Shown here in pieces: positions 1 to 32,706 of a stretch of DNA of 32,706 nucleotides. The notes under the pieces were generated by a model. That model did no database searches and was not told the DNA's origin. It saw only the letters and a program-made list of their open reading frames with translations. Positions within the stretch are counted from its first letter, which is position 1; each line of letters starts with the position of its first letter. The position numbers and the translations under genes were made by a program. The DNA is from a virus. The DNA lies in IMG/VR virus record IMGVR_UViG_3300030333_002016, positions 1 to 32,706 of that record; one strand, written 5' to 3'.

Positions 1-122
1 ATTGGAGTACTCATGCCCCGGCAGCTAGGGCATCTTCACAGGACAACATCATGTTCATCAGGCGTAAGCGTGAGGACATCGTGCGTAACACTGTCAACAA
101 ACTATTGAAGAGGGCTGCATAA
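1..122 (+). CDS. 3' end of an unidentified early gene (partial)
   Basis: An open frame enters from the left edge (codons in phase from base 3) and stops with TAA at 120-122. The visible 39 residues end in a strongly basic stretch, RRKREDIVRNTVNKLLKRAA. The stop overlaps the ATG of the next gene by one base (TAATG), so the two are probably translationally coupled. The tail does not look like the FAFA end of a T7-type RNA polymerase, and too little is visible to name the product. Confidence 0.55.
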   Translation, partial: WSTHAPAARASSQDNIMFIRRKREDIVRNTVNKLLKRAA

Positions 123-271
123 TGTTAGAAGACTTACAAGTAATATGGAATGTGCTACATGGATTCCGTGAAGATTGTATCTCACAGGATGATGAGCTAT
201 GGGATGACATCTGTACTGCTATGGCTCATATCCATGAAGCACTTGAAATTGATCAAGAAGATATTGACTAG
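122..271 (+). CDS. Small acidic protein of unknown function (49 aa)
   Basis: This 49-codon frame starts at ATG 122, sharing one base with the upstream stop, and ends at TAG 269-271. The product is very acidic, with Asp/Glu clusters such as SQDDELWDD and a C-terminal EIDQEDID. No motif is recognised. It sits at the head of a run of small genes before the ribonucleotide reductase. In T7-like phages that position usually holds early, host-directed proteins, and an acidic mini-protein there could be a nucleic-acid mimic or inhibitor, but this is only inference from position and charge. Confidence 0.6.
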   Translation: MLEDLQVIWNVLHGFREDCISQDDELWDDICTAMAHIHEALEIDQEDID

Positions 272-280
272 GAGAACCGT

Positions 281-709
281 ATGTCTAAGGGAATGCAATA
301 TGATTTAGCTTTGTTGCAAGACTTAATCTGTGTAAAGAAAGTAGAGGTAGACACTGGAGGCTTTGTCTATTTTAAAAACGACAAGTTAAGACAGTACTTG
401 GACGATGTAAAATTCACAGAGTGGACTGTACCTCAAAGACACTTTAGAACTTTTGCAAATTTCTCACTTGATTTTATGCATAGAGAAAGGAAGCACAGGT
501 ATCTGTTTAGCCACATCCCCAATAATAAGTGGGGTAATTGTTTAGTTGATAAGCTAAAGAAATGGATACATCCTGATTGCTACATGCGTGTAAGAGGACA
601 GTACCTTGATCACTCCAAGCTAGATGAAGGAGAGAGCTGGAGGAATTTCCAGGATGGACAGCCTATCAACAAGAGTAAGTATCTTAGACTTTATTTTCAC
701 AGGAGGTAA
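281..709 (+). CDS. Conserved-looking early protein of unknown function (142 aa)
   Basis: The start is ATG 281, with a GGAG Shine-Dalgarno at 271-274 lying across the previous stop. The protein is basic and rich in aromatic residues and histidine (RHFRTFANFSLDFMHRERKH around residues 53-72; HPDCYMRVRGQYLDH further on). It has no signal peptide or membrane segment and I recognise no domain. The last codons contain a perfect AGGAGG (701-706) that serves as the ribosome-binding site of the next gene. It is probably cytoplasmic and, from its place in the early gene cluster, could act on host functions. Confidence 0.75.
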   Translation: MSKGMQYDLALLQDLICVKKVEVDTGGFVYFKNDKLRQYLDDVKFTEWTVPQRHFRTFANFSLDFMHRERKHRYLFSHIPNNKWGNCLVDKLKKWIHPDCYMRVRGQYLDHSKLDEGESWRNFQDGQPINKSKYLRLYFHRR

Positions 710-713
710 GTAA

Positions 714-884
714 GTGACTTCTGTTTACATAGAGGTTAAGATAGACAAAGAGGCAGATAAGATTTGCAAGGAAGAAGTATACGAAGTCCTTGAAGATCTT
801 ATCTATAACGAGAAGCTAACTTGGTCTACCAGACTAAGCAGCTTCTTCAAACATAAGTACGTCAGGAGTAATTACGATGAGTAA
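714..884 (+). CDS. Small protein of unknown function, GTG start (56 aa)
   Basis: The frame opens with GTG 714, placed 7 bases after a perfect AGGAGG at 701-706, and ends with TAA 882-884. The 56-residue product starts MTSVYIEVKIDKEADKICKE and ends HKYVRSNYDE. It is rich in charged residues, without a recognisable motif. It overlaps the next gene by 8 bases (ATGAGTAA). The ideal ribosome-binding site and the tight fit between neighbours support a real gene. Confidence 0.65.
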   Translation: MTSVYIEVKIDKEADKICKEEVYEVLEDLIYNEKLTWSTRLSSFFKHKYVRSNYDE

Positions 885-1158
885 ATCAATTTTAAATGGC
901 TCAGAGATTCGAGCAGCCGTAGGTGCTGATAACCTTAAAACTCTAAGAAAAGATTATAAACTTTTAGAGTGGTTCAATACGCTTAACCATACTGAGCGTG
1001 GTTGTTGGTTTGATAGAGACTATGATGCACTAGAGTCTCTACTTAGTTTTATAAGAGATGAATATAAAATGGTTCCATCCAAGTGTCGTGATGGTAGTGC
1101 TGATCACTACAATTTAACGTACAAGGGTGAGCCTGATGCGTGGGTTGAAGATGAGTAA
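877..1158 (+). CDS. Hypothetical early protein (93 aa)
   Basis: The start is ATG 877 with AGGAG at 864-868. The product begins MSKSILNGSEIRAAVG and is a mixed charged protein without membrane segments. It contains the segment CRDGSADHYNLTYKGEPD near its end. I do not recognise a family. It overlaps both neighbours by 8 bases using the same string, ATGAGTAA, which suggests translational coupling along this small-gene run. Confidence 0.7.
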   Translation: MSKSILNGSEIRAAVGADNLKTLRKDYKLLEWFNTLNHTERGCWFDRDYDALESLLSFIRDEYKMVPSKCRDGSADHYNLTYKGEPDAWVEDE

Positions 1159-1351
1159 TGTAGTAAACATCTTTGGCAAACAGGAGGAGAAGGAATTACA
1201 ATTTCTTTTTGTCTATTTACTAGAACACAAAGAGTTGTTTGACTTTTATCCACCTGGGTATATGTCGAAACAAGGTGAGCTTTGGTTGCTAAGTACCTGT
1301 TTAGAAAAGCTTAAAGAAGCTGGCTACACAGTAGTAGACTTAGAAGAATAA
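1151..1351 (+). CDS. Hypothetical early protein (66 aa)
   Basis: The frame is open from 1127, but ATG 1151 gives the 8-base ATGAGTAA overlap seen at the previous junction and avoids a long overlap, so I choose it. A weak GAAG lies just upstream. The product starts MSNVVNIFGKQEEKELQFLF and ends VVDLEE. It is predicted helical and soluble, with no known motif. It is the last gene before the only long intergenic gap on this strand (1352-1500). Confidence 0.65.
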   Translation: MSNVVNIFGKQEEKELQFLFVYLLEHKELFDFYPPGYMSKQGELWLLSTCLEKLKEAGYTVVDLEE

Positions 1352-1366
1352 TGTTATTATTCACTA

Positions 1367-1395
1367 TTTACTACTGTTCGTTTTTGCTGTATACT
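1367..1395 (+). promoter_or_regulatory. Candidate sigma70-type promoter upstream of the RNR gene
   Basis: TTTACT (1367-1372, 4 of 6 matches to TTGACA) is followed after 17 bases by TATACT (1390-1395, 5 of 6 matches to TATAAT). Transcription would begin near 1402, at the very start of the hairpin described next. It lies in the longest intergenic gap of the + strand. No transcript data support it, and an AT-rich gap can match by chance. Confidence 0.4.
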
Positions 1396-1398
1396 TAC

Positions 1399-1462
1399 CT
1401 ATACAGTCTTTGAAGAAGAGAAGTTAAAAGTATTTATTATTATTTCTTCAAAGACTTTATAG
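1399..1462 (+). repeat. Long inverted repeat (19-bp arms) in the RNR leader
   Basis: The arms 1399-1417 (CTATACAGTCTTTGAAGAA) and 1444-1462 (TTCTTCAAAGACTTTATAG) are complementary at 18 of 19 positions, with one C/T mismatch, around a 26-base AT-rich loop. There is no T-run directly after the 3' arm, so it is a poor intrinsic terminator. It lies 38 bases before the RNR start and outside the GAGGGG ribosome-binding site (1484-1489). It could be a 5'-leader hairpin that protects mRNA, an RNase III processing site, or a protein-binding site. Confidence 0.7.
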
Positions 1463-1500
1463 TCTATCATAGTTATTTAATTTGAGGGGATGTTTTATTC

Positions 1501-3372
1501 ATGGATGCATATCAAAGTTATATTCACAAGAGTAGGTATGCTCGTTACCTACCAGAAGAAGGCAGACGAGAAACGTGGGAAGAGACTGTTCAAAGATACG
1601 TTCAGTTTTTCAAGGACAAAGGGTATTTAAAATCCAAGGAAGCTGAAGAACTCTATGAAGCTATACATAACCTAGATGTTATGCCTAGCATGAGAGCTTT
1701 GATGACAGCAGGTGGAGCAGGTGCGTTAGACCGGGACAATGTTGCAGGGTTTAACTGTGCATACCTAGCGATAGATAGTCCAAGATCTTTTGATGAGATG
1801 ATGTATATCTTATTATGTGGTACTGGTGTTGGATATAGTGTTGAACGGCAGTACATCAACAAATTACCAGCAGTAGAAGAGGATATGCATGAAACAGAAA
1901 CCATTATTCATGTCGCAGATAGTAAAATTGGATGGGCGAAATCATTCAGAGAACTGGTATCGCTGCTTTATTCAGGCCAAATACCCCGATGGGACGTTAG
2001 TAGAGTTAGACCTAGCGGCAGCGTCCTCAAAACTTTTGGAGGCCGGGCAAGTGGCCCTGAACCTCTTGTCGAACTCTTCAACTTTACGGTCGGAATTTTT
2101 AAAGGTGCGTCTGGTCGAAAGCTTAATTCCCTTGAATGTCACGATCTGGCATGTAAGATCGCAGAGATTGTCGTTGTCGGAGGCGTTCGCAGATCAGCCC
2201 TCATCTCGCTTAGCAACCTCACAGATGACAGATTGAAGAGAGCCAAGCATGGTAATTGGTGGGATCACACACCACATAGAGCTTTGGCAAACAACTCTGC
2301 TTGCTACACAGAGAAGCCAGATTTTGAAGCCTTCCTCAATGAGTGGAGTAGTCTCTACGAATCGAAGGCAGGTGAGCGAGGGATATTTTCTAGGGTAGCT
2401 AGTCAACACCAGGCGGCTAAGAGTGGAAGGAGAGATGCCGATCAAGAGTTCGGTTGCAATCCTTGCAGTGAAATAGTACTTTTATCAAATCAGTTTTGTA
2501 ACCTAAGTGAAGTGGTTGTTCGACCCGAAGATACTGTCGAAGAATTAAAATGGAAGGTACGTTTAGCTACTATATTAGGTACACTCCAAGCTACACTTAC
2601 AGACTTCAGATATCTACGTGGAATATGGCAGAAGAACACAGAAGAAGAAGCCTTACTTGGTGTCAGCTTGACAGGGATCATGGACAATTCTGCTATGACC
2701 TTAGAGAATCCAAGACTTCCAGAACTTTTAGAGGAATTAAAGAATGAAGCTATCAAGACTAACAAAGAATGGGCTAAGAGGTTGGGCATTAAACAGTCTG
2801 CGGCAATCACTTGCGTCAAGCCCAGTGGAACGGTATCGCAACTTGTTGATTCAGCCAGTGGTATTCATCCTCGTTATTCTCAGTACTACATTCGTACAGT
2901 ACGAGCCGACAAGCGTGATCCCCTCTGTACTGTCCTGAAGGACGCAGGAGTGCCCTGTGAAGACGATCTACGTTCACCTAGTACACTAGTATTTAGTTTT
3001 CCTAAACGCTCACCAGAGGGCGTATACACAGCCTCAGAGGTAAGGGGCTATGATCAGCTATTACTATGGGAAGTCTATCAAGACCACTGGTGTGAGCATA
3101 AACCCAGTATGACATGTTACTATAGGGACGATGAGTTCCTGGAGATAGGTCAATGGGTTTATAATAAGTTTGATTCTATATCAGGCATAAGCTTCTTGCC
3201 TTATGACGGTCATGTGTATGAACAAGCTCCGTATCAACCTATTAGTAAGGAGAAATACGAAGAGCTTATCGCAGACTTCCCTCAAGAATTTGATTGGGAT
3301 ATCATTGAAGAGCAAGACAATACTGAAGGCACACAAACATTGGCATGCACAGGAGATAGTTGTGAAATCTGA
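1501..3372 (+). CDS. nrdJ: Class II (adenosylcobalamin-dependent) ribonucleoside-triphosphate reductase
   Basis: Reduces ribonucleotides to deoxyribonucleotides for phage DNA synthesis, using a radical generated from adenosylcobalamin. The 623-residue protein is of the monomeric type described in Lactobacillus leichmannii (739 residues). All key residues are visible: C86 (FNCAYLAID) and C333 (NQFCNLSEV) as the redox pair, C322 and E324 in NPCSE, and a C-terminal CTGDSC shuttle pair at C616/C621. The 322-333 spacing of 11 and the 616-621 spacing of 5 equal those of the L. leichmannii enzyme (408/419, 731/736). A conserved block GGRASGPEPL lies near residue 180. Start ATG 1501 follows GAGGGG (1484-1489). 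No NrdA/NrdB genes are present. The host must therefore supply cobalamin. Confidence 0.95.
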   Translation: MDAYQSYIHKSRYARYLPEEGRRETWEETVQRYVQFFKDKGYLKSKEAEELYEAIHNLDVMPSMRALMTAGGAGALDRDNVAGFNCAYLAIDSPRSFDEMMYILLCGTGVGYSVERQYINKLPAVEEDMHETETIIHVADSKIGWAKSFRELVSLLYSGQIPRWDVSRVRPSGSVLKTFGGRASGPEPLVELFNFTVGIFKGASGRKLNSLECHDLACKIAEIVVVGGVRRSALISLSNLTDDRLKRAKHGNWWDHTPHRALANNSACYTEKPDFEAFLNEWSSLYESKAGERGIFSRVASQHQAAKSGRRDADQEFGCNPCSEIVLLSNQFCNLSEVVVRPEDTVEELKWKVRLATILGTLQATLTDFRYLRGIWQKNTEEEALLGVSLTGIMDNSAMTLENPRLPELLEELKNEAIKTNKEWAKRLGIKQSAAITCVKPSGTVSQLVDSASGIHPRYSQYYIRTVRADKRDPLCTVLKDAGVPCEDDLRSPSTLVFSFPKRSPEGVYTASEVRGYDQLLLWEVYQDHWCEHKPSMTCYYRDDEFLEIGQWVYNKFDSISGISFLPYDGHVYEQAPYQPISKEKYEELIADFPQEFDWDIIEEQDNTEGTQTLACTGDSCEI

Positions 3373-3520
3373 AGAGTTTAGACAGGGTGTTCAAGACTGT
3401 ATGGAAGGTACTCCTTGTAAGTCTGGTATGTCTGAGGACTACCAGAAAGGATATGCTTTTCAATATGAAACAGAGCAGCGATGGTCTGCTCAATATGATA
3501 TAGAGGTAGTCTATGAATAG
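3362..3520 (+). CDS. Small Cys-containing protein, weakly RMF-like (52 aa)
   Basis: The frame is open from 3203 inside the RNR gene, but GTG 3362, 6 bases after AGGAG (3351-3355), is the credible start. It overlaps the RNR end by 11 bases. The 52-residue product has the pattern FRQGVQDCMEGTPCKSGMSE followed by DYQKGY and a YETEQ segment. This Gly/Cys/aromatic layout faintly recalls ribosome modulation factor, a small protein that dimerises 70S ribosomes, but the match is by eye and weak. It is a small soluble protein, probably expressed together with RNR. Confidence 0.6.
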   Translation: MKSEEFRQGVQDCMEGTPCKSGMSEDYQKGYAFQYETEQRWSAQYDIEVVYE

Positions 3521-3746
3521 TGAACTGGCAATCAAGATCGAGGATGCTTGGGTCAGGGCATGGGTCATGTGTATGGGTGTCAATCCACCAGGCAGACATA
3601 GCATGTTGAAATTGTTTCAAACATTCTGTTACAATAGATTAAAAGGTGGGGATTTTTCATCTTTGTCTCAAGAAGAATTTGAGACTGCTGTATTTGAAAC
3701 AATTCCTAAATTTGTAGAAGCCCTCGCATCTGGCGAGGTACAATAG
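3513..3746 (+). CDS. Hypothetical protein (77 aa)
   Basis: The start is ATG 3513, overlapping the previous gene by 8 bases (ATGAATAG), with GAGG a few bases upstream. The product begins MNSELAIKIEDAWVRAWVMC, has a central RHSMLKLFQTFCYNRLKGG and an acidic helical end. No family is recognised. It lies between the RNR and the ssDNA-binding protein, so a role around replication is possible but unproven. Confidence 0.7.
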   Translation: MNSELAIKIEDAWVRAWVMCMGVNPPGRHSMLKLFQTFCYNRLKGGDFSSLSQEEFETAVFETIPKFVEALASGEVQ

Positions 3747-3758
3747 AGGAGAAACATA

Positions 3759-4217
3759 ATGGCAGTAATTGAAGGAACTGCGTATTGGAGTAGTATTACC
3801 ACTCCTAACAGGAAGTTTGAACCTGTGTACTCTACGAATCTGGTTGTGCCAGATGACGTAGCTGCTAAATTCAAGGCCGATGGCTATTCTGTGAAAGAAA
3901 TGGATGAAGGTCAGGCTTTGATCATTAAGCGGAAGGTTGCTAAGAAAGGTGGTGGTACTAACCCAGCTCCAAAATTAATTGATCAGGACTTGCAACCTTT
4001 GGATGCTCAAGTAGGTAATGGGTCAAAGGTACGTGTCCAGTATCGGCCTTGGGAAACTACTAATTCGTATGGTACTTTCAAAGGGCTTGATCTTCAATGT
4101 GTGCAAGTGTTAGAGCTAGTTGAGTATGGTGAATCTTCTGCTGACGGAGAAGAGCTTGGCTTTGTCGAGCAGGTTAATCGTGAGTTTGTCGAGGATCTTA
4201 TAAAGGATGCACTATGA
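3759..4217 (+). CDS. Single-stranded DNA-binding protein (T7 gp2.5-like)
   Basis: Coats single-stranded DNA at the replication fork and helps the polymerase, helicase and recombination steps. The 152-residue protein starts at ATG 3759 after AGGAG. It has the look of the short marine gp2.5-like proteins: an N-terminal strand region with YWSSITTPNRKFEPVYSTNL, a basic loop (KRKVAKKGG), then NGSKVRVQYRPWETTNSYG and FKGLDLQCVQVLELVEY, consistent with an OB fold. The last 30 residues are acidic (SSADGEELGFVEQ), as in SSB tails that contact other replication proteins. T7 gp2.5 is longer (232 residues). It is next to replication genes. The family call is by pattern. Confidence 0.8.
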   Translation: MAVIEGTAYWSSITTPNRKFEPVYSTNLVVPDDVAAKFKADGYSVKEMDEGQALIIKRKVAKKGGGTNPAPKLIDQDLQPLDAQVGNGSKVRVQYRPWETTNSYGTFKGLDLQCVQVLELVEYGESSADGEELGFVEQVNREFVEDLIKDAL

Positions 4218-4435
4218 GTGAGAAAGAAGAGTCAACATTCACTCATGGTGACACCTCGTATAAGTTTAGCGAACTTGATGACCACTCACAAAAGTGTTAT
4301 AAGCTTGTGATGAAAGTCACCAAGGAGATTGAGCAGCTTGAAGCTGATTTAGCTATAAAAAAGGCTGCTTCGATTTATCTCTCTAAACAAATACTATCCA
4401 ACATGGATAAGCAGAAGGATGATGAGGGGCGATAA
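4214..4435 (+). CDS. Small coiled-coil protein, DUF6447-like (73 aa)
   Basis: Overlaps the SSB stop by 4 bases (ATGA). A short N-terminal strand region (TFTHGDTSYKFSELDDHSQK) is followed by a helix with heptad character, KEIEQLEADLAIKKAASIYL. This arrangement recalls the small DUF6447 phage proteins, which are of unknown function. Its stop codon (4433-4435) lies in the loop of an intrinsic terminator, so the gene is the end of a transcription unit. The family assignment is from memory of the pattern. Confidence 0.7.
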   Translation: MSEKEESTFTHGDTSYKFSELDDHSQKCYKLVMKVTKEIEQLEADLAIKKAASIYLSKQILSNMDKQKDDEGR

Positions 4436-4450
4436 GCCCCTTATTTTTCT
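4424..4450 (+). terminator. Intrinsic (rho-independent) terminator
   Basis: A GC-rich stem GGGGC (4426-4430) and GCCCC (4436-4440) encloses the loop GATAA. A flanking A-T pair and a G-T pair extend it, and TTATTTTTCT follows at 4441-4450. The stop codon of the preceding gene forms part of the loop. It separates the RNR/SSB unit from the primase-helicase/polymerase unit. Confidence 0.85.
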
Positions 4451-4460
4451 ATATGCTTTA

Positions 4461-4493
4461 ATATCTTTCGAGATATGTCTACATATCTTGGAA
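4461..4493 (+). promoter_or_regulatory. Overlapping, mutually exclusive hairpins before primase-helicase
   Basis: ATATCT (4461-4466), loop TTCG, AGATAT (4471-4476) forms one perfect hairpin. A second, longer one pairs 4466-4477 with 4482-4493 (12 pairs, two of them G-U) around the loop TCTA. Both need the AGATAT at 4471-4476, so only one can form at a time. Directly downstream of a terminator and 40 bases before the next ATG, this may be an RNase III processing site or a leader switch. I see no convincing promoter in 4451-4532. Confidence 0.55.
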
Positions 4494-4532
4494 TTATTTA
4501 TTGATGTTCAACCCTATATAAACAGGTGAAAA

Positions 4533-6179
4533 ATGGATACACATTTCGTAACACATCGTAAGCCTTGCCCAAAATGTAACAGCTCTGATGCTGTTTCAAT
4601 CAACCAGGACGGCAGTGCTAAATGTTTTAGCTGCACTACGTTCTTCCCAAAGTTCGACTCATCCTCTAATGTGGAGAGAATTGTGACTGAAAAGAATCAT
4701 GTCATGGATGTAGCTGAAGGTGAGTTTGCAGCCTTGAAAGATAGAAACATCTCACTTGAAACTGCAAAGAAATATAATGTACGTGTCACTAAGAATGACA
4801 AAGGCTATATCAACAGTCATCGTTATCCTTATTACGTTGAGAACGATCTGGTAGGCTATAAGATTCGCAAGCGAGATAAGAACTTTGCTTGGGAGGGTCA
4901 GTCAACTGCTGTAGGTCTGTTTGGTCAGCAGCTCTTTAAAGGTAAGGGTAAGTATGTCACACTGACTGAAGGGGAGTGTGATGCAATGGCTGCTTATGAA
5001 CTCACTGGGTCTAAATGGCCTTGTGTTTCAATACGTAGTGGTGCAGGTGGTGCAGTCAGGGATGTCCAAAATAACTTGGAATTTCTTGAATCGTTTGAGA
5101 ATGTCATTATAAACTTTGATAGTGACAAGCAAGGTAGAGAGGCAGCTAAGAAGGTCGCAAGACTGTTGAGTCCAGGCAAAGCTAAATTGATGCTATTGCC
5201 TGACGAGTTCAAAGACGCTAACGATGTACTTAAAGAGAATAAACATTCGGTATATACGACAGCGTGGTGGGCAGCTAAGACTTACACACCTTCTGGTGTC
5301 TACAATCTATCAGACAAGCGTGAAGATTATCACGACAGACCTCGCAAAGAATCCCTGCCTTTTCCTTGGGAGGGACTTAACAATAAGATCTATGGACTAC
5401 GACAAGGTGAATTGATCACATTCACAGGTGGAACAGGGCTTGGTAAGTCAAGTGTGACGAGAGAACTTAGTCACTGGTTAGTCACACAGACTGAAGATAA
5501 CGTAGGTATTATTGCCCTTGAGGAAGATTGGCACAGAACAGTGGATGGTATTTTATCTATTGAAGCGAACGCTAAGTTGCATATTGAACAAGAGCGTGAG
5601 ATGTTCTCAAAAGATGACCTTAATGTGCTGTATGATAAAGTGTTTATGGGCAAGAACAAAGATCGTGTATGGATTCATTCACATTTAGGACTACATAATA
5701 TTGACGAGCTGTTTAGTAAGCTACGTTTTATGATTGTAGGTTGTGGTTGTAAGTGGATAGTTCTGGATCACTTACACATGCTTGTGTTGTCTATGGTTGA
5801 TGGAGATGAACGGCAAGGTATTGATCATATTATGGGCAGACTAAGAGAGCTTGTCGAGGAGACTCATGCAGGACTGATTCTTGTATCACATCTACGTAGA
5901 GTGGATGGTAATCGAGGTCACGAGAATGGTATTGAGACAAGCCTATCTCACTTGAGAGGCTCTCAGAGTATAGCGCAAGTTAGTGATACTGTTTGTTCTA
6001 TCGAAAGGGATCAGCAAGCTGACTGTCCTATCACAGCTAATACCAGTAAGATACGTGTACTAAAGTGTCGCTATTCTGGTGACGTAGGATTAGCTACAAG
6101 TTTGCTATATGATAAGGTAACTGGTAGGTTATCTGAAGTAGAGATGGATACAGATGAGTTGACAGGAGAAACTCTATGA
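4533..6179 (+). CDS. Bifunctional DNA primase-helicase (T7 gp4-like)
   Basis: Unwinds DNA ahead of the polymerase and makes lagging-strand primers. The 548-residue protein has, in order: a zinc ribbon with C12, C15, C31 and C34; a TOPRIM primase domain with TEGECDA (E146) and the DSD at 196-198; and a RecA-type DnaB-family helicase with Walker A GGTGLGKS (299-306, K305) and Walker B IVLDHLH (D412). LILVSHLRR follows as the later helicase motif. T7 gp4 is 566 residues, so it is full length. The gene follows a terminator and hairpins and overlaps the polymerase gene by 4 bases (ATGA), as expected for partners in one replisome. Confidence 0.96.
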   Translation: MDTHFVTHRKPCPKCNSSDAVSINQDGSAKCFSCTTFFPKFDSSSNVERIVTEKNHVMDVAEGEFAALKDRNISLETAKKYNVRVTKNDKGYINSHRYPYYVENDLVGYKIRKRDKNFAWEGQSTAVGLFGQQLFKGKGKYVTLTEGECDAMAAYELTGSKWPCVSIRSGAGGAVRDVQNNLEFLESFENVIINFDSDKQGREAAKKVARLLSPGKAKLMLLPDEFKDANDVLKENKHSVYTTAWWAAKTYTPSGVYNLSDKREDYHDRPRKESLPFPWEGLNNKIYGLRQGELITFTGGTGLGKSSVTRELSHWLVTQTEDNVGIIALEEDWHRTVDGILSIEANAKLHIEQEREMFSKDDLNVLYDKVFMGKNKDRVWIHSHLGLHNIDELFSKLRFMIVGCGCKWIVLDHLHMLVLSMVDGDERQGIDHIMGRLRELVEETHAGLILVSHLRRVDGNRGHENGIETSLSHLRGSQSIAQVSDTVCSIERDQQADCPITANTSKIRVLKCRYSGDVGLATSLLYDKVTGRLSEVEMDTDELTGETL

Positions 6180-7927
6180 AGTCTTTAGTCTTTGACATTG
6201 AAGCGAATGATATAGATGCTACAAAGATCTGGTGTCTAGCAGCAGTTGATGTAGATACTAATCAACAGTATTCCTATGGGCCTAGTCAGCTTGATGAAGC
6301 CTGGGAGCTATTGAAATCTTATGATAGATTGATAGGACATAACATCATAGGCTATGACTTACCTGTAATTAAAAAGTTAGCTGGTGTTGATCTATCTGAT
6401 AAGATGGTACTTGATACCCTTGTACTGTCTCGTTTATTCAACCCGGTACGTGAAGGAAATCATGGGCTTGAGAGCTGGGGCTACAGATTAAATAGTCCAA
6501 AAGGAGACTTTGAAGACTTTGATAGTTTTAGTACAGAGATGCTAGACTATTGTGAGCAAGATGTTCTATTGAATGCGAAAGTCTTCCATGCGTTGCGACA
6601 AGAAGCAAAAGGATTTAGTAAGAAGTCGGTTGCTTTAGAAACAGAAGTAGCCCACATCCTACACGAGCAACGTGAGCGTGGGTTCTTGTTTGATGTTGAA
6701 GCAGCTTCAAAGCTATTAGCTACATTACAGGAACGTCTATCTCAAGTAGAAGCAGATGTTCAAGAAGATTTTAAATCCAAGATAGAAGTGATAAAAATCT
6801 ATCCTTTCAGAACTAAGACAGGATCTATATCAAAAATGGGTTGTGTCAGTCCCGAAAAGAAAGTACGTTTAACTGATGAAGAGTATCAACAGTTTCAAGA
6901 AGGATCTAAAGTTCTTATACGGACTAATGAAAAGGAATTTAATCTTGGTAGTCGTAAGCAGATAGGAGAATACCTACAAGAATACGGATGGATTCCTGAG
7001 AAGTTTACCCCCACCGGGCAACCTATTGTGGATGAAGGAATATTAAATAAGATTAAGGATATTCCACAGGCTCAAATGATTGCTGAGTATCTGATGTTGC
7101 AAAAGCGTATAGCTCAGATTAATTCCTGGTTTAAAAATCTCAAAGAAGACAATCGAGTACACGGCTTTGTTAATCCGAATGGTACAATTACTGGACGGAT
7201 GACACACAGAGATCCTAACCTAGCTCAAGTACCTAGCACGAAGTCAACCTATGGTTCTGAATGCAGGGCTTGTTGGATCGTACCTGATGGATATAAACTT
7301 GTGGGCATTGATGCGAGTGGGCTAGAGCTACGCATGTTGGCACACTACATAGACAGTGAGGACTTTACAAATGAAATTCTCGATGGAGACATACACACCT
7401 CTAATCAAAAAGTTGCAAAACTTGAATCAAGAAATCAGGCGAAACATTGTATCTATGCCATCATCTACGGAGCAGGAGATCTTAAACTTGGTCAAGTGGT
7501 CGGAGGAAGTGCAAGAGATGGTAAAAGAATTAGACAATCTATTGCTAGTAATATCCCATCATTTGAGGATCTTAGAAATCGAGTGCAAGGAGCAGCTCGA
7601 AAAGGTTACATCAAAGGATTAGATGGTAGAAAGGTTACTATTCGTAGTGAACATGCTGCTTTAAATTCTTTGTTGCAATCGGCTGGTTCAATTGTGATGA
7701 AGGAAGCTTTGGTGTTGTTCAACAGGACTATAAAAGAAAAAGGGCTTGATGCTCACTTTGTCGGCAACATACATGACGAGTGGCAGCTTGAAGTAAGAGA
7801 GGATCTGGCAGAACAAGTAGGCCAGTTAGGTGTCCAGGCTATTGAAGAGGCTGGTAAAACATTACAACTTAAATGTCCATTAACAGGAGAATACAATGTG
7901 GGAATTAACTGGAGTGAAACACACTGA
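6176..7927 (+). CDS. DNA polymerase A family with 3'-5' exonuclease (T7 gp5-like)
   Basis: Replicates the phage genome. The 583 residues contain a proofreading domain with Exo I FDIEA (D7, E9), Exo II D61 in GHNIIGYD and Exo III YCEQD (Y125, D129). The polymerase domain has motif A GIDASGLELR (D379), motif B KHCIYAIIYGAGD (K423) and motif C IHDEWQ (D534). The residue matching E. coli Pol I F762 and T7 Y526 is Y427, the T7-like state. The protein is shorter than T7 gp5 (704 residues), mainly because of a compact thumb/exo linker; whether it uses thioredoxin cannot be told. It ends in the family-typical GINWSETH. Confidence 0.96.
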   Translation: MKSLVFDIEANDIDATKIWCLAAVDVDTNQQYSYGPSQLDEAWELLKSYDRLIGHNIIGYDLPVIKKLAGVDLSDKMVLDTLVLSRLFNPVREGNHGLESWGYRLNSPKGDFEDFDSFSTEMLDYCEQDVLLNAKVFHALRQEAKGFSKKSVALETEVAHILHEQRERGFLFDVEAASKLLATLQERLSQVEADVQEDFKSKIEVIKIYPFRTKTGSISKMGCVSPEKKVRLTDEEYQQFQEGSKVLIRTNEKEFNLGSRKQIGEYLQEYGWIPEKFTPTGQPIVDEGILNKIKDIPQAQMIAEYLMLQKRIAQINSWFKNLKEDNRVHGFVNPNGTITGRMTHRDPNLAQVPSTKSTYGSECRACWIVPDGYKLVGIDASGLELRMLAHYIDSEDFTNEILDGDIHTSNQKVAKLESRNQAKHCIYAIIYGAGDLKLGQVVGGSARDGKRIRQSIASNIPSFEDLRNRVQGAARKGYIKGLDGRKVTIRSEHAALNSLLQSAGSIVMKEALVLFNRTIKEKGLDAHFVGNIHDEWQLEVREDLAEQVGQLGVQAIEEAGKTLQLKCPLTGEYNVGINWSETH

Positions 7928-7928
7928 C

Positions 7929-8243
7929 ATGAAACAACAAAGCATTTTTGATGATATAAGTCCACATAAATTACACAGAAAAGATGATCCTGAAACAAGT
8001 AAGGAAGCAGCTCGTACTACTCCTTTGTCTAAAAGGAGAGCTTTTGTTTTAAATTTAATTGAAGAAGCAGGAGCAAGGGGAGTAACTATTAGAGAGATGA
8101 CTAAACGCTTTCCTGAGATGCCCTCTAGTTCAATAACTTCTAGGCCAAACGAACTAGAAAAATTAGGATTTATCTTTTATGCAGGAGACAAACGAGATGG
8201 ATCAAGAGTTATCAGACATATTGATTATAAAAAAGAAGTGTAG
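7929..8243 (+). CDS. Winged-helix DNA-binding protein
   Basis: The N-terminal part has [18 protein letters not shown] and is followed by a helix-turn-helix region ([19 protein letters not shown]) and a recognition-helix/wing segment with [16 protein letters not shown]. This is the layout of small phage winged-helix proteins. It may be a regulator or a replication accessory. I chose ATG 7929 (MKQQSIFDD). ATG 7896 in the same frame has a good AGGAGA, but that string encodes a conserved part of the polymerase end, so it may be coincidental. The gene sits between polymerase and endonuclease VII. Confidence 0.75.
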
Positions 8244-8245
8244 TT

Positions 8246-8713
8246 ATGTCGGAAACAACTGGTCGGAAACTCACTGAGCAATCTGAATTATTTGGAGAGC
8301 TTGAAGAACAACGTATACCAGGCGTAGAGTATCGTAAATGTATTAAGTGTTTACAAGAACTACCTATTGATGTATTTTCTTTTCACGATAATAGAGGTGG
8401 TTATCGAAGAACAGAATGCAGATCATGTTCAAATGAACTTGAAAGAATTAGGAAAGAACTACGTTCTAAAACAGAACCTGCAAAAGAAGATCATCGTTGT
8501 CCTATTTGTTTAATGGATAAAGATGAAGCAGAAGGTATTAAACATAATGGAAAACAATATGGAACGTGGGTACTTGACCATGACCATATAACAAATACTT
8601 TCAGAGGCTGGCTTTGCCAAAAATGTAATAGAGCTTTAGGTAACTTTAATGATAGTATAGAAAGATTAGAAAGAGCTGTCCAATACTTGAGGAAACATAA
8701 TGAAAAATCTTAG
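8246..8713 (+). CDS. Recombination endonuclease VII (T4 gp49-like)
   Basis: Resolves branched DNA (Holliday junctions, replication forks) before packaging. The 155-residue protein carries the family signature: zinc knuckle CPIC (C85, C88) paired with CQKC (C124, C127), the His-Me finger [15 protein letters not shown] (D111-H114) and LGNFND with N133. An extra N-terminal Cys pair set (C32, C35, C58, C61) looks like a second zinc site. The start ATG 8246 lies two bases after the previous stop. A T7-type endonuclease I is encoded 1.3 kb downstream, so the phage has two unrelated resolvases. Confidence 0.93.
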
Positions 8714-9560
8714 CACATTAGTTAAAGACATTTATGCAGCTTTGAATCCTTTAACCAAGGGCGAAGCCATAGCAATTACGGATGAACAAATTGATGAGTT
8801 CGGAGAGTCCATTAAAAATGCATTAAGACAATGGGCTAGACCGGGAGAACGTAATAGTCAGTTCAATCTACGCATGTCTAACATAGGAAGACCAGCTAGG
8901 TTCTTATGGTTCGACAGACGAAGCAGCTCTGAAGATAATACAATGCTTGAAAGCACTATGATTAAGTTTCTTTATGGACATATGTTAGAAGAAATACTTA
9001 TCTTGTTTGCCAAGTTATCAGGACACACAGTAACTGATGAGCAGAAACAAGTAGAAGTTTCAGGTGTGCAAGGACATATCGACTGTAAAGTTGATGGTGA
9101 AGTAGTAGATATAAAGACTGCTTCTAACTATGCCTATAAGAAGTTCAGTGAACAAACGCTACGAGATGATGATCCCTTTGGATATATTGCTCAACTGTCT
9201 GGCTATGAAGAAGCAGAAGGTACAACAGAAGGCGGCTTTCTTGTTATCAATAAAGAGACAGGCCAATTATGCTTGTATCAACCAGGAGAACTTGATAAAA
9301 TCAATGTTAAGAATAAAATTGATAGCTTGAAAAAAGCTATTGATTCAGATGAAAAGCCCCCTCTTTGTTATCAACCAGTACCCGAAGGCAAGAAAGGAAA
9401 CATGAAGCTACATAGGAATTGCACTTACTGTAATTTTAAGTTTGATTGTTTTGAAGATGCTAACAATGGTCAAGGCTTGAGAGTTTTTCAATATGCTAAA
9501 GGCCCAATGTATTTAACTCGTGTAACAGCTCCCCCAAAAGTGCAAGAGATTACCCCATGA
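8700..9560 (+). CDS. RecB/Cas4-type PD-(D/E)XK exonuclease with C-terminal Cys cluster
   Basis: Probably the 5'-3' exonuclease for host-DNA breakdown and recombination, in the place of T7 gp6. The 286-residue protein has YGHMLEE (H94, E97), GHID (D128), VVDIKTAS (D137, K139) and the RecB-family QLSGY (Q165, Y169), so the nuclease centre is complete. Near the C terminus C241, C244 and C250 form CX2CX5C, the spacing of the Fe-S staple in Cas4/AddB-type nucleases, with C129, C192 and C223 as possible fourth ligands; zinc is the alternative. The gene overlaps endonuclease VII by 14 bases. Confidence 0.85.
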
Positions 9561-9850
9561 ATAGTAAGAAGATGAAAAAGATTCGGAAGCAAGCGTTAGT
9601 TATCCTTAAAGAATGGTTGCTAACACTTGTTTCTGATGAAGAAAAAGAACAAATTACTGATGACAGACTACCTTATTTACTTCCTAAACAAACACATATT
9701 AGACATGATTCTACTGTCTATCTTAGTGCTTTCTCTTTTAAATGGACAATTAAAAAACTAAAACATTTAGTTGCTCAAAATCCTTCACGTTCTATAGAAA
9801 CCTATACCTATGAAAAAGATATTGAACCCCACGTTGTTACAGTTAGATGA
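9557..9850 (+). CDS. Basic hypothetical protein (97 aa)
   Basis: Overlaps the exonuclease stop by 4 bases (ATGA). The product starts with the lysine-rich [20 protein letters not shown], has SFKWTIKKLKHL in the middle and ends EPHVVTVR. It is mainly helical and basic, with no motif I recognise and no membrane segment. Its place in a run of DNA-processing genes suggests a nucleic-acid-related accessory role, which is inference only. Confidence 0.65.
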   Translation: MNSKKMKKIRKQALVILKEWLLTLVSDEEKEQITDDRLPYLLPKQTHIRHDSTVYLSAFSFKWTIKKLKHLVAQNPSRSIETYTYEKDIEPHVVTVR

Positions 9851-10010
9851 TAAAGATCAAACCTTACCTATAGGTATATTTTTAATTATATTAGGTAAGG
9901 CATTGTATGACCATGAAGGAGATATTGAAATTATAGGTGAAGATATTCTTGTTCACTTATATAATTTATTGCTAGATGAACTTGAAGAAAGACAAGGAAC
10001 ATTACATTGA
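9810..10010 (+). CDS. Acidic hypothetical protein (66 aa)
   Basis: The frame runs from ATG 9810 to TGA 10008-10010. The product has a hydrophobic stretch, LPIGIFLIILGKAL, followed by the acidic helical part EDILVHLYNLLLDELEERQG. It overlaps the previous gene by 41 bases and has no good ribosome-binding site at 9810, so the start may be wrong. Its stop overlaps the TTG start of endonuclease I (TTGA), which supports a real reading frame. Function unknown. Confidence 0.55.
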   Translation: MKKILNPTLLQLDDKDQTLPIGIFLIILGKALYDHEGDIEIIGEDILVHLYNLLLDELEERQGTLH

Positions 10011-10495
10011 AAAGATTTCATAGAAAAAAAAGACCTATTGATAAAGCTCCTGTCGAGGGATATGATTCTAATTGGGAGTATGAACTACATATGGGTTTGC
10101 TTAAATCCTGGACACATCATGAAGGAAAGATTCCATATATTGTAGAGCATATGTACCATCCAGACTTTGTGTTAGAAGTTAATGGACAGACAATTTTACT
10201 TGAAGCTAAAGGACGCTTCTGGGACTATGCAGAATACAGCAAGTACATCTGGATAAATAAAGTACTTCCAGATCAAACAGAACTTGTGTTCTTGTTTGCT
10301 AATCCTTCTGCACCTATGCCTCAAGCTAAACGCAGAAAAGATGGTACTAAACGCAGTCATGCTGAATGGGCAGAGTCACATGGATTCAGATGGTTTTCTG
10401 AAGAAAGTCTACCTGATATTTGGATAGATAAACGCTACCGTAACAGTAAAGAATTTAAAGAAGTCTCTCAAAACAACTTAAAGGAAATGGAATGA
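10007..10495 (+). CDS. Endonuclease I, Holliday junction resolvase (T7 gp3-like)
   Basis: Cuts four-way junctions and helps degrade host DNA. The 162-residue protein matches T7 gp3 by pattern: SNWEYELHMG (acidic ligand at E24 or E26), KIPYIVEHMYHPDFVLEVNG (D53) and LLEAKGRFW (E66, K68), then SHAEWAESHGFRWF near the end, as in the gp3 C-terminal half. The start is TTG 10007, which overlaps the upstream stop as TTGA and follows AAGGA (9994-9998). T7 gp3 is 149 residues. Confidence 0.9.
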   Translation: MKRFHRKKRPIDKAPVEGYDSNWEYELHMGLLKSWTHHEGKIPYIVEHMYHPDFVLEVNGQTILLEAKGRFWDYAEYSKYIWINKVLPDQTELVFLFANPSAPMPQAKRRKDGTKRSHAEWAESHGFRWFSEESLPDIWIDKRYRNSKEFKEVSQNNLKEME

Positions 10496-10578
10496 AATCA
10501 CATAATAAAATGGCAATAGGAATAACTCTTATAGGTTTGTGTATATGGTTAATGTCTATATTGGTGACAAGCATATGA
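10492..10578 (+). CDS. 28-residue single-span membrane peptide
   Basis: A 28-codon frame starts at ATG 10492, overlapping the endonuclease I stop by 4 bases (ATGA) and preceded by AAGGAA (10481-10486). It ends at TGA 10576-10578, which again overlaps the next ATG by 4 bases. After MKSHNK the product is one hydrophobic helix, including IGITLIGLCIWLMSILV, long enough to cross the inner membrane. Both exact ATGA couplings argue that this is a real mini-gene. It could be a holin modulator or an inner-membrane effector; its function is unknown. Confidence 0.6.
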   Translation: MKSHNKMAIGITLIGLCIWLMSILVTSI

Positions 10579-10952
10579 GTATTAATGAAGTAACACCAAA
10601 AGAGTGGGACAGTTTAAAAGCTAAAGGGCCAGATAAACCAGAAGATTGTTTAATGTCAGCACAAAAACCAAAGACTATTACAGGTAGTTTATACCACCCG
10701 GCTGATAACATGTTAGATAAGCAAATGTTCCCTGAAGAAGATGTGGTAAATCATCCAGCTCATTACAATAAAGGGGGTGTAGAAGCGATAGACTATATCG
10801 AACAACAACTTTCCGAAGGCTTTAAATATTACTTAGTAGGCAACGTCTATAAATATCTCCATCGTTGGGAATACAAAGACGGCTTACAGGATTTAAAGAA
10901 AGCTCAGTGGTATCTCAACAGAATGATTTCAGATATTGAGGATACAACATGA
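10575..10952 (+). CDS. DUF3310 protein (T7 gp1.7-like)
   Basis: The frame is open from 10539, but ATG 10575 gives a 4-base overlap with the upstream mini-gene and is preferred. After a variable 60 residues comes the DUF3310 core: VVNHPAHYNKGGVEAIDYIE, GNVYKYLHRWEYKDGLQDLK and AQWYLNRM. This matches the end of T7 gp1.7 (PSHY...EAIEVI...GNILKYRLRAGKK...DLAKA). T7 gp1.7 has been reported as a nucleotide kinase, so a role in deoxynucleotide supply is plausible here, but many DUF3310 proteins are uncharacterised. Confidence 0.85.
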   Translation: MSINEVTPKEWDSLKAKGPDKPEDCLMSAQKPKTITGSLYHPADNMLDKQMFPEEDVVNHPAHYNKGGVEAIDYIEQQLSEGFKYYLVGNVYKYLHRWEYKDGLQDLKKAQWYLNRMISDIEDTT

Positions 10953-11416
10953 TAAAATTACTATGTACTTTATTATTAATATGTTCGGGCATATCTTTTG
11001 CAGACACAGAACAGGCAGAAATTAATTGCCTTGCTCAAACAATTTACTTTGAAGCTCGATCAGAACCAGTAGAAGGACAATATGCAGTAGGTTTGGTAGC
11101 TCTTAACAGAGTTCAAAGTCCACAGTTTCCTAATACCTTGTGTGGTGTAACACAACAAGCGTGGCGAGATGAAAAAGGACAACCTATTAAATATAAGTGT
11201 CAGTTTAGTTTTTACTGTGATGGTGAACCAGAGCATGTTAAAGATGAAAAAGCCTGGATATTGGCTTGGACATTAGCTAAAGGATTAGTACGACATACTC
11301 CATCCAGAGATATAACTAATGGAGCGTTATACTACCATGCGAATTATGTAAGTCCGTATTGGGCTGTAGCGCAAACACAAACCGTACAAATAGATACCCA
11401 TATTTTTTACAAGTAA
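10949..11416 (+). CDS. Secreted SleB-like cell wall hydrolase
   Basis: Probably cleaves peptidoglycan. The 155-residue protein begins with a signal peptide (MIKLLCTLLLICSGISFADT). The mature part has the hydrolase family pattern CLAQTIYFEARSE with the likely catalytic E35, then AVGLVALNRV, QFSFYCDG and ITNGALYYHANYVSPYWA. Because it carries its own export signal, it would reach the periplasm without a holin. It overlaps the DUF3310 gene by 4 bases and sits at the end of the replication strand, away from the other lysis genes, which are on the opposite strand. Confidence 0.88.
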   Translation: MIKLLCTLLLICSGISFADTEQAEINCLAQTIYFEARSEPVEGQYAVGLVALNRVQSPQFPNTLCGVTQQAWRDEKGQPIKYKCQFSFYCDGEPEHVKDEKAWILAWTLAKGLVRHTPSRDITNGALYYHANYVSPYWAVAQTQTVQIDTHIFYK

Positions 11417-11434
11417 GAAGGTAAGGTAATAGCT

Positions 11435-11563
11435 ATGACAGATTATTACAATCGTAAAGATGAGAGGCGTAAGAAGTTCAACAAGAAAAAGAAAGATACT
11501 TTCAAACATAACAATCACCATAAGGATAAGTTAAAAGATGAAACAAAGCACAACAGAAGGTAA
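11435..11563 (+). CDS. Very basic 42-residue protein
   Basis: An unbroken frame from ATG 11435 to TAA 11561-11563, with AAGG (11423-11426) eight bases before the start. Lys, Arg and His dominate: DERRKKFNKKKKDTFKHNNH and then KDKLKDETKHNRR. It would be disordered and bind nucleic acid or ribosomes. Nothing further can be said. The hydrophobic frame on the opposite strand here is only the mirror of its lysine codons. Confidence 0.5.
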   Translation: MTDYYNRKDERRKKFNKKKKDTFKHNNHHKDKLKDETKHNRR

Positions 11564-11768
11564 TCTAGCGTCCTTTAAAATCTTTGTAAATTCAAAGGGG
11601 GTAGTAATGACAGAGTTTAGTATTCTTCCCCCTAAAGAAGCCAACAAAGTTTTTAAAGATGATGAGTTGCTTTTAATAAAAAAATTATTAACTGAAGCTG
11701 AAGTAAAACTTGGAGGGCTGCACGAATACTTAGAAAATGAACTAAGTAGTTTTGTACAGCCTACCTAG
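11538..11768 (+). CDS. Hypothetical protein at the end of the + strand unit (76 aa)
   Basis: The start may be ATG 11538 (AAGGA at 11522-11526, 26-base overlap with the previous gene) or ATG 11607, which has a GGGGG (11597-11601) 5 bases before it and would give 53 residues (MTEFSILPPKEANKVFKDDE). The product is acidic, helical and soluble, and unrecognised. Its end overlaps the end of the opposite-strand gene by 8 bases, so the two transcription units meet here. No hairpin-plus-T terminator is seen between them. Confidence 0.6.
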   Translation: MKQSTTEGNLASFKIFVNSKGVVMTEFSILPPKEANKVFKDDELLLIKKLLTEAEVKLGGLHEYLENELSSFVQPT

Positions 11769-12234
11769 AATAGTTCATTAACACATTATAAAAACCATAT
11801 AAAATCGCAACACTTATTCCTATACCGATAAGTACAGCAATACCATCAAGAATTGAACGTCTTCTTCTTTTCTGTTTATAAACTAATCTTTCTCGTTTAG
11901 TTCTTATATCTTTACGCATCTGTATCATTTCACGATACGTTTCAATTCCATATACGACAACGATTAGATCTCGTATCTCCCTCTCTTGCTGTTCAATCTT
12001 TTTCTTTACGATAATTGCATTCAGAGCTTCTTGTTCTACTGATCCTTTATCTAATAGTTTTCTAAATATAGGAGGCTTTTCAGATTCTCTTTGAGCTTCA
12101 TTGATATCAGCTACATAGCCATACCATCTGCCTAGATGTTGAGCTACATCTTCAATCTCTCGCCCACGTTTTACAAGAGTCTGAACACCTTTAAAGGCAG
12201 TCGTAGCCATTGATAATAATGCAAGAGGCTCCAC
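11761..12234 (-). CDS. Coiled-coil protein with C-terminal membrane segment (157 aa)
   Basis: The start is GTG 12234 after AGGAG with an 8-base spacer. The product begins MEPLALLSMATTAFKGVQTL and includes GREIEDVAQHLGRWYGYVAD. A long charged helical region with VKKKIEQQEREIRDL and RRRRS follows, and then one membrane helix, ILDGIAVLIGIGISVAILYG. I recall similar proteins in marine phages, always of unknown function. The membrane anchor and place after the lysis genes suggest a cell-envelope role (lysis accessory), but a virion role cannot be excluded. It is the last gene of the - strand unit. Confidence 0.75.
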   Translation of the reverse strand: MEPLALLSMATTAFKGVQTLVKRGREIEDVAQHLGRWYGYVADINEAQRESEKPPIFRKLLDKGSVEQEALNAIIVKKKIEQQEREIRDLIVVVYGIETYREMIQMRKDIRTKRERLVYKQKRRRRSILDGIAVLIGIGISVAILYGFYNVLMNYSR

Positions 12235-12235
12235 A

Positions 12236-12316
12236 CTATTTGCTCCTTTTTTTCTTGCGCTTAAATTCTTTCAAGCGTTTTCTTGGATTTGTAATAGATA
12301 CAAAATATGAACCCAC
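12236..12316 (-). CDS. Possible 26-residue basic peptide
   Basis: A GTG-started frame of 26 codons exactly fills the gap between the lipoprotein gene and the next gene. Its start shares one base with the upstream stop (TAGTG) and its stop is one base from the downstream GTG. The product is basic after a short hydrophobic start (NPRKRLKEFKRKKKRSK). No clear ribosome-binding site is present, so expression would depend on coupling; it may be only leader sequence. Confidence 0.3.
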   Translation of the reverse strand: MGSYFVSITNPRKRLKEFKRKKKRSK

Positions 12317-13107
12317 TATTGTACAGTTGGACAAACAGGCAATTCTGTATTCACACCACCCACACCTATTACTCCCGATGATTGGTTATTAACACAGTTA
12401 ACACCAGCAACCCAAACAGTATTAGAATTATTTAGTTGATCAAGTATACCCTGTAATTGAGCATCATAGTTTGGAATGTTAAGTCCATTTATTTGATTTA
12501 ATATTTGATTAAAATTGCTTGTATAATCTGGAAAGTTAAGATTACCTAGAGCATCTAATACAGCAGAATTATCTCCACCTGAACCACCATTAATACTTGC
12601 TAGTCCTAATCCTAACCCAAGATCTACTGCTTGTTGACCTGCTACATTGATAGCATCATAAGATCCTAATCCTAGATTCAACATGTTCTCGCTATTTTGA
12701 CCTAACATACCATAAAGAGCTGCGGTTTTTTGACCGTCTTGTTGTATACGAGCTAAGTTGCTTTGCATATTATGCCTGGAAATAGATTTCTGAGCATCGC
12801 TAGACACCCACATACTTCCAAGGCTTCCGACAACCGGGAGGACTGCTTTAGTCCATTCTAATGCTACCGATTGTTGAGGTAATACTTGTGTGTTTGGAGA
12901 CTGCATAAGGGCTAAAGCCATTACTGCTGAACCTGCTGCACTATTATCTCCACTAGCTGCTATCTTTGATAAAGCTTCAGACTTAGCTTGTTGAGCTTGT
13001 GCTTGAGCTATCGCTACTTTTTCTACAGCTTGATAGTATTCCATTCCAGCAGACTGACAGCCTGTTAAGACTACAAAGCATAATGCTGTAAATAGTTTTT
13101 TAATCAT
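12316..13107 (-). CDS. Predicted lipoprotein (263 aa)
   Basis: The N terminus is a lipoprotein signal, MIKKLFTALCFVVLTGCQSA, with lipobox LTGC and Cys17 as the predicted lipid site. Ala/Gln-rich helix (AIAQAQAQQAKSEALSKIAA), a short hydrophobic part, a Gly/Leu-rich middle (LGLGLGLASINGGSGG) and an Asn-rich C terminus with two Cys follow. It would sit in the periplasm on the inner or outer membrane. Possible roles are an outer-membrane lysis factor or superinfection exclusion, as for phage lipoproteins such as T5 Llp; no homology is claimed. GAGGA lies 8 bases before the ATG. Confidence 0.8.
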   Translation of the reverse strand: MIKKLFTALCFVVLTGCQSAGMEYYQAVEKVAIAQAQAQQAKSEALSKIAASGDNSAAGSAVMALALMQSPNTQVLPQQSVALEWTKAVLPVVGSLGSMWVSSDAQKSISRHNMQSNLARIQQDGQKTAALYGMLGQNSENMLNLGLGSYDAINVAGQQAVDLGLGLGLASINGGSGGDNSAVLDALGNLNFPDYTSNFNQILNQINGLNIPNYDAQLQGILDQLNNSNTVWVAGVNCVNNQSSGVIGVGGVNTELPVCPTVQ

Positions 13108-13119
13108 TTGTCTTATCCT

Positions 13120-13458
13120 CTAATATGTAAAATGTTTTAGGTATCTAAGAATACCTGTTAATAAAATTACAGAAGCAGCACCATTAACAATTATAATTGC
13201 TCTATCCTTCCAAAGAATACCTACCCATAACCAGCCAAGCATTCCTATAAAAGAAAGTCCAAGGTCTAATGCTGCATTAAACTGAGCAGATCGTATACAC
13301 ATGGCAACTAATAAGATAATAGAAGCTATCCATTTTATGTACCAATCAATCGTATACTTAGGAGTTGCAGACTTGTAAATTCTTTTAGAGTTTGCAATCT
13401 CTTCTTGGGTATACTTAGCCTCACTCTCCCCAGACTTTTGTTTTTTTGCCGCCTTCAT
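13120..13458 (-). CDS. Multi-span membrane protein, possible holin accessory (112 aa)
   Basis: A 40-residue charged N terminus (MKAAKKQKSGESEAKYTQEE) precedes about three hydrophobic segments: IKWIASIILLVAMCI, LGLSFIGMLGWLWVGIL and AIIIVNGAASVILLTGI. The TIDWYIKW motif before the first helix recalls small marine phage membrane proteins of the DUF6552 type, which are uncharacterised. It overlaps the SNase gene by 38 bases, longer than other overlaps here, so the start is less sure. The lysis-cassette context makes a holin or antiholin possible. Confidence 0.7.
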   Translation of the reverse strand: MKAAKKQKSGESEAKYTQEEIANSKRIYKSATPKYTIDWYIKWIASIILLVAMCIRSAQFNAALDLGLSFIGMLGWLWVGILWKDRAIIIVNGAASVILLTGILRYLKHFTY

Positions 13459-13786
13459 ATTCTACTGCGTGTCCTTCAGTTATTAGAGTTGCACATACAT
13501 CTACATTATCAACATATGGTATCCCTAATATTCTTCCAAATTTTCCTTTGCCTAAACTTTTAAGTTTAAACGTGTCTTTTAAAATCTCTGCTAATCTTTC
13601 TTTTGCCAATAGTCCTAACTTCTTTTCTATAGGTCTACGACAACGGCTTTCAGGCGCATCAATTCCAGCTAGTCTAATAAACTGTTCAGAGAGTACAACA
13701 TCAAACCCTAAATCAATATTACATACGATTGTATCTCCGTCTACTACACGAACTAATGTACAATTATATATGTAAGGTTCTACCAT
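13421..13786 (-). CDS. Staphylococcal nuclease-like protein
   Basis: A 121-residue thermonuclease-fold protein. The active-site set is complete: VVDGDT (D18, matching SNase D21), IRLAGIDAPESR (R38, D43, E46, matching R35, D40, E43) and GKFGRILG (R85, matching R87). The fold ends with CATLITEGHAVEYEGGKK. There is no signal peptide, so it would act in the cytoplasm, for example on host nucleic acid, or be carried in the particle. It overlaps the upstream gene by 7 bases. Location among late lysis genes, not replication genes, is odd for a nucleotide-scavenging nuclease. Confidence 0.92.
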   Translation of the reverse strand: MVEPYIYNCTLVRVVDGDTIVCNIDLGFDVVLSEQFIRLAGIDAPESRCRRPIEKKLGLLAKERLAEILKDTFKLKSLGKGKFGRILGIPYVDNVDVCATLITEGHAVEYEGGKKTKVWGE

Positions 13787-14067
13787 TTAACTTTATCAGC
13801 CCAATAAGCTGCTGACATTTTTCCTTTTTTAATATTTTTACCATGTCTAGCTTTAAAACTTTTACGTTTAGCTTTCATTCGTGCTGATTCACCAGCTTTA
13901 GGTTTACCTGCTGTCTTAGCTCCTTGCTCACCAAATCGAATTGTTTTAACTTTATCACCTACTTTAGCTACAACCACATGAGATTTTTTAGGATGATTAG
14001 GTGTACGTTTTGGTTTGTTATATCCTGATACTCCTGCCCTTTTTAATCTAGAATCTTTTGTAGTCAT
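13780..14067 (-). CDS. Basic DUF6321-like protein (95 aa)
   Basis: Highly basic. It includes SGYNKPKRTPNHPKKSHVVV, then KTIRFGEQGAKTAG, RKSFKARHGKNIKKGKMSAA and the ending YWADKVKW. This RFG...KARH.KNI..GK.SAAYWA..VKW pattern is widespread in phages, including large marine ones, and I recall it as DUF6321, of unknown function. The charge fits binding of DNA or RNA. It overlaps both neighbours (4 bases ATGA upstream, 7 bases downstream). Confidence 0.85.
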   Translation of the reverse strand: MTTKDSRLKRAGVSGYNKPKRTPNHPKKSHVVVAKVGDKVKTIRFGEQGAKTAGKPKAGESARMKAKRKSFKARHGKNIKKGKMSAAYWADKVKW

Positions 14068-14264
14068 TCCTGTTTCCCCTTACCTAAAAATAAACCAAAC
14101 ACGGCAGTCATCGCTCCAGTACATACAGATACTAAACCAGCCTGTTCAATTGTTGGAGCTTCTAAAGTTGTGAACCAATGTATAACATCCCAACAAGCTA
14201 GAGCCATCATCAATACTAATAGTCGTGGAACTATACGCCACTTGTCAAATTCTTCAGGTGTCAT
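14064..14264 (-). CDS. Small two-span membrane protein, holin-like (66 aa)
   Basis: Begins MTPEEFDKWRIVPRLLVLMM, with a first membrane helix around residues 13-30 and a second one, VSVCTGAMTAVFGLFLG, before a short charged tail GKGKQE. Two helices, small size and charged tail are typical of class II holins. It overlaps the three-span holin-like gene by 4 bases (ATGA), so the two could form a holin/antiholin pair. Confidence 0.75.
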   Translation of the reverse strand: MTPEEFDKWRIVPRLLVLMMALACWDVIHWFTTLEAPTIEQAGLVSVCTGAMTAVFGLFLGKGKQE

Positions 14265-14641
14265 AGCTTACGCATCTTCATAAGCTTGTCAGCACCTCTA
14301 ATACCAAAAGACGCACTGACCGCAATAAAAAGGAGGTAGGAATACCACTCAGGGAGGTTAGACAAAGCATCAAAGGATGCATGAACCCTATCTAATACAG
14401 CAGGGTCATTAAACGCAACTGCATAACCTACCATAAAAATGGGAACGGCTAACACAATTGTCCAAAATTCGTCTTTCCAGCTAGACCCTGATGCGGCAGC
14501 CATTTTAGATTCCCAATCAGCATCATGTTCGATGATAGCCATCTTAGCTTTGTGTTTAGCTTGTGACTGTTCATGCTTGTTGTTCATCCAAGTCCCAGCA
14601 AGATTAGCTACTGGCCCTACAATTGCACTAAATATATTCAT
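14261..14641 (-). CDS. Three-span holin (GTA_holin_3TM-like)
   Basis: The 126-residue protein starts MNIFSAIVGPVANLAGTWMN and continues with a charged helical linker. It then shows SSWKDEFWTIVLAVPIFMVG, LPEWYSYLLFIAVSASFGIR and GADKLMK. The WKDE(F/Y)WT followed by a membrane span and a YLLF...SFGIR span is the pattern of the 3TM holins first described in gene-transfer agents. It would form inner-membrane lesions that release the M15 peptidase encoded nearby. The gene overlaps the end of iscU by 14 bases, so the two are co-expressed late. Confidence 0.85.
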   Translation of the reverse strand: MNIFSAIVGPVANLAGTWMNNKHEQSQAKHKAKMAIIEHDADWESKMAAASGSSWKDEFWTIVLAVPIFMVGYAVAFNDPAVLDRVHASFDALSNLPEWYSYLLFIAVSASFGIRGADKLMKMRKL

Positions 14642-15017
14642 AACCTTTTTCCTTATAATCTTTTATAGCAGCTTTAATAGCATCCTCTGCTAAAACAGAA
14701 CAATGAATCTTTACAGGAGGTAAAGATAGTTCTTCTGCTATATCTACATTTTTAATATCTTCTGCTTCTATTAAACTTTTTCCTTTAACCCATTCAGTCA
14801 ATAAAGAACTAGACGCTATAGCTGAACCACATCCATACGTTTTAAACTTTGCATCTTCAATCATTCCTTTAGGACTGACTTTAATTTGAAGCTGCATAAC
14901 ATCTCCACAAGAAGGCGCACCTACAATACCTGTACCAACTTGTTTATCCTCTTTGTCTAAACGTCCTACATTACGAGGATTGTCATAGTGATCCATTACT
15001 TTATCGCTATATGACAT
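14628..15017 (-). CDS. iscU: IscU-type Fe-S cluster assembly scaffold
   Basis: Holds nascent [2Fe-2S] clusters made with sulfur from the cysteine desulfurase IscS and passes them on via the HscA/HscB chaperones. The 129-residue product (E. coli IscU has 128) keeps every known key position with the same numbering: C37, D39, C63, H105 and C106, plus the HscA-recognition motif LPPVK at 99-103. Blocks such as APSCGDVMQLQIKVSP and FKTYGCGSAIASSSLLTEWV are almost the bacterial sequence. The start is ATG 15017 (MSYSDKVMDHY), one base after the upstream stop; a TTG at 15047 would extend it but lacks homology. No IscS, HscA or ferredoxin gene is in the window. It is an auxiliary metabolic gene inside the lysis cassette. 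Confidence 0.96.
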   Translation of the reverse strand: MSYSDKVMDHYDNPRNVGRLDKEDKQVGTGIVGAPSCGDVMQLQIKVSPKGMIEDAKFKTYGCGSAIASSSLLTEWVKGKSLIEAEDIKNVDIAEELSLPPVKIHCSVLAEDAIKAAIKDYKEKGYEYI

Positions 15018-15018
15018 A

Positions 15019-15204
15019 TTAATCTCTAAAGGTAGTAGTTCGTGCAACTAGTACAGGCTTACAGTATCCAGTTACTTTAGATTCCCTATCTTCTAATCGG
15101 TCTGCAAAGTAGCGACATCTATTAACATCTCTAAAGTGCATACCTTTGGTGTTGATTTCTTCTCCTTCTACAATTACTATTAGAAGGAAAGCCATAAGTC
15201 TCAT
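15019..15204 (-). CDS. Small protein with hydrophobic N terminus (61 aa)
   Basis: The 61-residue product starts MRLMAFLLIVIVEG, a short hydrophobic segment that could be a signal or membrane anchor, followed by a soluble part with two Cys (NRCRYFADRLEDRESKVTGY and CKPV). The ATG overlaps the upstream stop by 4 bases, and the stop is one base from the iscU start (TAATATG), so iscU translation is probably coupled to it. A small periplasmic or membrane-attached role is possible; no family is recognised. Confidence 0.65.
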   Translation of the reverse strand: MRLMAFLLIVIVEGEEINTKGMHFRDVNRCRYFADRLEDRESKVTGYCKPVLVARTTTFRD

Positions 15205-15329
15205 TTAACTACCAATAAACCTAACAATAAAATAACAATAGCTAACTCAACTGCAAGTATTGTATGATAAATTGTCCAAATTATTGGGTATTGTCCACCT
15301 CTTCCTAACTTCTTCTTTAATAACTCCAT
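15201..15329 (-). CDS. 42-residue single-span membrane protein
   Basis: The frame begins at ATG 15329, inside the last 13 bases of the M15 peptidase gene, and ends at TGA 15203-15201, overlapping the next ATG by 4 bases. The product has a basic start (MELLKKKLGRGGQYP) and one long hydrophobic helix (TILAVELAIVILLLGLLVV). No strong ribosome-binding site is seen. The position directly after the endolysin gene suits a holin, pinholin or spanin-type accessory, but the sequence alone does not decide this. Confidence 0.6.
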   Translation of the reverse strand: MELLKKKLGRGGQYPIIWTIYHTILAVELAIVILLLGLLVVK

Positions 15330-15691
15330 ATCCAGGGCCTTGGTCTTGTTGATGAATTGTCTATGATATCTAGATGTATAAACCTAGAGTTCACTTGTCC
15401 TTTTTGATTGATACCAATCCCTGTGAAACCAGCCTTCAGAGCCTCTTCTAAGAGCGTCAGAGCCTTTTCTCCAGTTACATGGATATCCATAGCCTTTCCA
15501 GTTACATGCGCTCCAGGCGTTGACTTACGCTTTTCTATTGGATGCTGCTCACATCTGTATGCACTTGAGACTACGAATGGAAACCCTACTGCTTCTCGTA
15601 GAGCTTCTATCTTCTTTATAAATTCATCATCAATAACAAGATTACCGCAGTGCGAACACTTTAGTTCATCTTCTGTAAAATACTTATACAC
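15317..15691 (-). CDS. Peptidase M15 endolysin
   Basis: A zinc peptidase that cuts the peptide cross-bridges of peptidoglycan, the likely main endolysin. The protein has YFTEDELKCSHCG at the start, SSAYRCEQHP, GAHVTGKAMDIHVTG with two zinc ligands (H62, D69) and RFIHLDI with the third (H106), then RPRPWIWSY. This is the Peptidase_M15_3 pattern. There is no signal peptide, so it needs a holin. I chose GTG 15691, which has AAGG upstream and the 8-base overlap seen elsewhere (GTGTATAA); TTG 15718 in the same frame adds nine residues. Confidence 0.92.
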   Translation of the reverse strand: MYKYFTEDELKCSHCGNLVIDDEFIKKIEALREAVGFPFVVSSAYRCEQHPIEKRKSTPGAHVTGKAMDIHVTGEKALTLLEEALKAGFTGIGINQKGQVNSRFIHLDIIDNSSTRPRPWIWSY

Positions 15692-18600
15692 TAGCTTGCC
15701 CTTGTAATTTCTTGCCAAGAGCTGATACTACAAGTCCTTGACGATCTTCAATATCTATGAAGGCTCCTCCAGCTTGTTCACTATATGGTCTGCCTGTCAT
15801 CTTATCTATTCTTTCATCAGGTTCTACAGGAGCATTAGGTACTAAAGCAAGTCCACCTTTATCTTTTTTAACTTTAACTTTTTCTTCACCATGTTTATAG
15901 AAAGGACTAAGACCTGCTTTAATAAAAGGCATTGCATGTTTGGCTGCTGTATCTACAATTTGTTTTTCTATAGGAATTTTAGTATTAAATCCTTGTCCAC
16001 CTTCCATATTACGCATGTATTCTAGAGCTTCTTCAGTTTGTCCCGGTACAAGTGTTGGTATTAAAAATTTTTTACCGTCCATTTCAATAGTAGTAGAAAA
16101 CTCAGTCATTATTTCGCCTCTACTATTTGTCATCGGGCCTAAGAAACCATGTTCATCTTTTCTAGTACCATCAAGTCTAAACATACTAGGATGATCACTG
16201 CGTCCTCCTTGTGCTTTCTGTAAGCGTGATTTAATTAGTCCTCCCTCTGCTCTACCTGAAGGTCTATCTTCTGTAAACTCCCAATCCATACCTTCTGCAA
16301 GAGCTTTAGCTTCTTTACCAAAAGGCGCACGAATAATATATTGATGTGCTGCTCCTTCAAAATCTCCTTCAGCTAAATTCTGTGCAGCATAAGTTGTACC
16401 TGTAGCCATTTCACCTAACCAAGCATAGACAGGACTAATAGAATCTAAACTTTGTCGATAGGAAGCACCACTCCAAAGTCTTGAAGTCTTATCAACAAGC
16501 CAGTTAACATTACCAGAATAAGGAACGACTCTTGCAAATTGCTCTGAACTAACCATCTTTTCTGCAAAGCTGTCATAATCTTTATTGCTTTCACTTTCCA
16601 TTGTAGGATCATTTAAGAAATCTCTAAATGTTAGAATGCCATCATAAAGTACTAATGTACCTAAAGCTCTTACAGCTAAAGCAGTATCACCATCTTCTAT
16701 TCTCTTAACTAAAGCATTTAACTGACTTGTTTTAGCCATTGCCCAAGACATAAATTGTGCTAAAGATTTTATATGTGGATTTCTAGATTGAGCAAAAGCT
16801 CTACGATTACTTAGTTGTGGAATAAGTGCATCTCTATCAGCAGCTCTTATACCCATTCTATTCAATAGTTCTTTACCAGAAGGATCTGCAAAAGCAGCAT
16901 CCACATTATCAAAACCAGATAAATATTTAGCCATATCAGCCGTCATCTTATATTGTTCGGCTTGACTAATTAAACTTGAAGATGGTTTCTTGGATATCTT
17001 TTTAGAAAGGTTAAAGGCATCTTCAATACCAGCATTATAAGCATACCGTCTAGCAAATGTAGTTAGTTGTGTAAGACCTATTGTTTTAAAAAATTTCTCA
17101 TTTACTTTTCTAGTATATCGTTGTGTCCTAGAATGTGGTTTATCAATTGTAAAGTACTGTCTAAGTTCTTCTACCGTAATATCTCTAGTATCAAAACCAG
17201 AAAGAGATGCAAAATCTTTTTCTCTATCTGTTTTAATGGCTCTACCTAATCCTTTTATAGCAGAAAAAGCTCCACTGTTTTGAAAGGGTTGTATAATATC
17301 ACCTAAACTAGAGATCGTTGCTTTAGGTAAGAAAGTTAAGTTAGCCATTGTTGAAACAATACTATAAAAATTATTAACAATTGTATTATTACTATACTCA
17401 TCAGCAGCATGAAGTTTTCCAAAAAATAAATCTACACTATCATGTATAGCTTTTATTTTTCTATTTCTTTGTTTCTTTAAAAAATCTACTTTATTATAAT
17501 CATTAGCTTCTGTTGCTACTTTTATTAAAGGATCATACTCAGCTACAATAGCTCTTTTAATTGATGTAATTCCTTCTCCTTTTGATCCAAACCTACGAGA
17601 AAATTCAATTTTGTCTGTATTATTTTCTACATACTTTTTTAAAAGAACAGCAGGATCACGAACTAAAAAATCTTTTATTTCTTTTCTAGCACCAGGAGCT
17701 TTAAAAGTTCTATCTCTTTCCACATTTGCAGCTAAGTCAACCATAACTAAATCAGGATCTGTATAATCCGCTTTTGATCCAACTTCCCAAGATTTGTTAT
17801 TTCCAGCACTAGGTTTACCATAAGTAGCAAAGTTTTCTACTATCGTATCTGCCTTTGCTCGTGCTACCTCTTCCGCTGACATACCTGTTTTAGCAGTAAC
17901 ACCCTGTTTTAAATAAGCTTTTGTAAATGCTTGTTTAGCAAGTTCTGGATTCTTTAAAATTTCATCTACATCGTAGATATGACTTAGCCCATAATTTAAT
18001 AATTTTTTACCTTCTAGTCCTGCGTTATCTATAGCGTCTGTGAAATAATCGTTGCTATATTTTTTTGCCCAATCTCCATAACTAATAACTTGTTGCATTT
18101 GGGTAGCTGAAAGTTCTCCTTGCTTAACTTTATTTTTTAAATCTTTTTTAAAAATAAATCCATTAGCATAATCTGTTGCTAACATACGCAAAGGTAACAT
18201 GTCTTCACCGTTTAATTGATGAGCTATTGTAGCTTTATCAATTGCTAACCAGTGTTGTTGTATAACATTAGATACAGTTTCTTCTACCGAAGGTGCGGCT
18301 GTTCCTTTTAAATTAAATCCTTTTTGAGCAAATAACTGTTTATTAAAATCGTTAACTACTCCCCCTAAAACTTTCATAGCAGAACTATGTGACCCTGCAA
18401 AGGCAAGATTAACATTAGCCCATAGATTTCTACGTTGGAGATCTTTAATTCCTTGTAAGCTAATTTCTTTAGAAGCCGTTGACATATCTGAATTAATAAT
18501 TTTTTTAGATAATTGCCCACTAGCTGCTCCCAAAAGAGCAAACACTGCTGGACTTACTGAGTCATCTTCAGTTATAAAGTTATTAGTTACTCCTATACTA

Positions 18601-21032
18601 TATCCTGTAGCTGCTCCAATTAAAGGGCGTGTAATAGCTCTGGCAAACGTATTTCCATTTAATATATTATCAGAATCTAAACCTTCAATTATATTTAAAT
18701 ATCCATTTGTTAAGCTATCTCCAGCTTCGTGATACTCTTTAACTAAATCATCAATAGTTTTATCAGCTTCTGCTGCTGCTTCTAAAGCTTCAGGATAATT
18801 ATTTTCTATATACTTTAAAACTCTTGGATGATCCTTTTTAATAGGAGCAGTTGTATTTAAAGTTACTGAAGAAGCACTAATAGTAGGCGTTTCAATTTCA
18901 TCAACACCTGGAAAAGATATACCAGCATCCTCTAATTGTTTTGTCCAAGCGGCTGGCTGACTTTTAGGACTAGCATTTAAAGTAGATGTCCATGTTTTAG
19001 ACCAGTTATAACTTTCATCTACATTAAACCCTGTATAATCCTCTCCAACCCACATCCATTTATGATGCCAAATGCTATTACTAGCTTTTCCTTTTTTCAT
19101 TCCTCCTTTAGCAGTATAAGACCACGTTTTACCTACCCTTGGTTCAGTAGCCGTATCAAAATCAGGAGCTTCATCAAAACGTATTCGTGCTGGTTTTCCT
19201 TTCTGTGCTTTTTCATACATTAAAGTATTAAAGGAAGCATCCTCTGGTAGTTCTTTAATAGCTTTGTTATATAAATTCTGCAAAGTTTTAGGCATCTGTT
19301 CAATATAATTTTTATGAAAATAAATTTGATTGCCTATAATTTTTCCTACTGGATTAGTTTTGTCACCTCTCTTATAAGAAGTACCTTTAGGATTTTTAAA
19401 AACTTCTCTACCATTTATTACATTAGTTGGTACAGAATCATCAATTATTGTTGAAATATTATCTGGTATAAAGGTACTATCTTTAGTAGCTATAATAGTA
19501 TTTCCTTTTCGTTGTACATTTCCCTTACCGAAAACACTTTCAATTAAAGGCATATAGTCTTCAAGAGGCTTATTATTTTGCCAACTGGTAGGATCTTTCT
19601 TACTAGAAGGGCCTGGAGCTTTACCTTTAACACCTGCATAAACTGAAAAGAAAGCTTGCTTACCGTCTTTAAGAGCATCATGCGCTTGTTTAATAACTAG
19701 ACTTTGATTACTTTCTTCTTTTATAGTATTTAAAACATTAGCATTTATAACACCATCTACTTGTCCACCTTTAACTTTACCAGCCACTTCTATATTATGT
19801 TCTGCTGTTCGATTAAAAGGATCATAAACTAAATATTCAACGCCCTCTTCTGTATAAACTGTTTCAGCTTTAGTAGCTCCACCATCTTTACCTGCACCAC
19901 CTCCAATATCAAGAACTCTATCGCCCTCTTTAAAAGTTCCATCCTTTCGTAATTTTGTTATTAAGGCTGGAAACTTATTATAATTAACAACTGTATTTTT
20001 AGAAGTAAATTCTTGTTTAGGAACAAACCATACATCATCTTCTAAGTTTCTTAATGCCTCATCCATTTTAGCTAGTTCTTCTAGTTCATCAATTTGACTT
20101 GTAGACGCTCTAACCGCATCTTCATTTGTAATTAATGCCGCAACTCTTTCTTTTAGCTCATTAAAGTCTTGTTTAGCTGCTCTAGCTTCTTTAATTCTTT
20201 TACCAAAAACAGGAATATTATAGAGGGCTGCAACAAGAGGACTATCTTCAGCATCTGCTTGTTCAAAAAATTGTCTAATAGTTGCTGCCTCATCTGGTGT
20301 AACTTCAGAAGAGTTAATAGGTTCTAAATCTTTTTTTGTACCATCTTGAAATTCTATTGTTTCAGGACGAGAAGCTTCTGATCCTTCTGGTAAAGCCTCT
20401 AAATTATCTAAGGCTTCATCATCCGCATCTACACTTTGTTTTGGAGGAACAGTAGGTGTTTCATCACTAGGCAAGTCTTTTACTGCCTTACGAGTTGGGC
20501 CTAAAATATAAGCAGGGATCGCTCCCAAACTAAAATATAAAGCAACTTCATTAGCTCCTATCTCTCTATTATTTATAGATGCATTAAGAGCTTCATCAGC
20601 CGCTACTAGACTACCTATTGCAGCACCTTGTTTAGCTCTACCAAATGCTTTAGCTGCAAATGATGCAGTCTTAGCAGTTGCACCAATTCCTCCTAGTCCT
20701 GGAACTGCATAACTAAGATCAAGAATTTCTCCAGTTCCTTCACCTACTTTAGCCAACATAGATTTTTTACTTCGTAAAGGTAAATCATCATAACGTCTAG
20801 CGAGTCTTGCGTTTTCTTCACGCTGTAGTTCTTTAACATCAATACCTTTTATTGCAGCAGTGGCTTTTCTATGAAGATCACCAATAAACCAAGAAGATTT
20901 ATCTAGTCCATATTGGAACTGCCTGAGTTTACTTCCTTCATATTTAGTAGCATCTATTTCTTCAAGTGTAAGATTGTCTTCGACCTCTTGCATTCTATCA
21001 AATTCTTCTTGAGGAGCTATTAGTTTTTCCAT
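15684..21032 (-). CDS. Giant internal virion (ejection) protein with methyltransferase-like domain
   Basis: At 1782 residues and following the transglycosylase protein, it is in the position of T7 gp16 (1318 residues), which is injected with the DNA. Seen: a charged N terminus; an Ala/Gly-rich hydrophobic stretch at about 110-180; a SAM-methyltransferase-like domain at about 340-520 with motif I VLDIGGGAGK (373-382), YDPFNR (403-408) and VINANVLNTIKEESNQS; a region at about 560-665 with HHKWMWVGEDYTGFN; a second hydrophobic stretch (GAATGYSIGVTNNF); a long helical region; and a C-terminal GFLGPMTNSRGEIMTEFS module. I recall this module from several phage structural proteins. The architecture suits the polyvalent, co-injected proteins that carry protective enzymes, but the methyl acceptor is unknown. 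The start overlaps the previous stop as TAATG. Confidence 0.8.
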   Translation of the reverse strand: MEKLIAPQEEFDRMQEVEDNLTLEEIDATKYEGSKLRQFQYGLDKSSWFIGDLHRKATAAIKGIDVKELQREENARLARRYDDLPLRSKKSMLAKVGEGTGEILDLSYAVPGLGGIGATAKTASFAAKAFGRAKQGAAIGSLVAADEALNASINNREIGANEVALYFSLGAIPAYILGPTRKAVKDLPSDETPTVPPKQSVDADDEALDNLEALPEGSEASRPETIEFQDGTKKDLEPINSSEVTPDEAATIRQFFEQADAEDSPLVAALYNIPVFGKRIKEARAAKQDFNELKERVAALITNEDAVRASTSQIDELEELAKMDEALRNLEDDVWFVPKQEFTSKNTVVNYNKFPALITKLRKDGTFKEGDRVLDIGGGAGKDGGATKAETVYTEEGVEYLVYDPFNRTAEHNIEVAGKVKGGQVDGVINANVLNTIKEESNQSLVIKQAHDALKDGKQAFFSVYAGVKGKAPGPSSKKDPTSWQNNKPLEDYMPLIESVFGKGNVQRKGNTIIATKDSTFIPDNISTIIDDSVPTNVINGREVFKNPKGTSYKRGDKTNPVGKIIGNQIYFHKNYIEQMPKTLQNLYNKAIKELPEDASFNTLMYEKAQKGKPARIRFDEAPDFDTATEPRVGKTWSYTAKGGMKKGKASNSIWHHKWMWVGEDYTGFNVDESYNWSKTWTSTLNASPKSQPAAWTKQLEDAGISFPGVDEIETPTISASSVTLNTTAPIKKDHPRVLKYIENNYPEALEAAAEADKTIDDLVKEYHEAGDSLTNGYLNIIEGLDSDNILNGNTFARAITRPLIGAATGYSIGVTNNFITEDDSVSPAVFALLGAASGQLSKKIINSDMSTASKEISLQGIKDLQRRNLWANVNLAFAGSHSSAMKVLGGVVNDFNKQLFAQKGFNLKGTAAPSVEETVSNVIQQHWLAIDKATIAHQLNGEDMLPLRMLATDYANGFIFKKDLKNKVKQGELSATQMQQVISYGDWAKKYSNDYFTDAIDNAGLEGKKLLNYGLSHIYDVDEILKNPELAKQAFTKAYLKQGVTAKTGMSAEEVARAKADTIVENFATYGKPSAGNNKSWEVGSKADYTDPDLVMVDLAANVERDRTFKAPGARKEIKDFLVRDPAVLLKKYVENNTDKIEFSRRFGSKGEGITSIKRAIVAEYDPLIKVATEANDYNKVDFLKKQRNRKIKAIHDSVDLFFGKLHAADEYSNNTIVNNFYSIVSTMANLTFLPKATISSLGDIIQPFQNSGAFSAIKGLGRAIKTDREKDFASLSGFDTRDITVEELRQYFTIDKPHSRTQRYTRKVNEKFFKTIGLTQLTTFARRYAYNAGIEDAFNLSKKISKKPSSSLISQAEQYKMTADMAKYLSGFDNVDAAFADPSGKELLNRMGIRAADRDALIPQLSNRRAFAQSRNPHIKSLAQFMSWAMAKTSQLNALVKRIEDGDTALAVRALGTLVLYDGILTFRDFLNDPTMESESNKDYDSFAEKMVSSEQFARVVPYSGNVNWLVDKTSRLWSGASYRQSLDSISPVYAWLGEMATGTTYAAQNLAEGDFEGAAHQYIIRAPFGKEAKALAEGMDWEFTEDRPSGRAEGGLIKSRLQKAQGGRSDHPSMFRLDGTRKDEHGFLGPMTNSRGEIMTEFSTTIEMDGKKFLIPTLVPGQTEEALEYMRNMEGGQGFNTKIPIEKQIVDTAAKHAMPFIKAGLSPFYKHGEEKVKVKKDKGGLALVPNAPVEPDERIDKMTGRPYSEQAGGAFIDIEDRQGLVVSALGKKLQGQASV

Positions 21033-23905
21033 TATGCTTTATTCCTGCGTAAATAATCTGCTACAGTACCTTTTGCATTTTTATGGTAGCTGTTATAATG
21101 CTTCTTCCAATATTTACCCCTCTCTTGTACTGTATTAGGAATAGGATCTTTCTTCATAGCATAAGCTAAACGTGCAAAAATAACTGCTTTAGTATCATCT
21201 TTTAAATCTTCATACTTTATAGCTCTAGGATCAAACCCAAACTCATCTATAATAGTCTGTACAAATTTAGTAAGATATTGAGGAACACCTTTACTACCTT
21301 CTAGGCGTTTTTGAATATCATTAAAACGCACTTCATCTAATTGTACAGCACTAAAACTTCCTCTTAATCCAGTTTTAGGATCAGTATACATAGTATAAGT
21401 ATCTGGATGTTTACCCATTGCAGATTCAATATTAATTGTTTCAGTTAAAAGTTCTTCAAGATTAGCTGTTGGCCCTACTGTAGAACTTACTTTTTTAATA
21501 ATTGATCTGATATCAGAAGGATCAGCTAATAAAGAAGATGCATCTGCTTCAACAGTAGTTTCCTCTACAGGAGCTAGTGTTGGTAATAAATTATCAGGAA
21601 GTATTTCAAAGCCTTGACGTAAGAAAGCTAAAGCTTCTTCCTTTGATCCAGATACTCCAAGCACTCCCAAGCCTGGCAAATCTATATTATTAACTAATGA
21701 GTTAACTTGCATATTAGCTTCTCTTAAAGAAGCAGGTAATCCTTGCATTGCGCCTCTTTCGTAATTACCTAAATAATTTCTTTGTTCGTCAGGACTATAT
21801 AGTATAGTTGAACTACCATATTCTTGTTTGACCTTATTTTCTACGCTTTGCAAAGCAGCAGACATAGTAAGTAAATGTTTTTGTTGAGCATCATTAAGAT
21901 TATCTAGTATGTCATTAAACGTAATGTCACCACCTTTATTGCTTCCAAAACGAGTGACATCCAACTGTCCAGAACTACCTGTAAATTTAACTGTTAATGG
22001 GCCAGAAGTATGTTGTATTGTAGGAACCTGTTGTGTTAGTGTTCCCTTTGAAGTTTTAATAAGAGGATTAGCTTGTGGGTTGTTACTAGCAAATACTAAA
22101 ACATTAGTTCCTTTATGAGCTAGTTTTCTTAAAGATGATCCTGTACCAGCTTTTGTTTGTATTATACTTTGATGTACTTTAGATAATATATCCTGCATAT
22201 CATCTGAATCTAAATAATCTGGATCAGATGGTGACTGAGGTTTAATATCAGCATCAACTTGTGCTGCCATAGAATCATCATCAGGTACAGGAGCTTGAGA
22301 AAGATCTTCTTCTACATCTTTACGCTCAGCCCATGTTAAATAACCAGAGAAGTCTATTTTATCATCTGTTTTAAACCAGCCAACAATAGGCCAACCTTTA
22401 TATCCTTCAGTTTTAATTTTTTCTAGATTAATATCTAATAACTTTAAAGTTCTCCATGCAGCTAAACTACGCTGTACGCCTAACTTTGCTTCTGTATTAT
22501 TAACAGTAGCACCATAGATAGAATCTAAAGCATTAAAATTAATAGTACCATCATCGTTTAAACTATTAGTTGTTATCTCAGCAGCCACTTGACCTATAGA
22601 TCGTCTAGTTATAGCATTTAAAGCTTTTCCAACTATCTCGTCTACTGCTTTTAAATCGGCTCTTTTTTCAGAACTAGTACTTTCTTTTTCTAAGTCGAAA
22701 GAAAGTTCTTCATAAGTTTTCTCATACCCTTTATTTTTTAACAAGGCATTTCTAAATTCTTTTAAAATTGGTTGCGCTTCATCAAGCATATTTATTTCAT
22801 CAGAAATATAATTAATTTCGACTGTAGAGTCTCCTTTAATTCCCCATGCATAGCCTTCTAACATACGATTGTTTACTTGTTGATAAGTAGGAAGTGGGCC
22901 GTCTGGATTTTCTCCTTTTAACTGATTAAATACTTTATTAAATTCTTTATTAAACTCTGGATTGGCATCTCGTGCTTCTTCAAATGACTTATAAAATGCA
23001 AGTGTAGAAGCATTATTGTCTGTAGTTAAAGAAGCTAATCTATTTAGCTCTGTACCCGGTTTATTTATTAAAGCAACCACTTTTTGATCTATATCTGCTA
23101 TAGGTGTACCTTCAATACCATCTGTTAGCTCTGTAATAAACGAATTAAATTTTTTGTCTGCGGCAGCTTTAACACTTGGATTATCTGAGCCTTGCTCAAA
23201 AAAAGTTTTAATTGTATCTTTACTTAATCCAATTTGAGATAAGGTTGCAAGCACTGCTTGTTTTTCTACGTCTTGCTTTGTTTGCCTACGAAAAAATCTT
23301 GTAACTCTTTTACCTAATGCATCTAATAAACCTGTTGAACTAGGATCATTAGCTTGTGCATATTTCATCATTGACTTTTCATCTACCCAAGTACTAGCAA
23401 CTTTCTCTTGTTTTAAAAACTCGTCTGCATCTTTTTGTGAAATAGCATTAAGAGAGTTAATAATAGGACTAACTCCAGTTTCAGGATCAACAGTACTTGT
23501 AATAAACTTAGCCCACTCTGATGGCTCATAGCCTTTTAAAGTTCCTCGTTGTATCAAAGCGTTTTTAAGACGAGGTAAATTATCTTCTGTAAAATAAGCT
23601 AGAGTATCTCCACCATGATCTTTATTAATTTTTTCTCGTCTAGCCTCAAGTTGTTCTTTTTTAGACCTTAATGTTTCTATCGTACTTAATGTTCGTAAGC
23701 CTTCAGGATTTCTAAAAAAGTTATCTATAGGATCTCTAAAAGGAGCATTGATTATATCACTACCTACTTCTAAGGCACTACCTGCTACTTCTCCAACAAT
23801 AGCACCTTTTATCATGTCAGCATAACTAGGTCTATGCCTATTATATCTTCTTTTTCTAGCTCGACTAGATGAAGCTAGTAAACTACCTAAAGGATTATCT
23901 GCCAT
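21032..23905 (-). CDS. Internal virion protein with C-terminal lytic transglycosylase-like domain
   Basis: A 957-residue, mostly helical, charged protein in the place of T7 gp15. It begins MADNPLGSLLASSSRARKRR. The last 150 residues look like a lysozyme-fold murein transglycosylase: TETINIESAMGKHPDTYTMY with E827 as likely catalytic acid, then GLRGSFSAVQLDEVRF and a final PIPNTVQERGKYWKKHYN segment. It would help the particle open the wall during DNA entry. In T7 the corresponding domain is in gp16 instead. Both gene borders overlap neighbours by one base (TAATG). Confidence 0.8.
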   Translation of the reverse strand: MADNPLGSLLASSSRARKRRYNRHRPSYADMIKGAIVGEVAGSALEVGSDIINAPFRDPIDNFFRNPEGLRTLSTIETLRSKKEQLEARREKINKDHGGDTLAYFTEDNLPRLKNALIQRGTLKGYEPSEWAKFITSTVDPETGVSPIINSLNAISQKDADEFLKQEKVASTWVDEKSMMKYAQANDPSSTGLLDALGKRVTRFFRRQTKQDVEKQAVLATLSQIGLSKDTIKTFFEQGSDNPSVKAAADKKFNSFITELTDGIEGTPIADIDQKVVALINKPGTELNRLASLTTDNNASTLAFYKSFEEARDANPEFNKEFNKVFNQLKGENPDGPLPTYQQVNNRMLEGYAWGIKGDSTVEINYISDEINMLDEAQPILKEFRNALLKNKGYEKTYEELSFDLEKESTSSEKRADLKAVDEIVGKALNAITRRSIGQVAAEITTNSLNDDGTINFNALDSIYGATVNNTEAKLGVQRSLAAWRTLKLLDINLEKIKTEGYKGWPIVGWFKTDDKIDFSGYLTWAERKDVEEDLSQAPVPDDDSMAAQVDADIKPQSPSDPDYLDSDDMQDILSKVHQSIIQTKAGTGSSLRKLAHKGTNVLVFASNNPQANPLIKTSKGTLTQQVPTIQHTSGPLTVKFTGSSGQLDVTRFGSNKGGDITFNDILDNLNDAQQKHLLTMSAALQSVENKVKQEYGSSTILYSPDEQRNYLGNYERGAMQGLPASLREANMQVNSLVNNIDLPGLGVLGVSGSKEEALAFLRQGFEILPDNLLPTLAPVEETTVEADASSLLADPSDIRSIIKKVSSTVGPTANLEELLTETINIESAMGKHPDTYTMYTDPKTGLRGSFSAVQLDEVRFNDIQKRLEGSKGVPQYLTKFVQTIIDEFGFDPRAIKYEDLKDDTKAVIFARLAYAMKKDPIPNTVQERGKYWKKHYNSYHKNAKGTVADYLRRNKA

Positions 23906-24462
23906 TATGTATTCTCCTGTGGCGCAGCTAATAAGCTTGTTGCTTGTTTTAGTTTAGATATAATTTCGGGATCAAGAACTTCTGAAGGTTCTTTATCTAA
24001 GTCTGCTGTTCCTGCTTGTTCCATAGCAAGATTTAAATCAAATTCATCTGGTACTCCATCTCTTTCTTCATCTGTTAACGTATCGTCTTCTTCAGGTCTT
24101 ACTATTACAGGATCAAACATTTCTACATCTGTAATATAAAGCAACATATACGCAACAGGTTCAGCAAGTAACAACATTAAATCTGGATTAATCTTACCTT
24201 CAACAAATGCATTGAATAATAAAACTTCTGTTAAATCCATAATAGGAAACTTAAATCTTAAAGCAGTAACAATTTGAGGATAATGATCTTCATCAACTAT
24301 TAAAGAAAAGAAATAATGTATTGCATCATCAATATCTGTATACTCAGGTGATCCTTCAAACGGTAAAGGATTAGCTGGATCATTAGTTAAGGATTGTCCA
24401 GGAACAGGTCGTTGAAACGAAAACCTATTATTTTCATAAAGATCTATATCTTCTTGTGCCAT
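23905..24462 (-). CDS. Acidic virion-associated protein (185 aa)
   Basis: Starts MAQEDIDLYENNRFSFQRPV and carries PGQSLTNDPANPLPFEGSPE near the N terminus, a motif that recurs in marine phage proteins encoded beside internal virion genes. Helical middle (DLTEVLLFNAFVEGKINPDL) and a very acidic C-terminal part (RPEEDDTLTDEERDGVPDEF) follow. It shares one base with the next gene start. It is probably a minor structural or assembly protein; no enzymatic motif is seen. Confidence 0.7.
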   Translation of the reverse strand: MAQEDIDLYENNRFSFQRPVPGQSLTNDPANPLPFEGSPEYTDIDDAIHYFFSLIVDEDHYPQIVTALRFKFPIMDLTEVLLFNAFVEGKINPDLMLLLAEPVAYMLLYITDVEMFDPVIVRPEEDDTLTDEERDGVPDEFDLNLAMEQAGTADLDKEPSEVLDPEIISKLKQATSLLAAPQENT

Positions 24463-24484
24463 AATTTATATTACCTACAAATAG

Positions 24485-25858
24485 TTAACCAACAAACTGA
24501 CCCATACCTGTAGAGGCAGGACGTAAGGCTCTTACAGTATTCGCAAAAATTCCTTGGCCTGGAGGAGCAAAATTAGCACCACTCATTTGCCAATCAAAAT
24601 CTCGTCCAAGACCTATTGTTTGCATCATTGCCACATTAGCAGGAAGTTCTGCCGCATCTGTAATAGGTGTAGAAAACCCCGATGTTCTATCTACGATTGT
24701 TGGAGTTTCTGGATACTCATATTCTGACTCACCAAAAATTTGATTTTGAATAGCTTGATTTACTACAGAACTAGGAATTTGTGCCATACCTTCCATTGTC
24801 CTTTTACCTAAAGCTTGTGGAGTATATTCACCTTTAAAGTCTGTCCACCACTTTTCAGCCTTGTCTCTAAATCCAACTTTATCACCAGTATCAGTAAGAT
24901 CAGTACCTGTATCTGTACCTGTACCTGTACCAGCAGCAGCAGGGTCAGAAACTATGTCATAAGTTTCACCTCCTCCTACAGTCATACGATTTGGATCATA
25001 ACCTGTAGCTGTACTTGTTTTATCTGTATATTCTAAAAGATTTTTAGTTGGATCTTCTACAGGAGGCTCGTAAATACCTAATCTTTCATTATCATAATTT
25101 TCTGAATATTGTTCTGCTTCCCATTTAGTATTAAAAGCTACTTCATCTTGTGGAGAACCACCAAGCCATTTACCTGTTGTAGTTTCTTTAGCATAAGGAG
25201 ATGCTCCTTCCACTCCTCTATAGGTTTTTCTATGTTTATCTAAACCTATAGCTGTTTGATGTTGTCCAAAACGACTACCAAATGTTCCAGAGGCTAATTC
25301 TGCTTGATATTTTGCTGTACTTGTCACCATTTCAGTACCAAAATTTGTCCAGTTAGTAGTTAATTTAGTCCAACGATCTCCAGGAATCTGAGAAACTTTC
25401 TCTAAAAATCCTCCTTTACCTGCAAAATTACTAGCTCCTTTAGCAAACCACTCTTTCATTTTAGTTGGGCCTACTTTATCAAGACCAACTGATTTACCGA
25501 TAAATCTTACAGATTCATTTATGAAATCACTAACTGCTCCAGTAACATTAGTAACTGTACCAGATACTGCTTTTCCAAATGAAGCAGCTTTAGTCATTAT
25601 ATTACCCATACCAGAAATTAAAGGATTAGATGAAGCTAACATTGAGCCACTTAGTTTTAAATAACCTTGTGTTAATTTTGAAAACATGCCAGAGAAAAAT
25701 TCTCCTATTCCGGGCAACATAATACTCATAGCAATAGTACCTAATGGCCCTATTTTATTCATAAATTTGCCTATCTTTTTAAAGACACTTTTTATACGCT
25801 TGCCTATTTTCTTAAAAACCTTTTTAAAAGGTTTTAAAACTCCACTGAGTATTCCCAT
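24485..25858 (-). CDS. Amphipathic virion protein, candidate ejection-channel component (457 aa)
   Basis: The first 35 residues are a cationic amphipathic helix (GVLKPFKKVFKKIGKRIKSV, then FKKIGKFMNKIGPLG), followed by a hydrophobic stretch GTIAMSIMLPGIGEFFSGMF. That is a membrane-active design and would fit a T7 gp14-type protein that forms the outer-membrane part of the ejection channel, although no direct similarity to gp14 is claimed. A Gly/Thr/Asp repeat (GTGTGTDTGTDLTDTG) lies at about residues 305-325. It sits between two other virion genes. Confidence 0.7.
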   Translation of the reverse strand: MGILSGVLKPFKKVFKKIGKRIKSVFKKIGKFMNKIGPLGTIAMSIMLPGIGEFFSGMFSKLTQGYLKLSGSMLASSNPLISGMGNIMTKAASFGKAVSGTVTNVTGAVSDFINESVRFIGKSVGLDKVGPTKMKEWFAKGASNFAGKGGFLEKVSQIPGDRWTKLTTNWTNFGTEMVTSTAKYQAELASGTFGSRFGQHQTAIGLDKHRKTYRGVEGASPYAKETTTGKWLGGSPQDEVAFNTKWEAEQYSENYDNERLGIYEPPVEDPTKNLLEYTDKTSTATGYDPNRMTVGGGETYDIVSDPAAAGTGTGTDTGTDLTDTGDKVGFRDKAEKWWTDFKGEYTPQALGKRTMEGMAQIPSSVVNQAIQNQIFGESEYEYPETPTIVDRTSGFSTPITDAAELPANVAMMQTIGLGRDFDWQMSGANFAPPGQGIFANTVRALRPASTGMGQFVG

Positions 25859-25868
25859 ACTTTAACTC

Positions 25869-28800
25869 CTATGCTCCATATCCAAAATCATAACCAGGAG
25901 ATTTACCTTTATTAATAGCTTGTATTAATTTATATAAACTATTAGCTACTTCTCCAGCTTCAGAAGGCTTTTCAAGCATTCCACTATTAGCCATTGCATT
26001 TTCAACAATTCTTGCAGCTCTATCTTTATCATTAGTTGCAATCTGTACAGTATGTGTAGCTGCATCTCGTAACTGTTGCCATACTTGAGCTAATGCAGCA
26101 TTTTGTAATGCAAAAGCATTCTGCACATTAATTTGATTTGATTGATTTGCAGCCGCTGTATCTACTGTATTAGCTTTTCTACGCCATTCAACATTAGATT
26201 GTTCAACTGCTTGAGCATTGGCAGCATTCCACTGATCTTTTTGAAAATCTATTTGACTATTAAATTGTTGCATTTGAATAGAATTAGCATTTTCAAGTTG
26301 ATCAGCCTTTAAAGTTTGATTAGAATTAAATTGTGCCATTGCATTTTGTTGAGCTACATTTTGTAAATCCATTTGACTTACTAGATTTGTCATAAATTGA
26401 TTTAATTGATTTTCAGATGTAGCATTAAACTGTTGTGCAGCATTATCAAAAGATTGATTAGCTAATATTTTTTGTTGCATTTGCTGATTCTCTAAAATTA
26501 TAGCTTGTTGATCAGCATTTAAATTAGCCAAATCTAACTGTAAAAAAGACTGAGCATTTTGCATAGCTATTTTAGTTCGTTGATCTACTGCGGCTAAATC
26601 TAAATTAGCTAACGCAGTTGCATCTTGCATAATTGCTTGTTGTTCAGCATTAAAATCTGCCATTGTCATTGTTTGCATAAACTTACTATTAGCTAATGTA
26701 ACTTGTTGATCAGCACTAAATTGCGTTAGATCCATGTTGGCAACCATACCAGCATTTTGTATAGCTTTTTGTTGATCTACATTTAATTGTGCTACTCCTA
26801 ATCGTTCAGCAATTTGACCTTGTAAAAGATTTGTTTGCATTCTAGCATTTAAGTTCGCTAATTCTGCTTGCTGTTCTGCTCCTATACGTTCTGATTCTGC
26901 TTGATTACGTGATGTTAAATTAGCTAGACGCATCTGTTGTTCATTAGTTAAGTTAGCTAATTCCATTTGTTGTTTAAATTCTGCATTTTTAGAAAGAAAC
27001 TCAGCAGCTATTTGATTTTCTTGCATAAGAGCTTGTTGTTGATTACTCATATTTTGAGCAGCTCTAGTTTGTAATGCTTGAGCATTAGCTTGTGCAATAG
27101 GATAAGCACTTTGAATAATAGAATTAAAAAGTGCATCTCTTCCAACTGTTGAGACTTCTAAACCTCTTTGAGCCATCATAGAATTAACGGCTGCTACTGC
27201 TGGCCTAGCCCATGTTGGAATCTTATCATCTTCTAAGCCTTCTAATAATTTATCCATTTGTGCTGAAACAAGAGCTTCTTCAGGTAGCTCTGCAACTGCT
27301 GCAACTATTGCAGGTTCAGTAACATCTAAAGCTCCTGGATTGTCTGTTGCTGTAGCGGCTGCTTGAGAAGATAAATTTGAATTTTGAGATAATGAACTAG
27401 CCGCAGGATTTGTCATTGAAGTTTTTAACGAATCCATTATTTGTTTTCTAGTAGATCCAAAACCAAACGTATCTACAATTTGTTGGGCTTGAGCATCATC
27501 TGCGGCTGTATTAGTAATAACAGCACGAGTAGCTTTTTCTGCTTCTTTGGTTGGAGATATATTTATTGCTGATCTAAATGTAACTTCAGGAACAAACGAA
27601 GCATCAGAACGTGTTAATGTAGCACTAGGAGTTTTAGCAGCTTCTTCTTGAGCAGTATCTCTTCTTGCAGCCTCTGTTGTGCCTGTAGTTCTAATTTCAG
27701 AAACATCTGCTTGTTGAGTTAAACCTGTTTGTTGTGCTGCTGTAATATCAGCAGTTTCTGAAACACTTACAGGTGTCCATTCTTTTGCTGTAATAGTATC
27801 AGGAGTAGTTGTAGTCTCTGCTGATTTTGTATAATCACCCATACCAGAAGTAGAAATATCTCCATAATCACCTGTTAGCTTTTGGACATTTTCAGGTTTT
27901 GTTATTGTCCAAGGAGCTAATCCTCTCCAAGTCATTATAGGCTTACCTTCTGCATCGTACATAGGTTCGCCAGTTTTAGGATCTAATTTAGGAACTGGAG
28001 TTCTACTAATTAATCGTTCTGGAGACATTTGTGAAATATCCGAACCTGCCATTTGACTTAATTGAGCAGCAGTTTGAGGATAATTAGAAAGAGGACTTAC
28101 TCGTTGACGAGTTCTATCATAAGAAGCAGCAAGTTCAGCTTGACTTACCTGTTGATTAGGATCTTCAGGAGAATTTGCAGGAACCCAAGCTGTACCATTC
28201 CATACTTCGTAATAAGTTATCATACCAAACTGAGAAGGTACATTAACTGTTCTTGTATCTCCTACGTTTGGAGTAGTTTCTCCTGTACCATCTCCAGTAC
28301 CTGTACCATCTCCAGTACCTGTACCATCTTGTACGCCTGTAATACTATCTGTTGGAAAATTATTTTTAAACCAAATTAATTCAGGGCCACTTAAAGTACC
28401 CTCTTTAAATCTATTGTACATAGAAACTATATGTCTATATGGAGCAGCATCAGGATTATTAGGATCAGTCCATATAGCATACTGATCTTTCATTCCTTGG
28501 GTAGCAGTAGGATCATTATCTGTTATTTTATTTAAAATGTGTATAAAGTTATTATCATCTTTACCAAATGGATCATTTGGATCATCTCCACTATACCACC
28601 AAGACGGAAGTTCTGGAGGTTGAAATACTCCAGGTCTTTCATCAGGTATTTCAGGATCATCAAGAGGGGGAGGAGGAGGTCTATCTCCTGCGGCAGCTTT
28701 AGCATCTGCGGCAGCTTTAGCATCTGCGGCAGCTTTAGCATCTGCGGCAGCTTTAGCATCTGCTGCTGCTTTAGCCGCTGCTTCTTCATTTATTTTTCTT

Positions 28801-28967
28801 TGAAGTTCTGCTAATCTTTCTTGTTGTTTAGCTAATTGTTCAGGCGTACTTGTAATATTTTGAGAGCTGCCAATACCACCAACACCTATACCACCAACAG
28901 CAGCACGTTTACGCTTCAAAGCCTTTGTAACTGAACGATTATTACGCTTTTTTCTTTTTTTAGCCAT
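25869..28967 (-). CDS. Large repeat-rich virion protein (1032 aa)
   Basis: Begins with a strongly basic MAKKRKKRNNRSVTKALKRK, then an AAADAK hexapeptide repeat and a Pro run, a GTGDGT repeat, a middle part rich in Thr and Gln, and from residue 669 to 833 a block of 22-residue repeats (typical start DLANLNADQQAIILEN) that contains one 11-residue half unit. The C-terminal third includes AVEQSNVEWRRKANTVDTAA and VQNAFALQNAALAQVWQQLR, a pattern I recall from marine podovirus and myovirus structural proteins. The long regular helices suggest a rod-like internal or tail part. No enzyme motif is seen. Confidence 0.75.
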   Translation of the reverse strand: MAKKRKKRNNRSVTKALKRKRAAVGGIGVGGIGSSQNITSTPEQLAKQQERLAELQRKINEEAAAKAAADAKAAADAKAAADAKAAADAKAAAGDRPPPPPLDDPEIPDERPGVFQPPELPSWWYSGDDPNDPFGKDDNNFIHILNKITDNDPTATQGMKDQYAIWTDPNNPDAAPYRHIVSMYNRFKEGTLSGPELIWFKNNFPTDSITGVQDGTGTGDGTGTGDGTGETTPNVGDTRTVNVPSQFGMITYYEVWNGTAWVPANSPEDPNQQVSQAELAASYDRTRQRVSPLSNYPQTAAQLSQMAGSDISQMSPERLISRTPVPKLDPKTGEPMYDAEGKPIMTWRGLAPWTITKPENVQKLTGDYGDISTSGMGDYTKSAETTTTPDTITAKEWTPVSVSETADITAAQQTGLTQQADVSEIRTTGTTEAARRDTAQEEAAKTPSATLTRSDASFVPEVTFRSAINISPTKEAEKATRAVITNTAADDAQAQQIVDTFGFGSTRKQIMDSLKTSMTNPAASSLSQNSNLSSQAAATATDNPGALDVTEPAIVAAVAELPEEALVSAQMDKLLEGLEDDKIPTWARPAVAAVNSMMAQRGLEVSTVGRDALFNSIIQSAYPIAQANAQALQTRAAQNMSNQQQALMQENQIAAEFLSKNAEFKQQMELANLTNEQQMRLANLTSRNQAESERIGAEQQAELANLNARMQTNLLQGQIAERLGVAQLNVDQQKAIQNAGMVANMDLTQFSADQQVTLANSKFMQTMTMADFNAEQQAIMQDATALANLDLAAVDQRTKIAMQNAQSFLQLDLANLNADQQAIILENQQMQQKILANQSFDNAAQQFNATSENQLNQFMTNLVSQMDLQNVAQQNAMAQFNSNQTLKADQLENANSIQMQQFNSQIDFQKDQWNAANAQAVEQSNVEWRRKANTVDTAAANQSNQINVQNAFALQNAALAQVWQQLRDAATHTVQIATNDKDRAARIVENAMANSGMLEKPSEAGEVANSLYKLIQAINKGKSPGYDFGYGA
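26469..26963 (-). repeat. Protein-level 22-residue (2 x 11) repeats inside the 1032-aa virion gene
   Basis: Residues 669-833 divide exactly into two 22-residue units, one 11-residue unit and five more 22-residue units. Conserved positions are a (D/E)LA-L-(N/A)-(D/E)QQ start and an NA or AN in the middle. The 11-residue half unit points to hendecad coiled-coil geometry. Confidence 0.7.
28282..28329. repeat. 18-bp direct repeat coding for GTGDGT
   Basis: The unit CCTGTACCATCTCCAGTA (as read on the + strand) occurs twice in full at 28282-28299 and 28300-28317 and partially at 28318-28329. It is in frame with the 1032-residue gene and encodes Gly-Thr-Gly-Asp-Gly-Thr, a flexible linker. A related 6-bp CCTGTA array lies at about 24904-24930 in the next gene. 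Confidence 0.85.
28690..28779. repeat. 18-bp tandem repeat coding for AAADAK
   Basis: Four identical copies of GCGGCAGCTTTAGCATCT (28690-28761) are followed by one diverged copy (28762-28779). It lies in frame in the 1032-residue gene and encodes a helical Ala-Ala-Ala-Asp-Ala-Lys repeat. Identical DNA copies suggest recent slippage-type expansion. Confidence 0.95.
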
Positions 28968-28969
28968 TA

Positions 28970-29242
28970 TTAATTACCTTGAAATGTATAAATAAGTGCC
29001 GTAGCACACACAGTTATTAGTATCCACATGAACCTTTCTGACATTTTAATAGAGCTTGTATTTTTAGATACTTGACTCTGTAATAAAAGAAGATCATCTT
29101 CTTGTTCATCTGCTCTATACTCTAAGCGTTTAACTCTATTTGTTGAAGCTATTAAACGCTCTTCTATTCTTGCCACAGTTGTAGCTGCTTCTGAAAGCTT
29201 ATCAATTTTTTCTTCAATTCTGTCCAATCTTACACTATCCAT
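28970..29242 (-). CDS. XhlA-like coiled-coil protein with C-terminal membrane span (90 aa)
   Basis: The N-terminal 65 residues form a charged coiled coil (LDRIEEKIDKLSEAATTVAR, IEERLIASTNRVKRLEYRAD) and the end is one membrane helix (MWILITVCATALIYTFQ). This is the layout of XhlA, the lysis-associated protein of PBSX-type phages, and of other small phage lysis accessories. It lies among tail genes, not in the lysis cassette, so a virion-linked or chaperone role is also open. The start overlaps the previous stop as TAATG. Confidence 0.7.
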   Translation of the reverse strand: MDSVRLDRIEEKIDKLSEAATTVARIEERLIASTNRVKRLEYRADEQEDDLLLLQSQVSKNTSSIKMSERFMWILITVCATALIYTFQGN

Positions 29243-29817
29243 TAGTTAGGCCAATCTTGTCCTGCCATTACTGTTGCCAATGCATCTACATCTGCTGCAT
29301 TAGCTATTGCTGTTTCTAGTCTTGCACATTCTGTTATTACTGCTGCACGATAGGTAGCTGTTGCGCTTGGTATTGCTACATCACGTTCGTATTTTCTAAT
29401 TACCATCCAATCTGTTGAGGCTAATAGCTTGTTTGCTATCTCTTTAACTTCAGCAGTTATTATAGTTTTTAAACCTTGGCTAATTATTTTTTCGCTAGTA
29501 TCAACCATTTTATTTGTATCTTCATCCCACTCTTGAACATATAGTTGATTACCGTCTTCATCTTTAGCGTCTTCATCTTCAATGGCTTTAGCAGTATTTG
29601 TATACTGTTGCGTAGGTACTCCATCTACTAACTCTAAATTTTTTGGGGCAACATAGTAATACTTTGGGTCTTTACGTTCACCCTGCACAATATCCATAAC
29701 ACCTTCAGCGGTTTTAAAGTCTGCATTGGCTACACCACCTGCAAAAGAAGTATTAGGGAATAATTGTTTTATGTTTCCTGTTGCGGTTATTGCACCGTCT
29801 TTTACTATTGCATACAT
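29242..29817 (-). CDS. Tail-fibre assembly-like protein (191 aa)
   Basis: Starts MYAIVKDGAITATGNIKQLF, continues through KYYYVAPKNLELVDG and ends with a helical domain containing LASTDWMVIRKYERDVAIPS and ATYRAAVITECARLETAIAN. The DW...RK.E....IPS....YR...... pattern is common at the C terminus of small proteins coded next to phage tail fibres (DUF4376 and fibre-assembly families). It is therefore probably a chaperone or small fibre part for the preceding tail-fibre gene, from which it is separated by 3 bases. Confidence 0.7.
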   Translation of the reverse strand: MYAIVKDGAITATGNIKQLFPNTSFAGGVANADFKTAEGVMDIVQGERKDPKYYYVAPKNLELVDGVPTQQYTNTAKAIEDEDAKDEDGNQLYVQEWDEDTNKMVDTSEKIISQGLKTIITAEVKEIANKLLASTDWMVIRKYERDVAIPSATATYRAAVITECARLETAIANAADVDALATVMAGQDWPN

Positions 29818-29820
29818 TTG

Positions 29821-32406
29821 TTACCTCGCATTTGAATATTTAAATGGTGATTCAGCAAAAGCCATATACATATAATAGCCACCACTTGTATTTGAAGAAG
29901 CATTAGTTGACCTAATTTTAAAACCATTAGATAAAAAGTCCCAAGCATATGAATCATGTGCTTCACCTTGGGCTGTATAATCTGCCCAGTTTCCAGAGGT
30001 TGCTGGATTATTTGGATCTAATGCATCATTAAACATCATCCAATGATTAGTACCGCTTGGATTCATTCTATGAAACATAACCCATTGAGGTTTAAAACCT
30101 GTATATATAAATGGGCCATTAGTAGATCCATTTCCATAATAAGCTCCAAAGCTTGAAAAACCTTCTACTTCATGCCACGCATAACAAATAAAGTTTTCTC
30201 CATCATCATTTATTTGACTAGCATTTCCTAAATAAATATAAGTAGAATCAGGATCAGTAGTACCCATATAATAAGAACCTGAATAAGCGGCAGTTGTATT
30301 TAATGCCATTGTAAAATCATTAAATCCATGTACAGTTCCACCATGCATCATCCAATCACCAGCAACATGCCAGTCATCTGCATCACTTAAATTTTTAATC
30401 CATATTGTTGTGGGAGGACTACTTAATCCATGATTTAATTTAGTATGTTCTGTATTTGAAATTTCATCATTTGAACCGACATATTTTATAAGACTAAAAC
30501 CTGCATCTGTATTAACTGAACGTGAACTTTGATTTATTCTACTTGTTCCAGAACCAGATTCTGCAACATCTGTTGTAGTAGCACCACCAGCTTTCCAGCC
30601 GTGAGCATAATATGTATAACTACTATTATTATATTCGGTACTGCTTCCAGCAAGATTAAATCCGTCTGAAGCAAACGCTGTAAAATTAGCAGATTGATCT
30701 TCTCCAGCGGTAGTTTGGTCTGACTCCACAACTAATGTATTTCCACTAACTACATCCTGTAACTTATGATTGGCAGTAACACCTTGAGCATTTATCCATA
30801 CCAAATCGGCAGCGAATCCCATTCCAGTAATATTATTTGTACCGCTATTACCCGAATAAATAATTGTATTGATATGCTCTTTACCTTTTTTAACTGTTGG
30901 AGTAGGTAGGTTTTTGGTGCATAACGCTTTAAAACCAGACGGTGGGGAGTAGAAGAAATTACCTATCCCTGCTCCGTCTGCGTTGCCTCCTGCTGTCTTG
31001 TAATTAGAAAAAGTGCCATTTTGTCCAAAATTCATAATTACGTATGAGCGATGTACATTATCGCTACTTGTTGCAGTTGCCATATATATTCCACTATCCT
31101 CATTAAAAGTATGTGCTGCGCCATTTGAACCAGCCGCAGGATCTCCAGAATTTAACCATGTAATACTTGAGCCGCCATCATAACCTACCCAGACTTTATC
31201 GTTATCTATATCAATGGCTAAAGCAGTAACATACGAAGTAGCTGTTAAGCCTGTGTCTTGGTCAAGCGATGATCCTCCATCATACAAGTCGGCTGTGTTT
31301 CCGTATAAGTCTAAATTTAAACCTGTAGTGCTGCCAAATGTAGTAACTAATTGAGATTGATTAGGTATAATTAATCCAGTTGGCCCTTGTTTACTAATTC
31401 CAAGCTGTGCTACGTTTCCTGATCCAGCTTGTACACCTGCTAACATTTCAATATACCATTTGCCAGAAGTGGGTAATATAAATGACGCAAAGTGATTACC
31501 ATAATTACCACTACTATAAGCAGCACCTTTGATATTCAAAGTCCCTTGTCTTAATTCAGAAACAGTTGTGTTGTACGGTTCTAATGGATTTACAATTGGA
31601 AAATTGTTAGTAGGTGTATCAAGCAGTATGTCTCCATTTGCTAGACCACCGTTTAGCGTATAATTATTTCCTTCTCCAGAACTATCTGTGCCGATGGCTC
31701 CTGATGCAAATTTTAAATAAAAACCATTTGTACCATATTCAGAACTGGTAAATGCTGTTTTCTTTGGAATCCATTGTCCTGTAACAGAATCGGTTTCTCC
31801 AAAATCTGTTGCGGCTTTAGCTGTTCCATCTAACAAATAAGCTTCTGCTACAAGACCGTCCCAATGATACAAACCAGTATCCCCAGAACTTGCTTTATAA
31901 GCTCCAATAGCATGCCAATTTGTATTATTAATCATGGTGTCAAAATTTAAACTTGGATGGTTTGGGCTACCCCAATCTGTTACTTGACTGCCATTTAAAT
32001 AAACTTTAACCCTATCTGTTTCTGTTGATTCTGTAGTGTCACAAATAACTACAATATGATACCAAGCCGCTAAATCACGTAATAAAAAATTACTGTAATA
32101 ACTAAAATCATACGAGCCTCCATCCCAACCACTAACCTGAAGATGATCTCCTTGCATTCTTATAAATGTTTCATTTCCCCCATAAATAGAAGAAGCAAAC
32201 AAATAAAAATATCCAGATGCAGCATCACTACTATCGTGTTTAGTTCGCTTGAACCAGCAACTAAACGTCCATGTTTTTCTATTTCCTTCAGAACTAGGAG
32301 TTCGATATAACAGGGCTGAATCTCCTTCATCAAGCACAACAGACTGTTTTATTTCGTAGGCTTTACCACCTGAAGCAGAAATAAGTTTTTGTGCGGCTCT
32401 ACTCAT
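29821..32406 (-). CDS. Tail fibre / receptor-binding protein with LamG-like domain (861 aa)
   Basis: A Ser/Gly/Asn-rich beta protein. Residues 25-220 look like a LamG/concanavalin-type jelly roll (RKTWTFSCWFKRTKHDSS, AWYHIVVICDTTE, VKVYLNGSQVTDWG, HWDGLVAEAYLLDG). Residues about 285-470 resemble a SPRY-like module (GKWYIEMLAG, DKVWVGYDGG). The C-terminal 350 residues contain repeated tail-fibre modules with WHEVEGFSSFGAYYGNGSTN and FIYTGFKPQWVMFHR, a family I recall as DUF7483. Such folds bind cell-surface glycans. It begins immediately after the stop of the preceding gene (TAAATG). Confidence 0.85.
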   Translation of the reverse strand: MSRAAQKLISASGGKAYEIKQSVVLDEGDSALLYRTPSSEGNRKTWTFSCWFKRTKHDSSDAASGYFYLFASSIYGGNETFIRMQGDHLQVSGWDGGSYDFSYYSNFLLRDLAAWYHIVVICDTTESTETDRVKVYLNGSQVTDWGSPNHPSLNFDTMINNTNWHAIGAYKASSGDTGLYHWDGLVAEAYLLDGTAKAATDFGETDSVTGQWIPKKTAFTSSEYGTNGFYLKFASGAIGTDSSGEGNNYTLNGGLANGDILLDTPTNNFPIVNPLEPYNTTVSELRQGTLNIKGAAYSSGNYGNHFASFILPTSGKWYIEMLAGVQAGSGNVAQLGISKQGPTGLIIPNQSQLVTTFGSTTGLNLDLYGNTADLYDGGSSLDQDTGLTATSYVTALAIDIDNDKVWVGYDGGSSITWLNSGDPAAGSNGAAHTFNEDSGIYMATATSSDNVHRSYVIMNFGQNGTFSNYKTAGGNADGAGIGNFFYSPPSGFKALCTKNLPTPTVKKGKEHINTIIYSGNSGTNNITGMGFAADLVWINAQGVTANHKLQDVVSGNTLVVESDQTTAGEDQSANFTAFASDGFNLAGSSTEYNNSSYTYYAHGWKAGGATTTDVAESGSGTSRINQSSRSVNTDAGFSLIKYVGSNDEISNTEHTKLNHGLSSPPTTIWIKNLSDADDWHVAGDWMMHGGTVHGFNDFTMALNTTAAYSGSYYMGTTDPDSTYIYLGNASQINDDGENFICYAWHEVEGFSSFGAYYGNGSTNGPFIYTGFKPQWVMFHRMNPSGTNHWMMFNDALDPNNPATSGNWADYTAQGEAHDSYAWDFLSNGFKIRSTNASSNTSGGYYMYMAFAESPFKYSNAR

Positions 32407-32706
32407 TTATTTTAAATCCTGACCTGCTGTAAATCCGTACCAAGTTGTTCCACCGTCTGAGGTTGCAAATACAAAGAAATCATCTGCTCCACTAGAACTA
32501 CTAATTGTAGGTGCTGTTCCGTCAGCCCAATCAACTGCACCCGGCCATGTAACTGTTCTGGCACTTGAGTCCTGTATCAAGTGTAGAATAAAAGAATATC
32601 CTGTGCCACTTGAAGGTGGATTAGAAAATGTAAAGGTAGTATTTTCTGTAAGTGTATGCTTAAAGTAATTACCGCTTTCACATGCTATTGTTGTAGCATT
32701 TGATGA
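32407..32706 (-). CDS. C-terminal part of a tail/virion surface protein (partial)
   Basis: An uninterrupted frame of 99 residues enters from the right edge and stops with TAA at 32409-32407. It is rich in Thr, Ser and aromatic residues: GNYFKHTLTENTTFTFSNPP, ARTVTWPGAVDW and FVFATSDGGTTWYGFTAGQD. This pattern is the usual end of tail-fibre-like proteins I associate with marine T7-like phages. Its N-terminal part is outside the window. It is directly followed by the LamG-type fibre gene with no gap. Confidence 0.8.
   Translation of the reverse strand, partial: SSNATTIACESGNYFKHTLTENTTFTFSNPPSSGTGYSFILHLIQDSSARTVTWPGAVDWADGTAPTISSSSGADDFFVFATSDGGTTWYGFTAGQDLK

Follow-up and report, generated by a model that had tools for sequence, protein, structure and literature searches.

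Bacterial mRNAs can be protected from decay by structure at their 5′ end. In E. coli, as described in PMC3997798, 5′ secondary structure stabilises mRNAs because RppH and RNase E depend on single-stranded 5′ ends, and ompA and papA are given there as mRNAs with stabilising 5′-terminal stem-loops. For phage T4, the account in PMC3014915 describes gene e transcripts that, because they start at a late promoter, are missing the 5′ half-portion needed for an inhibitory hairpin, as well as the binding of gp43 to a hairpin located some 40 nt before its own start codon. For cellular nrd genes, NrdR sites are described as two tandem palindromic boxes about 31–32 bp apart (PMC2892513).

The sequence under study is IMG/VR record IMGVR_UViG_3300030333_002016, positions 1–32,706, from an uncultured phage; we refer to this whole stretch of 32,706 nt as the window. 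The leader described here lies in the + strand gap at 1352–1500 (149 nt), which ends at the gene for a class II (adenosylcobalamin) ribonucleotide reductase (RNR; 623 aa, 1501–3372, + strand, phrog_367 E = 6e-182). The initial annotation had called this the longest gap of the + strand. That holds if a 56-aa frame at 714–884 is counted; among ORFs of at least 60 aa only, the gap at 710–876 is longer. Among the phage records listed, the best 60 share 56.6–62.2% identity with this RNR, and many carry an annotation as adenosylcobalamin-dependent; tblastn matches to the enzyme were found in 1192 of 50,697 phage records. Located 3′ of it on the + strand are genes for a Gp2.5-like ssDNA-binding protein (SSB; 3759–4217, + strand, phrog_112 E = 1e-10), which belongs to the same putative transcription unit, and for a primase/helicase, a DNA polymerase, an endonuclease VII and a Cas4-domain exonuclease. 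GC skew in the window tracks gene orientation and is uninformative on an origin. In five records searched with PF00940, a profile of phage RNA polymerase, there was no match, and the control likewise matched nowhere.

Our preferred reading, held tentatively and a little short of even confidence, is that the gap combines a promoter with a 5′-terminal stem-loop of the RNR–SSB mRNA, most likely stabilising its 5′ end. A promoter with its −35 at 1367 and its −10 at 1390 would start the mRNA at about 1401–1403. This mRNA would encode the RNR, a small ORF, the Gp2.5-like SSB and another small ORF, and would end at a terminator at 4425–4450. The RNA would begin 2–4 nt before a 14-pair stem (1405–1418 with 1443–1456) extended by one to three further outer pairs, with the ribosome-binding site about 20 nt past the hairpin. 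With the 5′ end kept base-paired, 5′-end-dependent decay of the RppH/RNase E type would be slowed during dNTP production, assuming by analogy that an RppH/RNase E-like pathway exists in the phage's host. The idea of a protected 5′ end had been raised in the initial annotation and fits, the protective effect itself being inferred. Like the ompA and papA stem-loops, the leader has a stable stem that lies between the ribosome site and the putative 5′ end, within a few nucleotides of the latter. Unlike them, it precedes the class II RNR gene of an uncultured phage, its start is a predicted one and its effect on stability a presumed one.

The inverted repeat at the centre of this reading was recovered by our repeat scan as previously annotated, with 19-nt arms at 1399–1417 and 1444–1462 (+ strand) that pair at 18 of 19 positions and were checked for pairing across contigs. 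Its sole mismatch is C1404 opposite T1457. The 26 nt between the arms (1418–1443, + strand) are predicted to form an A/U-rich loop with weak inner pairing, in which 1418 and 1443 make a G–U pair; this loop has one variable column (1421) in the five contigs now known to carry the leader. By ungapped score the repeat is the strongest short-range repeat of the window (16, with the next at 12), and when the 32.7-kb window was simulated 40 times with a first-order Markov model, no simulation reached 16 (best 15). Folded alone, the hairpin 1399–1462 has a predicted energy of −20.3 kcal/mol, a value that none of 500 shuffles reached, for a stretch that was picked for its repeat. Folding the gap in full gives no exceptional stability (z −1.38; 18 of 200 shuffles as low). 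The minus strand folds about equally well or better in four of the five contigs. In the fold predicted for an RNA from 1400, outer pairs and weak inner pairs add to 14 continuous ones for a total of 24. RNAs from 1401 or 1403 are predicted to form the stem with a probability of 0.82–1.00, whichever of the five sequences, of four 3′ ends and of two temperatures is used.

The repeat had been described as lacking a T-run and hence as not being a standard terminator, and we agree: TCTATCATAG comes next. The combination of a GC-rich stem and a T-run that defines an intrinsic terminator was not found at 1399–1462, and a terminator scan of 1000–2000 returned no hit. None of the Rfam cis-elements, such as the cobalamin riboswitch, was found at the gathering score; the best of 20 sub-threshold matches scored 22.6 bits compared to the 70 needed.

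The putative sigma70-type promoter, TTTACT-17-TATACT (1367–1395, + strand), agrees with the consensus at 9 of 12 positions. Matches of this quality do not exceed the chance level (41 in 16 kb compared to 47.0 expected), so the promoter is not established by its sequence alone. The candidate of the initial annotation draws its support from its two hexamers, neither of which varies among the five contigs. The placement of the start at the 5′ edge of the repeat is a fair one: adding 7 nt to the −10 leads to 1402, and the nearest purines, 1401 and 1403, are 2–4 nt inside the first arm. The use of the promoter, the start site and the function of the leader are all inferred.

The leader is also found in four other IMG/VR contigs, 3300030060_001489 (L001), 3300030104_001604 (L002/L110), 3300037963_000763 (L085/L089) and 3300037558_000426 (L091/L115), in each case directly before a class II RNR gene. 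L001 and L002 were located by repeat scan, L085 and L091/L115 by pattern and by neighbouring proteins. Over the five contigs, 7 of the 115 leader columns at 1386–1500 are variable (1398, 1408, 1412, 1421, 1449, 1457 and 1500), and the ribosome-binding region at 1482–1489 (+ strand), within TTTGAGGGGATG, is invariant. Differences from the window per 115 leader positions amount to 2 in L085, 3 in L001, 2 in L002 and 4 in L115, compared to 22, 13, 13 and 13 per 100 third positions of RNR codons 1–100 (Fisher p = 1e-6, 0.004, 0.002 and 0.011, respectively, for comparisons that are not independent). Ungapped counts of L085 for RNR 1–1200 are inflated by an insertion and were left out. As judged from these alignments, the leader is likely under constraint, though of a modest degree, because the contrast is weaker with RNR codons 101–200 (16, 7, 11 and 9 third-position differences per 100 in the same order) and because the upstream 74-aa ORF is in part little diverged (fourfold sites differing: 2 of 19 in L085, 0 of 18 in L001, 5 of 15 in L002 and 1 of 19 in L115).

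We searched for the leader more widely. At least 80 RNR loci were kept, and the upstream regions of 50 were scanned for repeats (those of L010, L021 and L037 being shorter than 220 nt). The long repeat was found in L001 and L002, a 9-nt repeat in four regions and none at threshold in 44; no upstream repeat scoring above 9 was present in the 48 scanned loci other than L001 and L002. Inspection by eye of 17 upstream stretches of other RNR loci revealed no counterpart of the leader, and two loci of primase relatives at about 60% identity (L095 and L100), also inspected by eye, have other sequence without such a leader before the SSB-like gene. In a repeat scan of another set of 30 loci, which included the known ones, the long repeat was found in the four known contigs alone, and a pattern scan of genome contigs for the leader found none. 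With the leader found in five contigs only, the window included, it is therefore, on this evidence, a feature of one small clade. Among the literature matches listed, none concerns this leader, as judged by titles and the beginnings of abstracts.

Within this clade, the stem is preserved as expected of a 5′-terminal mRNA-stabilising stem-loop, across five contigs and with one two-sided change. All 95 counted stem cells are paired and none is broken, the mismatched pair 1404/1457 being left out. Positions 1412/1449 are G–C in the window and L085, and A–U in L001, L002 and L115. This change is best read as one event because the contigs group alike by primase distance (6% within window/L085, 0.4–9% within L001/L002/L115 and 14–16% between the groups). 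The chance that two given columns of 115 form one of the 19 pairs is 0.003, and 1412 and 1449 share the same split. In L115, C1408T turns a C–G pair into a U–G wobble, which pairs in the + strand RNA and would be A–C on the other strand. By itself the covariation count is weak because 52 of 500 within-pair shuffles reach its score, and RNAalifold, given the 150-column gap alignment, settled on a structure that lacks the long stem. The two-sided change could also have arisen at the DNA level, without selection on RNA, through template-switch correction from one arm to the other. The check on covariation suggested in the initial annotation thus yields one compensatory change, on one branch, and one change that preserves a wobble pair: support for the stem, but thin.

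A second palindrome, CTGTATA-N6-TATACAG at 1387–1406, was found by pattern scan over the −10 and the putative start; it shares 1399–1406 with the first long arm and may be an operator or a mere reflection of the −10 plus the arm. As a DNA operator it would bind a repressor or activator, the long repeat adding inverted half-sites, and sites that overlap the −10 are typical of repressors. Like NrdR operators, it is a palindrome over an RNR promoter. The exact pattern, derived post hoc from the site itself, occurs once in the window compared to 0.00 expected, and at one place per record in four of five related records; the fifth (behind L105) is without the region because it begins inside the primase gene. 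The palindrome arms are invariant in all five contigs, over all eight counted pairs, while the spacer is changed in L115. The invariance of these arms, however, has other reasons, since they double as the −10 and as the 5′ arm of the stem. Moreover, the exact palindrome was not found a second time in any of the records searched, its loose copies in the window are as many as chance would give (3 places compared to 3.11 expected with 3 mismatches allowed), and C1408T in L115 disrupts the long repeat's symmetry as DNA while leaving a wobble pair in the RNA. The window also contains no match with up to 3 mismatches to a 16-bp NrdR-box consensus, a search in which divergent boxes could be missed, nor a second CTGTATA-N6-TATACAG-like site near 1396 as in the tandem layout of NrdR operators. 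The suggestion that the repeat is the target of a regulator of nucleotide supply accordingly found no specific support in the Rfam and NrdR-box searches, and we consider an operator unlikely. A cut in the stem by RNase III or another endonuclease, maturing the leader and setting the mRNA level, appears less probable still. Stems of T7 early mRNA are processed by RNase III, and the 14 continuous pairs with the outer and weak inner ones make up the 24 of the fold predicted from 1400; RNase III nonetheless prefers about two helical turns, for which the continuous part is short, and processing is not required if transcription starts at 1401–1403. Slightly below this we place a relic or slowly changing spacer, functionless beyond its promoter and ribosome site. 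Such a spacer would agree with the restriction of the leader to five closely related contigs, with the 48 other scanned RNR loci lacking an upstream repeat above 9 and with nearby divergence that is low in places, but not with the pair-preserving changes or with fewer changes than at third positions of RNR codons 1–100.

The leader could instead act on translation, either by hiding the ribosome site in read-through RNA or by binding a phage replication protein, for example the SSB of the unit. Precedents described for T4 in PMC3014915 are the leaders of genes e, soc and 49 and the gp43 hairpin. As in the leaders of genes e, soc and 49, a promoter-started transcript would lose half of an upstream hairpin (1386–1393:1400–1407). 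In addition, TTTGAGGGGATG is a possible pairing partner of the long stem's 3′ arm, and this pairing is preferred by RNA 1352–1500 in three of the five sequences (probability at 37 °C: window 0.59, L085 0.79 and L002 0.91, with 0.00 in L001 and 0.07 in L115). Sequestration of the ribosome site by the 3′ arm was favoured on the 149-nt gap and the gap alignment but no longer so once RNR or further upstream sequence was added: the probability of the long stem is at least 0.79 in all five sequences for RNAs from 1300 or 1352 to 1533 or 1600, at both 37 and 20 °C, and at least 0.94 for RNA 1300–1500. Opening the ribosome site is predicted to cost 2.18–4.35 kcal/mol in read-through RNAs compared to 3.15–4.50 kcal/mol in promoter-started ones; with costs this similar, starting at the promoter brings no gain in access. 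The leader thereby differs from those of T4 genes e, soc and 49, whose logic does not carry over because no loss of access to the ribosome site is predicted here for long transcripts. We rejected an inhibitory leader of the T4 gene e type on the similar opening cost and the dominance of the long stem in longer RNAs, both of them equilibrium predictions only. The upstream hairpin and the long stem are mutually exclusive in the outer part only (1399–1407). RNAs of L002 and L115 that begin at 1300 are predicted to be likely to contain the long-stem core along with the upstream hairpin, the latter with a probability of up to 0.70 at 37 °C and 0.73 at 20 °C. An equilibrium switch on the ribosome site is thus not supported by the folding models, and we rate translational control as improbable, to the same degree as endonuclease processing. 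Least probable of all, in our judgement, is a switch set by promoter choice, in which read-through RNA would fold the 1386–1407 hairpin first during transcription and leave RNR off, while RNA from 1401–1403 would fold the long stem and be translated, or a long stem read by the SSB of the unit, coupling dNTP supply to replication.

For the reading as a promoter and a stabilising 5′ stem-loop, the flanks of the gap delimit the putative transcription unit. Upstream, a terminator-like hairpin (1328–1385, + strand; arms 1328–1351 and 1354–1377, 75% complementary) covers the end of the 74-aa ORF and is followed by TTCGTTTTT. Folds of 72–73 nt give −18.7 kcal/mol in the window, −18.7 in L085, −18.0 in L001, −12.1 in L002 and −19.8 in L115; L002 and L115 use another 5′ side, which pairs with largely the same 3′ side. 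The consensus terminator scan did not flag this hairpin. Given its position upstream of the promoter, the gap resembles a boundary between two transcription units. At the other end, the terminator scan identified an intrinsic terminator, GGGGC-GATAA-GCCCC-TTATTTTTCT (4425–4450, + strand), that closes the putative RNR–SSB unit, and its hairpin is present in all five related loci searched (L088, L089, L090, L091 and L110). Neither of these flanking elements, nor the second palindrome at 1387–1406, figures in the initial annotation. The leader is real, conserved and ordinary in kind, and the layout of terminator, promoter and leader hairpin is ordinary too. The leader offers a compact control region of a phage class II RNR that is open to testing; should mRNA lifetime depend on the stem, it would exemplify how a phage secures dNTP supply for replication.

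A second leader-like hairpin (12 pairs) is located at 4466–4493 of the window, between the 4425–4450 terminator and the primase gene. In a related genome, G002, a base of its 3′ arm is changed and a U–G pair is kept.

The RNR gene of L085 (2287–4200) encodes a protein 14 residues longer than that of the window (637 compared to 623 aa). It differs from the window at 177 of 1869 aligned bases, compared to 134–161 in the other three relatives, though the primase and polymerase of L085 are the closest. This divergence, on sequence comparison, suggests an exchange of RNR alleles. In contig 3300030419_004562 (L117, 1–500), a relative of the 74-aa upstream ORF starts and then another reading frame, which by eye we take to be GIY-YIG-like, replaces the leader.

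Finally, other palindromes were seen in relatives and in the window. In G002, the region 6326–6776 of L119 (24880–25330 of its reverse complement), near a switch from − to + strand genes, contains GTTCTNTTTTAGAAC palindromes in two close copies plus a more degenerate third, together with copies of GTAGGCTTTGCAG in both orientations, an array that looks operator- or origin-like. Close clustered copies of the GTTCTNTTTTAGAAC or GTAGGCTTTGCAG motifs, with up to 2 mismatches, were not found in the window. At 755–804 the window has an inverted repeat of its own, AGATAAGATTTGCAAGGA / TCCTTGAAGATCTTATCT, inside the small frame 714–884, and this repeat is kept in the L001, L002 and L085 contigs.
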